The notes under the pieces are model-generated. The model was not told the origin of the DNA and did no database searches. It worked only from the letters and a program-made list of their open reading frames with translations. A program made the position numbers and the translations under genes. Shown here piece by piece: positions 1 through 64,000 of a DNA stretch of 64,000 bases (position 1 is its first letter; each line of letters starts with the position of its first letter). Source of the DNA: Shouchella patagoniensis (GTDB taxonomy: Bacteria; Bacillota; Bacilli; Bacillales; Bacillaceae_D); contig NZ_KV917377.1 in the NCBI RefSeq assembly GCF_002019705.1, positions 742,565-806,564 of the forward strand, in the 5' to 3' direction.

Positions 1-35
1 TTAGTATGATCCATCTCTATTTGGCTACGTAGTGC

Positions 36-464
36 TTAAAGAACACTTTGCCTTTCATGTGGTTGAAGCCATCCAAAACGTCCATCCTTAACATTTACAG
101 CAAATAAATGTGGATCAACTGGTTTAAATAAATCAAAAACAAGTGTCTCAGCGCTTAAATCCCCTAACGCGTCCAGGCAAATTTTTCGTTCTTCGATCAT
201 CACCTTGCAGCGATTTGTATGATTAAATGATGAAAAAATTAGATACGAATCACTTTTTTCAAACCCATACCGATTGAATAAAGCTTGGTATAATTTAGTT
301 TGCGGCAAAGGATTCGTAATATACTGTACTTGCTTATCGTAAAGGCTTTGTTCAAGTTCACTTGCTTGTGCTCTCTCCGCAAAAAGCTGAAACAGCTTGG
401 CCTCTTTTCCTGAATAGGAAGAAGCTACTTCATTATTTAACAAATAAAGTTCATAGTGCCTCAT
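36..464 (-). CDS. sirA: Sporulation inhibitor of replication SirA
   Basis: A 142-aa protein that I recognise as SirA (YneE). In B. subtilis SirA binds domain I of DnaA and blocks new rounds of replication once sporulation starts. The N-terminal MRHYELYLL and the C-terminal RFGWLQP segment resemble the family's start and its RYGWLNP end. No membrane segment or signal peptide is seen; the protein should be cytosolic. The ATG is preceded by GGAGGCGAT at good spacing. It lies downstream of tkt, as in B. subtilis, and is separated from it by a terminator. The middle of the protein is divergent, so the call rests on the two ends, the length and synteny. Confidence 0.85.
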   Translation of the reverse strand: MRHYELYLLNNEVASSYSGKEAKLFQLFAERAQASELEQSLYDKQVQYITNPLPQTKLYQALFNRYGFEKSDSYLIFSSFNHTNRCKVMIEERKICLDALGDLSAETLVFDLFKPVDPHLFAVNVKDGRFGWLQPHERQSVL

Positions 465-580
465 TATGAAATCGCCTCCAACATTTTGAGCATTCGCACT
501 CTTTTGGATTAGTATACAGGTTTCTTGTTAAAATAACTGTCTTTTTATGTGAAAGAGGCCCTCTAGTTTTGTCGAAATGA

Positions 581-616
581 CAAAAAGAGACTCTTTTTAA
601 GAGTCTCTTTTTGTGT
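581..616 (-). terminator. Intrinsic terminator after tkt
   Basis: Near-perfect inverted repeat with arms AAAAAGAGACTCTT and AAGAGTCTCTTTTT around a three-base loop, just after the tkt stop. The arms begin and end in A/T runs, so it could work in both directions. Confidence 0.85.
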
Positions 617-617
617 C

Positions 618-2615
618 TTAACGGTTTAACAATGCTTTTGCACGATTTACTACATTTTCAACTGTAAAACCATATTCTGCTATAATGGCATCGCCAGCAC
701 CAGAAGCGCCAAATGTGTCAATGGTAACTGTTTCTCCTTCATCACCTACATATTTAGCCCATCCAAAAGAGGCACCCATTTCAATAGCTAAACGAGCTTT
801 TACATCTTTAGGAATAACTGCATCTTTATATTCTTTTGGTTGGGCGTCAAAACGATCCCAACTTGGCATACTAACAACCGATGCATCAATACCATCTTCA
901 CTAAGTTTCTTTTGTACTTTTACTGCAAGTGGCACTTCCGAACCTGTTGCAAGTAAAACAATACTTGGCTTATCTTGTGCTTCTGATACAACATACGCAC
1001 CTTTTTTCACGCCTTCATACGCTTTCGTATCCGTTCCAACTTGTGTTTCTACATTTTGACGGCTTAAGACAAGTGCAGTTGGTTTGTCTGTTGACTCTAA
1101 AGCAAGTTTCCACGCTGCTGCTGTTTCATTTCCATCACCAGGCCGAACGACGCTTAAACCTGGCATCGCCCGTAAAGCAGCCAGTTGTTCAACCGGTTCA
1201 TGTGTTGGGCCATCTTCTCCAACTGCCACACTATCGTGCGTTAACACATATGTGACTGGAAGACCCATTAGTGCTGATAAACGGATCGCAGGGCGTACAT
1301 AATCAGAGAACACAAAGAATGTTCCTCCAAATACTTTTAAACCACCGTGAAGTGCCATTCCATTTAACGCACATCCCATCGCAAACTCACGAACGCCAAA
1401 CCAAATGTTACGCCCAGAATAATTATCACGGCCAAAGTTACTCTCACCATTTAATGTTGTTTTATTTGAACCGGCTAGATCTGCAGATCCTCCAAATAAC
1501 TCTGGAGTATATTTTACTAATGCATTTAACGCTTCGCCCGAAGACGCACGTGTCGCTAAGCTTTTGCCAGCTTCATAAACAGGCAATTCTTGATCAAACT
1601 CTGCTGGAAGTTCTCCAGAGTGTACACGCTCAAATTGTTGAGCTAGTTCTGGGTTTGCTTTTTTATATGCTGCAAAAAGTGTATTCCATTCCTCTTCCTT
1701 CTCTGCCCCTTTTTCTTTAACAGACAAGAAGTATTCTTTCACTTCTTCCGGAATGTGGAATTCTTCATCAAACGTCCATTTGTACGCTTCTTTAGTCAAA
1801 GCCACTTCTTCTGCTCCAAGTGGTGAACCATGAGAAGTAGACTTAGCCGATTTATTAGGTGAACCAAAACCAATCACCGTTTTAACTTCAATTAAAGTCG
1901 GGCGATTAACTTCTTTCGCTTCTTCTAGTGCTTTATGAATAGCACTCATGTCTGTACCATCTTCAATGTAGATAACATGCCAGCCATATGCTTTAAATCG
2001 TTCTTCTACGCTTTCTGAAAAAGATTCATGTAAATCACCATCAAGTGATATATCATTTGAATCATATAGAACGACAAGACGATCTAATTTTAAGTGACCA
2101 GCAAGTGATGCTGCTTCGGCAGATACTCCTTCCATTAAATCACCATCACCACAAATTGCATACGTGTAATGATCAACAATTTTATGTTCATCCGTATTGT
2201 ATGTATGGGCTAGATGTCTTTCTGCCATTGCCATCCCTACAGCCATTGCAATGCCTTGTCCAAGTGGTCCAGTTGTTGCTTCAACCCCTGGAGTATGCCC
2301 ATATTCTGGGTGACCAGGCGTTCGACTACCTAATTGACGAAATGACTTAAGATCATCTAAAGTCACATCATAACCTGTTAAGTGGAGTAAACTATATAAA
2401 AGCATAGAACCATGACCAGCAGATAAAACAAAACGGTCACGATTTATCCACTCAGGATTAGCAGGATTATGGTTCATATGGTTAGCCCATAAATTAAGCG
2501 CCATCGGAGCAGCTCCCATTGGCATACCTGGATGACCAGAATTTGCTTTTTCAATGCTATCAATTGACAGCGTTCGGATCGTATTAATAGCTAACTCTTC
2601 TACTTTATTTGTCAT
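618..2615 (-). CDS. tkt: Transketolase
   Basis: A 665-aa thiamine-diphosphate transketolase, the usual length. It moves two-carbon units between sugar phosphates in the non-oxidative pentose phosphate pathway. The N-terminal substrate region reads [14 protein letters not shown] (about 26-39). The ThDP/Mg motif is GDGDLMEG near 156, with the closing Asn in LYDSND near 187. The pyrimidine-binding domain follows (about 350-520, with [16 protein letters not shown]), then the C-terminal domain. The gene ends in a strong terminator and stands alone between ynzC and sirA, as in B. subtilis. Function is near certain. Confidence 0.97.
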
Positions 2616-2666
2616 TGGAAAACACCCTTTCTAACTCAATTCGTACTCATCCATCATATACGTTCT

Positions 2667-2703
2667 AAAAAAAATGTACAAGCCAAAGTAAAGGCTTGTA
2701 CAT
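2667..2703 (-). terminator. Intrinsic terminator after ynzC
   Basis: Perfect 11-bp arms ATGTACAAGCC / GGCTTGTACAT with an 8-base loop. On the minus strand they are followed by a run of eight T. It closes the yneA-yneB-ynzC side before tkt. Confidence 0.9.
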
Positions 2704-2705
2704 CC

Positions 2706-2945
2706 TTAATGCAATGGCTTTCGTTTTTGTGCCTTGCTATCTTTTAACTTTTGTGGAGTTACATCACTGCCCTCATCATCAACAACTTTTACTGAATGAA
2801 GCTGATTAGTAAATGCTTTCCTAAATGTTGCTAAATATTCTTTACGCAATGCTTTTTGCTCGTTTTGTTGCTCTTGTGATAGTCCATCGGTCTTAGATAG
2901 TCGCGAAAGCTCATTAATGCGTTCGAGTTTTTCTTTTGGTAACAC
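2706..2945 (-). CDS. ynzC: DUF896 family protein YnzC
   Basis: A 79-aa highly charged protein of the YnzC/DUF896 family (B. subtilis YnzC is about 77 aa). The N-terminal half, KEKLERINELSRLSK followed by LSQEQQNEQKALRKEYL, is the conserved helical hairpin of the family. The C-terminal tail is basic and probably disordered. The start is GTG with AAAGGTGA upstream. It follows yneB in the SOS-induced yneA-yneB-ynzC order known from B. subtilis; here a hairpin separates yneB from ynzC. Biochemical function is not established. Confidence 0.9.
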   Translation of the reverse strand: MLPKEKLERINELSRLSKTDGLSQEQQNEQKALRKEYLATFRKAFTNQLHSVKVVDDEGSDVTPQKLKDSKAQKRKPLH

Positions 2946-2986
2946 AAAATCACCTTTCTTTCTTCATAACTAATGATAGCATGCCC

Positions 2987-3838
<852 letters not shown>

Positions 3839-3856
3839 ACGATCACCCGTTCTTAG

Positions 3857-3868
3857 GAATATTTGTTC
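3857..3868. promoter_or_regulatory. Possible LexA box (yneA-proximal)
   Basis: GAAT-N4-GTTC, one mismatch from the GAAC-N4-GTTC core of the Bacillus LexA operator. It lies between the yneA start and the next box. Confidence 0.5.
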
Positions 3869-3885
3869 TGTTACTAGAGTAATAG

Positions 3886-3897
3886 GAACGTTCGTTC
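3886..3897. promoter_or_regulatory. LexA box in lexA-yneA intergenic region
   Basis: GAACGTTCGTTC is an exact GAAC-N4-GTTC core. Its place between divergent lexA and yneA matches the known LexA-controlled promoter pair of B. subtilis. Confidence 0.85.
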
Positions 3898-3912
3898 TTG
3901 TCAATAGTTTTT

Positions 3913-3926
3913 AGAACTTATGTTTG
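3913..3926. promoter_or_regulatory. LexA box, lexA-proximal
   Basis: AGAACTTATGTTTG fits the Bacillus operator CGAACRNRYGTTYG at 12 of 14 positions. It lies about 60 bp upstream of the lexA start and probably serves autorepression. Confidence 0.7.
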
Positions 3927-3987
3927 CGTTCGTATGTTCGATATGGTAAAGTTTTAATAGACAATGATGAAGAAAGCAGGTGAACTA

Positions 3988-4620
3988 ATGTCAAAACTAT
4001 CAAATAGACAAGAAGAGATTCTATTATTTATAAAAGAGGAAGTTAAGAAAAAAGGCTATCCGCCTTCCGTACGTGAAATCGGTGAAGCAGTTGGTCTAGC
4101 CTCTAGTTCAACGGTTCACGGTCACCTAGCACGTTTGGAGAAAAAAGGCTATATCCGTAGAGATCCTACAAAACCTCGGGCAATTGAAGTACTAGAATTA
4201 GAAATGAATAAAGATCATGATTCATACTATAAGAAAGAAACAGCTAGTTTTATTCCTGTTATCGGGAAAGTAACAGCTGGTAATCCCATTACAGCTGTTG
4301 AAAACATTGAAGATTATTTGCCTTTGCCTGACCACTTAGCAGGTTACGACAACACATATGCATTGGTAATCCAAGGTGAAAGCATGATTGAAGCTGGCAT
4401 TTTTGACGGTGATCAAGTGATTGTTCGTCAGCAACCTACTGCTAATAATGGTGATATTATTGTCGCAATGACTGACGATAATGAAGCAACGGTCAAACGT
4501 TTCTTTCGTGAAGATGGATATATTCGACTGCAACCTGAAAATTCATCAATGAAGCCGATTATTCTTGAAAATTGCACGATCTTAGGCAAAGTTGTTGGTG
4601 TATTTCGGACAATCCACTAA
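3988..4620 (+). CDS. lexA: SOS repressor LexA
   Basis: A 210-aa LexA. The N-terminal winged helix (1-70) includes [31 protein letters not shown]. The self-cleavage site is Ala97-Gly98, and the catalytic dyad is Ser132 (GESMIEAG) and Lys170 (ATVKRF). I chose the internal ATG (MSKLSNRQ) because GCAGGTGA precedes it at proper spacing and because it matches the B. subtilis start; the upstream ATG pair at 3964 has no such site. It represses SOS genes and is cleaved when RecA filaments form. Three candidate operators lie upstream, consistent with autorepression. Confidence 0.97.
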
Positions 4621-4628
4621 TAACTTCT

Positions 4629-4658
4629 AGACTCTTTCATCAATTGATAAAAGAGTCT
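4629..4658 (+). terminator. Hairpin downstream of lexA
   Basis: Perfect arms AGACTCTTT / AAAGAGTCT nine bases after lexA. The T tract is short, so termination may be partial. Confidence 0.6.
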
Positions 4659-4721
4659 TAAATTTGGTCATTTACTCATAGAGAAATGGCTATGCATAAT
4701 GCCTTTACTTACATAAACTAT

Positions 4722-4760
4722 AAAAGGACCTAACCTGTTAGTTAACAACAAGTTAGGTCC
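4722..4760 (-). terminator. Terminator after the MFS gene
   Basis: Arms GGACCTAAC / GTTAGGTCC, extended by further pairs, with TTTTA following on the minus strand. It lies 40 bp past the MFS stop. Confidence 0.75.
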
Positions 4761-4777
4761 CGCTCAACAACTAGCTT

Positions 4778-4809
4778 AGTAGCCTTTCTTACGAAAGGCT
4801 ACTTTTTTT
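4778..4809 (+). terminator. Plus-strand terminator facing the MFS gene end
   Basis: Perfect 11-bp arms AGTAGCCTTTC / GAAAGGCTACT with a TTAC loop and seven T. The T run is on the plus strand, so it should stop lexA read-through. It overlaps the last codons of the convergent MFS gene. Confidence 0.85.
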
Positions 4810-6058
4810 GTGTGTTTACTTCTTCATCAGTAAACTCCTCTTTCTGTGAATGAAGCATCCACATCAAAACTGCCGCTGTCAATAAAAACAATAATCCGGC
4901 CAGAATAAAAACATACGGAATTCCAATACTCGCTGCAATTAATCCACCAGATACAGGTCCTAATACATTACCTAGGAAGCGAAAACTTTGGTTATAACCT
5001 AACACTTCTCCCTGCATTGAGACAGGACATGCTTGGCGAATAAAAGCAGTTGTACAAGGAATTAGTCCACCGACTGCTAAGCCAAATATAAATCGAAGCA
5101 CAATAAGTTGCCACAGTGAATCTACAAAACCTTGTGGAATAAAAAATAATCCTGATAAAATAAGAAGTAGCAGCATCACTTTTTCATGACCAATTCTGTC
5201 ACCAAGCTGCCCCCACTTTCTAGTTGATAACAAATTACCAAGCCCAGTTATTGAAAAGGCCACTCCTGCTAAAAAAGCCATGTTCTCGGTTGAACTCGTT
5301 AAATCATTAACAAATAATGCAAGTAGTGGTTGAACACTAAATAAGGCCATTTGGATAATAAGGGCTACAACCATTACCATAATCAACATCGGTCGTTTAA
5401 GAATATGTTGTAATACTTCTCTTGAGCGGTAATTCTTCCTCTTTTCTCCTTTTTCCGTATAAAGAACTTCTTTGACACCAAACACAACAAGCAATGCTGC
5501 AAGAAACAATATTGATGACGTTAATATAAAGGTTAATTCCATTCCAACTGTGTCAGCGATTAGACCGCCAAACAACGGTCCCAGTAATCCACCTGATACA
5601 GTTCCAGTTTGAAGGGTACCAAGTGTTTGTCCTGCTGTCTTCTTACTGCTTTGTGCAGCAATTAATGCCATCGAGGCAGGGATAAAGCCAGTCGCTAACC
5701 CCATAAAAGCTCTTAAAATAAATAATGATTCAACAGAATGAACATATCCCATTAAGAAGACCGAAACGGAGATGCCAAACGCAGTACCGATTAATACTTT
5801 CTTTCTACCATAACGATCGCCAATCTTTCCCCAAATCGGCGCTACAAGAAATGCTACAAGAAATGAAACCCCAAAGACATAACCGGCCCACCGCTGTACT
5901 TCTTCTCCAGAATAGTGACCAAATGATTCAATATACAGTGATAAAAAAGGGATAACCATGGTCATGCTTGCGCCAACAAAAAAATTGGCAAACCACATAA
6001 TAATTAAATTCCGTTTCTCTGGTTGTATCTTCATCACCTTCGTTTTTAATTCATGCAT
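4799..6058 (-). CDS. MFS multidrug-type efflux transporter
   Basis: A 419-aa major facilitator with 12 predicted membrane helices. The motif-A loop GKIGDRYGRKKVLIG (about 75-89) and a second copy, GDRIGHEKVMLLL, begin the two halves. The motif-C-like GLLGPLFGGLIAD (about 157) is typical of drug/H+ antiporters of the MdtG/Bmr type. The substrate cannot be read from sequence. The start is uncertain: the first ATG (6058) has no clear ribosome site, and an ATG at 6034 has AAGGTG directly against it. It is monocistronic, convergent with lexA, and closed by its own terminator. Confidence 0.85.
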   Translation of the reverse strand: MHELKTKVMKIQPEKRNLIIMWFANFFVGASMTMVIPFLSLYIESFGHYSGEEVQRWAGYVFGVSFLVAFLVAPIWGKIGDRYGRKKVLIGTAFGISVSVFLMGYVHSVESLFILRAFMGLATGFIPASMALIAAQSSKKTAGQTLGTLQTGTVSGGLLGPLFGGLIADTVGMELTFILTSSILFLAALLVVFGVKEVLYTEKGEKRKNYRSREVLQHILKRPMLIMVMVVALIIQMALFSVQPLLALFVNDLTSSTENMAFLAGVAFSITGLGNLLSTRKWGQLGDRIGHEKVMLLLLILSGLFFIPQGFVDSLWQLIVLRFIFGLAVGGLIPCTTAFIRQACPVSMQGEVLGYNQSFRFLGNVLGPVSGGLIAASIGIPYVFILAGLLFLLTAAVLMWMLHSQKEEFTDEEVNTQKK

Positions 6059-6231
6059 TTTATTTCGTAAGTCTAAATATATAAGAAACTGAAATAAACG
6101 TCAAACGTGCTTTCAACCCAATTTCAAGCAAAAAGAAAGATAAAGGGCTAATTTGTCAAATAATTATGCCCTTTTCACACTTTCAGCTCTAGAACATAAA
6201 CTAATTAATCAGGATTGGGGGCGTTTTAGAT

Positions 6232-6324
6232 ATGAACGACAACAACGGATGGACATTATTGATTACAGTACTTGTTTTGTTTATATTACTAGTTATTGTC
6301 GGCATTATCTTGTTTTATCTATAG
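6232..6324 (+). CDS. 30-aa single-helix membrane peptide
   Basis: A small ORF, MNDNNGWTLLITVLVLFILL continuing VIVGIILFYL: four polar residues and then one membrane helix that runs to the C-terminus. A GATTGGGGG stretch lies about 10 bases before the ATG. The composition resembles the tiny YjcZ-type sporulation membrane proteins (WTLLITVLVLFILLVIVG versus their FALIVVLFILLIIVG), but I cannot confirm family membership. Its last 10 bp overlap the 3' end of the convergent DNA polymerase IV gene. An out-of-frame longer ORF covers the same DNA and is probably not real. Confidence 0.6.
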   Translation: MNDNNGWTLLITVLVLFILLVIVGIILFYL

Positions 6325-7442
6325 AGTCTATTGAATAAAGAAAGGGTTTTATATTGAATCGGTTGGAGATTCGTGACAGTTATACCTAGAAGCCTGACCT
6401 CTCGGTTTACATCTCCATACTGATCCCATAGTTCTGCCGCATAACGAAAAATATCACTTTTCTTCTGCACATAGTCAGGCAAGCTTATACGTCGTGTTAG
6501 CGTATCAAAAGAACGATACCTGATTTTTAACACGACAGTCTTTCCTTGCTTCTCCACTCTTTCCAATGAACCCTGCACTTCTTGTGCTAATCTTTTTAAT
6601 TGCTCCTGAACTTCTTGCTCCGTTTTTAACACGTGCAGATACGTATGTTCCTTCCCGACTGACTTTCTTTCACGATCCACTGTTAATGGTTTGTTATCAA
6701 TTCCACGAACTTTTTTATAATAAGACAAACCAGCTTTACCAAAATGATGAATTAAATCCATTTGCTCCATTTTATAAAGGTCAGCGCCAAAGTAGATATT
6801 TAATTCATGCATTCTCTCAGCCGTTTTTGGTCCAATACCTGGGAACTTCTCAATTGGCAGTTCTTTAATAAATGCGACTGCCTTAGCAGGGGTTATCACG
6901 GTCAATCCCGCTGGTTTTTTTACGTCTGAAGCAATTTTCGCAAGGAATCGATTATAAGAAACACCCGCAGAACTAGACAAGCATGTTTCATTCCAGATGT
7001 CTTTCTGAATACTACGGGCAACTTTTATGGCGCTTGGTTCATTTAATTTATTTGTTGTTACATCTAGATAGGCTTCATCAATTGACATTGGTTCAACTAA
7101 GTCCGTATAGCGATTCATGATCGCTCTAATATGATTAGATGCCTCTTTATACGCCTTGTAATTGCCTTCAACAAAAATACCTTGTGGGCATTTTTTATAG
7201 GCTTCATAAGCACTCATTGCGGAATGAACTCCATACTTACGCGCTTCATAATTTGCGGTTGACACAATGCCTTTTCCACCCGTTTTTCTAGGATGCTTAG
7301 CGATAATAACTGGTTTCCCTATTAATGCAGGATTGTTTCGTTCTTCAACAGAAGAAAAAAAAGCATCCATATCGATATGAATGATTTTACGAGCTGTATC
7401 ACGATAAGGCTCTGGAAGTTGAATACCAGTAGAAGATGTCAT
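6315..7442 (-). CDS. dinB: DNA polymerase IV (Y-family, DinB)
   Basis: A 375-aa Y-family translesion polymerase. The palm motifs are complete: DMDAFFSSVEER (about 24-35) supplies the first metal-binding Asp, and SIDEAYLDVT (about 118-127) supplies the catalytic Asp-Glu pair. Helix-hairpin-helix region FPGIGPKTAERM and a little-finger domain follow. The C-terminus (SLFNRLYR) shows no clear beta-clamp-binding motif at the very end. The ATG has AAAGGAAG upstream. It copies damaged templates with low fidelity. I see no convincing LexA box in the 140 bp upstream. Convergent with the 30-aa peptide. Confidence 0.93.
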   Translation of the reverse strand: MTSSTGIQLPEPYRDTARKIIHIDMDAFFSSVEERNNPALIGKPVIIAKHPRKTGGKGIVSTANYEARKYGVHSAMSAYEAYKKCPQGIFVEGNYKAYKEASNHIRAIMNRYTDLVEPMSIDEAYLDVTTNKLNEPSAIKVARSIQKDIWNETCLSSSAGVSYNRFLAKIASDVKKPAGLTVITPAKAVAFIKELPIEKFPGIGPKTAERMHELNIYFGADLYKMEQMDLIHHFGKAGLSYYKKVRGIDNKPLTVDRERKSVGKEHTYLHVLKTEQEVQEQLKRLAQEVQGSLERVEKQGKTVVLKIRYRSFDTLTRRISLPDYVQKKSDIFRYAAELWDQYGDVNREVRLLGITVTNLQPIQYKTLSLFNRLYR

Positions 7443-7594
7443 CGTCTTCTTCCTTTCCCAACAATCATTGTCCTATCTATTTTAGCGAACGTTTGATCTC
7501 ATGTCAATTTAACCATCGTACGTTTTCTACAACAACCAATCCAATTTGGATGTATGCTATACTTATTTTCTATCTTTAAGAAAGGGTGGTACAT

Positions 7595-8128
7595 GTGTTT
7601 AAAAACCTCGATTATTTGTGTGAGGGCACACGATTACAAAGGAAGATATACAGACTTCTTGTTGATCTAGGTATCTTTGAAGACTTATCTTCTTATAGTC
7701 CTACTCTGTGTGGTACAATCCCCCTTGATATTGCCACGGCATCTTCTGACCTCGATATTATTATGGATGTGCGTAACGATCATTTATTCAAACAAACAGT
7801 TGACAGTCTCTACAGTCACTTTCCCCACTACCACTTTCAATTTAAGACAATACGTGGAACACGATCGGCAAAAGCAAACTTTTTTGTTCAAGACAAAGAA
7901 ATTGAATTGTTTGGCCAACCCAACCCAGTTGAAACACAATATGCATATTTACATATGTGCATTGAGTATGAGATTTTAAAACGACAACCTCATTTAAGAG
8001 AACAAATTATTAACTATAAAGAGAATGGTATAAAAACTGAACCTGCATTTGCAAGCTTGCTTGGTTTAAATGGAGATCCTTATGAAGCACTTCTCATACA
8101 TGGAAGAGATCAATTTGGAATTGGCTAA
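7595..8128 (+). CDS. DUF4269 nucleotidyltransferase-like protein
   Basis: A 177-aa protein of the DUF4269 family. The central GTIPLDIATASSDLDIIMDV resembles the Gly-Ser / Asp-x-Asp active-site stretch of minimal nucleotidyltransferases, with ASSDLDI providing paired carboxylates. The later KEIELFGQPNPVETQYAYLHM segment is conserved in the family as I recall it. The GTG start at 7595 is chosen because AAAGGGTGG precedes it by the usual distance; the in-frame GTG at 7586 lies within that site. A solitary plus-strand gene with its own terminator about 120 bp downstream. Substrate unknown. Confidence 0.8.
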   Translation: MFKNLDYLCEGTRLQRKIYRLLVDLGIFEDLSSYSPTLCGTIPLDIATASSDLDIIMDVRNDHLFKQTVDSLYSHFPHYHFQFKTIRGTRSAKANFFVQDKEIELFGQPNPVETQYAYLHMCIEYEILKRQPHLREQIINYKENGIKTEPAFASLLGLNGDPYEALLIHGRDQFGIG

Positions 8129-8248
8129 GGGAATTAGAGGCGTCGATTATTAGCAAGTTATGACGCTTTATGCGCTTGCCCAGGAAATAAAAACGAAATG
8201 AGACTAAATTTTTTCATCTATTCATTACAACAATCAAGCATGCACTAT

Positions 8249-8270
8249 AGCCATATGATGGCTTTTTTTT
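8249..8270 (+). terminator. Terminator downstream of the DUF4269 gene
   Basis: AGCCAT / ATGGCT arms with a three-base loop followed by eight T. The stem is short but the T run is strong. Confidence 0.7.
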
Positions 8271-8413
8271 AAACCAATAAACGAACATGCACTGCTGTAA
8301 ACGTTTTATTCATTTATGCATCCTAAATTATTTCCTATCAAAATTGACTAAAAAATATAAGTATTAAATACAGTATGTATAAAGAGGGCAAATTTCTCCC
8401 CCTTTTAAATCCC

Positions 8414-8944
8414 TTACAAAATATTTAATTTTACAAGCAAAGCTAGTAAGATTTGAAGCAAGAGTTGAATATTCACTGCAATTTGAGTATCAGTTGTCGT
8501 AACATCTACATTTTTAGAGTTTTCTACAACCGTTTTTTGATAGGTCAACTGTTTGATTTTAGAACTTTGAAGAAGTTCTTGAGTGATTTTATCAGCTTTT
8601 TCACTATCCGCAATTGAAATGCTAATAACTAAAGCAATAGCTGTTTGTAAAGAAGCTTGTAAAGAAAGTGCAGCTTTTGTATCAGTAGAATTAACTGTTA
8701 CATCACAAGAATCTTTAATTAAGATGTATTCCTCTGACAATTGAACTGTCTTGTTAACTTGTGAAGCTCCTTGAGAAAGTCCACCATTGTTATCTAATGG
8801 GTGACATGCTTCTGGGTCTAGAGCTGACCATCTTTTATTTTTCCACTTATCCTCATGTCCCCCACATTCTTTACACTCTTTACACTCTTTACATTCTTTC
8901 TTCTCTTTTCTTTCTTCCAATTCAGCAGAATTTTGTTCACTCAT
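8414..8944 (-). CDS. Spore coat protein X/V family, with Cys-rich KEC repeats
   Basis: A 176-aa coat protein of the CotX/CotV family, which forms the insoluble outer layers of the spore. The N-terminal 30 residues are charged and hold four tandem Lys-Glu-Cys triplets ending in CGGH (16-30). Two coat X/V repeats follow: one around VQLSEEYILIKDSCDVTVNSTDT and one around LTYQKTVVENSKNVDVTTTDT, each with a hydrophobic helix (ALSLQASLQTAIALVISISI and AVNIQLLLQILLALLVKLNI). ATG at 8944 follows AAAGGAGAATT; an upstream in-frame ATG lies before the ribosome site. A sigma-K-type -10 lies about 35 bp upstream. The cysteines may cross-link the coat or bind metal (inference). Confidence 0.85.
   Translation of the reverse strand: MSEQNSAELEERKEKKECKECKECKECGGHEDKWKNKRWSALDPEACHPLDNNGGLSQGASQVNKTVQLSEEYILIKDSCDVTVNSTDTKAALSLQASLQTAIALVISISIADSEKADKITQELLQSSKIKQLTYQKTVVENSKNVDVTTTDTQIAVNIQLLLQILLALLVKLNIL
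8864..8899 (-). repeat. Four tandem 9-bp units encoding Lys-Glu-Cys
   Basis: Four consecutive AAR-GAR-TGT units inside the coat-protein gene. The near-identical codons indicate recent expansion by slippage. Confidence 0.9.
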
Positions 8945-8975
8945 TTTTAATTCTCCTTTCAATTTTAGTCTAATT

Positions 8976-8984
8976 TACTTTATG
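8976..8984 (-). promoter_or_regulatory. Candidate sigma-K -10 element of the coat gene
   Basis: On the minus strand CATAAAGTA matches the sigma-K -10 consensus CATAnnnTA exactly, 32 bp before the ATG. A clear AC -35 is not seen at 16-17 bp, so this is a candidate only. Confidence 0.5.
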
Positions 8985-9034
8985 TCCTAATTTGCTTTTT
9001 GATTGGACAGATTAACCAAAAGCGCCTGCCTATT

Positions 9035-9424
9035 TTAAAACCTTCTACGGTTAACAAACATGTTTGGAGAACGTTTTCTAGTTACCCTTGCCGATGCTGG
9101 TCTTTCAAAGTAACCGCTTGACTCGGTTACATCCTCTGTTTCAACAGTATCCATTTCTTGTTTGTTTGAAGGTGCAACACCAGAAAGCTTATTACCTAAT
9201 AAATTCTTTTCAAGCAGGCTAGTGTTGAAAGAAGAATTAATTGACTTCCCTACCGTATCCATATCTAGATTTTCCAAGAATTTATCAACTTCTGTTTGAA
9301 TATCTAAAACCGTACTCTTGACTTTTGCTTGGTCAGTAATGGACAGATCTTGAGAGACACTAACATTGTACTTGTCTAAAATTCGCCCTACTACAACCTC
9401 CACTAAGTGTTGTTGATTATTCAT
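9035..9424 (-). CDS. Putative spore-coat-associated protein (CotW-like?)
   Basis: A 129-aa protein with no membrane segment. The first 60 residues are helical (HLVEVVVGRILDKYNVSVSQDL then KVKSTVLDIQTEVDKFLENL), the middle is polar, and the tail is strongly basic (RPASARVTRKRSPNMFVNRRRF). That layout recalls CotW of B. subtilis, which lies beside CotX/CotV genes, but the similarity is by eye and weak. It is directly upstream of, and on the same strand as, the CotX/V gene, 90 bp away. ATG at 9424 is preferred to GTG at 9430 because GGAAGGGGAAG ends 6-8 bases before it. Function not established. Confidence 0.6.
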   Translation of the reverse strand: MNNQQHLVEVVVGRILDKYNVSVSQDLSITDQAKVKSTVLDIQTEVDKFLENLDMDTVGKSINSSFNTSLLEKNLLGNKLSGVAPSNKQEMDTVETEDVTESSGYFERPASARVTRKRSPNMFVNRRRF

Positions 9425-9430
9425 GTTCAC

Positions 9431-9762
9431 TTCCCCTTCCCTGTATTTTTCCTAAAAAGAATGGTTTTTTAATTTGTTACTAAAAGGAAAAAACTTTTCA
9501 TACTTGTCACGTACAATTTATTCGCCTAATCCTTCAACAGTATCCTTAAACCCCACCCTTTCTAGGTAGTTTATGTTTTTATATTTTGTTTGATTGGGCT
9601 TACAGTAAAACTAAACTAAAGACTAGCTGAAACGAGCGCTCCCAAAAGCGACCAGGAAAAAAGAACTGACAACACTATGACATCTAAAATATGGTGAGCG
9701 CCACCAAAATTTTTTTACACCTAACTTGCACTAAATTTAATTAAGTCGAATACAATACCTGC
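9431..9762. other. Gene-free stretch upstream of the coat genes
   Basis: About 330 bp of AT-rich DNA with no ORF that has a ribosome site. It should hold the promoter of the 9035-9424 gene, though no sigma-K or sigma-E promoter stands out, and at its end the plus-strand promoter of the candidate small RNA. Confidence 0.5.
9726..9756 (+). promoter_or_regulatory. Candidate sigma-A promoter of a small RNA
   Basis: TTGCAC and TACAAT separated by 19 bp (17 is ideal). Transcription would start near 9763, at the foot of a long hairpin. Confidence 0.4.
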
Positions 9763-9867
9763 ATGGGAAATAGAAAGAACCAACACCTTTTAGTCTTTTA
9801 ATTTCTTTCCTATTTTCCATCACACATCATAAGGACTACCCCTTTTAATTAGAAAGGGGTGTTTTTA
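9763..9867 (+). ncRNA. Candidate structured small RNA, about 105 nt
   Basis: Three elements line up on the plus strand where there is no gene: a promoter-like pair at 9726-9756, a long 5' stem (ATGGGAAATAGAAAG at 9763-9777 pairing with CTTTCCTATTTTCCAT at 9805-9820, one bulge and one G-U), and a terminator (ACCCCTTT / AAAGGGGT at 9838-9860 followed by GTTTTT). The result would be a compact RNA of about 105 nt. It does not match an RNA family I know. It could instead be a cis-acting leader of the oxidase gene, which starts 263 bp further on. No coding sequence is evident within it. Confidence 0.45.
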
Positions 9868-10026
9868 TACTAGCAAAGCATACAGTAGGACAACCTTCAT
9901 AACGCGCAAAAGAAAAGTGACACTAAAATGAAATGATTTAGGGGATTGTAATCTAACAATGATGAGGATGAATGGGATGGATCGGTTGCTATTGAAGTTG
10001 ATGGCGACGAGTTGTAAACTGATTTT
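9868..10026 (+). other. Intergenic stretch with a possible gene remnant
   Basis: No complete gene. A 21-codon open stretch ending in TAA (9952-10017) encodes an acidic tail, DEDEWDGSVAIEVDGDEL, with no start codon or ribosome site. It could be the 3' end of a decayed gene or chance. Confidence 0.25.
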
Positions 10027-10050
10027 TTTAATAGAGATACCTCTATTAAA
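10027..10050. repeat. Perfect 10-bp inverted repeat upstream of the oxidase gene
   Basis: TTTAATAGAG-ATAC-CTCTATTAAA, 80 bp before the oxidase ATG and about 40 bp before its likely -10. There is no T tract on the 3' side of either strand, so it looks more like an operator than a terminator. Confidence 0.5.
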
Positions 10051-10091
10051 ATAGAAAAGCTCTATAACTAGGATTTTGTTTAAATAACAAG

Positions 10092-10097
10092 TATAAT
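10092..10097 (+). promoter_or_regulatory. Likely -10 box of the oxidase gene
   Basis: A consensus TATAAT 32 bp before the ATG. No good -35 hexamer lies 16-18 bp upstream, which would suit a promoter that needs an activator. Confidence 0.4.
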
Positions 10098-10129
10098 TGG
10101 CAGAAAACTAAAGGAGTTTAATCTCAAGT

Positions 10130-11248
10130 ATGGTTTATGACACGATTATTATTGGTGCTGGTACAATGGGGATGGCTGCAGGGTATTATCTATCAAAAAG
10201 AGGGAAACGCGTATTATTGCTTGATTCTCACAACCCTCCCCATGTTAAAGGAAGTCATCACGGAGATACTCGAATGATTCGATTTTCATATGGAGAAGGA
10301 GAAAGTTATGTACCATTACTTCTTCGTGCAAATGAGCTTTGGAGAGACCTAGAAAAAGAATCTGGAGAATCTTTATTTACGCAGACAGGCGTATTAAATG
10401 TCGGTAAAGAAGATTCGACATTTATTAAGAATGTCATTTCAGGATCAGCTAACTACAATTTGCCCCTAGAAGTATCCTCTGCTAATGAGATCAATAATAA
10501 ATGGAACGGTTTTTCTCTTCCAAAAACGTTTATAGGGTGTTTTGAGTCGATGGGAGGTTACTTAAAAACGTCAGAGATTATTAACTCATACCGCAACCTT
10601 GCTAGCAGTAATGGAGCTGTACTACAAACAAATTCAAAAGTAATTAGTATAAAGCCTAGTTCTGATAAAGTAGTTGTTTCAACAAAAGAACAGAGCTTTG
10701 AAGCAGAGACATTAATTGTTGCAGCTGGGGCTTGGTCTAAATGGATTTTGGAAATGCTCGATTTAGCATTGCCGTTACAGCCACTGCGCAAAACTTTCGG
10801 ATGGTATGAAGCAAAACATTCATATGACTCCCCTCACTTTCCGTGTTTCACATTTGAAACTGTAAATGGAACCTTTTATGGCTTTCCAAATATAAATGGA
10901 AAAGGCTTAAAAGTAGGTCGACATGATGGTGGTGAGGCTGTAAACCCTGATAAACCTCTACATAAGTTTCACCTAAAGGACGACCTGGAACTGAAGAAAT
11001 TCTTACATAATTATATGTCAGAGAAAAACTTTACTCTAAATGAAGGAAAAACGTGTTTATACACGATGACAACAGATGAACATTTTGTTCTGGATCAACA
11101 TCAAGTCTATCAAAACATTGCAATTGCAGCCGGATTCTCCGGACATGGATTTAAATTCGGTAGCGTAATTGGAGAAATATTGAGTGACTTTATTTCAACT
11201 GGACAAAGCAACTTCGACCTTTCTTCTTTTAGAATGAATCGATTTTAA
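10130..11248 (+). CDS. Monomeric sarcosine / N-methyl-L-tryptophan oxidase family flavoenzyme
   Basis: A 372-aa FAD amine oxidase of the MSOX/MTOX family. The Rossmann motif IIGAGTMGMAAGYYL is at 7-21. The active-site segment GSHHGDTRMIR (41-51) has the conserved His and Arg pair. Cys309 in GKTCLYTMTTDEHF is at the position of the cysteine that binds FAD covalently. GFSGHGFKFG (335-344) closes the flavin site. The enzyme oxidises a secondary N-methyl amine such as sarcosine, releasing formaldehyde and H2O2; the true substrate cannot be told from sequence. AAAGGAG precedes the ATG. Monocistronic with its own terminator. Confidence 0.9.
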   Translation: MVYDTIIIGAGTMGMAAGYYLSKRGKRVLLLDSHNPPHVKGSHHGDTRMIRFSYGEGESYVPLLLRANELWRDLEKESGESLFTQTGVLNVGKEDSTFIKNVISGSANYNLPLEVSSANEINNKWNGFSLPKTFIGCFESMGGYLKTSEIINSYRNLASSNGAVLQTNSKVISIKPSSDKVVVSTKEQSFEAETLIVAAGAWSKWILEMLDLALPLQPLRKTFGWYEAKHSYDSPHFPCFTFETVNGTFYGFPNINGKGLKVGRHDGGEAVNPDKPLHKFHLKDDLELKKFLHNYMSEKNFTLNEGKTCLYTMTTDEHFVLDQHQVYQNIAIAAGFSGHGFKFGSVIGEILSDFISTGQSNFDLSSFRMNRF

Positions 11249-11296
11249 AAGAGCGCTAACCATCAATTAGTGGTCATTGCTATAGAATTCACGAAC

Positions 11297-11334
11297 AAAA
11301 ACCCTTTTCCATTAGTAAAGGGTTTTTGTTTTTT
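11297..11334 (+). terminator. Terminator of the oxidase gene
   Basis: Perfect 11-bp arms AAAAACCCTTT / AAAGGGTTTTT with a following T run. Confidence 0.9.
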
Positions 11335-11561
11335 CATCATCGTTTATCCTGTTCCAAACGTTTGCATACCAGTCAACAATTGAACATTCCCCCTGTTTTA
11401 ATGAATTACTACAGAAGACGATTTGATTTACTACACATTATTCCTTTTGTTATCTATTAGAAGCGTATCCGATTCTTAAGCAATACAGAAGTATATTCAA
11501 ACAAACAAATAACGGTCAGTCCATAACATTTGCACCTTACCATCGTTTTGCATTAATCAAA

Positions 11562-11594
11562 ATAAAAACCCTCAACACAATGTGTGTCAAGGGT
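11562..11594 (-). terminator. Terminator of glnA
   Basis: Arms ACCCTTGACACA / TGTGTTGAGGGT (two internal mismatches) followed by TTTTATTTT on the minus strand, just after the glnA stop. Confidence 0.85.
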
Positions 11595-11602
11595 CCTACC
11601 TC

Positions 11603-12952
11603 TTAGTAGTTCTGCATGAACTGTTCGCGCTCCCACGGGTGAACTTGTGTGCGGAACATATCCCATTCAATTTCTTTTGCTTCAATAAAGTGCTCGATTG
11701 CATGCTCTCCTAATGCTTTAACTAAAACATCATCATTAACAAGGCTATCAAGCGCTTCTTTTAACGTTGCTGGCAAGTCTTTAATACCTTCTTCAAGACG
11801 CTCTTCTTTGCTCATCACATAAATGTTTCGGTCAGTTGCTTCCGGCGGCGTCATTTTTCGTTTGATGCCATCTAATCCTGAAGCAAGCATAACAGCCATG
11901 GCTAAATATGGATTTGCTGATGGATCCGGACTTCTGACTTCGATGCGCGTGGAAATACCTCTTGATGATGGAATGCGGACAAGTGGCGAACGATTACGCA
12001 TCGACCAAGCGATGTATACTGGCGCTTCATAACCAGGTACAAGTCGCTTATATGAATTAACAATCGGATTTGTAATTGCTGTAAATCCTTCAGCATGATC
12101 AAGTATACCACTTAAGAACTGCATCGCCGTTTTGCTAAGCTGGCTTTCTGTTTTTTGATCGTAAAACACATTGCCTTCTTTATTAAATAAAGACATATTC
12201 AAGTGCATCCCTGAACCGTTCACTCCGAATAGCGGTTTTGGCATAAACGTTGCGTGTAAACCATGTTTACGCGCAATTGTTTTTACAACAAGCTTGAATG
12301 TTTGGATATTATCACATGTTGTCACCGCATCAGCATATTTAAAGTCGATTTCATGCTGACCAGGGGCAACTTCATGGTGGGAAGCTTCAATTTCAAATCC
12401 CATGTCTTCAAGTTCAAGTACGATGTCTCGGCGACAATTTTCACCAAGATCGGTTGGAGCCAGATCAAAGTAACCACCTTTATCATTTAATTCCAGTGTT
12501 GGTTCGCCTTTTTCGTCGTTCTTAAACAAGAAAAATTCTGGTTCTGGTCCAATGTTAAAATCGGAGAAACCGAGTTCTTCGGCTTGTTTTAATACCCGTT
12601 TTAAAATCCCCCGCGGATCACCTTCAAAAGGAGTTGGTTCTTCTCCTGGTTTGCCTGGTTGATAAATATCACAGATTAAACGAGCAACTTTCCCTTTCTC
12701 TGGCGTCCAAGGAAAAACAACCCATGTATCTAAATCCGGATACAAATACATATCTGATTCTTCAATCCGTACAAACCCCTCAATAGATGAACCATCAAAC
12801 ATCATTTTGTTGTCAAGTGCTTTTGAAAGTTGATCTACAGGAATCTCCACGTTTTTAATCGTACCGAGCAAATCTGTAAACTGCAAACGAATAAACCGAA
12901 CATTGTCTTCTTGCGCAATACGGACAATATCTTCTTTGGAAAACTTAGCCAT
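11603..12952 (-). CDS. glnA: Glutamine synthetase type I
   Basis: A 449-aa class I-alpha glutamine synthetase, close in length to B. subtilis GlnA (444). It makes glutamine from glutamate, ammonia and ATP, and in Bacillus also signals nitrogen status to GlnR and TnrA. Visible motifs: the N-terminal beta-grasp ending [11 protein letters not shown], the metal site [42 protein letters not shown], and [32 protein letters not shown]. The adenylylation loop of enteric enzymes is not expected. ATG at 12952 follows GAGGAG. Unlike B. subtilis, no glnR lies upstream; the gene has its own promoter. Confidence 0.97.
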
Positions 12953-13045
12953 GCGTTTTTGTGCTCCTCTCAATGTTTCATTCTATGTAGAAAGGGAGTT
13001 GCCCCCCTGTTCCCACGTCTCAATATTATTTTCCTGCTTTGTAGT

Positions 13046-13074
13046 ATCGTACTAAAGCAACTTTTTTTAGTCAA
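13046..13074 (-). promoter_or_regulatory. glnA promoter
   Basis: On the minus strand TTGACT-N17-TACGAT, about 95-120 bp before the glnA ATG. The -10 lies inside a small palindrome (TAGTA-CGA-TACTA). No GlnR/TnrA-type TGTNA-N7-TNACA site is evident. Confidence 0.65.
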
Positions 13075-13112
13075 GCAAACATATAAACGTACTATACTCG
13101 TTCCCTCTTCAT

Positions 13113-14360
13113 CTAATCGATAAACGTTTTTTCGACAGCTTTTGTCACGGCGAGCTTAACATGTTCATACGTCAGACCACCTTGCACGTAAGCAGCGTAT
13201 GGAGGACGCAATGGACCATCAGCTGTTAATTCAATACTCGCTCCTTGTACAAAAGTACCCGCTGCCATGATAACATCATCTGCATATCCAGGCATATAGC
13301 TTGGCGTAGGTGTGACGTGTGCATTCACAGGTGATGCGTGTTGAATCGCTTGACAAAACGAGACCATCTGGTCAGCTGTCTTAAAATGAACAGCTTGAAT
13401 CAAATCTGTTCGTATCTCATTTGAAGCTGGTTCCGTTTTCATTCCAACCTCTTCAAGCAGAGCGGCTGTATAAATGGCTCCTTTTACACTTTGAGCAACT
13501 ACATGGGGTGCTAAGAAAAATCCTTGATACATATCAAGAAGTGTATGCAAGCTAGCGCCACCTTCTGCACCAATGCCTGGTGCCGCTAGTCGATACGAGG
13601 CAAGCTCAACTAAATCAGCCCTTCCTACAAGATAGCCTCCTGTCTTTGCAATTCCACCTCCAGGATTTTTTATTAGTGAACCTGCGATCAAATCCGCACC
13701 TACATGACAAGGCTCTCTTGTTTCAACAAATTCTCCATAGCAATTGTCAACAAACACAACAACATCTGGTTTAATGGATTTCACAAACGCAATTACATCT
13801 TCGATTTCTTCAATGCACAATGAAGGCCGGTCTCCATACCCTTTTGATCGCTGAATACCGATCATCTTCGTTTTACTTGAAACCGCTGCTTTTATTGCAT
13901 CCTTGTCCATAGCGTTATTCTTTAAATCCACTTTTTGATACTCAATGTTAAAGTCTTTTAATGAACCACTAGAGTTTCCACGAATTCCTACTATTTCTTC
14001 CAATGTATCGTAGGGAGTTCCTGTTATGTATAACAATTCGTCTCCGGGACGTAATACTCCAAATAAAGCAATTGCAATCGCATGTGTTCCAGAGACAATC
14101 TGACTTCGGACAAGACCCGCTTCTGCACCAAAAACATCTGCATAGATTTTCTCTAACGTATCTCTTCCTGCATCGTCATAGCCATAGCCTGTTGATGGAG
14201 TGAAATGAAAATCAGCCACTTGATGCGCCGAAAAACTTTCCATTACACGATTTTGATTAATCAAAGCGATTTCTTCAATTCTTTTATGTTGCAAAGACGC
14301 TTTTGTTTCGGCAACCGTTACATATGCTTGTGTTTTGTTCTTAAATAATGATTGTATCAC
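13113..14360 (-). CDS. ynbB: Cystathionine beta/gamma-lyase-like PLP enzyme YnbB (aluminium-resistance family)
   Basis: A 415-aa fold-type I PLP enzyme of the YnbB family, often named aluminium resistance protein or methionine gamma-lyase-like. PLP-binding features: SGTHAIAIALFGVLRPGDELLYITG (about 90-114), the Asp-containing VVVFVDNCYGEF and the probable Schiff-base Lys in GSLIKNPGGGIAKTGGYLVG. Substrate unproven. GTG start with AGGGGAG upstream. In B. subtilis it lies between hflX (ynbA) and glnR; here both are missing and ynbB is directly between spoVK and glnA. Confidence 0.88.
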   Translation of the reverse strand: MIQSLFKNKTQAYVTVAETKASLQHKRIEEIALINQNRVMESFSAHQVADFHFTPSTGYGYDDAGRDTLEKIYADVFGAEAGLVRSQIVSGTHAIAIALFGVLRPGDELLYITGTPYDTLEEIVGIRGNSSGSLKDFNIEYQKVDLKNNAMDKDAIKAAVSSKTKMIGIQRSKGYGDRPSLCIEEIEDVIAFVKSIKPDVVVFVDNCYGEFVETREPCHVGADLIAGSLIKNPGGGIAKTGGYLVGRADLVELASYRLAAPGIGAEGGASLHTLLDMYQGFFLAPHVVAQSVKGAIYTAALLEEVGMKTEPASNEIRTDLIQAVHFKTADQMVSFCQAIQHASPVNAHVTPTPSYMPGYADDVIMAAGTFVQGASIELTADGPLRPPYAAYVQGGLTYEHVKLAVTKAVEKTFID

Positions 14361-14448
14361 GTAAGTTCTCCCCTACTTTGCCATTCTCCCTTTAGCTTAC
14401 CATGCCAGCAAATAGAAAGGGAATAGGCAAGCTCTCTAATCTCGAGGC

Positions 14449-15384
14449 TTACCGTTGTTGTTTAAATTGAAAATCTTCTTTTTTTAATAATTCGAGCGCA
14501 GATTTCGTATAGGTGTTTTGTTTTAAAACTCGAACAGCTTGTAAGCGAACGGCCTCCTCAATCAAATTTCGAATATATCGACCGTTACTAAATGTCTTTG
14601 GCTCTTCAGATGCAATCTTTCGAATATGTTCCTTGCATACGAGTAACGCATCTTCTGCGATCACGTAATCCCTTTCTTTCGCCATACCGATTAACATCTC
14701 CATTAATTCTTCCACAGAATAATTTGGAAAAGTAATGGAAATCGGAAACCTCGAAGGCAACCCGGGATTCAAGGAGAGGAAAAAATCCATTTCCTTTGAA
14801 TAACCGGCAATAATTAATACAAACTCATTTGAATGATCTTCCATTCCCTTAACTAGAGTATCAATTGCTTCCTTACCAAAATCCTTTTCCCCTCCTCTTG
14901 ATAGAGAATAAGCTTCATCAATAAAAAGAACTCCACCTTGGGCTTGCTTTAACACTTCTCTGGTTTTTTGAGCAGTGTGCCCAATGTATTCGCCAACGAG
15001 GTCTGCTCTTTCCATTTCTAAAAAATGTCCTTTTGTTAGAACGTTCATTTCATGCAAGAATGAAGCAATAATCCTTGCTACTGTTGTTTTTCCAGTACCC
15101 GGGTTTCCTTTAAAAATCATATGCAACACTTGTTTTGGTGCTCTAAGACCAAATTCCTTACGGCGTTCATTCACATAAATCCATGCATATAATTCTTTTA
15201 TAAGAGATTTTATTTCATCTAATCCAATATAAGAGGAAAGCTTGTTTTCAAAACGTGTCAAGATTTGGTGTTTTTCTTTTTCATCTGCAGACACAAACCA
15301 GTCTGTACTAGCGCGCTTAATGGGTGTTTTATTGAGCACAACATTAATTGTAGCACTATTGTTTGTTTTGAGCGGATTTGTCAT
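14449..15384 (-). CDS. spoVK: Stage V sporulation protein K, AAA+ ATPase
   Basis: A 311-aa CbbX/SpoVK-type AAA+ ATPase needed for late spore maturation in B. subtilis. Walker A GNPGTGKTTVARI (about 94-106), Walker B GVLFIDEAYSL (about 150-160), sensor 1 FVLIIAGY and the arginine-finger region NPGLPSRFPISI are all present. The ATG has AAGGAGG upstream. The gene faces away from the recombinase and ABC genes on the plus strand. In B. subtilis it is under sigma-E; I see only a weak CGTATAGT that could be the -10. Confidence 0.95.
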   Translation of the reverse strand: MTNPLKTNNSATINVVLNKTPIKRASTDWFVSADEKEKHQILTRFENKLSSYIGLDEIKSLIKELYAWIYVNERRKEFGLRAPKQVLHMIFKGNPGTGKTTVARIIASFLHEMNVLTKGHFLEMERADLVGEYIGHTAQKTREVLKQAQGGVLFIDEAYSLSRGGEKDFGKEAIDTLVKGMEDHSNEFVLIIAGYSKEMDFFLSLNPGLPSRFPISITFPNYSVEELMEMLIGMAKERDYVIAEDALLVCKEHIRKIASEEPKTFSNGRYIRNLIEEAVRLQAVRVLKQNTYTKSALELLKKEDFQFKQQR

Positions 15385-15595
15385 CGATGTCTGCCTCCTT
15401 TTCCAACCGCTACCACGTTTCTTTCTCCACTATACGCACTTCATTAAATAAACGTGACAAATGCCTAGCTCTGTATCTCTTATTCTATGGCATGAATAAG
15501 CTTGCAATTACTGTGAATTAAATGCTTGCATGTGCAACTGTACGTGACGTCCACACCATCCTTTGGTACACTTTAAGCAAAGGAGGAATTGGGTA

Positions 15596-16561
15596 ATGAT
15601 TGGACAAAAAGAACAAGACGCATTTTTCGTTCATTTAGCTGCGATAGCTCGGCAGCCATCAACAATTCGTCGCTATCGTTACGATTTACTAGATTTTTTC
15701 ACGTGGCTCGATGGTAAACCTTTTGAATTACTCAATCATCAAGAAGTCGAACGTTTTTTTTATGAACTAATCGAAACACGAAATTATAAAGTTAGAACGA
15801 TACGCAGAATTGCGTCGGTCCTTCGACAATTCACCCATTTCTTACAAACAAACAACATTCTAAACGCCCATCCATTGTCCGTTTATCAACCTCCTTTATT
15901 AGAAACAGAACCACTTTCAAGAAACGATTGGGTAAGCAAAAAAGAAATTGAGACTCTTTTAAAATCAAGCCATTCCGAAACAGGCCTTAGTGAAAATCAA
16001 CTTTTAGCCAGGCCTCAATTAACTGAACGAAACTTTGCTATGTTTTCTTTATTCGCTGATTATGGACTTACACTAAAAGAATTATGTGATATCGAAATGA
16101 ACGCCGTTAATTTTATTCAACATACCATTCAGATCGAAAATGAAACATTCAAACGAAACATACATTTGCCAGAGGCATTATCAACACAAATTCACACTTA
16201 TTGGAGCTTAATCCCCGAACCCGTTAGACCAAGACTGCATTCTTCTGATTCGTTATTTGTAGCTTATGATTTCAAAAGACGAACGTATCACTGGTCCTAT
16301 GAAGATGATGCCCCTAAAGCACTGACGGAAATCGCTCTGCAAAAAATGATTCGGACAGAGGTTGCCCGTGCGGGTCTTCGGAAAGGCATTTCTGCACAAC
16401 ATTTTCGTAATTCCTACTTACTTAGAGCTTTGCTAAACGGAGAAGACTTTGAAACAATTCAAAAACAAGCTGGTTTAAAGAGCATGCTTTCTCTAAGGCG
16501 TTACTCTTTGACGATTGATCACTTGAACGAACAAGACCGAGAGTTAATCCTACATTCATAA
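15596..16561 (+). CDS. Degenerate tyrosine-recombinase-family protein
   Basis: A 321-aa protein with the two-domain layout of XerC/XerD. An N-terminal SAM-like core-binding domain (1-90, RQPSTIRRYRYDLLDFFTWL) is followed by a catalytic-type domain (115-310). The active-site set is incomplete. The first Arg (normally TGLRxSEL) is Thr159 in YGLTLKEL. The HxxR His is displaced (AQHFRNSYL, Arg271 kept). The GHS His is Leu294 (AGLKS). Tyr303 (RRYSL) remains. It is therefore unlikely to recombine DNA by the normal chemistry. ATG at 15596 follows AGGAGG. Nine or more bases separate it from the ABC genes, with which it may be cotranscribed. Confidence 0.8.
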   Translation: MIGQKEQDAFFVHLAAIARQPSTIRRYRYDLLDFFTWLDGKPFELLNHQEVERFFYELIETRNYKVRTIRRIASVLRQFTHFLQTNNILNAHPLSVYQPPLLETEPLSRNDWVSKKEIETLLKSSHSETGLSENQLLARPQLTERNFAMFSLFADYGLTLKELCDIEMNAVNFIQHTIQIENETFKRNIHLPEALSTQIHTYWSLIPEPVRPRLHSSDSLFVAYDFKRRTYHWSYEDDAPKALTEIALQKMIRTEVARAGLRKGISAQHFRNSYLLRALLNGEDFETIQKQAGLKSMLSLRRYSLTIDHLNEQDRELILHS

Positions 16562-16579
16562 ATAGAAAAGGTGCTAATG

Positions 16580-17362
16580 ATGGACCCAATAATTAAACTT
16601 AGCCAATTAACAAAACGATATGGAGCAAAAACAGTTGTTAATGAATTATCCCTTAACGTATATAAAGGAGAGCTCTTTTGCTTTCTTGGTCCTAATGGGT
16701 CAGGCAAAACAACAACTATGAAAATGATGTGTGGTTTACTTAAGCCGAGTAAGGGAACCGCTGAGATTGTGACGATTGATGTATGGAAAGATCCTTTAAA
16801 TGCAAAGAAGAAGTTTGCCTATGTACCTGATCAACCGAATATGTACGAAAAGTTAACAGGGGAAGAATATTTGCGGTTTATTGCAAGCATATTTGAAGTG
16901 GACGATCATTCTTTTAACGAGCGTAAAGAAACATACATAAATCTATTTGAACTAACCGGCAGGACGAATGAACTCATTGAATCTTATTCTCATGGAATGC
17001 GACAAAAGATTAATTTATGCGCAGCGTTGATCCATAAGCCAGATGTACTTTTCTTAGATGAGCCGACAGTTGGACTTGATCCAAAAGGAGCAAGAACATT
17101 AAAGAATTTACTGCGTCAATTATGTGATGAAGAAGGGTTAACCGTTTTTATGACAACTCATATATTAGAAATTGCTGAACAAATGTGTGACCGAGTTGCG
17201 ATATTATCACAAGGTCATTTACTTGCTTCAGGTACAATGGACGAACTACGTCAACAAGGTGGAAAAGAGAATTCTTCATTAGAAGAGTTGTTTCTATCAC
17301 TTACATCAAGTGATGAAGACACAAATTCAGTCGTTAATGAATTAAAAGGAGAAGATAACTAA
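16580..17362 (+). CDS. ABC transporter ATP-binding protein
   Basis: A 260-aa ABC ATPase of the exporter (EcsA/CcmA-like) type. Walker A is GPNGSGKTTTMK, the Q-loop is VPDQPNMYEKLTG, the signature is SYSHGMRQK, Walker B is DVLFLDEPTVGLD, and the switch His is in TTHILE. A C-terminal acidic extension of about 40 residues follows. Its stop overlaps the permease ATG by one base (TAATG), so the two are translationally coupled and form one transporter. Among three clustered starts (16571, 16577, 16580) the last has the best spacing from AAAAGG. Substrate unknown. Confidence 0.9.
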   Translation: MDPIIKLSQLTKRYGAKTVVNELSLNVYKGELFCFLGPNGSGKTTTMKMMCGLLKPSKGTAEIVTIDVWKDPLNAKKKFAYVPDQPNMYEKLTGEEYLRFIASIFEVDDHSFNERKETYINLFELTGRTNELIESYSHGMRQKINLCAALIHKPDVLFLDEPTVGLDPKGARTLKNLLRQLCDEEGLTVFMTTHILEIAEQMCDRVAILSQGHLLASGTMDELRQQGGKENSSLEELFLSLTSSDEDTNSVVNELKGEDN

Positions 17363-19056
17363 TGCTTGTGCCTTTATTGCAGTTATTTATTCGTCTGCAA
17401 AAACGCGAGTTTCTAGCTCAAACAACCGCTCAAAAAACATCCGTTATCATTCTCTGCGTTGTCTTCTTTTTTTTAGGACTATTTTTTGCAAATGGTTTCG
17501 GTTACGTTGCTGCTTCTACAACCAACTCTTTCCTCTTGTTTTCGTTTCAAAGTCTCATTGTTATTCTTTTTATATTTTTGATGATGTTTACGATTCCTCA
17601 TGTTTTTGACAAGCTGTACGGCTCAAAAGATTTACATCTGTTATTCTCTTTACCAATTCCAACCAGAACAATTTTTTTAGCGAAACTAGGGGAACACCTT
17701 TTAACTGTGCCGTTATTTTTATTTTTAGGAAGTACTCTTTTTGCCGTAATTGCTGGTATAAGAGGCGGGGCGGCCTGGTCATACTTCTTGTGGGTTGCAC
17801 CAATTATACTCTTTAGTATATTAGGAGCCATTGCATTTGTTTACCTAATGACTCTTGCTTTTGCTCAACTAATTCCTGGACACCGTACAAAAGAATTAAT
17901 GACTTTTACTAGCGCTTTAAGTGGCATCATCGTGTTCTTGCTTGTTCAAGCCTTTAACCTTTCTTCCACAGATGATGGATTCAATCCTGAATCAATTCAA
18001 TTCAGCTACCCAGGATGGCTTCCTACATCATGGGCTGGAGAAATTTTAACTGCTGGATTTAATGGAACGACCACAATTGCTACGTGGGGCTACTTTGGCA
18101 TTTTTCTATGCTTTGTTATTTCCCTTCTCTTTTTTAGCCTTTTTTTAGTGGAGAGAGGTTTTCGACATGGTTGGATTAAGAGTCACGATGCTAAAAAGAA
18201 AAAACGCAAGAGTGATGGTCGAAAACAACATGTTACAGGTCCACTTCATGCTTTAATTCAAAAAGAACGAGCATATTTTTTCCGAGATATTCGTGAATGG
18301 CTTCAACTAATGCCCATTATTGTCCTCTTATTTGTTATGGTTTTTCCTTTGTTTAATCAAGGGTTGTATCCTATATTACAAGAGGTTCCACTTTTATCTT
18401 ACGGAGTTATGCAACTCGTCTTCTTTCTGAGCTTTTCATTTGCAGCTGGCAACTTCACGGCAAGCAGTGTAGGAAGAGAAGGTCCTAATATACATCTTCT
18501 TTCGGTATTACCAATTAGAGGAATTGACATTGCTCGAGCCAAATTTTTATTTCATTGGTTCTTTTTACTTGCTATTCTTGCCATTTTTGAACTCATTGGC
18601 TTCGTCCTATTCAGTTGGCCCTTCTGGCTTCCTATTTTAGGCTTTTTCGTTATCGGCATTGCGATTGCTGGTCTAAGTAGTCTAAGCCTTTACGTGGGTA
18701 CACAAAGCCCTCGTTTTAACGAACGCCAACCCCAAGCAAGAGTGCAAACGGCTGCTTCATTTCTTTTAATGTTCGCTTCTTTGTTTTATATTCTCATTTT
18801 CTTTATCCCGGTCGGTTTAGCTGTCTTACCACTCGGTGAATTGGAACAGTTATTCTTTGAAGATGATAATGAGAGTAACTTTTTTATTCAACTCGTTCTA
18901 TTTTTTATTCGAATTCATGCGACGAACACGTTTGCCATCTTATCTTTAAGCACATTATGTGTCGCTCTGCTTTCAATAGGACTATCATGGTATTTTATTA
19001 AGAAAAGTGCACGAGCATTTGATACTGGCATCAAGATCGATCTGCAATCAAAATAA
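17362..19056 (+). CDS. ABC transporter permease (ABC-2-like)
   Basis: A 564-aa membrane protein with about 12 hydrophobic helices, roughly twice the size of a simple ABC-2 permease. The pattern is two similar halves: helices at about 25-45, 55-75, 105-165 and 175-260, then a basic loop (KSHDAKKKKRKSDGRKQ, about 272-288) and helices from 310 to 555. The cytosolic motifs KLYGSKDLHLLFSLPIPTRTIFLAK and GREGPNIHLLSVLPIRGIDIARAK mark equivalent points in the two halves. It pairs with the ATPase immediately upstream as an exporter. The cargo cannot be inferred. Confidence 0.85.
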   Translation: MLVPLLQLFIRLQKREFLAQTTAQKTSVIILCVVFFFLGLFFANGFGYVAASTTNSFLLFSFQSLIVILFIFLMMFTIPHVFDKLYGSKDLHLLFSLPIPTRTIFLAKLGEHLLTVPLFLFLGSTLFAVIAGIRGGAAWSYFLWVAPIILFSILGAIAFVYLMTLAFAQLIPGHRTKELMTFTSALSGIIVFLLVQAFNLSSTDDGFNPESIQFSYPGWLPTSWAGEILTAGFNGTTTIATWGYFGIFLCFVISLLFFSLFLVERGFRHGWIKSHDAKKKKRKSDGRKQHVTGPLHALIQKERAYFFRDIREWLQLMPIIVLLFVMVFPLFNQGLYPILQEVPLLSYGVMQLVFFLSFSFAAGNFTASSVGREGPNIHLLSVLPIRGIDIARAKFLFHWFFLLAILAIFELIGFVLFSWPFWLPILGFFVIGIAIAGLSSLSLYVGTQSPRFNERQPQARVQTAASFLLMFASLFYILIFFIPVGLAVLPLGELEQLFFEDDNESNFFIQLVLFFIRIHATNTFAILSLSTLCVALLSIGLSWYFIKKSARAFDTGIKIDLQSK

Positions 19057-19061
19057 AAGAA

Positions 19062-19098
19062 AAACAGCGTAACTACCTCTAGGTAGTTTACGCTGTTT
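19062..19098. terminator. Bidirectional terminator between the permease gene and hfq
   Basis: AAACAGCGTAACTACC / GGTAGTTTACGCTGTTT arms with a TCTA loop and one bulge, flanked by A and T runs. It serves both convergent operons. Confidence 0.85.
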
Positions 19099-19108
19099 CA
19101 AATAACAT

Positions 19109-19342
19109 TTATATTTCCGTTTCACTCTTAAGCTGCACATTTTTTTGCGGGGCAAAGGTGGAGATGGCATGCTTATAAACAAGTTGTTGACGACCTTCCG
19201 TCTCGACAATAACGGTGAAATTATCAAATCCTTTAACTTGGCCACGCAGTTGGAAACCGTTTAGAAGAAACACGGTGACCGGGATTGACTCTTTACGTAA
19301 TTGATTTAGAAATTGGTCTTGGATATTCACTGTAGCCTTCAT
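19109..19342 (-). CDS. hfq: RNA chaperone Hfq
   Basis: A 77-aa Sm-like hexameric RNA-binding protein. The Sm1 region is [37 protein letters not shown], and the Sm2 motif is YKHAIST. The C-terminal tail is short, as in other Bacillus Hfq proteins. ATG at 19342 follows GAGAGGAGT; a longer frame upstream is not needed. It follows miaA by about 35 bp in the conserved miaA-hfq order and is probably cotranscribed with it. Confidence 0.97.
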
Positions 19343-19378
19343 GTAGGCAGACTCCTCTCTCTCTATCATTCCTTTTTC

Positions 19379-20317
19379 TTATTCGTTTCGAAACCTTCGT
19401 TTTCCTGCTAAAAAACTCTGCACATCCTGAAATATTTTGTCTTCCCGATTATTCCCTACATCAAACCAATTCGCTTCACTACGGTTGCGGAACCAAGTGA
19501 GTTGCCTTTTTGCATAACGTCTTGAATTTTGTTTTAGTTGATCAACCGCTGAATCAAACGAGCACTCTCCCCGTAAGAATGCATAAATTTCTTTATAGCC
19601 AATGCCTTGAATCGCCTGTCCTTCCACACCATCGTTGAATAGGCGAGTTACTTCATCTAATAACCCATCATTTAACATTAAATCAACCCGCTTATTAATG
19701 CGTTCATAAAGTTGATTACGTTCCATCGTCAACCCAATCATTGCCGTATCAAAACGGGGCTTGGCGCGTTCATTGGGCTGTTCTGAGAAAAGAGTTCCTG
19801 TCGTATGAATGACCTCTAATGCTCGAATAACCCGACGTGTATTATTGGGATGAATGGTATGAGCTGCAACTGGGTCAACCTCGTCCAATTGATGATGTAA
19901 CGCAAGTGACCCGTGTTCATGCAAATAGTGCTCCATCTGTTTTCGATAATCCTCATCCGCCTTCGCCTCTGCAAAAGAAAATTCATGGGTTATCGCTTGA
20001 ACATAAAGTCCTGTGCCTCCAACTAATATTGGGACATTGCCTCGACCTCGTATTTCTGAAATTGCATGAAGAGCACGTTCTTGAAACATAGACACCGTCC
20101 ATGGTTCTGTAGGTTCAAGAATATCAATTAAATGATGAGGGGCTTGCGCCAACTCTTCTTTGCTCGCTTTTGCAGTGCCAATATTCATTCTTTTATACAC
20201 TTGCATCGAATCGCCGCTTACAATTTCTCCGCCCAACTCCAAAGCAAGCTTAATGCTTAGCGCTGTTTTTCCAACGGCTGTAGGACCAACAATCGCAATA
20301 AGTGTTTCGTTATTCAA
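19379..20317 (-). CDS. miaA: tRNA dimethylallyltransferase MiaA
   Basis: Adds a dimethylallyl group to A37 of tRNAs reading UNN codons; MiaB, also in this window, then methylthiolates it. The P-loop is GPTAVGKTALS, followed by SGDSMQVYKRMNIGTAK with the catalytic Asp, PHHLIDILEP, VGGTGLYVQA and NPNNTRR-type HPNNTRRVIRALE. I prefer the TTG start at 20317 (312 aa) because AAGGGGTG precedes it by nine bases and the N-terminus then aligns with B. subtilis MiaA. An ATG at 20347 is the alternative. It overlaps the upstream methyltransferase stop by eight bases. Confidence 0.93.
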   Translation of the reverse strand: MNNETLIAIVGPTAVGKTALSIKLALELGGEIVSGDSMQVYKRMNIGTAKASKEELAQAPHHLIDILEPTEPWTVSMFQERALHAISEIRGRGNVPILVGGTGLYVQAITHEFSFAEAKADEDYRKQMEHYLHEHGSLALHHQLDEVDPVAAHTIHPNNTRRVIRALEVIHTTGTLFSEQPNERAKPRFDTAMIGLTMERNQLYERINKRVDLMLNDGLLDEVTRLFNDGVEGQAIQGIGYKEIYAFLRGECSFDSAVDQLKQNSRRYAKRQLTWFRNRSEANWFDVGNNREDKIFQDVQSFLAGKRRFRNE

Positions 20318-21116
20318 TCGAGTCAACACCCCTTTTTTTACTGACATCTAATACGATTAGACCATATTGAAATGCAGCGTGTTGACGTCGCTTCACAACA
20401 AATTCAAACCGTTTAAATTGTTGGCTCTGATAATGGTCTTTTAAAACAACTGCACGCCGAGCCACACGTTTGGCTTCTTGAACCATTTCAAGTGAAAGAG
20501 GTTGATAAGACGCAAACTTGCGCATACCTGAAAGGCCAGGAGAATCAATTTTTGTTTCAAACATTGGATCAAAATAAACAATATCAGCACTGTTATCAGC
20601 TGCATTTTTTAAAAAATGCAAGCTATTGCATTGCTTAACATGAATACGCCTCATTGCGTCTATAAATAAAGCGTCCGCATCGGACCAAGATTGCAACCCC
20701 TGGGCAACAATGGTGGCAATACGATGATCGGCCTCTAACCCGATTACTTTTCCACTTTTCCCTACAGCTAATTGTGCCATAACAGCATCTGCTCCCATAC
20801 CTAATGAAGCGTCTATCACAATATCTCCCTCGCTTAATTGTGCCGTTTCAATGAACGGATCATACTTCGTTTTTTTCCACTGCTTGTACCGGAGTAAGGA
20901 GGAATTTGGATGGTAGAAAAAAGGAGTTTCCTCATTTAATCCATAAAGAGCTAGTTTATTTTTGGCAACAATCAATACATCCACTTGATATTCTCGGAAC
21001 AATGTATCGAGAGAACGATCTCCTCGTTCAATAAATGGAACTTGAAATAGTTGAGCATGATGTATAGCTGTCTGCTTTAATTTTTCTGCTTGCTTTCTTG
21101 CCGTTGTAACAATCAA
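20310..21116 (-). CDS. RsmJ-like class I SAM-dependent methyltransferase
   Basis: A 268-aa methyltransferase of the RsmJ/DUF548 type. The SAM-binding motif I is VIDASLGMGADAVMAQLAVG (about 100-119). The catalytic-type motif VYFDPMFETK (about 175-184) matches the DPMFP motif of the RsmJ family, which in E. coli methylates G1516 of 16S rRNA. The N-terminal 90 residues differ from RsmJ, so the RNA target is uncertain. TTG start with GAGGAG upstream. It lies between mutL and miaA with short gaps and overlaps, suggesting one mutS-mutL-methyltransferase-miaA-hfq transcript. Confidence 0.8.
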   Translation of the reverse strand: MIVTTARKQAEKLKQTAIHHAQLFQVPFIERGDRSLDTLFREYQVDVLIVAKNKLALYGLNEETPFFYHPNSSLLRYKQWKKTKYDPFIETAQLSEGDIVIDASLGMGADAVMAQLAVGKSGKVIGLEADHRIATIVAQGLQSWSDADALFIDAMRRIHVKQCNSLHFLKNAADNSADIVYFDPMFETKIDSPGLSGMRKFASYQPLSLEMVQEAKRVARRAVVLKDHYQSQQFKRFEFVVKRRQHAAFQYGLIVLDVSKKRGVDSIE

Positions 21117-21130
21117 TCCATTAAACTCCT

Positions 21131-23038
21131 CTACATGACCCTTTTAAACATTTTCTCCAATTCATACGTGGAAAAATGGATGATAATTGGTCGCCCGTGG
21201 GGGCATGTGTATGGTTCTGAACATCTACGTAAAGTTTCTAATAGTTGGAAGATCTCATCATGACGTAAATGACGATTCGCCTTGATCGCTGCTTTGCAAC
21301 TCATTAAGATTGCTGCTTCTTCGCGCAAATCTTGTATATTAATCGTCCGCATGTCGAGTAACTGCTCAAACATTTCTCGGATAGTCGACTCTTCTTCCCC
21401 ACTTGGAAACCATGTAGGGTGTGAACGGACCATAAATGTATTCTTTCCGAATTCTTCTAAAAACAATCCCACTGCTTCTAATTTTTCCTTTGATTCATTG
21501 ATTAAAAGTGTTTCACGTGTGGTTAACTCTAACGTAATCGGCACAATTAATTCTTGCGTTTGTGCCAAAGGCTCCGCAAGCTTTTTATGGAAGTATTCAT
21601 ATTTAATACGTTCCTGAGCTGCGTGCTGATCAATTAAATACATTCCATTTTCATTCTGAGCAATAATGTATGTGCCATGCATTTGTCCGACCGGATAAAG
21701 AGGGGGGACCGACGCGTCCTCTTCTTCATTTTGCTGAACGTCATGATCTCCCTTACGCTCAACCTCTTGCACCGATGCTTCCATTTCTGGTTTAGCGTGA
21801 ACCTCTTCTTCGACCTCAAGTGATTCAGTGCTTAGTGAAACATCATAGGAGGTACGATCCAGGTCCCGTGGCAAGTCTTGTGCTTGTTTATACGCTACCT
21901 CTTCCCCCGGCATGAAAGAGCGTTGACTATCTTGTGGCCGCTCTCGCTCTCGCACCATTTCGTTTGCTCGGTGCGATTCATACGCTAAAGAGAAAGCAAG
22001 CTGCTCCGATTCTGCTGGCTTTGCTTTTTGTGATTTAGTCGGCTCTGGAATAAGCGTCTCTTTTGTTAATGCTTTTTTAATGCTTGTCGTAATAATTTCC
22101 GCCAATGCGTCTTCTTTACTTAAACGAACTTCGAGTTTAGCTGGGTGAACGTTCACATCAATTAATTTAGGATCCATTTCTAATTTCAAAACTGCAATGG
22201 GGTAGCGTCCAATAGGAAGTAATGTATAAAAACCTTGTTGAATGGCTTTTGCTAATTTGTAATTACGAATATACCGCCCATTAATAAAGATCGACATATA
22301 CTGGCGGCTCGCACGAGTTAATTCTGGTTTCGCCACATATCCACTTAATTCGTAATCCAATGATGTCCCTTCAATCTCAACCATAGATGATGCAGTTTGA
22401 CGACCGTATACTTGAGCAATTACCTGAAGCGTATCTCCATTTCCAGCTGTCTGTAACACTGTCTTACCATCACTAACATAATGAAAACCAATAGATGGAT
22501 AAGCAAGTGCCATACGGTTCATTACATCACTCACATGCCCCGATTCGGTTAAAACCGTTTTTAAATACTTAAGTCGTGCTGGTGTATTAAAAAAAAGATC
22601 TTTAACAACAATGCTTGTTCCTCGACGAGCACCAGATGGCTTTTTATCTTTTATTACACCACCTTGAAGAGTCATTTCGACTCCCTGCCCTCCCGTGCTT
22701 GTTGATATTAATACTGTCGAAACGGAAGCAATACTCGGTAGGGCTTCACCGCGAAAGCCCAAAGTGCGGATAGTAAACAAATCACGGTCCGTTTTAATCT
22801 TTGAAGTCGCATGACGCAAGAATGCCAATTCAAGCTCCTCTGGCTCAATACCGCCACCGTCATCAACAATGCGAATTGAACTCAGTCCACCTTCTTCGAT
22901 CTCAACAAGAATCTGTTTGCTGTTTGCATCGATCGCATTTTCAACAAGTTCCTTAACGATGGAAGCAGGACGTTCAACCACTTCACCTGCAGCTATTTTA
23001 TTTGACAATGAATCGTTTAACTGTTGAATCGCTGCCAC
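21131..23038 (-). CDS. mutL: DNA mismatch repair protein MutL
   Basis: A 635-aa MutL. The GHKL ATPase domain has SNKIAAGEVVERPASIVKELVENAIDA, DDGGGI and TLGFRGEALPSI. A variable acidic linker lies at about 340-440. The C-terminal domain carries the endonuclease metal motif DQHAAQERIKYE and the zinc-site segment CPHGRP, so this MutL should nick DNA as in other bacteria lacking MutH. GTG at 23038 is chosen because GAGGTGG precedes it and because MAAIQQLND aligns with the B. subtilis start. It lies 21 bp after mutS. Confidence 0.96.
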   Translation of the reverse strand: MAAIQQLNDSLSNKIAAGEVVERPASIVKELVENAIDANSKQILVEIEEGGLSSIRIVDDGGGIEPEELELAFLRHATSKIKTDRDLFTIRTLGFRGEALPSIASVSTVLISTSTGGQGVEMTLQGGVIKDKKPSGARRGTSIVVKDLFFNTPARLKYLKTVLTESGHVSDVMNRMALAYPSIGFHYVSDGKTVLQTAGNGDTLQVIAQVYGRQTASSMVEIEGTSLDYELSGYVAKPELTRASRQYMSIFINGRYIRNYKLAKAIQQGFYTLLPIGRYPIAVLKLEMDPKLIDVNVHPAKLEVRLSKEDALAEIITTSIKKALTKETLIPEPTKSQKAKPAESEQLAFSLAYESHRANEMVRERERPQDSQRSFMPGEEVAYKQAQDLPRDLDRTSYDVSLSTESLEVEEEVHAKPEMEASVQEVERKGDHDVQQNEEEDASVPPLYPVGQMHGTYIIAQNENGMYLIDQHAAQERIKYEYFHKKLAEPLAQTQELIVPITLELTTRETLLINESKEKLEAVGLFLEEFGKNTFMVRSHPTWFPSGEEESTIREMFEQLLDMRTINIQDLREEAAILMSCKAAIKANRHLRHDEIFQLLETLRRCSEPYTCPHGRPIIIHFSTYELEKMFKRVM

Positions 23039-23058
23039 TGGTTCCACCTCATTTCAGC

Positions 23059-25680
23059 TTATTTTCTTTTTAACTGTTTTTGCCACTGATCGATTTTTTC
23101 CAACGCTTGAAATGGCGTCAAGTGTAAAAGATCCGTTTCCACAATTTTTGTGAGCAACTCTTTTTCTTTTCTGTTTAATTCTTTTTCCTTTTGTTTTTCT
23201 ACCTCTGGTTCAAACAAAGAGAGCTGCTGTGGTTCTTCAGTAATTGTAACAGCAACTTCTTCTACACCAAGCTCTCTGTCGTCCATTTGAGTGGTTGGCA
23301 AATCACGGTTTCCATGGCTCGTCTCAAGCGTTTTTAACAACTGTTCAGCACGCGTTGTCACATTTCTAGGCAATCCGGCAAGTTCTGCAACATAAACACC
23401 ATAGCTTCGATCTGCTGCACCTTCTATCACTTTGTGTAAAAACACAACGGTCCCATTCTCTTCGGCAGCGGAAACGTGGACATTACGTAAGTTCGGAATG
23501 GTTTCTGCTAAAGTTGTAAGTTCGTGATAATGAGTGGAAAACAGTGTTTTTGCCCCTATGGATTTATAAATGTATTCAATAATTGCTTGAGCAAGCGCCA
23601 TTCCATCGTATGTAGATGTACCACGGCCAATTTCATCAAGAAGGATTAAGCTATGCGGAGTTGCTTTGGTAAGCGCATCCTTAGTCTCTAACATTTCCAC
23701 CATAAATGTACTTTGTCCGCTGGCTAAATCATCAGCTGCACCAATACGGGTAAAAATTTTATCAAATATAGGTAGTGTTGCTTCATCGGCAGGAACAAAG
23801 CTCCCAATCTGCGTAAGAACAACGGTTAAAGCCAACTGACGCATGTACGTTGATTTTCCGCCCATATTGGGACCTGTAATTAATAACATGTCACGATCAT
23901 CTGTTAAGTTAATTTCATTTTGTACGTAACTGCCCCGTTTAATGACGGTTTCCACGACTGGGTGTCTGCCACCTTTAATCGCCACATCTCGTGAATTGGT
24001 TAACGTTGGTTTTACATATAAATTTTGTTCAGCCACAGCTGCAAATCCTGCCAGTACATCCATCTCGCTAATCTCGCCAGCAAGCAGTTGTAGTGATGGA
24101 ACAAATTTTTCAACTTGACTGCGAATGCGTACAAACAATTCATATTCTAATTCAGACAGTTTTTCATCGGCTTCAAGAATAAGTGCTTCTTTCTCTTTAA
24201 GCTCTGGTGTAATATACCGTTCTGCATTAGCGAGCGTTTGTTTACGCTCATAACGGCCTTCAGGCAGTAAATGTGTATTAGCACGAGAGACTTCAATGTA
24301 ATATCCAAATACTTTGTTGTATCCTACTTTTAAAGAACGTATACCCGTTGATTCACGCTCTGAGCGCTCGAGTTCCGCAATCCATTGTTTTCCGTTTCTA
24401 CTAGCATCACGATACGTATCCAATTCTTTATTATATCCGTCCACAATAAGTCCGCCATCTGTCACTGAAATTGGCGGGTCCTCAACAAGGCTTTCTCCTA
24501 ACATCACCACAAGTTCTTTGAAAGGGCTAAGCTCCTTTAACCAATGGTTTTGCAAGCCTAATTGCGCAAGGTGAGCTGTAATTTCTGGCAACTTACTAAG
24601 AGAACGCTTCAATTGAGCCAGCTCTCTCGCATTTACACTTCCATAAGCAATTCTAGCTGCCAAACGTTCAATATCATAAACTTCTTTAAGCGTATCTCTT
24701 AATGTTTCCCGTTCAAAATACTGTTCTAAAAACTGTTCAATGATTGCTTGTCGATTTACGATCGCTTCTTCTTTAACTAATGGACGATCAAGCCACTGAC
24801 GTAACAACCTTCCTCCCATTGATGTCACAGTTTGATCGATGATAGAGAGCAAAGAACCGCTTTTTTTCTTGTCTCTCAACGTTTCGACTAATTCTAGGTT
24901 ACGCTTCGCGTGTACATCCATCTTCAAAAATGAATCAGAAGGGTAAAAAACCGCTTTTTGTAAGTGTCTTAACGATTGTTTTTGAGTTTCAATCAAATAG
25001 TGAAGCATGCGATTATATGCTTGTTTTAAAGCTGGTTGCTGAATATGACAAATCAACCCTTCATATTCTTTCAGTTCACTTTCATCACTTTGGACTGTGA
25101 CAATAAAGCTTGGATGTGTTTCTAGCTTTTCTTTTAGCGCCAATTCAATGTCATCTGGAGCAATGACTTCTTTTGCATTTCCAGCTAAAATCTCTTGTAA
25201 TAAATCATCCATATCACCAGTTAATAGCGTTACATCTGTCTCACCTGTTGAAAGATCGCACCGGGCTATTCCATACGCATTTTCCCCTTCACAAGAAAAT
25301 GCAAGCAAGTAGTTGTTTTCTTTTTCCGGAAGCAATTTGCTGTTCATTAATGTACCAGGAGTCAACACTTTCGTAACTTCGCGTTTCACAACTCCTTTTA
25401 CCATTTTTGGATCTTCAACTTGTTCACAAACAGCGATTTTATATCCTTTTTCAATTAATCGCGTAATATAATTTTCAGCAGAATGATGAGGAACACCACA
25501 CATTGGAATGCGTTCTTCTCCTTGCCCTCTTCCTGTTAACGTAATCTCAAGTTCTTTTGACGCTTTAATCGCATCTTCATAAAACATCTCATAAAAATCG
25601 CCTAAACGAAAAAAAAGAAATGCATCTTTATAGTTGGCTTTAATTTGTAAATATTGTTGCATCATTGGGGTTTGTGCCAT
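23059..25680 (-). CDS. mutS: DNA mismatch recognition ATPase MutS
   Basis: An 873-aa MutS, normal length. The mismatch-binding N-terminus contains DAFLFFRLGDFYEMFYEDA, with the Phe-x-Glu wedge motif (FYE). Connector, lever and clamp domains follow. The ATPase has Walker A GPNMGGKSTYMRQ, the Walker B DEIGRGTSTYDG and FSTHYHEL. The C-terminal tail ends in a coiled segment. ATG with a GGAGG site. It starts the mutSL unit; cotE upstream ends in a terminator. Confidence 0.97.
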   Translation of the reverse strand: MAQTPMMQQYLQIKANYKDAFLFFRLGDFYEMFYEDAIKASKELEITLTGRGQGEERIPMCGVPHHSAENYITRLIEKGYKIAVCEQVEDPKMVKGVVKREVTKVLTPGTLMNSKLLPEKENNYLLAFSCEGENAYGIARCDLSTGETDVTLLTGDMDDLLQEILAGNAKEVIAPDDIELALKEKLETHPSFIVTVQSDESELKEYEGLICHIQQPALKQAYNRMLHYLIETQKQSLRHLQKAVFYPSDSFLKMDVHAKRNLELVETLRDKKKSGSLLSIIDQTVTSMGGRLLRQWLDRPLVKEEAIVNRQAIIEQFLEQYFERETLRDTLKEVYDIERLAARIAYGSVNARELAQLKRSLSKLPEITAHLAQLGLQNHWLKELSPFKELVVMLGESLVEDPPISVTDGGLIVDGYNKELDTYRDASRNGKQWIAELERSERESTGIRSLKVGYNKVFGYYIEVSRANTHLLPEGRYERKQTLANAERYITPELKEKEALILEADEKLSELEYELFVRIRSQVEKFVPSLQLLAGEISEMDVLAGFAAVAEQNLYVKPTLTNSRDVAIKGGRHPVVETVIKRGSYVQNEINLTDDRDMLLITGPNMGGKSTYMRQLALTVVLTQIGSFVPADEATLPIFDKIFTRIGAADDLASGQSTFMVEMLETKDALTKATPHSLILLDEIGRGTSTYDGMALAQAIIEYIYKSIGAKTLFSTHYHELTTLAETIPNLRNVHVSAAEENGTVVFLHKVIEGAADRSYGVYVAELAGLPRNVTTRAEQLLKTLETSHGNRDLPTTQMDDRELGVEEVAVTITEEPQQLSLFEPEVEKQKEKELNRKEKELLTKIVETDLLHLTPFQALEKIDQWQKQLKRK

Positions 25681-25751
25681 AAGAGCCTCCGATATTCCTA
25701 AAATCTTAAGCCATTATACCATAGAGCAAACCAATTCTTCACGTAGCACAC

Positions 25752-25785
25752 AAAAAAAGCCGGCTGCTCAAAACAGCGCGGCTTC
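25752..25785 (-). terminator. Terminator between cotE and mutS
   Basis: AAGCCG-c-GCTG / GCAGC-CGGCTT stem followed by seven T on the minus strand. Confidence 0.85.
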
Positions 25786-25787
25786 AC

Positions 25788-26360
25788 TTATTTATCCAGT
25801 TCTTCTTGCAAAAAATGCGGGTCAATTTGCTCAAAGTCTTCATCTCGAATCTCGCCTGTGAGTGGATCAACGGGATACTCTTCGATTAATCCTTGTGGGT
25901 TTACAGCTACAGCGACCTTCGTTTCGCCAATGCACTCAACAATAAACTCTCTTTCTACTTGCACATCAACAGAGCGCCCATTTTCTGAAATAACGGCCTC
26001 CAGCGTGTTCGGTTGTTGGACCGCTTTTGCTACCACATCCAGTTCTTCGGAAATCACATTCTCGTCTTTCATCGACAATGGAACAATGTCGGTATAAGAA
26101 ACTGTTTGAGTTGCAACATCGGTTTTTGTATTATTAACATACGAAAACCAAACATTGATATCATAGGAACCGTTCACTTCAACTGTGTCTCCGCGCTTTT
26201 TTGCACTATACGTATGATTAATAATCCAGCAACCTAAAATACTTGACGGTGGCTCTGACGGTCTAATATGATGAGTCGCTTCTGAAAACTTGCGCCCTTT
26301 TCCGCAGACAGCTTTCGTGATAATTTCGCGGTAACTAGTTTCATTTCTTGAGTCAGCCAT
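25788..26360 (-). CDS. cotE: Outer spore coat morphogenetic protein CotE
   Basis: A 190-aa CotE, which forms the ring on which the outer coat assembles. Recognised from the N-terminal YREIITKAVCGKGRKFSEATHHIRP and ILGCWIINHTYSA, the central VNGSYDINVWFSY, and the acidic C-terminus (GEIRDEDFEQIDPHFLQEELD) that in B. subtilis is needed for recruiting coat proteins. The ATG has GGAGGG upstream. Place between ricA and mutS is as in B. subtilis. Sporulation promoters are expected in the 200 bp upstream but none was clear by eye. Confidence 0.96.
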   Translation of the reverse strand: MADSRNETSYREIITKAVCGKGRKFSEATHHIRPSEPPSSILGCWIINHTYSAKKRGDTVEVNGSYDINVWFSYVNNTKTDVATQTVSYTDIVPLSMKDENVISEELDVVAKAVQQPNTLEAVISENGRSVDVQVEREFIVECIGETKVAVAVNPQGLIEEYPVDPLTGEIRDEDFEQIDPHFLQEELDK

Positions 26361-26518
26361 CTTGTTCCCTCCATTTTCACGTATTGCCTATGGGCATAGG
26401 CAGACGTCCATTTTCAATACGGTATGCACAACTACTTCAATCTGTGCAATAAACGATACTTAGACGCTTCTCTACCAAGCTATGAACAAGAGCAAGCATT
26501 TAGACCATGCGGTGCAAA

Positions 26519-26551
26519 GAAAAAAAACGGCACCCTAAAAAGAGCACCGTG
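26519..26551 (-). terminator. Terminator after ricA
   Basis: CGGTGCTC / GGGTGCCG stem that uses several G-U pairs on the minus strand, followed by eight T. Confidence 0.65.
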
Positions 26552-26559
26552 TTTTTTAC

Positions 26560-26979
26560 TTAACAATTGTGAAAAGGACTTTTTGAAGTTGTTCCCCGCA
26601 TAACATCGCCATCCATTGATCGAACGATTTCATCTGTTACTGTTTTGGAAACAGTATTTGTAATTAATTGAAGCAATTCATTCACATCTACTTGGCTGCG
26701 TTTAAATTCTTGCACGAGCGGAATCTGATCAATTTCTTCATGTAGCTCATCGATTCTCTTTTCTACTTGCTGGAGCGCTTCCGACTTACCATAATGCTTT
26801 AAGTTTACAGCTTCTTTTTGATTACGTTTAATCTCTGCAATCATTTCTTGGACACGTAAATGCTCATTAATCTGTTTTTCTGCACGTTTAAAGAAATCAA
26901 CTTCTTCTGTTTGAGCGAGCATATTTGCTAATTCTTTTGCTTTCTCTTTTATATCCTGCTTTGTATATAGTGTGCTCAC
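26560..26979 (-). CDS. ricA: RicA (YmcA), RNA-maturation complex subunit
   Basis: A 139-aa helical protein of the YmcA/YlbF family. With YlbF and YaaT it forms the Fe-S RicAFT complex that acts with RNase Y in RNA maturation and affects biofilm, competence and sporulation. Long amphipathic helices ([41 protein letters not shown]) match the family. A cysteine lies at the C-terminus (PFHNC), near where the B. subtilis protein has an Fe-S ligand. GTG start at 26979 follows a perfect GGAGGTG and overlaps the miaB stop by four bases (GTGA). Confidence 0.92.
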
Positions 26980-28541
26980 TGAGCCTGCACCTCCGCCGAT
27001 TCCATCAAGTCCCCGTTTAGAGACCACGTTTTCGCTTCTGTAATTTGTACGTACACAATCTCACCAATCACTGATTTAGGACCAACAAAATTAACAAGTC
27101 TATTTGTTCGCGTTCTACCTGCTAGCACATCTGGGTTCTTTTTGCTTTCCCCTTCAACTAATACTTCTACAACTTTGTCTTGGTAATCCAAATTCCTTTT
27201 ACCAGAAATCTCATTAACAAGCGCGTTCAAACGAGCTAAGCGTTTTTTCTTTACCTCCATCGGCACGTTGTCTTCCATTCTTGCCGCTGGAGTACCTTCA
27301 CGTGGCGAATAAATATACGTATAGGCCGCATCAAATTGAATTTCTTCAACTAAGGTCATCATTTCCTCAAACTGCTCGTCCGTTTCATTTGGAAATCCAA
27401 CAATTAAGTCGGTTGTAAATGATGCATTAGGTATCGCTTCTTTTATTTTCCCAGCTAACGTTATATATTGTTCTCTTGTATACTTTCTGCCCATTAGTTT
27501 CAAAATATCTGAGTTCCCGTGTTGAACCGGCAAATGAATATGTTCTACAAGGTTACCGCCTTGAGCAAGTACTTCAATTAGATGGTCATCAAAATCACGA
27601 GGATGACTCGTTGTAAAACGAACACGAGGAATATCAATTTTATGGATGGCATCCATTAAGTCTCCAAGACCACCATAATCACCTGGGAGATCTTTTCCAT
27701 ACGCATTTACATTTTGGCCAAGGAGAGTAATTTCTTTGTACCCTTGCCGTGCTAGATCACGGACTTCAGCAATAATATCCTCTGGAAGTCGACTGCGTTC
27801 TTTCCCGCGAGTATACGGAACAATGCAGTACGTACAGAATTTATCACAGCCATACATAATATTGACCCATGCCTGTGTTTTATGTTGACGCTTACGAGGC
27901 ATGTTCTCAACGATGTCGCCTTCTTTAGACCAAACCTCAATGACCATTTCCTTTCCATAAATTGCATCTCGCAATAAAGTAGGCAAACGATGGATATTAT
28001 GCGTCCCAAAAATCAGATCGATATGTTGGTGTTTTTGCATAATCTTGTTTACAACAGATTCTTCTTGCGACATACAACCGCAAACGCCAATAATTAGCTC
28101 GGGTTTTTCAAGTTTTAATGGTTTTAAATGCCCAATTTCACCAAACACTTTATTCTCAGCATTTTCTCTTATCGCACATGTATTTAAAAGAATAACGTCC
28201 GCTTCAGTCGTTTCCGTTGTTTCTTCAAATCCCATCTCAAGAAGCATGCCCGTCATATTTTCTGAATCATGGACGTTCATTTGACAGCCATACGTACGCA
28301 CTAGAAACTTTTTTCCTGCTCCAAGGTGAGCTAATTCATCTGGAATCATCTTTTCCGGACGCAAGACTTGAACATCTTCACGTTTCCGTTTACGACCTGA
28401 ACGGTAGTTAGGTTGATCGTAAATCGTTATTTCTCGACCTTTTATTTTCACAACTTTTTTTTCATCATCTTCTGAAACAATGCGCGCATCGGTAAAATCA
28501 AAATACTGGCTGTAATCCTTCGCCTTTTTTTGATCGCTCAT
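26976..28541 (-). CDS. miaB: tRNA methylthiotransferase MiaB
   Basis: A 521-aa radical-SAM enzyme that converts i6A37 to ms2i6A37 in tRNA. The N-terminal UPF0004 domain holds three cluster cysteines ([26 protein letters not shown]). The radical SAM cluster is [10 protein letters not shown]-terminal TRAM domain ([28 protein letters not shown]) binds tRNA. ATG at 28541 has AAGGAGAT upstream; in-frame ATGs further up fall before or in that site. It heads a miaB-ricA pair. Confidence 0.97.
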
Positions 28542-28767
28542 TTTTAAATCTCCTTCCATACAACAAAACATTCCCTTCATATTATACGTGGCTCGGTGAT
28601 AGAACACAATGACCAGTGCTTATTCTCGTATTGCTAGTTTTGATCATCATAAGAAAATTGGTTTGTCCGCTTTATTTGATGCATAAACTGAATTAATACG
28701 ATTGAAATAAAGACAGTGAAAGATTAACCGTGCTTTCTATTCCATACTCAAAAAAGGAGTCGGTTCG

Positions 28768-29574
28768 ATGATTGAAATTGCCGGCAAGCCATTAGATACT
28801 ACTTCTTTAGTAGGGTTATCTGAAGTAGAAGCTGCCATCCTCAATAGCTTAGCAAATACAAATGTCCTGTATAACTATCCGTCGCAGCGAGAATTGAGTT
28901 TCGAACTAGCTTTGCGCTCAAATACGGTTCATGCATCTATTTCTTTACTCCGTAGTGGTGCACGTTTTGAATCATTTAAACAATCCTATTGCAATCCTCG
29001 CTTTTGGAACCGTATGCCTAACGGAGCATTTCAATTACGTCGGGGGATTTCTCCCGCACAAGCCATTAATGACATCTTTTATAATGGGCAGCTGTATGGA
29101 TTTGAATGTGCTACAGCCATTATTATCTTGTTTTATAAAGCGGTGTTAGAATCAATTGACCGTGCCTCGTTTGACCGATTATTTCAAAATCTTTATTTGT
29201 ATTCATGGGAGCATGACGAAGACTTGAATCTTGAAACCCGACAAGGAACAGATTTTGTTATTGGTGATTGTTTGTATTTTATTAATCCAGATGTAGCTCC
29301 TGAAAATTCAGTTTGGCGTGGTGAAAATGTCATTAAGTTAAATGAAGATCTTTATTATGGTCACGGTATTGCCATTGCCAGCAGCGAGCAAATTATCAAT
29401 CATTTAAATGAACAAAGACGTCCAGGCTCACAAACATCAGCTTACTTGCTCAATCAAGTCACTCGCTTAAACTTCACTTATGTAAGAACGTTTTCAGCCA
29501 TTGGATATACTCCTCGGAGCGGACTTGACACAGCTATACTCATTCAAGAACAAAGTCGCGTGCGTCTATTATAA
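28768..29574 (+). CDS. tgl: Spore protein-glutamine gamma-glutamyltransferase Tgl
   Basis: A 268-aa spore transglutaminase that cross-links coat proteins such as GerQ through epsilon-(gamma-glutamyl)lysine bonds. The catalytic Cys is Cys114 in YGFECATAI, close to Cys116 of B. subtilis Tgl. Catalytic-like GTDFVIGDCLYF and LYYGHGIAI segments follow; the Glu and His partners may lie here. AAAGGAG precedes the ATG. Plus-strand insertion between spoVS and miaB, where B. subtilis has tdh and kbl. No convincing sigma-K promoter is seen. Confidence 0.95.
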   Translation: MIEIAGKPLDTTSLVGLSEVEAAILNSLANTNVLYNYPSQRELSFELALRSNTVHASISLLRSGARFESFKQSYCNPRFWNRMPNGAFQLRRGISPAQAINDIFYNGQLYGFECATAIIILFYKAVLESIDRASFDRLFQNLYLYSWEHDEDLNLETRQGTDFVIGDCLYFINPDVAPENSVWRGENVIKLNEDLYYGHGIAIASSEQIINHLNEQRRPGSQTSAYLLNQVTRLNFTYVRTFSAIGYTPRSGLDTAILIQEQSRVRLL

Positions 29575-29576
29575 TA

Positions 29577-29612
29577 AAAACGAGAAGATGCTTTAGGCAT
29601 CTTCTCGTTTTA
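29577..29612. terminator. Bidirectional terminator between tgl and spoVS
   Basis: AAACGAGAAGATGC / GCATCTTCTCGTTT perfect arms, with A and T runs outside. Confidence 0.92.
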
Positions 29613-29615
29613 TCT

Positions 29616-29876
29616 TTATCGAGGTTCTATAATCAATTTAATTGCCGTTCGCTCTTCACCATCAATTTGGATATCGGTAAAAGCCGGAATACACACTAAA
29701 TCAATTCCACTTGGAGCCACAAATCCCCGGGCAATAGCAACTGCTTTAATCGATTGATTTAACGCTCCAGCCCCAATAGCTTGGATTTCAGCTGCTCCCC
29801 GTTCACGAATGACGCCAGCGAGTGCTCCTGCAACTGAGTTTGGTGTGGATTTTGCTGATACTTTTAAGACTTCCAT
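29616..29876 (-). CDS. spoVS: Stage V sporulation protein S
   Basis: An 86-aa SpoVS, almost invariant in the family: MEVLKVSAKSTPNSVAGALA, GAAEIQAIGAGALNQ and APSGIDLVCIPAFTDI. It has an Alba-like nucleic-acid-binding fold and affects septation and coat assembly. It follows ymdB as in B. subtilis, but a terminator-like hairpin lies between them, so it probably has its own promoter. Confidence 0.97.
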   Translation of the reverse strand: MEVLKVSAKSTPNSVAGALAGVIRERGAAEIQAIGAGALNQSIKAVAIARGFVAPSGIDLVCIPAFTDIQIDGEERTAIKLIIEPR

Positions 29877-29999
29877 TTCTATTCCTCCTTATACGAGATA
29901 AGCCTGCTAGCGCTATAGCTGTTCGTCCATCTAGTTAAAACAGATCGGCGCCTTAACACATTCTTATTTCTTGAAAGAGAAAGATATACCATAATGATT

Positions 30000-30036
30000 A
30001 AAACCCTTTTGCGTTTATTAGCGCAAAAGGGTTTCA
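30000..30036 (-). terminator. Terminator at the end of ymdB
   Basis: AAACCCTTTTGCG / CGCAAAAGGGTTT arms; the stem overlaps the ymdB stop. Confidence 0.8.
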
Positions 30037-30809
30037 TCAGAAATAGAAATTCGCTCAATTCGGGTAGCTCGGCCAGTTCGCTCATCTATATCAACGACAG
30101 CACCATTTAACTGTTTTTTTCCTTCCGCTACTTCAAATCGAGCAGGTAATCCAGTTAAAAAACGATGCAATACGGCTTCTCGATCCATGCCGAGAATACC
30201 ATCTAAAGGGCCTGTCATGCCTGCATCAGACAAATAAGCAGTTCCCTGTGGCAGGACTCTCTCATCTGCTGTCTGTACATGAGTGTGCGTCCCAATTACC
30301 GCACTCACTCGTCCATCTAAATACCAGCCCATCGCTTGTTTTTCACTGGTTGTCTCAGCATGGAAATCAACAAAGATGCAATCTGCCCTATCGCCAATCT
30401 CTTCAAGAATCGCATCAGCCGTTCGAAACGGACAATCAGCTGGATTCATAAACGTTCGTCCAAGTAAATTAATGACCGCAAGTTTCGTTTGGTTAATGTT
30501 CATCATTCGGTAACCTACACCCGGTGTGCCTTCAGGAAGATTCGCCGGACGGATAAGCCATTTTGCATCTTTTATAAAATCAAAGATTTCTCGTTTATCC
30601 CAAGCATGGTTACCAAGTGTTACCATTTGAGCGCCTTGCTCCAAAAAACTTTTATAGATTTTTTCAGTGATGCCTTTTCCATGTGCTGCATTTTCGCCAT
30701 TAATGATTGTTACAGTTGGTTTATGTTGTTGTTTTAGTGTCTTAATATGGTCTTTCACCATGTCCCTACCCGGTGAACCCACTACATCGCCAATAAATAG
30801 TAGTCTCAA
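30018..30809 (-). CDS. ymdB: YmdB metallophosphoesterase (2',3'-cyclic nucleotide phosphodiesterase)
   Basis: A 263-aa calcineurin-like phosphoesterase. B. subtilis YmdB hydrolyses 2',3'-cyclic nucleotides and is needed for biofilm gene expression. Metal-binding motifs are LFIGDVVGSPGRD, INGENAAHGKG, LGNHAWDK, FVDFHAET and IGTHTHVQTADE. TTG at 30809 is preferred to TTG at 30827, since AGAGGG precedes it and the protein then starts like YmdB. It lies downstream of rny, with the rny terminator between. Confidence 0.93.
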   Translation of the reverse strand: MRLLFIGDVVGSPGRDMVKDHIKTLKQQHKPTVTIINGENAAHGKGITEKIYKSFLEQGAQMVTLGNHAWDKREIFDFIKDAKWLIRPANLPEGTPGVGYRMMNINQTKLAVINLLGRTFMNPADCPFRTADAILEEIGDRADCIFVDFHAETTSEKQAMGWYLDGRVSAVIGTHTHVQTADERVLPQGTAYLSDAGMTGPLDGILGMDREAVLHRFLTGLPARFEVAEGKKQLNGAVVDIDERTGRATRIERISISDETLLR

Positions 30810-30833
30810 AAAATCCCTCTTTTTCAAACAAAT

Positions 30834-30868
30834 TTCAAAAAAATAAAGTGGCTTTCGCCACTTTATTT
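30834..30868 (-). terminator. Terminator of rny
   Basis: AAATAAAGTGGC / GCCACTTTATTT perfect arms with seven T following on the minus strand; it overlaps the rny stop. Confidence 0.88.
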
Positions 30869-32440
30869 CGCGTACTCGACAGCACGCGTTTCCCTAATCA
30901 CTGTAACCCTTATATGACCAGGATAATCAAGCTCTTGTTCAATTTTCTTTGTAATATCCCGCGCGAGTTTATGCGCTAGTGTATCATCAACAACATCTGG
31001 TCGCACCATAATCCGCACTTCTCTTCCAGCTTGGATTGCAAACGTTTTTTCTACCCCATCAAATGACTCCGAAATTTCTTCGAGTTTTTCTAAGCGGCGA
31101 ATATACGTTTCTAGTGTTTCCCTTCTCGCTCCAGGTCGAGCTGCAGATAAGGCATCAGCCGCTGCCACAAGAGTTGCAATAATTGATGTCGCCTCTGTAT
31201 CTCCATGATGAGAAGCAATCGCATTAATAACGACAGGATGTTCTTTATACTTCGTCGCAAGCTCTACACCAATCTCGACATGACTACCTTCAACCTCATG
31301 GTCAATCGCTTTCCCAATATCATGTAATAAACCGGCCCTTTTAGCAAGCTTCACATCTTCACCGAGTTCAGCTGCCATTAAACCTGTTAAGTGAGCAACT
31401 TCCATAGAATGCTTTAACACATTTTGACCATAACTTGTACGGAAACGCAAGCGTCCTAAGATCTTTATTAAATCTGGGTGGAGCCCATGGACACCAACTT
31501 CAAACGTGGTTTGTTCTCCATATTCTCGAATCGTTTCATCTACTTCGCGACGCGATTTATCTACCATTTCCTCAATTCTTGCGGGATGGATGCGACCATC
31601 TTGGACAAGTTTTTCTAAGGCGGACCTAGCAATTTCGCGACGGATTGGATCAAACCCAGATAAAATAACTGCTTCTGGTGTATCGTCAATAATTAAATCA
31701 ATGCCTGTTAACGTTTCAAGCGCACGAATGTTTCTACCTTCACGTCCAATAATGCGGCCTTTCATTTCGTCATTTGGCAAATTGACAACAGAGACAGTTG
31801 TTTCTGCTACATGATCAGCAGAACAGCGTTGAATAGCAAGCGATAGAATTTCTCTTGATCGCTTGTCTGCCGTTTCCTTTGCTTCAGCCATTTTTTCTTT
31901 TATTAACAGAGCAGAATCTTGCGCCACTTCTTGCTCCACTTCCTGGCGAATAATCATACGCGCTTCTTCACGGCTCAAACCGGAGACTCGTTCTAACTCT
32001 TGCTTTTGCTCCAGCAATAGCTGGCTCATTTTACTTTCCATCTCTTCAACTTGTCGTTGTTTTTTGGCGAGAGATTCCTCCCGTTTTTCTAACGATTCTT
32101 CTTTTTTGTCGAGAGTTACGCTTTTTCGGTCGAGAATCTCTTCTTTTTGGACCAAACGATGCTCTTGTTTCTGAATCTCATTTCTTCGCTCACGAACTTC
32201 ACGTTCTGCATCACTTCGAAGCTTATGGACTTCATCTTTCACTTCCAAAACGGCTTCTTTTTTGTTAGTTTCTGCTTCACGCTTCGCGTCATCAATAATT
32301 TTCTTTGCTGCATGTTCAGCACTTGATATTTTCGCTTCAGCGACCGATTTTCGAACAAGATATCCAACATACGCAGCAACTACAGAGACAGCAAGTACAA
32401 TGAGGCAGAGAACCAAGAGACTTATTTCATAGCTTGGCAT
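30863..32440 (-). CDS. rny: Ribonuclease Y
   Basis: A 525-aa membrane-anchored endoribonuclease that starts decay of many mRNAs. One N-terminal membrane helix (about 5-25), a long Lys/Glu coiled coil (30-195), a KH domain ([26 protein letters not shown]) and an HD domain ([21 protein letters not shown]) with the metal-binding His-Asp. ATG at 32440 follows AAGGGAGGTG. Its partners pnpA and rnjB also lie in this window. Here the SbcCD-like operon precedes it; in B. subtilis pbpX lies in that place. Confidence 0.97.
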
Positions 32441-32577
32441 CGTTACACCTCCCTTGCTATCCAATTGTTGGTTTTAACGTTTTTACGTTGTTAATCATTT
32501 AATAAACAAACTTACATAAATACAGCCTTTTTTACATACTGTATCATTCATTATTTTACGCGCAGAAAAGCTCAGTG

Positions 32578-33237
32578 TCAAGAGCTGGTAAGTTCTTGAA
32601 GTTCGCTCAGTCCGTCACGTATTGTGACCATAAATGCTTTGTCTCCTGACTCTGTTAAATGCTGGTTATGTGTAATCATTACAATTTGGCGCCCAAACAT
32701 TGTTGCGAGGGACTTTAGAAATTCGTATAAATAGTGAGTATACTCCCCTGAGACATGCTTTCCAGGTTCATCTAACAGAAGGGGACCAGCTTGTCTAGGC
32801 TGAGTTGTTTCCATTAACGCCACTCGAAGTGCAAGTGTCACAATGTCTACTACGCCCCCACCTCTAGAATCTTGAGGTTTTGTTTTTACTTTTACACCTT
32901 CGTAATCAGAAACAACAAACATCTCGGCCACTGCTCTGCTTCCATGTTCCTCGAGTTCAATTTCAAACGAAATGAGTGGTCCAAATACATATTGTAGTGC
33001 ATTTGTCACAAGTGTCTCCATTTGTTGTTTTGCCTGTTTTCTTGCGTATTCGGCAGATTGTTGCAATAAGATACGCGCTTTTTCATACGTATCCATTGTA
33101 TCTTCAAACTCAACTAGTTCTGCTTCAGCCTTTTTTAAACGATCACTTAATAGCTTTTTCTTCTCGTCTAGACGCGTCCATTTTTCTTTCGCTGCTTGCA
33201 GCTCTAATTCTAATGCTTGTAAGTCCTCATTGATCAC
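32578..33237 (-). CDS. C-terminal half of a split SbcC/Rad50-type ATPase
   Basis: A 219-aa protein equal to the C-terminal part of an SbcC/Rad50 ATPase. A coiled coil (1-75) leads into the C-lobe. The ABC signature region is DSRGGGVVD (123-131), Walker B is LLLDEPGKHVS (153-163), and the switch His190 is in MITHNQ. It has no Walker A of its own, so it should need the 33468-34913 product to form a nucleotide-binding head. GTG start overlaps the preceding coiled-coil ORF by 11 bp. Last gene of a four-gene overlapping operon. Confidence 0.8.
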   Translation of the reverse strand: MINEDLQALELELQAAKEKWTRLDEKKKLLSDRLKKAEAELVEFEDTMDTYEKARILLQQSAEYARKQAKQQMETLVTNALQYVFGPLISFEIELEEHGSRAVAEMFVVSDYEGVKVKTKPQDSRGGGVVDIVTLALRVALMETTQPRQAGPLLLDEPGKHVSGEYTHYLYEFLKSLATMFGRQIVMITHNQHLTESGDKAFMVTIRDGLSELQELTSS

Positions 33238-33481
33238 GACTAGCTAGCTCCTTTGGAATAAGCGTCCATGCTTCCTCCATAGAACGATTAATCTCACTCT
33301 CTAACCTAGTAATCTCTTCATCTAGTTCTTCCGGTTTCACTCCCAGCTCCTCTAACTCCTCTAGTAATCGATTTTTCTGGTTCTCTAATTCCTCCAACTT
33401 TGCTTCTGCCCGATAACGAACATCCTTCGCTTTATCTATCGCTTGTTTCATCTTCTCCAAATCTTGTTCAACTTGTTTCAT
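33227..33481 (-). CDS. Small coiled-coil linker protein of the split SbcC operon
   Basis: An 84-aa, almost wholly charged coiled-coil protein (heptad-like AKLEELENQKNRLLEELEEL). A Pro-containing turn at GVKPEELDEE breaks the helix, and it ends in a short Trp-containing helix. It lies where the descending coiled-coil arm of an SbcC would begin, straight after the zinc hook of the preceding ORF. ATG at 33481 has GGGGGAG nine bases upstream and overlaps the previous gene by 14 bp. It may bridge the two ATPase halves (inference). No family recognised. Confidence 0.65.
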   Translation of the reverse strand: MKQVEQDLEKMKQAIDKAKDVRYRAEAKLEELENQKNRLLEELEELGVKPEELDEEITRLESEINRSMEEAWTLIPKELASRDQ

Positions 33482-34913
33482 TCGTATGCTCCCCCTCAAA
33501 ATGAATCGCTTGTCCGCACGTTGGACATATCCCTAGTGCTGTTAATTGATCATTATAACTTGCTTCTAATTTCTTTTCTTCATGTTGGTTTTTTACAATA
33601 AACGCTCGACCATCAGCAATGCGTTTCTCTAACTCTTTTTGTGAATATGCAAGTGTAACTAGTTTTGTATGTCTTTTAGTTAATTCCGTTGTCTCATTCA
33701 ACAATGTGACGGCACTTTCCATCTGCCCAGTCCGTTCTGCCTGTTTCTTTACAACTGCTTGATCATTACCTAATTGCTGCAATCGTTCAGCTAATCGAAC
33801 GAGCTTCGTTTTTCGCGCTTGCTTGGCTTGTACACGGCTAATTCGTTCTGTATCGATTTTGTTTAAGAAATCGGTTTGTTGCATCGCTCTTGCTAGTTTC
33901 TGCTGATGTTCGCTAATTACTTGTTTTCTTTCGCGTATTTGCTCTGTTTGTTGCCACTTAGCTGCATAACGATACATCAACTCATGAAGCCGTTCAGCTT
34001 GATTCATATTTTCAGTTTTTCCAAGCCAGATCTTACACGTTTGGCTGTCTTTCATTAGACGACTCCATTGTTCAGATAGCTTTAAAAGCATTTTTTGCTT
34101 GGACCAAAGCTGTTTTACTTGTTCGTAACAGACCTCCCAGTCTCGCAAGTTCTGAACCAACTTCAGCTTGTCTTTTATCATGCTTCGCTCTGTATTGACC
34201 CGATCAAATTTGCTCCCCAATTGTTTTAACATCGCTAACCTTTCTTGGGCCGCTTTTGCCTTTTCTAATCTGAGAAACGCTTTATCTAATTGATTTTTAT
34301 CTTGTTCAAGCCGCTCAAATGGGATGAGTGCTTCGGTTGCTTCTTTTACTTCAAGTTCTTTTTGCTTTGTTCTTTGTGACAAGCTATACACATCTTTTGA
34401 TGTATCTCTTATAGCCATATCCAGATAATGCGCCCCACTCATTCGGCCAATTGTTTTTGCTCGCAATGAGCCAGTTTGTTCTAATAAAAAAGGACCATCT
34501 AGTTGCTGAGCGATTTGCAACTGCCATTCATGATCTGAATCGATTCGAAAAGCTCTCATTTGATGAGCTTGGATGACCTCTTCAGGTACTTGCGATCCAA
34601 ATCCTTCAAGTACCAAATCTTCACTGTCCTGTTTTTTTATAACGTACCGATTTTTTGAAGATGTTCGTTCACGTACAATGGCCACTCCAGTATCAAGTAT
34701 AACCGTTACACGTACAAAATCCGCACCAACTCGAAGAAAATCTGTCCCCCGCGGTTGGTTAAATAACGCCCATCTAATTCCTCGCAAAACAGCTGTCTTC
34801 CCACTATCAGATTGACCAACGATGACATTTAACCCGGAATCAAAATTCACCGCTGTATCCAGATGGGATTGGAAATTTTCCAATCTCACTGACACTATGT
34901 TATTCAGCTTCAT
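33468..34913 (-). CDS. N-terminal half of a split SbcC/Rad50-type ATPase with zinc hook
   Basis: A 481-aa protein equal to the N-terminal half of SbcC/Rad50. The N-lobe starts VRLENFQSHLDTAVNFDSG, and Walker A is GQSDSGKT (33-40), the QSDSGKT form resembling phage-type SbcC proteins. A long coiled coil (about 165-455) ends in a CPTCGQ zinc hook (463-468), and the protein stops 13 residues later. No signature, Walker B or D-loop is present; these are in the separate ORF at 32578-33237. ATG at 34913 overlaps the nuclease gene by 14 bp. The Walker A and hook look intact, so it does not look decayed. Confidence 0.8.
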   Translation of the reverse strand: MKLNNIVSVRLENFQSHLDTAVNFDSGLNVIVGQSDSGKTAVLRGIRWALFNQPRGTDFLRVGADFVRVTVILDTGVAIVRERTSSKNRYVIKKQDSEDLVLEGFGSQVPEEVIQAHQMRAFRIDSDHEWQLQIAQQLDGPFLLEQTGSLRAKTIGRMSGAHYLDMAIRDTSKDVYSLSQRTKQKELEVKEATEALIPFERLEQDKNQLDKAFLRLEKAKAAQERLAMLKQLGSKFDRVNTERSMIKDKLKLVQNLRDWEVCYEQVKQLWSKQKMLLKLSEQWSRLMKDSQTCKIWLGKTENMNQAERLHELMYRYAAKWQQTEQIRERKQVISEHQQKLARAMQQTDFLNKIDTERISRVQAKQARKTKLVRLAERLQQLGNDQAVVKKQAERTGQMESAVTLLNETTELTKRHTKLVTLAYSQKELEKRIADGRAFIVKNQHEEKKLEASYNDQLTALGICPTCGQAIHFEGEHTNETS

Positions 34914-35889
34914 CAGCCTCCCAGCGTTCCTCAATGATGGTCATGCGTCGCAATGCTTCCTGTCGAACCTTGTCTTCAACATTAGACATCGCTGCAATCT
35001 CACTGATGATTTCATTCATTTGTAGTGTTTGAAAATTAGATTGTTCTTTTACTTGCTGTACAAAAGCGTGAAGCTTTTCTTCTTGATGACTTGCTTTCTC
35101 TACATAAGCGCGATCAAGCACATCACTACCTTTTGCCGCTTGCAATTCGATTTCCTTTAACTCAATAACTTCTTTTCTAACCGTGCCTACAATCACCTTT
35201 GGCATCCGTTCTATTTCCGTCCAGTGGTTATTAATACGTGCGATCGCTCCTGGATTACAAATGAATTTCCCCTCGCGTTCTTTAATTCCGAAGCCCGAAT
35301 GAAAATGCCCGGTAAGGATCACATCAGCACTTGTCCCCCAAATATGGTCAACTAACGTATGAGGAATCCCTTCTGGCAATGCTTTTTCAACAAGCATGCT
35401 GTGCGCTAAATGAATCATTTTATCAGCCTGCGTTTCGTTTACAGGATAATAATCAAGCTTTGGATCACGTTGATCCAAATCATAGTGATACGGTTGTCCC
35501 GAAAATTGGACCTTTAACCCTTCTTTTTCAAAAACGACCGGCTGATCTGGATGAATCAATGTCATAATCCCAAAAGCGTCTAATAATCCAAGCATTGTTC
35601 TGGACACGGTCTCTGGGTTATGACCAAACGTATCATGGTTTCCTGATATCGTATAAATCGGTGCATGGGCTTGTCGAAAGATTTGAGCAAACTGGCCAAC
35701 AGTGCTTGGTGACAAATCAGGACGATCAAAAACATCACCACCATGAAGTAACACGTCAACTTGCTCTTTTTTCGCTATTTCGATTACTTGACTAACCTTG
35801 TTTTTTAATGTTTCTGGAAATGTATCTAACCTGTTTTTTGGGGCTGTTCCCCGTATATGTGTATCTGTAAAATAGAGAAACTTAATCAT
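34900..35889 (-). CDS. SbcD/Mre11-like metallophosphoesterase nuclease
   Basis: A 329-aa Mre11/SbcD-type phosphoesterase. The metal motifs are complete: DTH (9-11), GGDVFDRP, SGNHDTFGH and, later, TGHFHSG. A C-terminal helical tail of about 80 residues probably docks on the ATPase coiled coil. It is expected to act with the downstream split ATPase on DNA ends or hairpins. ATG at 35889 follows GGGAGG. First gene of the operon; recA upstream ends in its own terminator, and no LexA box is seen before it. The sequence is far from the housekeeping SbcD I know, so I give no symbol. Confidence 0.85.
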   Translation of the reverse strand: MIKFLYFTDTHIRGTAPKNRLDTFPETLKNKVSQVIEIAKKEQVDVLLHGGDVFDRPDLSPSTVGQFAQIFRQAHAPIYTISGNHDTFGHNPETVSRTMLGLLDAFGIMTLIHPDQPVVFEKEGLKVQFSGQPYHYDLDQRDPKLDYYPVNETQADKMIHLAHSMLVEKALPEGIPHTLVDHIWGTSADVILTGHFHSGFGIKEREGKFICNPGAIARINNHWTEIERMPKVIVGTVRKEVIELKEIELQAAKGSDVLDRAYVEKASHQEEKLHAFVQQVKEQSNFQTLQMNEIISEIAAMSNVEDKVRQEALRRMTIIEERWEADEAE

Positions 35890-36005
35890 GTTGTCCTCCC
35901 ACATTCTCACTCGCCTGAATTAAATCAGCAAAAAAATAAACCAGCTTTTCTCTATTTAGTTTAAAGCAAAACGGAAAGAGCGTGAAGAGCAAAAAACCTA
36001 AGCAA

Positions 36006-36036
36006 ATAAGGCCACCCATTTTCAGGGTAGCCTTAT
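36006..36036 (-). terminator. Terminator of recA
   Basis: ATAAGGC-t-ACCC / GGGT-g-GCCTTAT stem after the recA stop; the T-rich tail begins a few bases on. Confidence 0.75.
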
Positions 36037-36050
36037 CAAATTACATCCTC

Positions 36051-37097
36051 CTATTTTAAATCAAGGGGAATGTCTTCAAGCGATTCATCCGCTTCTGCTA
36101 CTTTTATTTCACCATCTAAGCCATGATGGTCGCGAATTAATCGCTCAATTTCGGCAGTCATTGCTTGATTCTCTTTTAAGAATTGCTTTGAATTTTCTCG
36201 ACCTTGCCCTAAGCGATCACCTTTGTATGAATACCAAGCACCACTTTTTTCAACAATATCTAGTTCAGCAGCAATATCAAGCATTGATCCTTCTCGCGAG
36301 ATTCCTTCTCCGTACATAATATCCACTTCAGCTAAACGGAATGGTGGAGCCACTTTGTTTTTAACAACTTTAATTTTTGTACGATTCCCAACAATTTCAT
36401 TTCCTTGCTTCAATGCTTCAGCACGGCGTACTTCCAAACGTACAGACGAATAGAATTTAAGCGCACGTCCTCCTGGCGTTGTTTCAGGATTTCCAAACAT
36501 AACGCCAACCTTTTCACGAATTTGGTTGATAAAGATCGCAATTGTTTTTGATTTATTAATCGCGCCAGACAATTTACGCAATGCTTGGGACATTAATCGA
36601 GCCTGCAACCCAACATGGGAATCACCCATCTCACCTTCAATTTCTGCTTTTGGTACAAGTGCGGCAACACTATCGATAACAATGATATCAAGCGCACCAC
36701 TTCGTACAAGCGCTTCAGCAATCTCAAGCGCCTGTTCCCCTGTATCAGGCTGTGATAACAACAGTTCATCAATGTCAACGCCTAATTTTCCAGCATAAAC
36801 AGGATCAAGAGCATGCTCAGCATCAATAAAAGCAGCTTGTCCGCCTTGGCGTTGTACTTCCGCTATCGCATGCAGAGCTACAGTCGTTTTACCAGAAGAC
36901 TCTGGACCATAAACCTCTACAACTCTCCCTTTTGGATAACCACCAACGCCAAGCGCAATGTCTAAAGCGAGCGTCCCACTTGAAATCGTTGATACTCGTT
37001 GTTCTGCTTGTTCACCAAGCTTCATAATTGATCCTTTACCAAACTGTTTTTCAATTTGGCGCAACGCCATGTCTAATGCTTGTTTACGATCACTCAT
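36051..37097 (-). CDS. recA: RecA recombinase
   Basis: A 348-aa RecA, normal length. It drives homologous strand exchange and LexA self-cleavage. Walker [19 protein letters not shown], the Walker [21 protein letters not shown], loop-2 [26 protein letters not shown] and the acidic C-terminus are all present. ATG at 37097 follows AAGGAGAG; the ATG six bases upstream lies in the site. It has its own sigma-A promoter and LexA box, about 160-215 bp upstream. Confidence 0.99.
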
Positions 37098-37262
37098 CTT
37101 CATCTCTCCTTCTTCTTTCCAGTCAATCTATTCAGTAACATGCACACAATTAAGCATGTCTAGGTGTCTGCCTTTTATAGCCAGAAGTTAAATTAGTTCG
37201 TCGAACCCTGTTTACCAAAGTCAACTACCCGCTTTTCACAACTAACTTTTAATGCTTATTCC

Positions 37263-37291
37263 ATCATAACGTTTTTTTGAGTATTTGCCAA
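37263..37291 (-). promoter_or_regulatory. recA sigma-A promoter
   Basis: TTGGCA-N17-TATGAT on the minus strand, one mismatch from consensus in each hexamer. It gives a leader of about 160 nt before the recA ATG. Confidence 0.85.
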
Positions 37292-37300
37292 TAGGTTTTA

Positions 37301-37314
37301 CGAACATTTATTCG
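37301..37314 (-). promoter_or_regulatory. LexA box of recA
   Basis: Minus strand CGAATAAATGTTCG. It matches the B. subtilis recA operator CGAATATGCGTTCG at all ten outer positions and lies just upstream of the -35. Confidence 0.85.
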
Positions 37315-37326
37315 GTTTTTTGAAGC

Positions 37327-37356
37327 AAAAAAAACCGGGAAATCCCGATTTTTTTC
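37327..37356 (-). terminator. Terminator of the DEAD-box helicase gene
   Basis: ATCGGGA-TTT-CCCGGT stem followed by eight T on the minus strand. It separates the helicase gene from the recA promoter. Confidence 0.85.
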
Positions 37357-37367
37357 GTTTTCATCAT

Positions 37368-38981
37368 TTATGTGCGACGAGAGCCTGCGGGCGTACGTCT
37401 TTCTCTCTTAGGGCGAGGCTTTGCAGGCTCCAGATTTACACGCGCTCCATTTATTCTTGAGTAGCGAAGACCCTCATAGACGAAAGGAGCAGCTTCTTCG
37501 GGGACATCAACAAACGAAAAGTTCTCAAAGATATCAATTCTACCAATCGTTTGGGCTGGAATACCAACAAGACGACTAATTTCATCTCCAAGGATTTTAG
37601 GCGTTAAGTTAACATTCCGACCAACATTAATAAAGAAACGTACCATCCCTTTTGCTCCACCCGTTTCACCAAAGCTATACCCAGCATCTTCGTTTGCTGT
37701 TTCGGTAGAAAACTTTAATTTCAACAGAGCTGCAATCACTTCTTTTGCGTCTTGTTCAGCAAGAATCTCGTCAGCAAGTGGTAAAAATAAATCCATATCT
37801 TTTCCACCTTGACCAATTGTATCTTCAACCAAGCTCTTCCAAGCGCTCTGCTGTTTCTCAACAACTTCTTCAATCGTTGGAACCTCGCGTGACGGAATGT
37901 GCATCTTAATTTCTTTTTCAATCGAGCGTAAATGCTTCATTTCCCGAGGCGTTACGAGAGTAATTGCAGCTCCAGTCCGGCCAGCACGACCAGTTCGTCC
38001 AATTCGGTGAACATAACTTTCTGGGTCTTGTGGGATGTCATAATTAATAACATGGCTGACATTCTCCACATCAATTCCTCTAGCAGCAACATCGGTTGCA
38101 ATCAAAAATTCGATGGAAGAGTCTCGAAATCTCTTCATCACCACATCACGTTGCGATTGTGTTAAATCTCCGTGTAAGCCATCAGCCAAATACCCTCGAG
38201 CTTGCAGTGCTTCAGTTAACTCTGCGACTCCTTTTTTGGTCCGACAAAATAAAATACCGAGTTCAACATTATCGCTATCAATAATACGGCACAGCGAATC
38301 AATTTTGTTTCGTTCAAGCACCTTATAATAAAGTTGATTAATGGAAGGAGCCGTCACTTCCCCTTTATTAATTGTGACAGTAGAAGGGTCATTCATGTAT
38401 TTACGCGAAAGCTTTCGAATCGCCGGTGGCATTGTTGCCGAAAAGAGCAATGTCTGACGTACATCATTTACCTCTTTTAAAATCGATTCAATATCATCTA
38501 CAAATCCCATATCAAGCATTTCATCTGCTTCGTCCAGGACCACGGTGTGAACAGAATTTAAATTTAATGTTCCACGTTGCAAGTGATCAAGCATCCGACC
38601 AGGAGTACCAATAACGATTTGAACACCTTGGCGGAGCGCCTTAATTTGGTGTCCAATTGATTGTCCTCCGTATACTGGGAGTGTTCGAATCCGTTTATGA
38701 GTTGAGAGCTTTTGAAGCTCTCCAGAAACTTGAATGGCAAGTTCTCGTGTTGGTGTTAAAATAAGTGCTTGAATAAAGCGCTCCTCTGTCACTTTATCAA
38801 CAACTGGGATGCCAAACGCGGCGGTTTTACCAGTCCCAGTTTGAGCTTGGCCAATAACATCACCGCCTGTTAAAATAGCAGGAATTGCTTTTTCTTGAAT
38901 CGGTGAAGGTTCTTCAAAGCCCATGTCTTTAATTGCTTGTTTTACTTGGTCTGATATCTTGAAGTCTGCAAAAAATGTCAT
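37368..38981 (-). CDS. deaD: DEAD-box RNA helicase with DbpA-type RNA-binding domain
   Basis: A 537-aa RNA helicase with all core motifs: Q motif (FEEPSPIQEKAI), I AQTGTGKT, II DEAD, III SAT, and VI HRIGRTGRAG. A DbpA-type RNA-recognition domain follows (VRFFINVGRNVNLTPKILGDEISRL..., about 455-525) and a basic tail (KPRPKRERRTPAGSRR). This layout fits DeaD/CsdA-type helicases that remodel rRNA and structured mRNA, often in the cold; I use deaD for class, not proven orthology. Its ATG overlaps the cinA stop by four bases (ATGA). In B. subtilis cinA is followed directly by recA, so this is an insertion. Confidence 0.9.
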   Translation of the reverse strand: MTFFADFKISDQVKQAIKDMGFEEPSPIQEKAIPAILTGGDVIGQAQTGTGKTAAFGIPVVDKVTEERFIQALILTPTRELAIQVSGELQKLSTHKRIRTLPVYGGQSIGHQIKALRQGVQIVIGTPGRMLDHLQRGTLNLNSVHTVVLDEADEMLDMGFVDDIESILKEVNDVRQTLLFSATMPPAIRKLSRKYMNDPSTVTINKGEVTAPSINQLYYKVLERNKIDSLCRIIDSDNVELGILFCRTKKGVAELTEALQARGYLADGLHGDLTQSQRDVVMKRFRDSSIEFLIATDVAARGIDVENVSHVINYDIPQDPESYVHRIGRTGRAGRTGAAITLVTPREMKHLRSIEKEIKMHIPSREVPTIEEVVEKQQSAWKSLVEDTIGQGGKDMDLFLPLADEILAEQDAKEVIAALLKLKFSTETANEDAGYSFGETGGAKGMVRFFINVGRNVNLTPKILGDEISRLVGIPAQTIGRIDIFENFSFVDVPEEAAPFVYEGLRYSRINGARVNLEPAKPRPKRERRTPAGSRRT

Positions 38982-40231
38982 TTACTACCATTTCTCCTTT
39001 TTAATTCTTCCACCAAATGAAAATATCCATATTTTACACCACGTTTTCGAACGGCATTGCGACCACCTGAAAGTGACAATCTAATTGTTTTTTCTGTACC
39101 GTCTGCAAAAACAAGTGCCATTATAACCGAACCGACCTTATGTCCTTCTAATGATTCTGGACCTGCTACACCTGTAAAGGAAATCGCAACATCTGACTTA
39201 AATAAATGTTTGACTCCCCTTGCCATTTCAAGTGCACATTCTTCACTGATTGCACCAAAATTACGTAATGTAGCAGCAGAAACGCCTAAAATGCTTTCCT
39301 TTACATCATTGCCATAAGCAGTAATGCTTCCTTTTAGTACATCTGAAGCGCCAGCCACTGCAGCAAGTTCACTTGAGAAAAGACCGGCTGTTAAACTCTC
39401 AGCACTAGCAATCGTCAATCCTTGCTGTTTCAGCATTGCATACATCTCGCCCACAAGTGTTGTCTCATCGTACCCATAAAGATATTTCCCGACCCGCGCC
39501 TGAATCTTTTCCTCCACTTCATTTAGCAAGCGAACGGCTTCAGTCGGATCACCATGTTTCACTGTTAAGCGCAACTTAACTTCACCATCACCAGCAAGTG
39601 GAGCAATCGTTGGATTGGTTTGTGTTTCAATCAAATCATCCAAATCCGTTTCCAACTGCGATTCACCAATGCCAAAGAAATGAAGAACACGCGAAGTAAT
39701 CGCAGCATGGTCATTCGCCCCCAACAGTAACGGCAATAATTCACGTTCAAACATCGGCTTCATTTCACTTGGTGGTCCTGGTAATAATGCTATTTTCTTT
39801 CCAGCATCTAATTCAAGCAACATTCCTGGAGCCATACCATGGCGATTAGCAAGAACTTGAGCACCTTCAATGATCAGCGCTTGCTTTTTATTATTAGGAG
39901 ACATGGAACGATTATGCTGTTTAAAAAACGCCTCAATATAGTTTAATGCTTCAGCGTCATAAACCAATTGTTTCCCACAAAATTTTGCTACGGTTTCCTT
40001 CGTTAAATCATCTTTTGTTGGTCCAAGTCCGCCCGTCAAAATGACAATATCAGAACGGTTATGCGCTTCTTTCAGTGCAAAGTTCAAACGTTGTTCATTA
40101 TCACCAACAACCGTATGCGTGTATACATCTACACCAATGCTTGCGAGTTGTTTTGAAATAAACTGACCATTTGTATTCGCGATTTGTCCTAACAAGAGCT
40201 CGGAACCAACCGCTACGATTTCAGCGTTCAA
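38978..40231 (-). CDS. cinA: CinA (competence/damage-inducible protein; NMN amidase family)
   Basis: A 417-aa two-domain CinA. The N-terminal MoaB/MPT-binding-type domain (1-170) contains EIVAVGSELLLGQIANTNG and LTGGLGPTKDDLTKE. The C-terminal CinA domain (about 255-410) contains TIASAESLTAGLFSSELA and SFTGVAGPESLEGHKVGSV. The family deamidates NMN or recycles ADP-ribose; in B. subtilis cinA and recA form a competence-induced operon. TTG start after GGGAGAGAG. Its stop is coupled to the helicase start, so the competence link to recA here would have to pass through deaD and its terminator. Confidence 0.95.
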   Translation of the reverse strand: MNAEIVAVGSELLLGQIANTNGQFISKQLASIGVDVYTHTVVGDNEQRLNFALKEAHNRSDIVILTGGLGPTKDDLTKETVAKFCGKQLVYDAEALNYIEAFFKQHNRSMSPNNKKQALIIEGAQVLANRHGMAPGMLLELDAGKKIALLPGPPSEMKPMFERELLPLLLGANDHAAITSRVLHFFGIGESQLETDLDDLIETQTNPTIAPLAGDGEVKLRLTVKHGDPTEAVRLLNEVEEKIQARVGKYLYGYDETTLVGEMYAMLKQQGLTIASAESLTAGLFSSELAAVAGASDVLKGSITAYGNDVKESILGVSAATLRNFGAISEECALEMARGVKHLFKSDVAISFTGVAGPESLEGHKVGSVIMALVFADGTEKTIRLSLSGGRNAVRKRGVKYGYFHLVEELKRRNGSK

Positions 40232-40246
40232 CCAACTCTCTCCCTT

Positions 40247-40825
40247 TTACATCGATTTTAAAATTACATGTTTATTTTTGATAAAATAATCAACACCGGA
40301 CCAGATCGTGAGCAACGCAGCAATATAAAGCATCAAGTCAGCAAATGGAAACGACAAAGCAGAAAAAGGAATATTATGTAATAAACTTGCGATTATGGCC
40401 ACCATCTGGGTAAGTGTTTTCCATTTTCCTAAGTTGCTCGCAGCAATCACATCACCTTCAGCAGCGGCTACAAGACGAATCCCAGTAACAGCAAATTCTC
40501 TGCTAATAATCACAATTGCGATCCAAGCTGGAATCAGATGTGCCTCAACGAGACCAATTAACGCAGCTGCCACAAGCAATTTGTCTGCTAATGGATCTAA
40601 AAACTTCCCAAAGCTTGTAATAAGATTCAGTTTTCGTGCGTAATAGCCATCCAACCAATCTGTTGCTGCTGCAATAATGAATATCAATGTAGCAATTAAC
40701 ATCGAATTCGTAATCGTTTCGTTAAACAGCTCCGTTTCACCAAGTGGCATATCCACTAACAAAAACAACATAAATAGTGGAATTAAGCAAATGCGTGCAA
40801 CGGTGATTTTATTTGGTAAATTCAC
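40247..40825 (-). CDS. pgsA: CDP-diacylglycerol-glycerol-3-phosphate 3-phosphatidyltransferase
   Basis: A 192-aa integral membrane enzyme that makes phosphatidylglycerophosphate, the first step to phosphatidylglycerol. The CDP-alcohol motif is complete: DWLDGYYARKLNLITSFGKFLDPLADK (about 57-83), which contains D-G-x2-A-R-x8-G-x3-D-x3-D. About six helices. GTG start. It lies 15 bp before cinA in the conserved ymfM-pgsA-cinA order. Confidence 0.96.
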   Translation of the reverse strand: MNLPNKITVARICLIPLFMLFLLVDMPLGETELFNETITNSMLIATLIFIIAAATDWLDGYYARKLNLITSFGKFLDPLADKLLVAAALIGLVEAHLIPAWIAIVIISREFAVTGIRLVAAAEGDVIAASNLGKWKTLTQMVAIIASLLHNIPFSALSFPFADLMLYIAALLTIWSGVDYFIKNKHVILKSM

Positions 40826-40919
40826 GTTTTTCCCTTCTTTCTTGCTTCCTCTGATGCATCGCTTTTTTCGTTCTTAACTATTGTACCATAGACAGCGGCA
40901 GACTGAAAAAAGAGCGCTC

Positions 40920-40960
40920 AAAAAAGTAAGCTCCCTGCAATTACAGAGAGCTTACTTTTT
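40920..40960 (-). terminator. Terminator of ymfM
   Basis: AAAGTAAGCTCTCTG / CAGGGAGCTTACTTT stem followed by T on the minus strand; it touches the ymfM stop. pgsA should thus have its own promoter. Confidence 0.88.
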
Positions 40961-41861
40961 AATCTACTACATCTATTTGCACAGTTTGGACATCTGTCTC
41001 AAGCAATTTGACTTCAACGCCATTTACTTCAAAGCGCTCAACATCAAATCCGTTACCAATCCTAACGTTTACTGATTCCAAGCCATCAACATCCGGTTCA
41101 TAATCAGCACCATAATCAGCAGAGTTATCTTCTAACAATTCGCTAACATTGTTCCCATCTCTAACACCGATATAAGACTGCCCAGACATCGTGATAACAA
41201 TCGATTCAAGCGAATCTACATTTGACAACAAAAAGGATTGTGAATTGGCTGATTCATCTTCTAAAGTCAGCTCTGGTTCGTTATTGTTGTCTTCTTCAGT
41301 ATCTTCATCAGTAGCAGCATTGTCTTCTTCAGTACCGTTGTCATTCTCTTCATCAACCGTATCCTGCTCATCGTTTTCTTCATCTTCAACAGCAGCAGGA
41401 GGATCATACGTATTGTTTGGTGGATCTTGCACTTCTTCTTGGTCTGCGGACCCTCCATTTACCACATTCCATACAACCACAACAGCAATGACTACCGCTG
41501 CAATAATTAACAGGGGAATTAAAATGGAAGAAACAGAACGTCGTCTTCCACTGCTTGGCTTTTGCTCTCTGTGTACCGGTTTTGTTCGTTCTGATCTCGA
41601 TGGTAAATCAACTGCATCATTTTGTGGATTGGGTAATTCATTTTTATACGTCGCCACAACTTCATCTGCATCAAGACCTACAGCTTCTGCATACGTTTTA
41701 ACAAACGCTCGGGCATAGAAAATTCCCGGAAGTGTATCAAAGTTCCCTTCTTCAATGGCCGCTAAATAACGTTTTTGAATCTTTGTTGTACGTTGCAAAT
41801 CTTCCAACGTCATTTGTTTTTCTTCTCGAACTTCTTTTAAATAATTACCTAGTTCAGACAT
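40959..41861 (-). CDS. ymfM: RodZ-like helix-turn-helix membrane protein YmfM
   Basis: A 300-aa protein of the RodZ/YmfM family, which links cell-shape machinery to the membrane. An N-terminal cytosolic HTH (LGNYLKEVREEKQMTLEDLQRTTKIQKRYLAAIEEG, 4-40) is followed by a basic stretch, one membrane helix (about 112-135), and an acidic Asn/Asp/Glu linker (about 140-205) of low complexity. A C-terminal DUF4115-type beta domain follows. ATG at 41861 is preferred over GTG at 41867. The acidic linker gives a long serine-rich antisense ORF that is not a gene. Confidence 0.9.
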   Translation of the reverse strand: MSELGNYLKEVREEKQMTLEDLQRTTKIQKRYLAAIEEGNFDTLPGIFYARAFVKTYAEAVGLDADEVVATYKNELPNPQNDAVDLPSRSERTKPVHREQKPSSGRRRSVSSILIPLLIIAAVVIAVVVVWNVVNGGSADQEEVQDPPNNTYDPPAAVEDEENDEQDTVDEENDNGTEEDNAATDEDTEEDNNNEPELTLEDESANSQSFLLSNVDSLESIVITMSGQSYIGVRDGNNVSELLEDNSADYGADYEPDVDGLESVNVRIGNGFDVERFEVNGVEVKLLETDVQTVQIDVVD

Positions 41862-41882
41862 GGTCACACCTACCTACACACT

Positions 41883-42650
41883 TTAGCTAATATCAAAGGA
41901 AGAAAATCCTGGTTCTACGACATCGTACGTTATTTCTTCATTGTCATCGTTACGCAATTCAATAATACAGTCAAAATCTTCGATCTCATATTCTGTTTCC
42001 CGGATAAAAATGTCGGGATGTTCAACAACTTTTACTGCTGGCAACCGCATAATATCATGAACAAGCATGCGGTGTTTTTCCGTTGCTCGCATCGTTGACA
42101 CAATGCCGTCAATAATAAAAATATTATCGCCATCCATTTCATCATCTGCCAGTTGACTACGCACCGTTTGTCGCAAAAGAGTAGATGAAATAAATGACCA
42201 TCTTTTATTTGCACAAACACTCGCTGCAACAACAGACTCCGTTTTCCCAACACGAGGCATACCACGAATACCAATCAAGTAATGCTCATCTTTTTTCATC
42301 AATTCTGCCATAAAATCAACAAGTAACCCTAGTTCTCTGCGAATAAAACGAAATGTTTTCTTTTCAGCAGCATTACGTTCAATATAGCGACCATGACGAA
42401 TGGCAAGCCTATCCCTTACTCGTGGCTCACGGAATTTGGTTACTGTTACGCTGCCAATTGTATGTAAGATGGCTTTAAACCGTTTGACGCTGTCATCATC
42501 TGAACTGCGAAGCAACATTCCCCTACGAGTGTGGTCAATCCCATTAATTGTTACAATATTAATTGAAAGCATACCAAGAAGAGAAGAAATATCCCCAAGT
42601 ATTCCCGGCCGGTTTTCGTGCAATTGGTACTCAAAATACCATTCCTTCAC
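41883..42650 (-). CDS. ymfK: DUF3388 protein YmfK with N-terminal ACT domain
   Basis: A 255-aa protein of the YmfK/DUF3388 family. The first 70 residues (EWYFEYQLHENRPGILGDISSLLGMLSINIVTI) look like an ACT domain. The rest has a P-loop-like IGIRGMPRVGKTESVVAAS (about 122-140) and an acidic Asp-rich end. It may bind a nucleotide and a small ligand; function unknown. GTG start with GGAAGTGG upstream. Conserved place between ymfJ and ymfM. Confidence 0.88.
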   Translation of the reverse strand: MKEWYFEYQLHENRPGILGDISSLLGMLSINIVTINGIDHTRRGMLLRSSDDDSVKRFKAILHTIGSVTVTKFREPRVRDRLAIRHGRYIERNAAEKKTFRFIRRELGLLVDFMAELMKKDEHYLIGIRGMPRVGKTESVVAASVCANKRWSFISSTLLRQTVRSQLADDEMDGDNIFIIDGIVSTMRATEKHRMLVHDIMRLPAVKVVEHPDIFIRETEYEIEDFDCIIELRNDDNEEITYDVVEPGFSSFDIS

Positions 42651-42774
42651 CGTGCCACTTCCTTTCCCTCGAAAAAAATTGACAAATTAAGCTATTCTTC
42701 TTGGCTCTATGATATAGGATTCACTATAAAAATGAAAGTATTTTCCTGTGTAAATTAAAGAAAAGAGCTGATAC

Positions 42775-42811
42775 AAAAAAAGCCGCTTGTTCAGTAGAAG
42801 AACAAGCAGCA
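42775..42811 (-). terminator. Terminator of ymfJ
   Basis: GCTTGTTC / GAACAAGC stem extended by G-C pairs, then seven T on the minus strand. Confidence 0.88.
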
Positions 42812-42817
42812 GTCTTA

Positions 42818-43066
42818 TTACTTATGGCCAACTAGTTTTACCATCATGTTTGCAATTGCATGCTGTTCTTTCTCATCAGCTACTTTCCATAGCTCTGCAA
42901 GCACACGCTCTTGCTCATTTTTAGGTTCAACTTGTTCAGACAAATATTCTCCGACTTGGTAAGCAACGTCACTTACAATCGTTTCATCCATGCCCTCGTG
43001 CTGAGCCTGATCGAGGCGCTCTCCTAAAAATTCTTTCCAATGATCCCAGTTGTCAAGTACGGACAT
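42818..43066 (-). CDS. ymfJ: DUF3243 protein YmfJ
   Basis: An 82-aa helical protein, recognised as YmfJ/DUF3243 from NWDHWKEFLGERLDQAQ, the YLSEQVEPKNEQERVL segment and the C-terminal NMMVKLV. Soluble, no membrane segment. ATG with AAAGGAGGG upstream. Function unknown. It follows ymfI by about 70 bp. Confidence 0.92.
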   Translation of the reverse strand: MSVLDNWDHWKEFLGERLDQAQHEGMDETIVSDVAYQVGEYLSEQVEPKNEQERVLAELWKVADEKEQHAIANMMVKLVGHK

Positions 43067-43135
43067 GCGAATCCCTCCTTTGAAATTTTAAAAAAGATTC
43101 ACATGTAGTATGCCGCTAAAGGCTCCAATTATACA

Positions 43136-43849
43136 TTAACAATACCAAGCACCGTTAACCGATAAAATTTGACCATTTATATAAGTTGCTTTGTTACCAG
43201 CCAAGAAATGAATCGCATTTGCTGTTTCAGTTGCCGTTCCGAGACGACCCGCAGGTATCTCATTTGCAAGCTCACTTAAATCATCTTCTGGATACAACGA
43301 AAGCATTTCGGTTGCAATTGCCCCGGGGGCGACAGCATTGATACGCACACCACTTCGACCAACCTCTTTCGCTATCGCCTTCACAAATCCATGTAATCCA
43401 CTTTTCGCGGCAGAATAAACACTTTCCATACTGGCTCCTGTGAGACCCCAAATAGAAGAAACGACAACAATCGAGCCGCTCTCGTTGCGAATCATTTGTG
43501 GTAGTAACGCACGAACAAGTTTAATTGGGCTTATTAAGTGGACCGCCATTGTCCGATCTAGTTCCTCATCACTCACATCTTGCAACAGTTCTGGTACAGA
43601 TGTTCCAGCACAATAGATAAGCGTATCTGGAATTACAGGCATTTGACTGAGTAAGGAGTCAACACCATTCCCTTGGCTCAAATCCGCAAAAACAAGCATA
43701 CACTCACAGTTAACACGTTGCATTAACTCTTCTGCTGCATTCCTATTGGTATGGTAATGAATATAAATCAATTCTGCTTGATCTTCAAGCGACCGAACTA
43801 CTTCTTTGCCAATTCCTCCAGTCGCTCCTGTCACAAGCACTCGTCTCAT
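43136..43849 (-). CDS. ymfI: YmfI, SDR-type EF-P 5-aminopentanone reductase
   Basis: A 237-aa short-chain dehydrogenase. The cofactor motif is TGATGGIG (7-14), the NAG-equivalent is YCAGTS, and the catalytic Tyr and Lys are in YSAAKSG (about 150-156). In B. subtilis YmfI completes the 5-aminopentanol modification of elongation factor P. It resembles FabG but lies in the conserved ymfF-ymfH-ymfI cluster, which supports the EF-P role. ATG overlaps the ymfH stop by four bases, so expression is coupled. Confidence 0.88.
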   Translation of the reverse strand: MRRVLVTGATGGIGKEVVRSLEDQAELIYIHYHTNRNAAEELMQRVNCECMLVFADLSQGNGVDSLLSQMPVIPDTLIYCAGTSVPELLQDVSDEELDRTMAVHLISPIKLVRALLPQMIRNESGSIVVVSSIWGLTGASMESVYSAAKSGLHGFVKAIAKEVGRSGVRINAVAPGAIATEMLSLYPEDDLSELANEIPAGRLGTATETANAIHFLAGNKATYINGQILSVNGAWYC

Positions 43850-45138
43850 TGCTCTTTGTCATCCTTTACAACCACAACTGTTTTCGCTTCTGGTACAAAG
43901 TGTTCATGAAGAACACTCTCTAAGTCTTTTGCACTTAATGATTCTAACATCGGTAACACATCAAACAAATTCATGTCATTAAATCGATAGCGAGTGAATT
44001 CATTAGCAATAAATTCGGGAGAGTTTAATGCCCTTAGAAAAGAACCGATTTTCTTTTTCAGTGCACGATTTGCTTCGGGCTCCGATAAACCTTCTTGTTT
44101 GAATGATTCAATTGTTTGCTCAATCTTTTCTTGCAATTCATCAGGATAATTACTATCTCCACCAATAATAGAGAAGCCGAATCCTTTTTCTGCAGTGAAA
44201 TCAAAGGCAAATGAATCATCGATATAACCTGCATCGTATAGAGCCTCATACGCTTCAGAACTCGGTCCAAACATTAAATCAAGCAACACATTTAAAGATA
44301 GTTCATATTTAAGTAAGTCCTCGCTTTGACGAGATGGATTTCCTTCTTTAAATCCAACAAATAACTTGGGCGTTTGTACCGGCATGGTGATGACCCGCTC
44401 AGGTTGATCAGCCTTTCCTGCTTCAGGGTCAACACGACGCTCAATACCTTTAGATTCTGGAAATGTTTTGTGCCTTTGATTTTCTCGTACCAATGTCATC
44501 ATTTCATCAGGGTCAACCGCACCAACAATAAATAGAAGCATATTGCTAGGATGGTAAAATGTTTCGTAACATGTATATAAATCTTCTTTTGTTATTTTAC
44601 TGATGGATGGAATCGTACCAGCAATATCGATTTTTACTGGGTGCTTTTCATACATACTCTCAATTGTACCGAAATAAGCGCGCCAGTCTGGATTATCATC
44701 GTACATTGTTATTTCCTGTCCAATTATTCCCTTTTCCTTTTCTACCGTTTTGTCAGTAAAGTATGGATGTTGGACAAAATCAAGCAATGTTTCTACATTT
44801 TTATTTACATTTGTTGTACTTGAGAATAAATACGCTGTGCGGGTAAAACTCGTAAATGCATTTGCCGAAGCTCCTTGCTTTCCAAATGTATGGAACACAT
44901 CACCTTCTTCGCTTTCAAACATTTTATGCTCAAGGAAATGTGCAATGCCATCAGGAACTTTGATTGGTTCTGTTCTGCCAAGAGGAATAAATTCGTTATC
45001 GACTGAACCGTAATTCGTCGTAAAAGTAGCAAAGGTTTTATGGAATCCATGTTTTGGCAAGATATATACATCTAGTCCGTTATCAAGCTGCTCATAATAG
45101 AGCGTCTCTTCAAGTTGTTTAAACTCTAGTGGTTTCAT
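43846..45138 (-). CDS. ymfH: M16 peptidase-family protein YmfH
   Basis: A 430-aa M16 protein with the inverted zinc motif HFLEHKMFE (about 67-75) and the downstream Glu region. It pairs with YmfF, which lacks the motif, probably as a two-subunit enzyme of the processing-peptidase type. Annotated in databases as associated with EF-P aminopentanol modification; the substrate is not proven. The ATG overlaps the ymfF stop by one base (TAATG). Confidence 0.9.
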   Translation of the reverse strand: MKPLEFKQLEETLYYEQLDNGLDVYILPKHGFHKTFATFTTNYGSVDNEFIPLGRTEPIKVPDGIAHFLEHKMFESEEGDVFHTFGKQGASANAFTSFTRTAYLFSSTTNVNKNVETLLDFVQHPYFTDKTVEKEKGIIGQEITMYDDNPDWRAYFGTIESMYEKHPVKIDIAGTIPSISKITKEDLYTCYETFYHPSNMLLFIVGAVDPDEMMTLVRENQRHKTFPESKGIERRVDPEAGKADQPERVITMPVQTPKLFVGFKEGNPSRQSEDLLKYELSLNVLLDLMFGPSSEAYEALYDAGYIDDSFAFDFTAEKGFGFSIIGGDSNYPDELQEKIEQTIESFKQEGLSEPEANRALKKKIGSFLRALNSPEFIANEFTRYRFNDMNLFDVLPMLESLSAKDLESVLHEHFVPEAKTVVVVKDDKEQ

Positions 45139-46415
45139 TATTCATCCTCTCCCTTCAGAAAATAAATGGTGTCTAGCTCCCATTTTTTTGCTGCCCGGAC
45201 GACGTCCTTTTTTGTTACTTTCTTAATTCCTTCAATTCGGTCTTGAATGGATCTAGAAAATCGAGCAACGGCTTCATGATACGATAACTCCGCAAAACCA
45301 CGTGGAGTATCGATTGCCTCTAAAGCTTGATTAATGAGCATTCCCTTTGTTTGTTCAACGTCGTCTTCAGTAAAATCTCCATCTTGCATCGCCTTTGCTT
45401 GTTCATTAATAATTTCAACAGCACGTTCATACTTATCAAATTCAATTCCCGACATAACCATTAACACACCTTTATGGCTTTCAATTCGAGAAGCGGCATA
45501 ATAAGCAAGGCTTTCTTTTTCTCTAACATTGGTAAAAAGCTTAGAAGAAGGGAAACCTCCAAAAATTCCATTAGCAACTTGAGCAGCTTCATAATCTTTG
45601 TCATCAAAAGAAGTATGTGTTCGATAACCCATATGCAATTTACCTTGCTTTACTTTTTGATGATCATGGACAATTTTCACTTCTTTTACTGGTGCACTTG
45701 GAGCAGCGGCTTTAGTACTTTCTTGAGGCTGTCGATCTTCTTTGAATAGCGCATTAATCGTTTCCATTAATTTCGAATCGTCAAAAGAACCAATGACATA
45801 TAGATCAAAGCGGTCGTTTTGCAACATCTCTTTATACACTGAATAAATTTGTTTCGAATCAAGAGAATCAAGGTCTTCAACTCGCCCATAAGCAGGCAAA
45901 GCATATGCTTCTCCTTTAAACATTTCTTCAGTGATACGGACATTCGCCAACCGCATTTTATCATCGTTAATCGAACGAATCCGTTGCCTTAAAGAACGTT
46001 TTTCTTGATCAACAATCACATTAGAAAAGCTACCGTTTTCTATTTTTGGATCATAGACAACTTCATGCATAACATGAAGCGCTTCTTGCAAAAGCGATGT
46101 TTGATCACTTAAAAAACGTTCGGCTGCGATATCCATTCTGAAAGTAAGTACGTGCTGCTCACCTTTTTTTTGAACATCAGCAGAGAAAGTAGCTCCGTAC
46201 ATATCGTCGAGCTTTTGTTTTAGTTTTTTGCGGTTATCATACGTTTTTGTTCCACCTTGTAAAATATGTGGCAATAATGCTCGTGCAGTTACATTTTGTT
46301 CTTGAAGGGGTGCTTTTGCCATTAACAAGAATGTAATTGTTTTGAACTTATCTGTTTCCCATAAATGCAAATGCATTCCTGCATGTTGACGTGTCTTCAC
46401 CTGTAATTCAACCAT
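45138..46415 (-). CDS. ymfF: M16 peptidase-like protein YmfF (inactive subunit)
   Basis: A 425-aa M16-fold protein. Where the HxxEH zinc motif should be, the sequence reads ALLPHILQGGTKTY, so it cannot bind zinc in the usual way and is probably the non-catalytic partner of YmfH. Fold features such as LKQKLDDMYGATFSADVQKKGEQH and FPSSKLFTNVREKESLAYYA fit the family. ATG at 46415 has AAAGGATG upstream; an ATG two codons earlier is possible. Confidence 0.9.
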   Translation of the reverse strand: MVELQVKTRQHAGMHLHLWETDKFKTITFLLMAKAPLQEQNVTARALLPHILQGGTKTYDNRKKLKQKLDDMYGATFSADVQKKGEQHVLTFRMDIAAERFLSDQTSLLQEALHVMHEVVYDPKIENGSFSNVIVDQEKRSLRQRIRSINDDKMRLANVRITEEMFKGEAYALPAYGRVEDLDSLDSKQIYSVYKEMLQNDRFDLYVIGSFDDSKLMETINALFKEDRQPQESTKAAAPSAPVKEVKIVHDHQKVKQGKLHMGYRTHTSFDDKDYEAAQVANGIFGGFPSSKLFTNVREKESLAYYAASRIESHKGVLMVMSGIEFDKYERAVEIINEQAKAMQDGDFTEDDVEQTKGMLINQALEAIDTPRGFAELSYHEAVARFSRSIQDRIEGIKKVTKKDVVRAAKKWELDTIYFLKGEDE

Positions 46416-46485
46416 AGTCATACATCCTTTCAACAATGTTCTTATAGTGTATCAAACTTTGGGACTCATCATCCCCACTCATAGC

Positions 46486-46514
46486 TAAAAACCGCCTTAT
46501 GGGGCGGTTTTTTT
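46486..46514 (-). terminator. Terminator between spoIIIE and ymfF
   Basis: AACCGCCCC / GGCGGTT stem with T runs on both sides; here it ends spoIIIE. Confidence 0.88.
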
Positions 46515-46537
46515 AGCCTCTATATAAAGATTACTGT

Positions 46538-48856
46538 TTAAGAAGTCGCCTCTTCATCATTTCCTTTTGCGATTAATACTTCTCGAGGCTTACTTCCTTC
46601 ATATGGTCCTACAACGCCCTTAGCTTCCATTTCATCAATAATACGAGCTGCCCTTGTATATCCAATACGAAAGCGTCGTTGCAACATAGAAACAGATGCA
46701 GTACCGACATCAATTACCAAATCAACAGCGTCATGGTACAACTCATCTTCAGGAGCGCTTGTATTTGTTTGTTCGATTGTTGGTGTCATTTCTTCAACAT
46801 ACTGTGCTTTTTGTTGTGATATGACATAATCAACAACTTTTTCTACTTCTTCATCAGACAAAAACGCTCCTTGAATTCGAGTTGGTTTAGTAGCGCCCAT
46901 TGGTAAATACAACATATCTCCTCGTCCGAGCAGTTTTTCCGCCCCACCAGAGTCAAGAATTGTACGTGAGTCGGTTTGTGAAGATACTCCAAACGCGATT
47001 CTTGAAGGGATATTTGCTTTAATTACACCAGTAATTACATCCACAGACGGGCGCTGAGTTGCAATAATCATATGAATTCCCGCTGCACGTGCCATTTGCG
47101 CCAATCTAGCGATTGAATCTTCGACATCACCAGATGCAACCATCATTAAATCGGCAAGTTCATCAACGATAACAACTATATAAGGAAGTGGCGGTTGCTT
47201 TGCGTCTTCTAATTCATTTTGTTTACGAATTAGGTCATTATAACCCTCTAAGTTGCGTGTCCCTGTATGAGAAAACAAGTCGTATCGGCGTTCCATCTCC
47301 GCAACCACTTTCTTTAACGCTTGGGACGCTTTCTTTGGTTCTGTCACAACTGGCGTCAACAGATGTGGTATGCCATTATAAACATTTAACTCTACCATTT
47401 TCGGATCAATCATCATAAGCTTTACTTCATGAGGCTTTGCTTTCATTAAGATGCTCGTAATAATCCCATTAATACACACACTTTTACCGCTTCCTGTTGC
47501 ACCAGCAACAAGAAGATGAGGCATTTTATTAAGTGGAGCAAGCACTGGCTCTCCAGATATATCCCTACCTAAACCAACAGAGAGTACTTCGGATTGTCGG
47601 TCCGATGCGCCATCTAAAACCTCTTTTAATGAAACAATTGCCACTTCTTGGTTAGGGACTTCAATACCTACTGCTGATTTACCTGGTATAGGCGCTTCAA
47701 TACGAATATCTTTTGCCGCCAATGCCAGTGCCAAATCATCGGCTAAGTTTACAATCTTACTAACTTTGACGCCGATGTTCGGATTAACTTCATATTTCGT
47801 AACTGCAGGTCCTAAATGGACTTTTGAAACACGAACTTTCACCCCAAAACTCTCAAGTGTTTTTTCAAGTTTCCTTGCGTTTGAAGTAAGAAGTTGCTTC
47901 TCAAGCTTTTGCTCTGGTTTTTCCGGTGTAAGAAGTAAATCTAGTTCAGGCAAAATATATAACTCATTTGTTGCCTGTGTCTCCATCATTTGGGTGGGTA
48001 ACAATTCAACTTCTGCTTCCTCTTCATTCACAACTTGGTCAACCTTTTTTGCGGGTTCAACTGGTCTCTGAATCGCATTTTGGGTGAAATCTACAATTTC
48101 AGGTTCTTCCTGTTTCTCCAACTGCTCATTTGTTTCTTCTTGCTCTTCTTCGTATTCATTTTCAGGAGTTTTTTGTTTTATTCGTTCTTTTTTCTCGTTA
48201 CGTTCATCCGCCATTTTCTTACGAGCTTGCGTGCGCCATTCAGTAAAATCCTGCCACAGTGCTTTCATAAAATCAGTTATAAATATGTAGGTTCTGCGAT
48301 ATGCCTTGCCTAGCATGTCCGCTAAAGAGCGGCCAGATATTAAAATCGCTCCAATAATAAAAAGGATAAAACAAAGCAAATACGTTCCTGCACTTGCAAA
48401 TAAAAAATGACTGACTGAAAAGCCAACTGCACCAACCATTCCTCCACCTAAATCACCTGATTGACCAGTCGTTAACTCTTGCCAAAAAAGTGTCCAGGTT
48501 CCACGGATGACGGATTGATCGTCCAGCACTTCATTTACACTTAATTCACGAAATAAGCTTACATGAGAAATAATTGCCAGAGACAATAAAACGGTATAAA
48601 CGCCTCCAAGTTGACGATTCCAGAGCTTAGGTTTCTTGCGTTTTATCATAATATAAAGCGCCGCAACTAAAAAAGTGAGAGCTAAAAAGATAAACCATTC
48701 TCCTAAAAAGAAACGAAATAAACGGACAAAAGCCTCACCAACACTACCTAATCGCGCTAATGTAACAAGCGCAATAACAATTAGACCTAACCCTACTAAT
48801 TCATAGGTCAGTTGCGATTTCCATTGGGTTTTTTTTCGTTTCTTTCTCTTAGCCAT
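46538..48856 (-). CDS. spoIIIE: DNA translocase SpoIIIE/FtsK
   Basis: A 772-aa FtsK/SpoIIIE translocase that pumps the chromosome into the forespore and clears DNA from the division septum. Four membrane helices lie in the first 190 residues, followed by a basic then acidic coiled linker (about 200-300). The motor domain has Walker [14 protein letters not shown] and Walker [16 protein letters not shown]-terminal winged-helix gamma domain ([32 protein letters not shown]) reads polarity sequences. ATG with AGAGGGTGA upstream. The ymfC-ymfE genes that follow spoIIIE in B. subtilis are missing. Confidence 0.96.
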
Positions 48857-48957
48857 TCAGTCACCCTCTAAATCATACTCGAACAAGCAGCCTGTAGTCA
48901 GACTGCTTGTTTTACTGTTTTTAGTATAACATAGATGAGTTGTGATTGACTGTTCAT

Positions 48958-49179
48958 TTATATGTTTAACTCTGCATTAAGTAATGTACCTGGTGCATAC
49001 TCCGGCTTCAAAAAATCATGAGGATTGCTAGAAATCAGCCGGACAATCCGGTATGCTCCTTCTCCTTCCTGTTCAACAATTAACTGACCAGCTTGACACG
49101 GAATTGTTTTTTGCGCATCAAATTGATTTTGTTCAGTAGGAAAAACATGCTCATAAGGAACAGATGTATACAAGATCAT
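48958..49179 (-). CDS. ylzJ: YlzJ-like protein
   Basis: A 73-aa protein recognised as YlzJ from its N-terminal [14 protein letters not shown] and the C-terminal [16 protein letters not shown] soluble, probably beta-rich, small protein of unknown function. Its ATG overlaps the tepA stop by four bases (ATGA), which fits the conserved tepA-ylzJ pair. Confidence 0.92.
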
Positions 49180-49907
49180 TGAACCACCTCGTTTGGCTTG
49201 TTTTTATCAATAAGCTCATTTAATTTTTTTAACGCTTGACCAATGCCGCCAACTTCATTTATTAATCCATAATCAACTGCATCTGTACCAATTACATTGG
49301 TTCCTATATCCCTTGTTAAATTCCCCTTTGAAAACATCAATTCTTTAAACTTTTCCTCTGAAATGCCAGAATGAGCTGTCACAAAATTAATTACACGATC
49401 TTGCATTTTATCTAAGTATTCGAACGTTTGCGGCACACCAATTACAAGTCCTGTCAACCGCACTGGATGTATCGTCATCGTTGCGGTTTGCGCAATAAAA
49501 GAATAACTTGCAGCTGTCGCTATTGGGACACCGATAGAATGACCGCCACCTAGTACGAGTGTAACCGTAGGTTTTGATAAGGAGGCAATCATTTCTGATA
49601 ACGCAAGACCAGCTTCAACGTCACCACCAACTGTGTTAAGAATGATTAAAAGTCCTTCAATCTTTGGATTTTGTTCAACCGCGACTAGCTGGGGGATCAT
49701 ATGTTCATATTTCGTCGTTTTATTTTGTGGAGGCAATTGCATATGCCCTTCAATCTGACCAACGACTGTCATGCAATGAATGTTTGAAGCTCCCATATCT
49801 GGAACTCCAGTTTGACCAAGGGCTTGGATTTTTTCAACAAGTGCACTTTTTTCTTCTTGTGGTTTTTCCTTTGGTACTTCTGGCGCCGGTTGTTGCTCAT
49901 TTTCCAT
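49176..49907 (-). CDS. tepA: ClpP-like protease TepA
   Basis: A 243-aa ClpP-fold serine peptidase (YmfB/TepA), reported in B. subtilis to aid protein export by clearing signal peptides. The catalytic Ser lies in [16 protein letters not shown] (about 117-132), and the His in [10 protein letters not shown] (about 142). The N-terminal 50 residues are charged and low in complexity. ATG at 49907 is preferred because AGGAG ends ten bases before it; an in-frame GTG at 49916 is too close to that site. Confidence 0.92.
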
Positions 49908-50054
49908 ATCATCCACACTCCTAACTGTTGTATGTGTAGTATGAACGCAACGCTTTTTATTATGTGTTTGAGTGAGTGAAACGATATTTTCAAGTGCTTT
50001 TCGACTGTTTTTTTCTTATATTTGTGTATGCTGTGTCTTAAGTTTTTAAGAAAT

Positions 50055-50088
50055 AAAAATAAGCCTCCATTTGCTGGAGGCTTATTTA
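50055..50088 (-). terminator. Terminator of rnjB
   Basis: AATAAGCCTCCA / TGGAGGCTTATT perfect arms with T run on the minus strand, touching the rnjB stop. Confidence 0.9.
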
Positions 50089-51756
50089 TCATACTTCCAT
50101 TATAATCGGTAAGATCATTGGACGACGTTTTGTTTTTTCAAACAGAAAGCGACTTAAACCTTCACGAATATTACTCTTTAAACTAGACCATTCATTCACG
50201 TTCTCTGTTACGCATTTTTGTAAAATTGATGTAACGAGCTCATTGGACTTCTCAAGCAACTCCTCTGATTCCCTTACATAAACAAAACCTCGTGAGATGA
50301 TATTTGGACCAGAAACAATTGTATTTGTTTTTTTATTTAATGTAACAACTACTACTAGAATACCATCTTTTGAAAGCAAACGACGATCACGTAGTACGAT
50401 GTTACCTACGTCTCCAACACCCAATCCATCAATTAAAACGTGACCGGATGGAACTTTTCCGCCTCGGCGAGCTTGTTTTTTAGAAAATTCAACAACTTCG
50501 CCTTTTTCGACAATATAAATTCGTTCTTTTTTAATACCAACTTGCAAACCCAGTTCCCGGTGAGCATGTTGCATACGGATTTCACCATGAATGGGCAAAA
50601 AGTATTTAGGACGCATGAGGTTTAGCATTAACTTTAATTCTTCTTGAGAACCATGCCCGGACGCATGAACCGCTTGACTTCCATAAACAACATCAGCACC
50701 AATTCGGTGTAGTTGATCAATGACAGCAGAAACACTTTTTTCATTTCCTGGAATCGCAGAAGCTGCGATAATCACTGTGTCATTAGGAGTAATTGTAATG
50801 TGTCGATGCGCGCCTCTTGCCATTCTCGTTAAAGCGGACATTGGCTCTCCTTGGCTGCCTGTCGTTAAAATGACTACTTGTTCAGGCTTGTACCTATTCA
50901 CTTCATCCATATCAATTAAAATATCTTTAGGCATTTTTAAGTACCCAAGCTTTGCAGCAATTGTTATAACTCGGACCATGCTTTTTCCAACAACCGCTAA
51001 CTTACGGTTTGAAGCTGAAGCAGCCTGAATTACTTGTTGCAAACGGTGAACATTGGAAGCAAAAGACGTCACTATTAAACGTCCCGTAGTTCTGGCAAAA
51101 ACATCTTTAATGCCAACGCCAACTTCCGCTTCTGATTTTGTCGTTCCGGGACGTTCTGCATTCGTTGAATCTGATAATAGACACAAAACACCTTTTTGTC
51201 CAATTGCTGCCATTTTGCCAATTTCAGCATGCTTCCCGTCAACTGGAGTTTGATCAAACTTAAAATCACCTGTATGGACAACTGCTCCTTGAGCCGTTTC
51301 CACGCAGACACCTACACAATCAGGAATACTATGACTTGTCCGGAAAAACGTAACCGGTGTAGATCCTAACTTAACTTTTGAATTGGAGTCAATTAACCGT
51401 AATGTTGTTTGTTTATGGATCCCTGCTTCTTTAAGCTTCTCTTCAACAAGCCCCAAGGTAAGCTTTGTGCCATAAACCGGCACATTAATTTTCTTCAAAA
51501 CGTACGATAACCCACCGATATGATCTTCATGACCATGGGTTAAAATAATGCCACGTACACGCTCTTCATTTTCAACTAAATACGATACATCCGGAATAAC
51601 AATATCGACTCCAAGCATGTCATCATCCGGAAACATTAGTCCTGCATCGATAATAATGATGTCATCGTCAACCTCAACACCATACATATTTTTCCCTATT
51701 TCTCCAACGCCCCCAAGGGCAAACACCCGTACTTTTTCAGTTTCTTGCTTAGACAA
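50089..51756 (-). CDS. rnjB: Ribonuclease J2
   Basis: A 555-aa metallo-beta-lactamase/beta-CASP ribonuclease. The motif-2 zinc site is THGHEDHIGG (about 73-82), with further motifs VHTGDFKFD, SDSTNAERPG and, in the beta-CASP part, HASGHGSQEELK and PIHGEIRMQHAH. It pairs with RNase J1 in 5'-3' decay and rRNA maturation. I call J2 rather than J1 from its place beside tepA and dapA, as in B. subtilis. TTG start with a strong AGGAGG site. A housekeeping promoter is expected in the 455 bp upstream. Confidence 0.92.
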   Translation of the reverse strand: MSKQETEKVRVFALGGVGEIGKNMYGVEVDDDIIIIDAGLMFPDDDMLGVDIVIPDVSYLVENEERVRGIILTHGHEDHIGGLSYVLKKINVPVYGTKLTLGLVEEKLKEAGIHKQTTLRLIDSNSKVKLGSTPVTFFRTSHSIPDCVGVCVETAQGAVVHTGDFKFDQTPVDGKHAEIGKMAAIGQKGVLCLLSDSTNAERPGTTKSEAEVGVGIKDVFARTTGRLIVTSFASNVHRLQQVIQAASASNRKLAVVGKSMVRVITIAAKLGYLKMPKDILIDMDEVNRYKPEQVVILTTGSQGEPMSALTRMARGAHRHITITPNDTVIIAASAIPGNEKSVSAVIDQLHRIGADVVYGSQAVHASGHGSQEELKLMLNLMRPKYFLPIHGEIRMQHAHRELGLQVGIKKERIYIVEKGEVVEFSKKQARRGGKVPSGHVLIDGLGVGDVGNIVLRDRRLLSKDGILVVVVTLNKKTNTIVSGPNIISRGFVYVRESEELLEKSNELVTSILQKCVTENVNEWSSLKSNIREGLSRFLFEKTKRRPMILPIIMEV

Positions 51757-52169
51757 TGATTTATCCTCCTAAATACAACTTCGATCTGGCTGCTACCACG
51801 ATGGTTGTTTCTAATAATGTAATCGTTTAATACATTCACTTACGGATCACGCGTATTCCAGGCCGCATAGATGAGACGCCAAGTATTGACAAACAATATA
51901 ACGACATAAAGCCTCAAACTTTCTACCACGTCTTAATGAAAACGGCCGTGGCGTTTTTATAAAGTCGTTCCTTTTGTTTGATAGAAAGTTCAAAAGATGT
52001 ATGCTGTTGCTTGCCTTTTCATTGTTCCGTTTCAATGCCTCAAAATTCATTTATGAATGGCCGCTTCCATGCCAACCGTTTACCCGAACGCATCACTTGA
52101 GATTCAGTATACCTTAATTTTCTAGTTAAAAACAAGGGTATTCCTCTCGGCTGCAGTAAATTTTCTCAC
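51757..52169. other. Gene-free stretch between dapA and rnjB
   Basis: About 410 bp with no supported gene. A 67-codon minus-strand ORF (51847-52050) has no proper ribosome site and no recognisable motif. The region should hold the rnjB promoter, but I cannot place it with confidence. Confidence 0.55.
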
Positions 52170-52199
52170 AAAAAAACCGCCAAGCGAATGCTTGACGGG
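52170..52199 (-). terminator. Terminator of dapA
   Basis: CCGTCAAGC-ATTC-GCTTGGCGG (one G-U) followed by seven T on the minus strand. Confidence 0.92.
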
Positions 52200-52211
52200 T
52201 CAATAATTGAA

Positions 52212-53096
52212 TTACTTTAATGATTCTAGTGCTAGATCCACAAGTTTTTCCTCTTGATTATTTAAGGGAATCAGCGGCAACTGTACCTCACCTACATGAA
52301 CTCCTATTTTATTTAGAGAATATTTCACACATGTTGGATTTGGAGCTAAAAACATGGCCTTCATAACAGGCAAAAGCTTACGGTGAGTATCTGCGGCAAT
52401 TTTCCGTTCACCAGCTTGGAATGCCTGCACGAGCCCTTTTAACTCTCGACCAATCACATGAGCAGCAACAGAAACGACCCCGTCCCCACCGAGTGCCAAT
52501 ACAGGGAGGGCGATGCCATCATCACCACTATACACAGCAAATGACTCATCTGTGTACTCAATAATTGCTGCGATTTGGTCTAAATTCCCACTCGCTTCTT
52601 TAATAGCCCTAATATTGGCATGTTTTGACAACTCGATCGTCGTTTGTGCTTCCATGTTAATTCCCGTGCGTCCTGGAACATTGTATAACATGACAGGTAA
52701 CGCAGTTTTGTCAGCTACAGCGCTAAAGTGAGCAACTAAACCATGTTGTGACGGCTTATTGTAGTAAGGAGTCACAAGCATAACGCCATCGACTCCAACC
52801 TGTTCTGCTTCTTGAGTAAGGGCAATTGAAGCTTTTGTACTATTTGATCCTGTGCCAGCAACGATAGGCACCCGCCCTTTACTATATTGAACACAATAAC
52901 GAAACAGCTCGATCTTCTCTTTATCCTTAAGCAGCGGCGATTCGCCGGTTGTACCTGCTACTACTAATACATCGGTGCCTGTTTCAATTAAATAATCTAT
53001 TAATCGACCACAAGCTTCAAAATCAATGTCTCCACCTTCAGTAAAAGGCGTTACCATTGCCGTCCAAACTGGTCCAAATTTCCCCGTAGGTTTCAC
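52212..53096 (-). CDS. dapA: 4-hydroxy-tetrahydrodipicolinate synthase
   Basis: A 294-aa class I aldolase-fold enzyme that condenses pyruvate with aspartate semialdehyde, the branch point to lysine, diaminopimelate and dipicolinate. VVAGTTGESPLL, VDGVMLVTPYYNKPS with the catalytic Tyr, VMLYNVPGRTGINM, and the Schiff-base Lys in IRAIKEASGN are present. GTG at 53096 follows GGAGG by eight bases; a TTG five codons earlier lies within that site. Last gene of the spoVFA-spoVFB-asd-dapG-dapA order. Confidence 0.96.
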   Translation of the reverse strand: MKPTGKFGPVWTAMVTPFTEGGDIDFEACGRLIDYLIETGTDVLVVAGTTGESPLLKDKEKIELFRYCVQYSKGRVPIVAGTGSNSTKASIALTQEAEQVGVDGVMLVTPYYNKPSQHGLVAHFSAVADKTALPVMLYNVPGRTGINMEAQTTIELSKHANIRAIKEASGNLDQIAAIIEYTDESFAVYSGDDGIALPVLALGGDGVVSVAAHVIGRELKGLVQAFQAGERKIAADTHRKLLPVMKAMFLAPNPTCVKYSLNKIGVHVGEVQLPLIPLNNQEEKLVDLALESLK

Positions 53097-53120
53097 TTGC
53101 AACTCCTCCAATGATCGGAA

Positions 53121-54335
53121 TTACGCGATGACTTCATTTAGTTGAAACATTTTGTGTAGCGCATTAACTGCTTTTTCCATATCTTCGTTTTTTACAAGAA
53201 CCCAAATCGTTGTATGTGAGTCAGCGGACTGCAAAATTTGTACGTTTTCCCCGCTTAAAGCACTGACAATTTTTGCAGCTACCCCTGGAACGCCCGTCAT
53301 ACCAGCACCAACAGCTGATACTTTTGCACACCCTCGTCGTAGCTCCGGTTTATAACCAAGACCGCGTAACACATGATCAGCCTCATCAGCAGCCTCATCG
53401 TTAACAGTGTAGGTAACGCCACCAGGGCTAATGTTAATAAAATCAACGCTTATACTTGATTTTGCCATTGATTTAAACACATTCTCTTGTAGATCAAACT
53501 GTCCCTCTTTTGCTGCTACTTTAATTTGTGTAACATTAGATACATGGGCAATTCCTGTGATTAAACGTTCGCTAACATCCATCCCCTGACCTGATAAGCC
53601 AGAAGTAACAAGTGTCCCTTCCGAATCAGAGTACGTAGAGCGAATACGAATTGGAATTTTTGCCTGCATTGCGATTTCCACCGCTCTTGGATGAATGACT
53701 TTTGCTCCTTGATAAGCCATATTACAAATTTCATTATACGACATCGTTTCAAGTGCTCTTGCATCTCTAACAATTCTTGGATCTGCAGTCATGACACCTT
53801 CAACATCGGTAAAGATATCAACCCATTCTGCATGGACAGCAGCACCAAGTGCTGTTGCAGACGTATCACTACCACCTCTGCCAAGTGTCGTTGTTTCTCC
53901 ACCTGAAGATTGACCTTGAAAACCAGTCACAACAACAACATCAACGGCCTCAAGTCTTTTTAACAAATGGTCACATTTCATTTCTTTAATCTTGGCATTT
54001 TGAAATTCCTCGTTCGTACGAAAACCAGCTCGTGCTCCACTCATTGCTTCACTTAGCACACCATGAGAATTTAAAAGCTCTGAGAAAACCACTGCAGAGA
54101 TCGTTTCACCGCATGAAACGAGCAAATCTTGTTCTCGTTTAGAAATATGTGCTTTATTCACAAGAGATAATAGAGTATCGGTCGCATAAGGATCTCCGTT
54201 TCTACCCATAGCTGAAACGACTACTACAACTTTATATCCATCATTAACTGCTTTTTGTACGTGGCGTATCGCTTGCAGCCTGGTCTCTGATGTTTTAACG
54301 GACGTTCCGCCAAATTTTTGAACAATGATCTTCAT
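53121..54335 (-). CDS. dapG: Aspartokinase I (diaminopimelate-regulated type)
   Basis: A 404-aa aspartate kinase. The kinase domain has VQKFGGTSVK and the TTLGRGGSDTSATALGAA segment. Two ACT domains at the C-terminus (from about 260) give feedback control. By gene position this is the DapG isozyme, which in B. subtilis is inhibited by meso-diaminopimelate and serves cell-wall and spore needs. It starts ten bases after asd; the ribosome site (AAGTGAG) is weak. Confidence 0.95.
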   Translation of the reverse strand: MKIIVQKFGGTSVKTSETRLQAIRHVQKAVNDGYKVVVVVSAMGRNGDPYATDTLLSLVNKAHISKREQDLLVSCGETISAVVFSELLNSHGVLSEAMSGARAGFRTNEEFQNAKIKEMKCDHLLKRLEAVDVVVVTGFQGQSSGGETTTLGRGGSDTSATALGAAVHAEWVDIFTDVEGVMTADPRIVRDARALETMSYNEICNMAYQGAKVIHPRAVEIAMQAKIPIRIRSTYSDSEGTLVTSGLSGQGMDVSERLITGIAHVSNVTQIKVAAKEGQFDLQENVFKSMAKSSISVDFINISPGGVTYTVNDEAADEADHVLRGLGYKPELRRGCAKVSAVGAGMTGVPGVAAKIVSALSGENVQILQSADSHTTIWVLVKNEDMEKAVNALHKMFQLNEVIA

Positions 54336-54345
54336 ATTTTTTTGC

Positions 54346-55395
54346 TCACTTATTCAAAAGGTTCAGCTTAACTAAGCTCTCTGCAATCTGAACCGAGTTC
54401 CAAGCTGCCCCTTTTAGTAGATTATCAGAAACAACCCAGGCATGATAACCATTGTCCCGATCAAGATCACGACGTACTCTACCAACAAAAACATCATTTT
54501 TGCCGACAGAGGTTGTGACCATCGGATATAATTGTTCTGCCGGATTATCTTGAAGCGTTACGCCAGGCGCTCCTGCAAGAAGGTTATGAATATCTTTGAT
54601 ACTTGCTCCCGCTTTATCTGTTTCAAAATAAATAGACTCTGAATGACCAGTTTCAATTGGAAGACGAACGCATGTTGCAGCCACTTCCAGACTTGGCAAG
54701 TGCATAATTTTTTTCGTTTCGTTAATCATTTTCATTTCTTCAAACGTATACCCATTTTCTTGGAACAAATCTATTTGCGGAACTGCATTAAAAGCAATTT
54801 GATAATGCTTTTTGTCTCCACCAACTGGCAGTATCTCTGCTTTTGCCTCATCGCCATTTAAGATTGCTTGCGTTTGATGTTCCATTTCTTCGACAGCTTC
54901 TAAACCAGCTCCAGAGACAGCTTGATAAGTCGAAACGATCACTTTATTTAAACCGAGTTTTTGGCGAATTGGCTCTAGTGCAACAACCATTTGAATGGTT
55001 GAGCAGTTTGGGTTAGCAATTACACCTTTATGATCTTTTAAATCCTCTTCATTCACCTCTGGAACTACAAGAGGAACACCTTCATCCATTCGAAATGCGC
55101 TTGTATTATCTACGCAAACCGCTCCATGTTTAATCGCTTCTGGGATAAGTGCTTTCGACACAGAACCGCCAGCAGAAAATAAAGCCAATTGAATGCCTTT
55201 AAACGATTCTGGACTAGCCTCTTCTACGGTATAAGTCGTTCCTTTAAATAAAAGTTGTTTACCTGCTGACCTTTTCGAAGATAAGAGCTTTAAACTCGCA
55301 ATTGGAAAATCGCGTTCCTCCAATGTCTTGAGCATTTGCTGGCCAACTGCTCCAGTTGCACCTACTACTGCTAAATGATACTTTTGTTCGTTCAT
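54346..55395 (-). CDS. asd: Aspartate-semialdehyde dehydrogenase
   Basis: A 349-aa NADP-dependent dehydrogenase that reduces aspartyl phosphate. The cofactor loop is [13 protein letters not shown] (10-22), the catalytic Cys is in [12 protein letters not shown] (about 128), and the downstream [17 protein letters not shown] and [16 protein letters not shown] are conserved. ATG with GGGAGGAAG upstream. It supplies semialdehyde to DapA immediately downstream. Confidence 0.96.
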
Positions 55396-55488
55396 ATATG
55401 TCTTCCTCCCTCAAGTTCAGCAATGAATCTCTTTTTATCCTCTACTAAACTGTACGGGATTTCCTAATGTTACGCAACTGTTCAAAGC

Positions 55489-56079
55489 CTATTTTTCTTT
55501 TTGGTGCATAAGAACGGGCTGAATCTGAGTGTTTACAAGTGCTGCTTCCGCAGCAGGAATCAGCTGTTCCATATCGGCAACAAGTGAGTTAGGCTTTTTC
55601 ACATAATCATCTTGACCATAAGGAATGAAGTATATATTTTTTGTAGCCATTAATCTCATAATATTCATTCCATTTAAGCCAAGTCCATCATTTGTCGAAA
55701 TTCCTAGCAATACAGGTTTGCCGTTACGTAGTGTTGATTTGGCTCCCATAAGAACAGGACTATCCGTCATCGCATTAGCAAATTTGGAAATTGAATTACC
55801 TGTCATTGGAGCAATAATCATTAAATCAAGAGGCGTTTTAGGTCCAAATGGCTCTGCTTTTACCATTGAATTAACAAAAGGTTCACTCGTTATACTTTTT
55901 AAACGTGCCATCCAGTCATTACTATCACCAAATTTTGTATCAGTCGTTTCAACTGTAAATGTCAAAAAAGGGGTCACTTTCGCTCCTAGCTTTACTAACT
56001 TTTCGATTTGCGGATAAACAGCATCAAATGTACAATGCGAGCCAGTTAACCCGATTCCTATGTGCTTCCCTGTTAGCAT
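55489..56079 (-). CDS. spoVFB: Dipicolinate synthase subunit B
   Basis: A 196-aa flavoprotein-like subunit (DpaB). With SpoVFA it makes dipicolinate from dihydrodipicolinate in the mother cell during late sporulation. The phosphate-binding GIGLTGSHCTFDAVYPQIEKL, the IIAPMTGNSISKFANAMTDSPV segment and the C-terminal YFIPYGQDD fit the flavoprotein fold. GGAGAG precedes the ATG. It follows spoVFA by 20 bp. Confidence 0.96.
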   Translation of the reverse strand: MLTGKHIGIGLTGSHCTFDAVYPQIEKLVKLGAKVTPFLTFTVETTDTKFGDSNDWMARLKSITSEPFVNSMVKAEPFGPKTPLDLMIIAPMTGNSISKFANAMTDSPVLMGAKSTLRNGKPVLLGISTNDGLGLNGMNIMRLMATKNIYFIPYGQDDYVKKPNSLVADMEQLIPAAEAALVNTQIQPVLMHQKEK

Positions 56080-56099
56080 ACTCTTCTCTCCTTCGTAGT

Positions 56100-56984
56100 T
56101 TACGATTGAGTTTGTTCAAGCAACAAATCACTTAAAACACCTGCTAATATTTTTCCCGATGTCTTCGGAGCAACCATTCCTGGAAGCCCTGGTACAAGCA
56201 TTGCTTTTAACCCTCTTTTTTCGGCATAATCAAAATCTACCCCACCAGGCTTTGAAGCTAAATCTAAAATAAACGCATGCTGCTTCATTTCTGTTAATAC
56301 ATTTGAAGTAACGACTTTTGCCGGAATCGTATTGATGACTAAATCTGCGGACTTCATGGCTTCTTTAATGTTTTCGATTGAGAAAGGCTTCATCCCAAGT
56401 TCAAATGCCCTCGCCAAATTAGCTTTTTCTCGTACACCAACGGATACATTCGCTCCAAGAGCTTTAAACGTCTTAGCAATTGTCATGCCAATTCGCCCAA
56501 GACCAAGGACGGATACATTCGCATTGTGAATAGTTATGTCAGTATGCTGAATGGCTAACATAACAGCTCCCTCAGCCGTCGGAATTGAATTGTAAATCGC
56601 TACATCATCACGGTCCATTAGTGCAATCATTTGGCACTTGGATTGCTTTGCCATTTTTTCTAACTGATCAGAGATTATGCCGGTGTAAATCGTGCAACTT
56701 TTTGGCGTTTTGCTCAACTGCGTTGCTTCCAATGTCAATGTTTCATTCGAAAAAACACTATTGATTACTCCGTCATTTGAGAGCCCACCTACAGGTAACA
56801 AGATCGCATCCACTGAAGGCCATTCAATTTCCGATAGTTCTTGTTTGCTCGCACCGATAAACCCATCGTTTAATTGCTCAAAACCGACTAATGAGATTCT
56901 CGCATCTAATGATGAAAGTTTGCGAATAATCTCAAGCTGCCTGGCATCTCCGCCTATCATGACCACATGAATTCCTGTTAACAT
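56100..56984 (-). CDS. spoVFA: Dipicolinate synthase subunit A
   Basis: A 294-aa NAD(P)-binding dehydrogenase subunit (DpaA). An N-terminal catalytic-type lobe starts HVVMIGGDARQLEIIRKL, and a Rossmann domain follows with VSVLGLGRIGMTIAKTFKALGANVSV (about 157-182). Expected to be expressed from a sigma-K promoter in the roughly 180 bp before it; I could not point to one. First gene of the dipicolinate/lysine cluster. Confidence 0.96.
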   Translation of the reverse strand: MLTGIHVVMIGGDARQLEIIRKLSSLDARISLVGFEQLNDGFIGASKQELSEIEWPSVDAILLPVGGLSNDGVINSVFSNETLTLEATQLSKTPKSCTIYTGIISDQLEKMAKQSKCQMIALMDRDDVAIYNSIPTAEGAVMLAIQHTDITIHNANVSVLGLGRIGMTIAKTFKALGANVSVGVREKANLARAFELGMKPFSIENIKEAMKSADLVINTIPAKVVTSNVLTEMKQHAFILDLASKPGGVDFDYAEKRGLKAMLVPGLPGMVAPKTSGKILAGVLSDLLLEQTQS

Positions 56985-57148
56985 GGAATCTCCTCCTAAG
57001 TCAGTGCCATCCTGTTCATTCCATTACATCGGTATCACCGCGTCGTTAAACATTGGAAAACTCGTTTTTGTTTTCTATACGTACTATTTCACCCTATTTT
57101 CGTGCTTCTTTAGCATATGTATACGTCTATTAATTCGTGCCTCAGTAA

Positions 57149-57181
57149 AAAACAGCCTATCCTTTAGGACAGGCTGTCAGT
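57149..57181 (-). terminator. Terminator of ymxH
   Basis: ACAGCCTGTCCT / AGGATAGGCTGT stem (one G-U) with six T on the minus strand, overlapping the ymxH stop. Confidence 0.9.
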
Positions 57182-57406
57182 TTCAATAATGATCATATCT
57201 TGACCAATCTTTTTAATTTGTTGCCAATACACGGTTACATCTTTTTCTTTTTTACTAAATTGATACCATCTTGTTGTTGGAACGATAAATGCATGGATTT
57301 CGCCGGTTTGCTCATCAAACATCACGTCCGTTTGACCAAGAACACCTAGCCGTTCCCCTTTTTCAAAATCAATGATTTCTTTGTTAGCAATTTCGCTAAG
57401 CCTCAT
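57164..57406 (-). CDS. ymxH: YlmC/YmxH family sporulation protein (PRC-barrel)
   Basis: An 80-aa PRC-barrel protein. The pattern MRLSEIANKEIIDFEKGERLGVLGQTDVMFDEQTGEI is typical of the YlmC/YmxH family seen in spore formers. Soluble; role unknown. It follows mlpA by about 50 bp and is closed by a terminator, so it probably ends the pnpA-ylxY-mlpA-ymxH group. Confidence 0.92.
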   Translation of the reverse strand: MRLSEIANKEIIDFEKGERLGVLGQTDVMFDEQTGEIHAFIVPTTRWYQFSKKEKDVTVYWQQIKKIGQDMIIIETDSLS

Positions 57407-57452
57407 TTTGCTTCACCTCATTTTATCCTATGAAACAAACGTAGAAACTAGA

Positions 57453-58697
57453 CTAGCTACTATAAACCGTTTGCGGCATTATTTCACTTGATGAGACGAT
57501 CGATAAAGCTGGACTCGTTTCAAATAAACTACGCGCTAACTCATTCACTTTTTCAAGTGAAACGCTGTTAATATCATCTAAAAGCTCATCGAGGCTTTTG
57601 TGTTTTTCAAGAAGCATTTCATTTTTTCCGTTACGACTCATGCGACTATTCGTAGACTCTAAACCAAGCATAATATTACCCTTTAGTTGTTCTTTTCCAT
57701 TATCGAGTTCTTTCTTAGTAAGTCCATTTAGTTGAAACTCGTTCACTACTCCTGCCATCGCTTCAGTGAGTTGTGGTAACTGCGCAAGCTGTGTACCTGC
57801 ATATAATGTCGTAGTGCCTATTTTTTCGTAAGAAGAATGGTAGGAAAAAACGGAGTAACATAAACCTTGTTCTTCTCTTATCTTTTGAAATAGTCTACTT
57901 GACATGCTTCCGCCTAACGCATTATTAAGTAAAACAAGACCAAACGCGTCATCTGAACCTATCTCCAACCCAGGATACGCTAAACAAATATGCGCCTGCT
58001 CCGTTTCTTTATACCGGAATTTATGAATGGGAACAAACTCTGCGGCTGGTATCTCAAATAAATGAGTGGAGGGTTTTACCTCTGAAAAGATTTCTTCAAT
58101 CTCATCAATTAACGCTTCATCGTAATGGCCAGCAACAGAGATCACAACATGGTCTCCTGTATAAAAGCGATCCATATATGTCCGTATTTGTTTTTTATTA
58201 AACGTACGAAGTGTTTCTTCCGTTCCTAATATAGGGTTAGCAAGCGTTGCCCTTCCAAAAGACGCTTCACTCAACAGGTCGTGAACTAAATCATCAGGAG
58301 TATCTTCTACCATACGAATCTCTTCAAGAACAACGTTCTTTTCCCGTTCGATTTCTTTTTCATCAAATACAGAATGAAAAAACATATCTTGCAACACATC
58401 TACCGCTATGCGCGCATGTTCATCAAGTACTTTAGCATAATAACACGTATATTCCTTCGCGGTGAACGCATTAACTTGGCCACCTATTCGATCAAAAGCT
58501 TCAGCAATTTCCTGCGAGCTTCGAGTTTCTGTGCCTTTAAATAGCATGTGCTCTATAAAATGTGAAATCCCATTTTCCACTGCTTCTTCATTACGAGAGC
58601 CAGTTTTAACCCATATACCCATTGCCACTGAACGGACTGTATCATTTTTTTCAGCCATGATGCGCACGCCATTTGGTAGCGTTTTTTTATTAATCAC
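57453..58697 (-). CDS. mlpA: Zinc metalloprotease MlpA (M16 family)
   Basis: A 414-aa M16 processing-peptidase-like protease with the zinc motif HFIEHMLFKG (about 48-57) and the conserved FDRIGGQVNAFTAKEYTCYYAKVLDEH. GGSMSSRLFQKIREEQGLCYSV marks the second half. In B. subtilis MlpA has been linked to control of extracellular protease expression. GTG at 58697 follows GGGGGT and overlaps the ylxY stop by eight bases, matching the MIKRYTCQNGVR-type start. Third M16 protein in the window. Confidence 0.93.
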   Translation of the reverse strand: MINKKTLPNGVRIMAEKNDTVRSVAMGIWVKTGSRNEEAVENGISHFIEHMLFKGTETRSSQEIAEAFDRIGGQVNAFTAKEYTCYYAKVLDEHARIAVDVLQDMFFHSVFDEKEIEREKNVVLEEIRMVEDTPDDLVHDLLSEASFGRATLANPILGTEETLRTFNKKQIRTYMDRFYTGDHVVISVAGHYDEALIDEIEEIFSEVKPSTHLFEIPAAEFVPIHKFRYKETEQAHICLAYPGLEIGSDDAFGLVLLNNALGGSMSSRLFQKIREEQGLCYSVFSYHSSYEKIGTTTLYAGTQLAQLPQLTEAMAGVVNEFQLNGLTKKELDNGKEQLKGNIMLGLESTNSRMSRNGKNEMLLEKHKSLDELLDDINSVSLEKVNELARSLFETSPALSIVSSSEIMPQTVYSS

Positions 58698-59691
58698 GTT
58701 TTGTACCCCCATTGCTGTCTACTTCCATTTTTCTTGCTATGCGTGTTTCATCCATTAGTTCACTAACAGTTCCTAATTGCAAATTCTTCGCTTGGACACC
58801 ACGAATCATTGCTTCTAATCCCTTTGCTGATGATTCTGTTGGGTGCATTAGCAGCATTGATCCAGCTTCCATTTTCGCTACGACACGATCGACCATAGTC
58901 GATGGCTCCGGCTTTTTCCAATCGATTGTATCGACGGTCCAAAGAATTGTGCGCATTTGTTGGGCATTTGCACGCTCAACGACTGATTGATTAAATTCTC
59001 CACTTGGTGGAGCAAACCACGTCGGCGTTACATCAAGCGTCGCTTCAATGACCTCATTTGTTTTCCGAATTTCTTCATCAATTTTTGCTGTAGTAAGTGT
59101 GTTCATATGCGGATGAGAATAAGCGTGGTTTCCAATTTCATGGCCTTCTTCTTTTATCATTATAGCCAACTGTGGATTTTTCTTTACCCATGATCCATCC
59201 AAAAAAAAGGTTGCTTTTACATCATACGATTTCAGTACTGTTAACATATCCGGCAAGTATTCGTTCCCCCATGCGACGTTAACTAAAAATGCCACCATCG
59301 GTTTTTCACTATGCCCCTTATATGTAGGTGCCGGCGGCAAATCATTTAAATGAACCGTTGGTTTCGTTTCTTTAAAAACCAACTTAGATTGGCTGAATAT
59401 CCCAGATTCTTTCATCTTATCATAGGATTGTTTCACGTCAACCTCTAGTCCATTATAACCAGGAAGAGCTTTCCAGACTTTATCAATTCGTGCATCAACT
59501 GCATTAATATTCACTTTTTCTGCATGATCGACAACCTTTTGATAAAGAGGATCTTCTGCTGTTTCAACCATTATGTCAGCATTCGTTTTAACTGCTTCTA
59601 TATACTGTAACGAGAATGGATTTTGAATAGCGCCATATGCGAGAACGACAACTGTACAACAGAACATGATATGAACCCATTTTTGCTTCAT
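58690..59691 (-). CDS. ylxY: YlxY, polysaccharide-deacetylase-fold sporulation protein lacking the catalytic Asp motif
   Basis: A 333-aa protein with one N-terminal membrane helix or uncleaved signal (about 7-23), then a NodB-fold domain (about 125-315). The HSHPH zinc motif is seen as NHAYSHPHMN. The TFDD catalytic motif is replaced: the strand reads VAFLVNVAWGNEYL. It is therefore probably not an active deacetylase, as reported for YlxY-type proteins in general. It lies between pnpA and mlpA as in B. subtilis and acts outside the membrane. Confidence 0.92.
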   Translation of the reverse strand: MKQKWVHIMFCCTVVVLAYGAIQNPFSLQYIEAVKTNADIMVETAEDPLYQKVVDHAEKVNINAVDARIDKVWKALPGYNGLEVDVKQSYDKMKESGIFSQSKLVFKETKPTVHLNDLPPAPTYKGHSEKPMVAFLVNVAWGNEYLPDMLTVLKSYDVKATFFLDGSWVKKNPQLAIMIKEEGHEIGNHAYSHPHMNTLTTAKIDEEIRKTNEVIEATLDVTPTWFAPPSGEFNQSVVERANAQQMRTILWTVDTIDWKKPEPSTMVDRVVAKMEAGSMLLMHPTESSAKGLEAMIRGVQAKNLQLGTVSELMDETRIARKMEVDSNGGTKRD

Positions 59692-59765
59692 CCAGTTTCC
59701 ACCTGCCTATATAAATGTTTATTAGCATGTCTATGTGACAATAGAGTGGACTAGACGTTTGTTCA

Positions 59766-59798
59766 ATAAAAAAAGACCAGGAAATCATTCCCTAGTCT
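59766..59798 (-). terminator. Terminator of pnpA
   Basis: AGAC-t-AGG / CCT-g-GTCT stem with seven T on the minus strand. Confidence 0.8.
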
Positions 59799-59805
59799 CC
59801 AAGAA

Positions 59806-61947
59806 TTACTCATTTGAGGCATTCTCTGTTTCATTCTCCGCTGTTTTCTCTTCTTTTTCACGCTGTTCTTTTAACAACACTTTTCTTGAAAGATTCACTC
59901 GGCCTTGGTTATCGACTTCCGTTACACGAACGTCAACTTCATCACCTAGCTTAAAGACATCTTCCACTTTATTAACGCGTTCTTCCGAAATTTGCGAGAT
60001 ATGAAGCAAACCATCTTTGCCTTTAAATAACTCTACAAATGCGCCAAACTTCTCAATTCGTTTTACTTTTCCGTGATAAGTCTTCCCAATTTCTACTTCA
60101 CGGACGAGGTCTTCAATGATCTGTTTTGCTTTCGTATTCATTTCAGCGTCTAACGAAGAGATGTACACTGTACCGTCTTGCTCGATATCAATTTTAACAT
60201 TTGTCTCCTCGATGATTTTGTTGATCACTTTACCGCTAGGCCCAATTACATCACGAATCTTATCTGGGTTAATAGCAAGAGTCATAATCTTAGGCGCATA
60301 TTCAGAAAGCTCCGTACGTGGTTGTTCAATTGCAGTAAGCATATTATCAAGGATTTTCATCCGTCCACGCTTCGCTTGTTCAAGTGCTTGTTCTAGAACT
60401 TGACGATTGATCCCTGAGATTTTAATATCCATTTGCAATGCTGTGATTCCTGCTGCTGTTCCAGCTACTTTAAAGTCCATATCACCTAAAGCGTCTTCCA
60501 TCCCCTGGATATCCGTTAATACCGTCATATGCTCGTCCTGTTTAACAAGACCCATTGCGATACCTGCTACCGGAGCTTTAATTGGCACTCCAGCATCCAT
60601 CATTGCTAATGTACTTGCACAAATACTTGCCTGCGAAGTTGAACCATTTGATTCAAGCACTTCTGACACAAGTCGAATTGTATACGGAAATTCTTGTTCA
60701 TTTGGAATAACCTGCTCAAGAGCACGTTCACCAAGCGCACCGTGTCCAATTTCTCGACGGCCTGGAGCACGAATCGGACCTGTTTCACCGACACTAAACT
60801 GTGGAAAATTGTAGTGATGCATAAACCTTTTTGTTTCTTCAATGCCTAATCCGTCCAAGATTTGAACGTCTCCTAGAGCACCTAGTGTACAAATGCTCAG
60901 TGCTTGCGTTTGCCCACGGGTAAAGAGACCAGAACCATGAGTGCGGGGCAACATCTTAATTTGTGAAGCAAGTGGTCGAATCTCATCTACTCCACGACCA
61001 TCAGGACGAACCTTTTCAACTGTGATCAGACGGCGCACTTCTTCTTTTACAAACATCTGTAAAATGCCTTTTACTTCACTCACACTTATGTTTTCATCTT
61101 CTTCAAAGCGTTCTACTTGCGTAGCGATTACAGCATCAATTGCTTCTTGACGTGCATGTTTTTCAACAACACGTACCGCTTCCTTAATATCCGCTTCTAC
61201 TGTACTGCGCAACTGAGTTTCCAAGTCTGCGTCAAATGTTTTTAACGGAATATCGCGTTTTTCTTTTCCGCACTCTGCAACGACTTTCTCTTGAAAAGCA
61301 ATCATTTCTTTAATATTCTCGTGTCCGACTAGAATTGCTTCAAGCATGACTTCTTCAGGCACTTCTTTCGCACCTGCTTCAACCATGTTTATCGCTTCCT
61401 TCGTTCCAGCAACAACAAGGTCGATATCACTCTCTGCCAACTGCGCAGGAGTTGGGTTAATAATAAATTCACCATCAATACGTCCTACTGTTACTCCAGC
61501 AATCGGACCATCAAATGGAATATCCGAAACAGAAAGAGCAAGAGATGACCCGATCATTGCCGCCATTTCTGATGAAGCGTTTTGATCTGAACTCATAACG
61601 ATGCTAATAACTTGTACATCATTTCTAAACCCATCAGGGAAGAGCGGACGGATTGGACGATCAATTAAACGACTTGTTAAGATCGCCCGTTCACTTGGAC
61701 GTCCTTCTCGTTTAATAAATCCTCCTGGTATCTTTCCAGCTGCATATAAACGTTCTTCGTAATTGACCGTTAATGGGAAAAAAGGAAGGTCCTTTGGCTC
61801 CTTAGAGGCAGTCGCAGTTGATAATACCGCTGTATCGCCATAACGGACAAGAACTGCTCCGCTTGCTTGTTTCGCTAGTTGACCGACTTCAACCGTAAAT
61901 GTACGGCCTGCCCAGTCAATTGAAAACTCATGTCGTTCTTGATCCAT
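59806..61947 (-). CDS. pnpA: Polynucleotide phosphorylase
   Basis: A 713-aa 3'-5' phosphorolytic exonuclease, the main one in Bacillus. Two RNase PH-like domains (LRPLF-type [13 protein letters not shown] near 95; [18 protein letters not shown] near 395 with the [21 protein letters not shown] active-site stretch) are followed by KH ([23 protein letters not shown]) and S1 ([21 protein letters not shown]) domains. The acidic Lys/Glu tail is longer than usual. GAGAGGAG precedes the ATG. It follows rpsO as usual. Confidence 0.98.
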
Positions 61948-62082
61948 GAATGTGTACTCCTCTCGTACATCTAAAAAATTCTTCTTCCTTATTATGACCG
62001 AATCAGAACAAGTTTAAAAGAGTGAATTCGCTTAAGAATGGTTGTTTTTAAGATTCGTTCTTATTAATTGTTCTCCATGAAG

Positions 62083-62113
62083 AAAAAAGCGGGAGATTAT
62101 CCCCCGCTTTTAA
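62083..62113 (-). terminator. Terminator of rpsO
   Basis: AAAGCGGG-gGATAATCt-CCCGCTTT stem then TTTT on the minus strand. Confidence 0.88.
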
Positions 62114-62118
62114 CAATA

Positions 62119-62388
62119 CTATCGACGTAAACCAAGTTTATCAACTAAGTTCCGATAACGTGTAACGTCTTTGTTACGTAGGTACGTTAGCAAGTTACGA
62201 CGTTGTCCAACCATTTTCAAAAGACCGCGACGTGAGTGGTGATCTTTTTTATGCGTACGCAAGTGATCGTTTAACGTGTTGATTTGCTCCGTAAGAATCG
62301 CTACTTGAACTTCTGGTGAACCAGTGTCCGTATCATGTGTTTTAAATTCTGTAATTAGCTCGTTTTTGCGCTCTTGTGTCAAAGCCAT
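62119..62388 (-). CDS. rpsO: 30S ribosomal protein S15
   Basis: An 89-aa S15, normal length. Binds the three-way junction of 16S rRNA in the platform. [26 protein letters not shown] and [25 protein letters not shown] are diagnostic. ATG at 62388 follows a near-perfect AAGGAGGTGG; the in-frame GTG at 62397 is part of that site. The leader may carry autoregulatory structure, which I did not resolve. Confidence 0.98.
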
Positions 62389-62526
62389 TAGAGCCACCTC
62401 CTTTTTCTATAACTCCAGTTTCTGAGCAAACGTTGGTGAATCGTCTAGCCAAGAAATGGATGTATCCACCGATATGGCGAACATTAGTATTATAATATTA
62501 ACCAAGAACAATTGCAAGTACTAGAT

Positions 62527-63474
62527 TCATACGTCGTGATCAAGAAAGTACTGTTCAGCCGTTTTTTGATCTTTAGTGAGCTGTGCTTTAATTTCTTCAA
62601 TTCCATTAAACTTTTGCTCATCTCGAATTCGCTTCAGAAAAGATACTTCCACGGAACTTCCATAGATATCTTGGTCAAACTGAAAGATGTTTACTTCAAT
62701 TGAAGGTTCAGGGAGATTATCAACGAATGTTGGCTTATAACCAACATTCGCCATTCCTTTATATACAACACCATCAAGGGAACATGTCACAACATACACC
62801 CCTGTTTTTGGTATAAAGAATCGCTCGTCTGTTGCAACATTCGCTGTTGGAAAACCGATTAAACGTCCTCTTGCATCCCCATGGACAACTGTCCCTGTTA
62901 ACGTATAAGAATAACCAAGCAATTTAGCAACTTCTACTACATTTCCTTCTTCTAATTCTTTCCGTATTCGTGTTGATGATACTTTTTCTTTTTCGTCCAT
63001 AATTTTCTCAACGGTTGTATAAGTAAAACGTTCTTCAGCATATTCATCTAAATGATCCATATCTCCTGAACCTTTTACACCGTAAGTAAAGTCAAATCCC
63101 GCGACAACGTGCGCTACATTCAAACCAACAATAAAACGATCTATAAATTGTTTTGGCGTCAACTTAGAAAACTGTTTAGTAAACTTAACTGCATAAACAA
63201 CATCCACGCCTAGTAATTCCAATCGATCAATCTTTGACTGGAGTGGCGTTAAATACCGCATCGGTTTTTCTGGGTTCCCTAACACTTCCTTTGGGTGAGG
63301 ATAAAATGTCATAACAGCTGCCTTTATGCCTCGTTGCCTCGCACGATCAATTGCTGTTTGGATGACAGCCGTATGACCTTTATGAACGCCATCAAAATAC
63401 CCTAGCGCCATTACAGATGCTTCAGGTGTTTCAATTTCACCGAAAGATTCAACATCTAACTCCACAAGCTTCAC
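62527..63474 (-). CDS. ribF: Bifunctional riboflavin kinase / FAD synthetase
   Basis: A 315-aa protein (RibC in B. subtilis) that converts riboflavin to FMN and FAD. The N-terminal adenylyltransferase domain has MALGYFDGVHKGHTAVI (about 22-38) and SSTRIRKELEEG (about 157-168). The C-terminal flavokinase domain has GRLIGFPTANV and the TGVYVV / MANVGYKPTF segments. GTG start with GGAGGGG upstream. It lies about 15 bp after truB in the conserved truB-ribF order. Confidence 0.96.
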   Translation of the reverse strand: MKLVELDVESFGEIETPEASVMALGYFDGVHKGHTAVIQTAIDRARQRGIKAAVMTFYPHPKEVLGNPEKPMRYLTPLQSKIDRLELLGVDVVYAVKFTKQFSKLTPKQFIDRFIVGLNVAHVVAGFDFTYGVKGSGDMDHLDEYAEERFTYTTVEKIMDEKEKVSSTRIRKELEEGNVVEVAKLLGYSYTLTGTVVHGDARGRLIGFPTANVATDERFFIPKTGVYVVTCSLDGVVYKGMANVGYKPTFVDNLPEPSIEVNIFQFDQDIYGSSVEVSFLKRIRDEQKFNGIEEIKAQLTKDQKTAEQYFLDHDV

Positions 63475-63489
63475 TCATTACCCCTCCTA

Positions 63490-64000
63490 CTAACCTGCCG
63501 ACTGGCAAAACAATTTCTCTGGTTTCACATACTCTGTTTTTTCTGGATGCGGCTTATACAATGCCAGGCATTCTCCTACCTCATTATAAAACAAAAAACG
63601 TTGTTCTCCAAAAGAAGCGTCCTTTACTAATACTGCGCCATTGCGGATACGTTTTTCAAGCTCTTCATCAGCTATCACTCGTTTAAACTTCGTTAAAGCT
63701 CTGTCAAATGGTTGCAAAATATCCCCACGTTCTTGCACCTCCATCTGCTCTAATTGCTCAAAAGTTATCGTGTCTTTTTCCGTAAATGAACCTGATGCAA
63801 TCCGAGTCAATTTCGACATATGAGCAGGGAAACCTAACTCTTTCCCTATATCAACTGCCAACGTTCTAATATACGTTCCTTTACTACAGGTTGCTTTAAA
63901 TATAAAAGAACGAAGACCAGGTTCTGTATGAACATTCCCTAAAAAATCAAGAGAATATATTTTCACTTGTCTGGTTGGACGTATTACCTCAATACCAGCC
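63490..64000 (-). CDS. truB: tRNA pseudouridine-55 synthase TruB (partial)
   Basis: The C-terminal 169 residues of TruB; the start and catalytic Asp lie beyond the window. The visible part begins AGIEVIRPTRQVKIYSLDFL and continues with CSKGTYIRTLAVDIGKELGFPAHMSKLTRIASGSFTEKDT, which is the conserved TruB segment. A PUA-like tail (LEKRIRNGAVLVKDASFGEQRFLFYN) follows. It makes pseudouridine 55 in the T-loop of tRNAs. Confidence 0.96.
   Translation of the reverse strand, partial: AGIEVIRPTRQVKIYSLDFLGNVHTEPGLRSFIFKATCSKGTYIRTLAVDIGKELGFPAHMSKLTRIASGSFTEKDTITFEQLEQMEVQERGDILQPFDRALTKFKRVIADEELEKRIRNGAVLVKDASFGEQRFLFYNEVGECLALYKPHPEKTEYVKPEKLFCQSAG

Follow-up and report, generated by a model that had tools for sequence, protein, structure and literature searches.

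The region between rny and recA in the 64,000-nucleotide stretch of Shouchella patagoniensis DNA analysed here (the window) carries four genes that probably encode an old, mainly vertically inherited, four-subunit SbcCD (Mre11-Rad50) DNA-end nuclease, standing in for canonical SbcCD in this genus. The proposal builds on the genes themselves, their motifs, homologies, conservation and repeats, and the lack of a canonical SbcC match.

Organization of the locus

A sequence-only reading of the window had described four overlapping minus-strand open reading frames between rny and recA, each with its own plausible start site, and this layout is borne out (Table 1). The frames overlap by 14, 14 and 11 bp, and a ribosome-site-like stretch, read by eye, precedes each start. 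All of the motifs named in that reading (GQSDSGKT, CPTCGQ, SRGGG, LLLDEP and THN) are present, and recurrence of the split in relatives shows that it is no artefact. Promoter-like sites number 8 versus 7.3 expected, and terminator-like sites 6 versus 2.7 (sd 1.7), with none of the latter at the end of the four-gene set.

Table 1. Genes of the split sbcCD locus and its neighbours, in window coordinates
Feature	Positions	Strand	Product and basis of assignment
sbcD (SbcD/Mre11-type calcineurin-like nuclease)	34900..35889	-	329 aa, ATG start; Pfam Metallophos, conserved ligand columns, archaeal Mre11 structures
N-half (Rad50/SbcC)	33468..34913	-	481 aa, ATG start; Pfam AAA_23, Rad50 N-lobe and zinc-hook structures
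cc (separate coiled-coil protein)	33227..33481	-	84 aa, ATG start; alignment A3, PHROG 18563
C-half (Rad50/SbcC)	32578..33237	-	219 aa, GTG start; alignment A6, Rad50 C-lobe structures, fold model
recA (upstream neighbour)	36051..37103	-	context, no subunit
rny (downstream neighbour)	30863..32464	-	context, no subunit

Features of the four proteins

SbcD matches Pfam Metallophos (2.9e-14), and its closest solved structures are archaeal Mre11. The phosphoesterase metal-ligand motifs are all present, and D9-x-H11, GGD52, GNH85D, H163 and GH195-x-H197 are invariant in 19 of 19 sequences (alignment A4). The protein falls under the NCBIfam cut-offs for sbcD and Mre11, reaching 40 of the 77.65 bits needed for TIGR00619.

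The N-half matches Pfam AAA_23 (5.1e-13) and consists of an N-lobe with the Walker A motif GQSDSGKT, a helical arm of ~284 residues, and the CPTCGQ hook, which starts 19 residues from the C-terminus. Walker A columns G33, D36, G38 and K39 are invariant over 39 sequences (alignment A5). Searches of solved structures return Rad50 N-lobes (down to 1e-12), profile positions 413-474 match the Rad50 zinc-hook structures 6zff and 1l8d, and the fold match is 1f2u_A. The single-chain model is weak overall (pLDDT 76.8, pTM 0.30). Hook residues C463-P464-x-C466 are invariant in the aligned N-halves and form a CxxC zinc hook that is predicted to bind zinc. The hook had been placed near a free C-terminus, and this position is general: the first hook Cys lies 10-90 residues from the stop, and at most 48 in 101 of 104 hook-bearing frames.

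The cc protein has a mean column identity of 73% over 22 sequences (alignment A3), with LGVKPE and IPKEL conserved, and aligns to PHROG 18563 over profile positions 3-76 of 77 (7.5e-9).

The single-chain model of the C-half (pLDDT 83.3) has an N-terminal helix of 84 residues and matches SMC and Rad50 C-lobes, with an SMC head as the top fold match; the search against solved structures likewise returns Rad50 C-lobes. The chain contains a variant signature RGGG, Walker B LLLDEP, KHVS and the H-loop THN. Walker B D156, Glu E157, and H-loop residues T189 and H190 are invariant over 34 sequences (alignment A6). SRGGG had been taken for the ABC signature. The motif is there, but not the usual signature: R-G-G-G-V aligns where Rad50 has L-S-G-G-E. 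Among 111 C-half frames, none has LSGGE/Q in the form xSGG[EQ], 110 have GGG, and 99 have [AS]RGGG[VI]V. Gly replaces the signature Ser in the alignment to 3qkr and also in that to SbcC, which is weak by hhalign (probability 0.8%, E 0.075). With this serine lost, the heads may close on ATP in a non-canonical way.

A 47-residue repeat in the N-arm

The N-arm is made of a 47-residue repeat, and arm lengths across loci, which span 236-337 residues, differ by 47-residue steps. Neither cc (77-105 aa) nor the C-half (mostly 210-232 aa) shows steps that match those of the N-arm. It is the step rather than the whole number of units that constitutes the finding, since 9 of 95 distinct N-arms lie 3-9 residues from a multiple of 47 and we chose the starting column. 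For the window's own arm, lag 47 is second best (2.9 versus 3.7 at lag 37), and it ranks sixth for the arm of locus L118.

Conservation and inheritance

The C-half was found in all 41 genomes of the window's family. At 105 of 112 scanned loci, ranging from Shouchella to Natroniella, N, cc and C occupy separate frames, so that the two ATPase lobes are not carried on one polypeptide through the arms; some of these loci share one genome, and a few sbcD matches are partial. An sbcD match accompanies 77 of the 105, the other 28 being short stretches (~3.6 kb) that end before sbcD; every one of the 77 longer stretches with N, cc and C thus also holds an sbcD frame. The four-gene order recurs as sbcD-N-cc-C-rny-ymdB in 20 of 20 longer family stretches. 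Both recA and rny are within the stretch at 42 of 44 named loci, from Shouchella to Thermosediminibacter and Natroniella, and the same location is found in Clostridia-grade genomes. Gene junctions vary from overlap to gap among loci, with N and cc overlapping by up to 14 nt at some and lying up to 32 nt apart at others (broken-N loci left out). Two kinds of natural fusion also occur. SbcD and N form one frame at L139, and a single SbcD-N-C chain of ~690-700 aa is found in one lineage (L172-L174), where all three fused proteins lack the hook. A full-length, unbroken sbcC is absent from the recA-rny place in the stretches examined. These comparisons support a true division of SbcC/Rad50, in which two chains would have to come together to build each head.

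Over 38 loci, distances for the four proteins correlate with those of RecA (SbcD r 0.965, C 0.956, cc 0.891, N 0.797). The values are lower within 31 Bacillaceae (SbcD 0.72, C 0.78, cc 0.59, N 0.68), for which RecA versus Rny gives 0.83. Because the distances track RecA, the locus looks old and mainly vertically inherited, with no recent gain from phage. The phage-type origin suggested by the sequence-only reading is therefore not upheld: the chromosomal copies track RecA and Rny, and the copy of phage vB_BboS-125 branches outside them, together with four others ordered N-cc-C-sbcD. Support at the forks that set the phage copy apart is not strong (88/96 and 85/84), several deep forks of the tree are weakly supported, and long branches meet. 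Phage protein families also align with the window's set: PHROG 16465 with N, PHROG 18563 with cc and PHROG 15167 with C. The C-half also appears in 9 plasmid records, and viral contigs scanned with the C-half alone and then with alignment A1 gave no confirmed relative.

Distribution of canonical SbcC

The window's own genome has no canonical SbcC match elsewhere and none to PF13558; neither PF13558 nor TIGR00618 is matched at the locus or reported for the four proteins. With all first-look candidates scored, an SbcC-like PF13558 match occurs in 0 of 13 genomes of the genus. Across the family 7 of 41 genomes have such a match, G018 alone being confirmed with the SbcC profile A7 as well, and replacement of canonical SbcC is thus not absolute.

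TIGR00618 reached its cut-off in just 1 of 14 control genomes and was therefore dropped for the class-wide census, and A7 was used because PF13558 also catches long frames of ~1,100-1,500 aa, which we take to be Wadjet JetC. A7 matches at least 2 of the 50 split-set genomes versus at least 152 of the 348 others; two candidates were scored per genome, which makes the total of 154/398 a lower bound, and the counts are not corrected for kinship. One of the two matching split-set genomes, G074, supplied a row of that profile. PF13558 at E ≤0.001 gives 26 of 50 versus 307 of 348, and 5 of the 50 split-set genomes fall in the SbcC E range (1e-8 to 1e-20), one of them with a 147-aa frame.

Comparison with known systems

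As in SbcCD of the E. coli and B. subtilis type, SbcD adjoins an ABC-ATPase that has the Walker A, Walker B and H-loop motifs and whose long arms carry a CxxC hook. SbcC of Bacilli is a single chain of ~1,030-1,040 aa with the signature LSGGE, whereas the window's set has three chains and RGGG, and the 47-residue repeat is not found in the N-arms of four SbcC proteins (lag-47 score -0.4). Archaeal Rad50-Mre11 provides the closest solved structures for the head, hook region and nuclease. Archaeal Rad50 is one chain, and its signature is LSGGE; the split set differs in RGGG and in its repetitive N-arm. Two chains also make up the Rad50 ATPase core in the solved structures 1f2t and 1ii8, where N matches one chain and C the other. 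These are engineered, co-expressed fragments without the full arm or hook, whereas the window's split is natural and keeps both.

Phage vB_BboS-125 has the same N, cc, C split (gp32, gp34 and gp35) and an sbcD-like frame downstream, but in the order N-(AP2-domain gene)-cc-C-sbcD and on a separate branch. Lamassu LmuB is also an SMC-like ATPase, and N and C together cover most of one PADLOC LmuB model of 611 positions (N over 5-483, 3.9e-11; C over 419-585, 3.1e-6); N matches AriA as well (5.3e-13). LmuB is one chain with an LmuA partner. The window's set differs in having SbcD, cc and recA/rny as surroundings; no LmuA match was obtained among the four proteins. The N-half fits solved Rad50 better than PtuA. 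An exact-phrase search found no literature title on a split SbcC or Rad50, which is a weak absence.

Proposed architecture and alternatives

From these features we infer how the split set assembles, its stoichiometry, zinc binding, nuclease action and role in repair. The N- and C-halves would join into one ABC-ATPase head, with Walker A contributed by N and the signature, Walker B and H-loop by C, and two such heads would sit with an SbcD dimer. Near the head, the N-arm may pair with the helix of the C-half, and a part further out with cc. We considered cc as a sleeve along the N-arm, but the arm step of 47 and a cc of ~80 give no whole numbers. Because the hook lies at the free end of the long N-arm, one zinc could clasp two N-halves. 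ATP-driven head engagement would then control DNA binding and the cutting of blocked ends and hairpins by SbcD.

A more specific proposal, which we hold only tentatively, is that the set represents a distinct ancestral Bacillota branch of Mre11-Rad50, with arms that are not intramolecular coiled coils, a 47-residue ruler, an open zinc clasp, a cc brace and GGG-signature heads. The N-arm would end in the open clasp, the copies of cc per arm need not be one, and ATP would close the heads through the GGG signature. As 47 residues make ~13 helical turns, the hook would stay in phase when units are added, and a modular N-arm could change length unitwise without re-matching a return strand. The single-chain form without hook would be the natural, extreme short end.

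Several other explanations compete with an ancient four-subunit SbcCD. That a single sbcC was broken by frameshifts or sequencing errors is extremely improbable. The N-cc-C order is colinear with SbcC, the overlaps are short, and some draft genomes do have broken frames (sbcD at L037/L087, N at L053/L106 and L115, and rny at L087), but these fall elsewhere than the two conserved breaks. The consistently separate frames, the variable N/cc junction and the invariant active-site columns all speak against decay. It is unlikely, if less so, that a phage-, plasmid- or defence-derived module of Lamassu type lodged beside recA. Such an origin would agree with the PHROG matches, the phage set, the plasmid records, and the PADLOC hits to LmuB (N, C) and AriA (N). 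It is opposed by presence throughout the family, by a location that Bacilli share with Clostridia-grade genomes, and by distances that track RecA; the outlying phage copy, on forks of modest support, the missing LmuA and the closer fit of N to Rad50 than to PtuA point the same way.

We give similarly little credence to an SMC-like structural or tethering complex in which SbcD regulates without cutting. This idea arises from the altered signature motif and from cc as a separate brace, and it draws on the replacement of SGG[EQ] by GGG, on N-arm steps without change in the partner chains, and on the SMC head as the top C-half fold match. On the other side stand the invariant metal-ligand columns of SbcD, the invariant Walker A Lys, Walker B Asp and following Glu, the constant presence of sbcD in the longer stretches, and the fusion of SbcD to the head in two lineages.

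Significance

SbcC/Rad50 is usually taught as one continuous chain whose arm extends to the hook and then returns. In the split form the chain is naturally interrupted at the hook and once more on the way back, so that long-standing questions can be tested with ordinary proteins, as the split subunits can be mixed, omitted or titrated: whether a continuous chain is needed at the hook, whether the ATP state is passed to the nuclease through the arms, and what determines arm length. The split form is common to many Bacillota, mostly beside recA, and genomes scored as lacking SbcCD may hold another form of it.

The four-gene set

Four minus-strand ORFs of 329, 481, 84 and 219 aa lie between recA and rny, successive frames overlapping by 14, 14 and 11 bp and each start being preceded by a ribosome-site-like stretch, as the sequence-only reading had correctly observed. 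The first (sbcD) encodes a calcineurin-like phosphoesterase (Pfam, 2.9e-14), in which the Mre11/SbcD metal-ligand columns are invariant across 19/19 aligned relatives. The second (N-half) has an ABC N-lobe at its start (Pfam AAA_23, 5.1e-13) and carries a CPTCGQ motif that starts 19 residues before its C-terminus. The third encodes cc, a small coiled-coil protein that is interrupted by a conserved LGVKPE and closes with an equally conserved IPKEL; the fourth (C-half) is an ABC C-lobe.

Profile searches against solved structures match SbcD to archaeal Mre11 (3.7e-8), the N-half head to archaeal Rad50 N-lobes (1e-12), the C-half to Rad50 C-lobes (4.7e-8), and the last ~60 N-half residues to the Rad50 zinc-hook structures 6zff (0.0017) and 1l8d (0.0024). 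AlphaFold models are consistent with this homology for both halves: the predicted C-half (pLDDT 83.3, pTM 0.59) best matches an SMC head and Rad50 C-lobes, and the predicted N-half (pLDDT 76.8, pTM only 0.30) the Rad50 N-lobe 1f2u_A. Aligned with four Bacilli SbcC by hhalign, the N-half gives E 6e-12 (probability 97.5%) and the C-half a weak alignment (E 0.075, probability 0.8%).

Coordinates of features in the window and in scanned loci (L-numbers)
Feature	Location	Strand	Remark
recA	36051-37103	minus	one flank of the four-ORF set
sbcD	35889-34900	minus
N-half	34913-33468	minus
cc	33481-33227	minus
C-half	33237-32578	minus
rny	30863-32464	minus	other flank of the four-ORF set
Fused SbcD-N-C frame	L172:3258-5318		single chain, hookless
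Fused SbcD-N-C frame	L173:3242-5350	coordinates on reverse strand	single chain, hookless
Fused SbcD-N-C frame	L174:3320-5419	coordinates on reverse strand	single chain, hookless
Fused SbcD + N-half frame	L139:672-3494	coordinates on reverse strand	940 aa
AP2-domain gene, phage vB_BboS-125	L003:5407-5979		between N-half and cc genes
sbcD-like open frame, phage vB_BboS-125	L003:7109-8227		NC_048735.1 about 22285-23403; no gene in the record's table
N-like, sbcD-like and C-like frames, Microcystis phage Mvi-JY20	L006:4833-7807

Separate chains and natural fusions

The set had been read as an SbcC/Rad50 split between chains, and its relatives bear this out: N, cc and C are separate frames in 105/112 scanned loci, some of which share a genome. 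Of the 105, 77 also match sbcD, a few of them only partially; the other 28 are short stretches (L059-L086). The seven loci outside this group are three fused proteins, L004-L006 (two phages) and L190 (contig end). The N/cc junction varies between extremes of 14 nt of overlap and a 32-nt gap (excluding loci whose N is broken), which does not fit a single frameshifted gene; together with the separate frames, this all but rules out an artefact or one frameshifted sbcC. The C-half is free of internal stops in 41/41 family genomes. The four-gene order recurs in other genomes as well, with sbcD-N-cc-C-rny-ymdB kept in 20/20 longer family stretches and recA also present in 19 (the remaining one begins at a contig end). 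In L087, a draft contig from Bacillus sp. JCM 19041, the closest relative that has a name, sbcD and rny each occupy two frames, perhaps through assembly errors.

Three genomes of one family encode SbcD, N-lobe and C-lobe in a single frame of ~690-700 aa; these three proteins have no cc match, no hook and little space for an arm. Such natural fusion favors the idea that SbcD, N and C are parts of one machine. Fusion of cc to N or C was not found in the frames scanned; SbcD, in contrast, is fused to N once and to N and C in one lineage. We take this to suggest that cc has to stay unattached, perhaps with non-unit stoichiometry.

Arm repeat and signature motif

Self-matching of the N-arms of 23 proteins peaks at lag 47 (combined score 24.4), then 94 (17.5), over a background for all lags 20-119 with mean -0.3 and sd 6.8, the latter reflecting the coiled coils' own periodicities. 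Lag 47 ranks second (2.9) in the window's own arm; four canonical SbcC, a smaller set than the 23, give no signal at this lag (-0.4 and -0.8 for their two arms). Head-to-hook lengths of 95 distinct arms, measured from a head column of our choice, follow steps of 47, at 236-238 (4), 282-284 (75) and 330-331 (7), with nine off the steps (single arms of 244 and 337, and seven of 279). Helices in the predicted N-half end at residues 254, 300 and 346, a spacing of 46. Partner lengths are alike across arm classes: cc spans 79-88 aa where the arm is 330-331 (seven loci), 80-96 aa where it is 236-238, and 84 aa in the window, and the C-half 213-223, 210-225 and 219 aa, respectively. Thus the N-arm varies stepwise while the putative return-strand chains stay nearly constant. 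The correlation of arm and partner length covers almost one arm class alone and is uninformative.

Where Rad50/SbcC have LSGGE, 99/111 C-half frames read (A/S)RGGG(V/I)V; GGG occurs in 110/111 and SGG[EQ] in 0/111. Alignment to Rad50 3qkr sets Gly opposite the signature Ser, as does the weak C-half alignment to SbcC. In ABC enzymes this Ser contacts ATP across the dimer; with Gly in its place, ATP head closure in the split family may differ from the usual.

Relation to canonical SbcC

The curated SbcC model PF13558 has no match in the genome of the window (70/70 candidates scored), and the match of a second, TIGR00618, is limited to one 1,194-aa, SMC-sized frame (53/55 scored). PF13558 matches a 695-aa frame in 1/13 genus genomes with an E-value unlike SbcC, leaving 0/13 with an SbcC-like match, and 9/41 family genomes, seven of them SbcC-like (E 1e-11 to 1e-13, frames 929-1,044 aa). 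In the class sample, with two candidates scored per genome, a canonical SbcC profile matches 2/50 split-set genomes versus 152/348 others (Fisher p 3.8e-9, which ignores kinship); one of the two (G074) had supplied a profile row. PF13558 at E up to 0.001 matches 26/50 versus 307/348 (counted from listings), with 5/50 split-set genomes in the SbcC E range. By these counts, the split set and canonical SbcC tend to avoid each other, though they are not exclusive.

Spread, inheritance and origin

The C-half is found in 50/398 class genomes at E < 1e-40, a cut-off of our choice (next match 3e-7), and in 65/398 phylum genomes at E up to 1e-15. A scan of named genomes yielded 44 loci, among them Carboxydocella, Thermosediminibacter, Natroniella, Fervidicola and Thermovorax. 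Both recA and rny are present in 42; the exceptions are L113, which begins at a contig end, and L121 (Carboxydocella), which has neither. Among 36 further class and phylum stretches, 12 contain both, one rny alone and 23 neither. Second C-half copies in three genomes (G721, G541 and G504; loci L188, L189 and L191) lie in stretches with no recA or rny match. Halalkalibacterium halodurans (L118; formerly Bacillus halodurans) carries the split set. In PMC1193525, SbcC and SbcD are among the proteins assigned by orthology, and RecBCD replaces AddAB in B. halodurans.

Over 38 loci, pairwise distances correlate with those of RecA at 0.965 (SbcD), 0.797 (N), 0.891 (cc) and 0.956 (C), and RecA with Rny at 0.981; the deep divergence of Bacillaceae from the other loci accounts for much of this. 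Restricted to 31 Bacillaceae, the correlations are 0.72, 0.68, 0.59 and 0.78 in the same order, and 0.83 for RecA with Rny. The locus is most simply read as old and passed down mainly by vertical descent, with loss or relocation in some lines.

The phage origin proposed from the sequence alone is not supported. Bacillus phage vB_BboS-125 encodes N, an AP2-domain gene, cc and C, with the sbcD-like frame beyond them, and its copy forms a side group with that of G215 and three phylum copies (support 92/83, not starred), all in the order N-cc-C-sbcD; the window's copy places among chromosomal ones. Distant N- and C-like matches occur in a further pair of named phages and in one record from an uncultured phage; a cc profile scan saw no match in the named pair. 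In Mvi-JY20, the sbcD-like and C-like frames are separated by a small 94-aa gene without a match to the cc profile. Nine plasmid records contain the C-half. SbcCD is described as near universal in jumbo phages in PMC7824862, in the accessible parts of which no split SbcC was seen.

That the genes are a phage-, plasmid- or defence-derived (Lamassu-like) module lodged beside recA appears improbable. Three points add some weight to it: coverage of LmuB, the Lamassu ATPase, by the split proteins, the lower correlations among Bacillaceae, and the window's own less pronounced repeat. The same three points temper our confidence in the favored reading, an old, mainly vertical, four-subunit SbcCD (Mre11-Rad50) DNA-end nuclease, which we nonetheless consider probable. 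They also lower that in a more specific proposal, which we hold only tentatively and think rather doubtful: that a modular N-arm of 47-residue units, an open zinc clasp, a separate cc brace and GGG heads define a distinct ancestral Bacillota branch of Mre11-Rad50.

Proposed assembly

Sequence features, homology, conservation and repeats are direct observations. In the assembly we envisage for the four-subunit nuclease, N and C would form the ATPase head with SbcD below it, the C-half helix and cc would pair with segments of the N-arm, and zinc might hold two N-arms together by their free ends; the complex would act as a nuclease with a role in DNA-end repair beside recA. A full-text literature search returned no title describing either a split SbcC/Rad50 or the recA-rny locus. 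The four-gene set represents a known machine in a multi-chain variant that is deeply conserved and unusual in its modular arm and signature.
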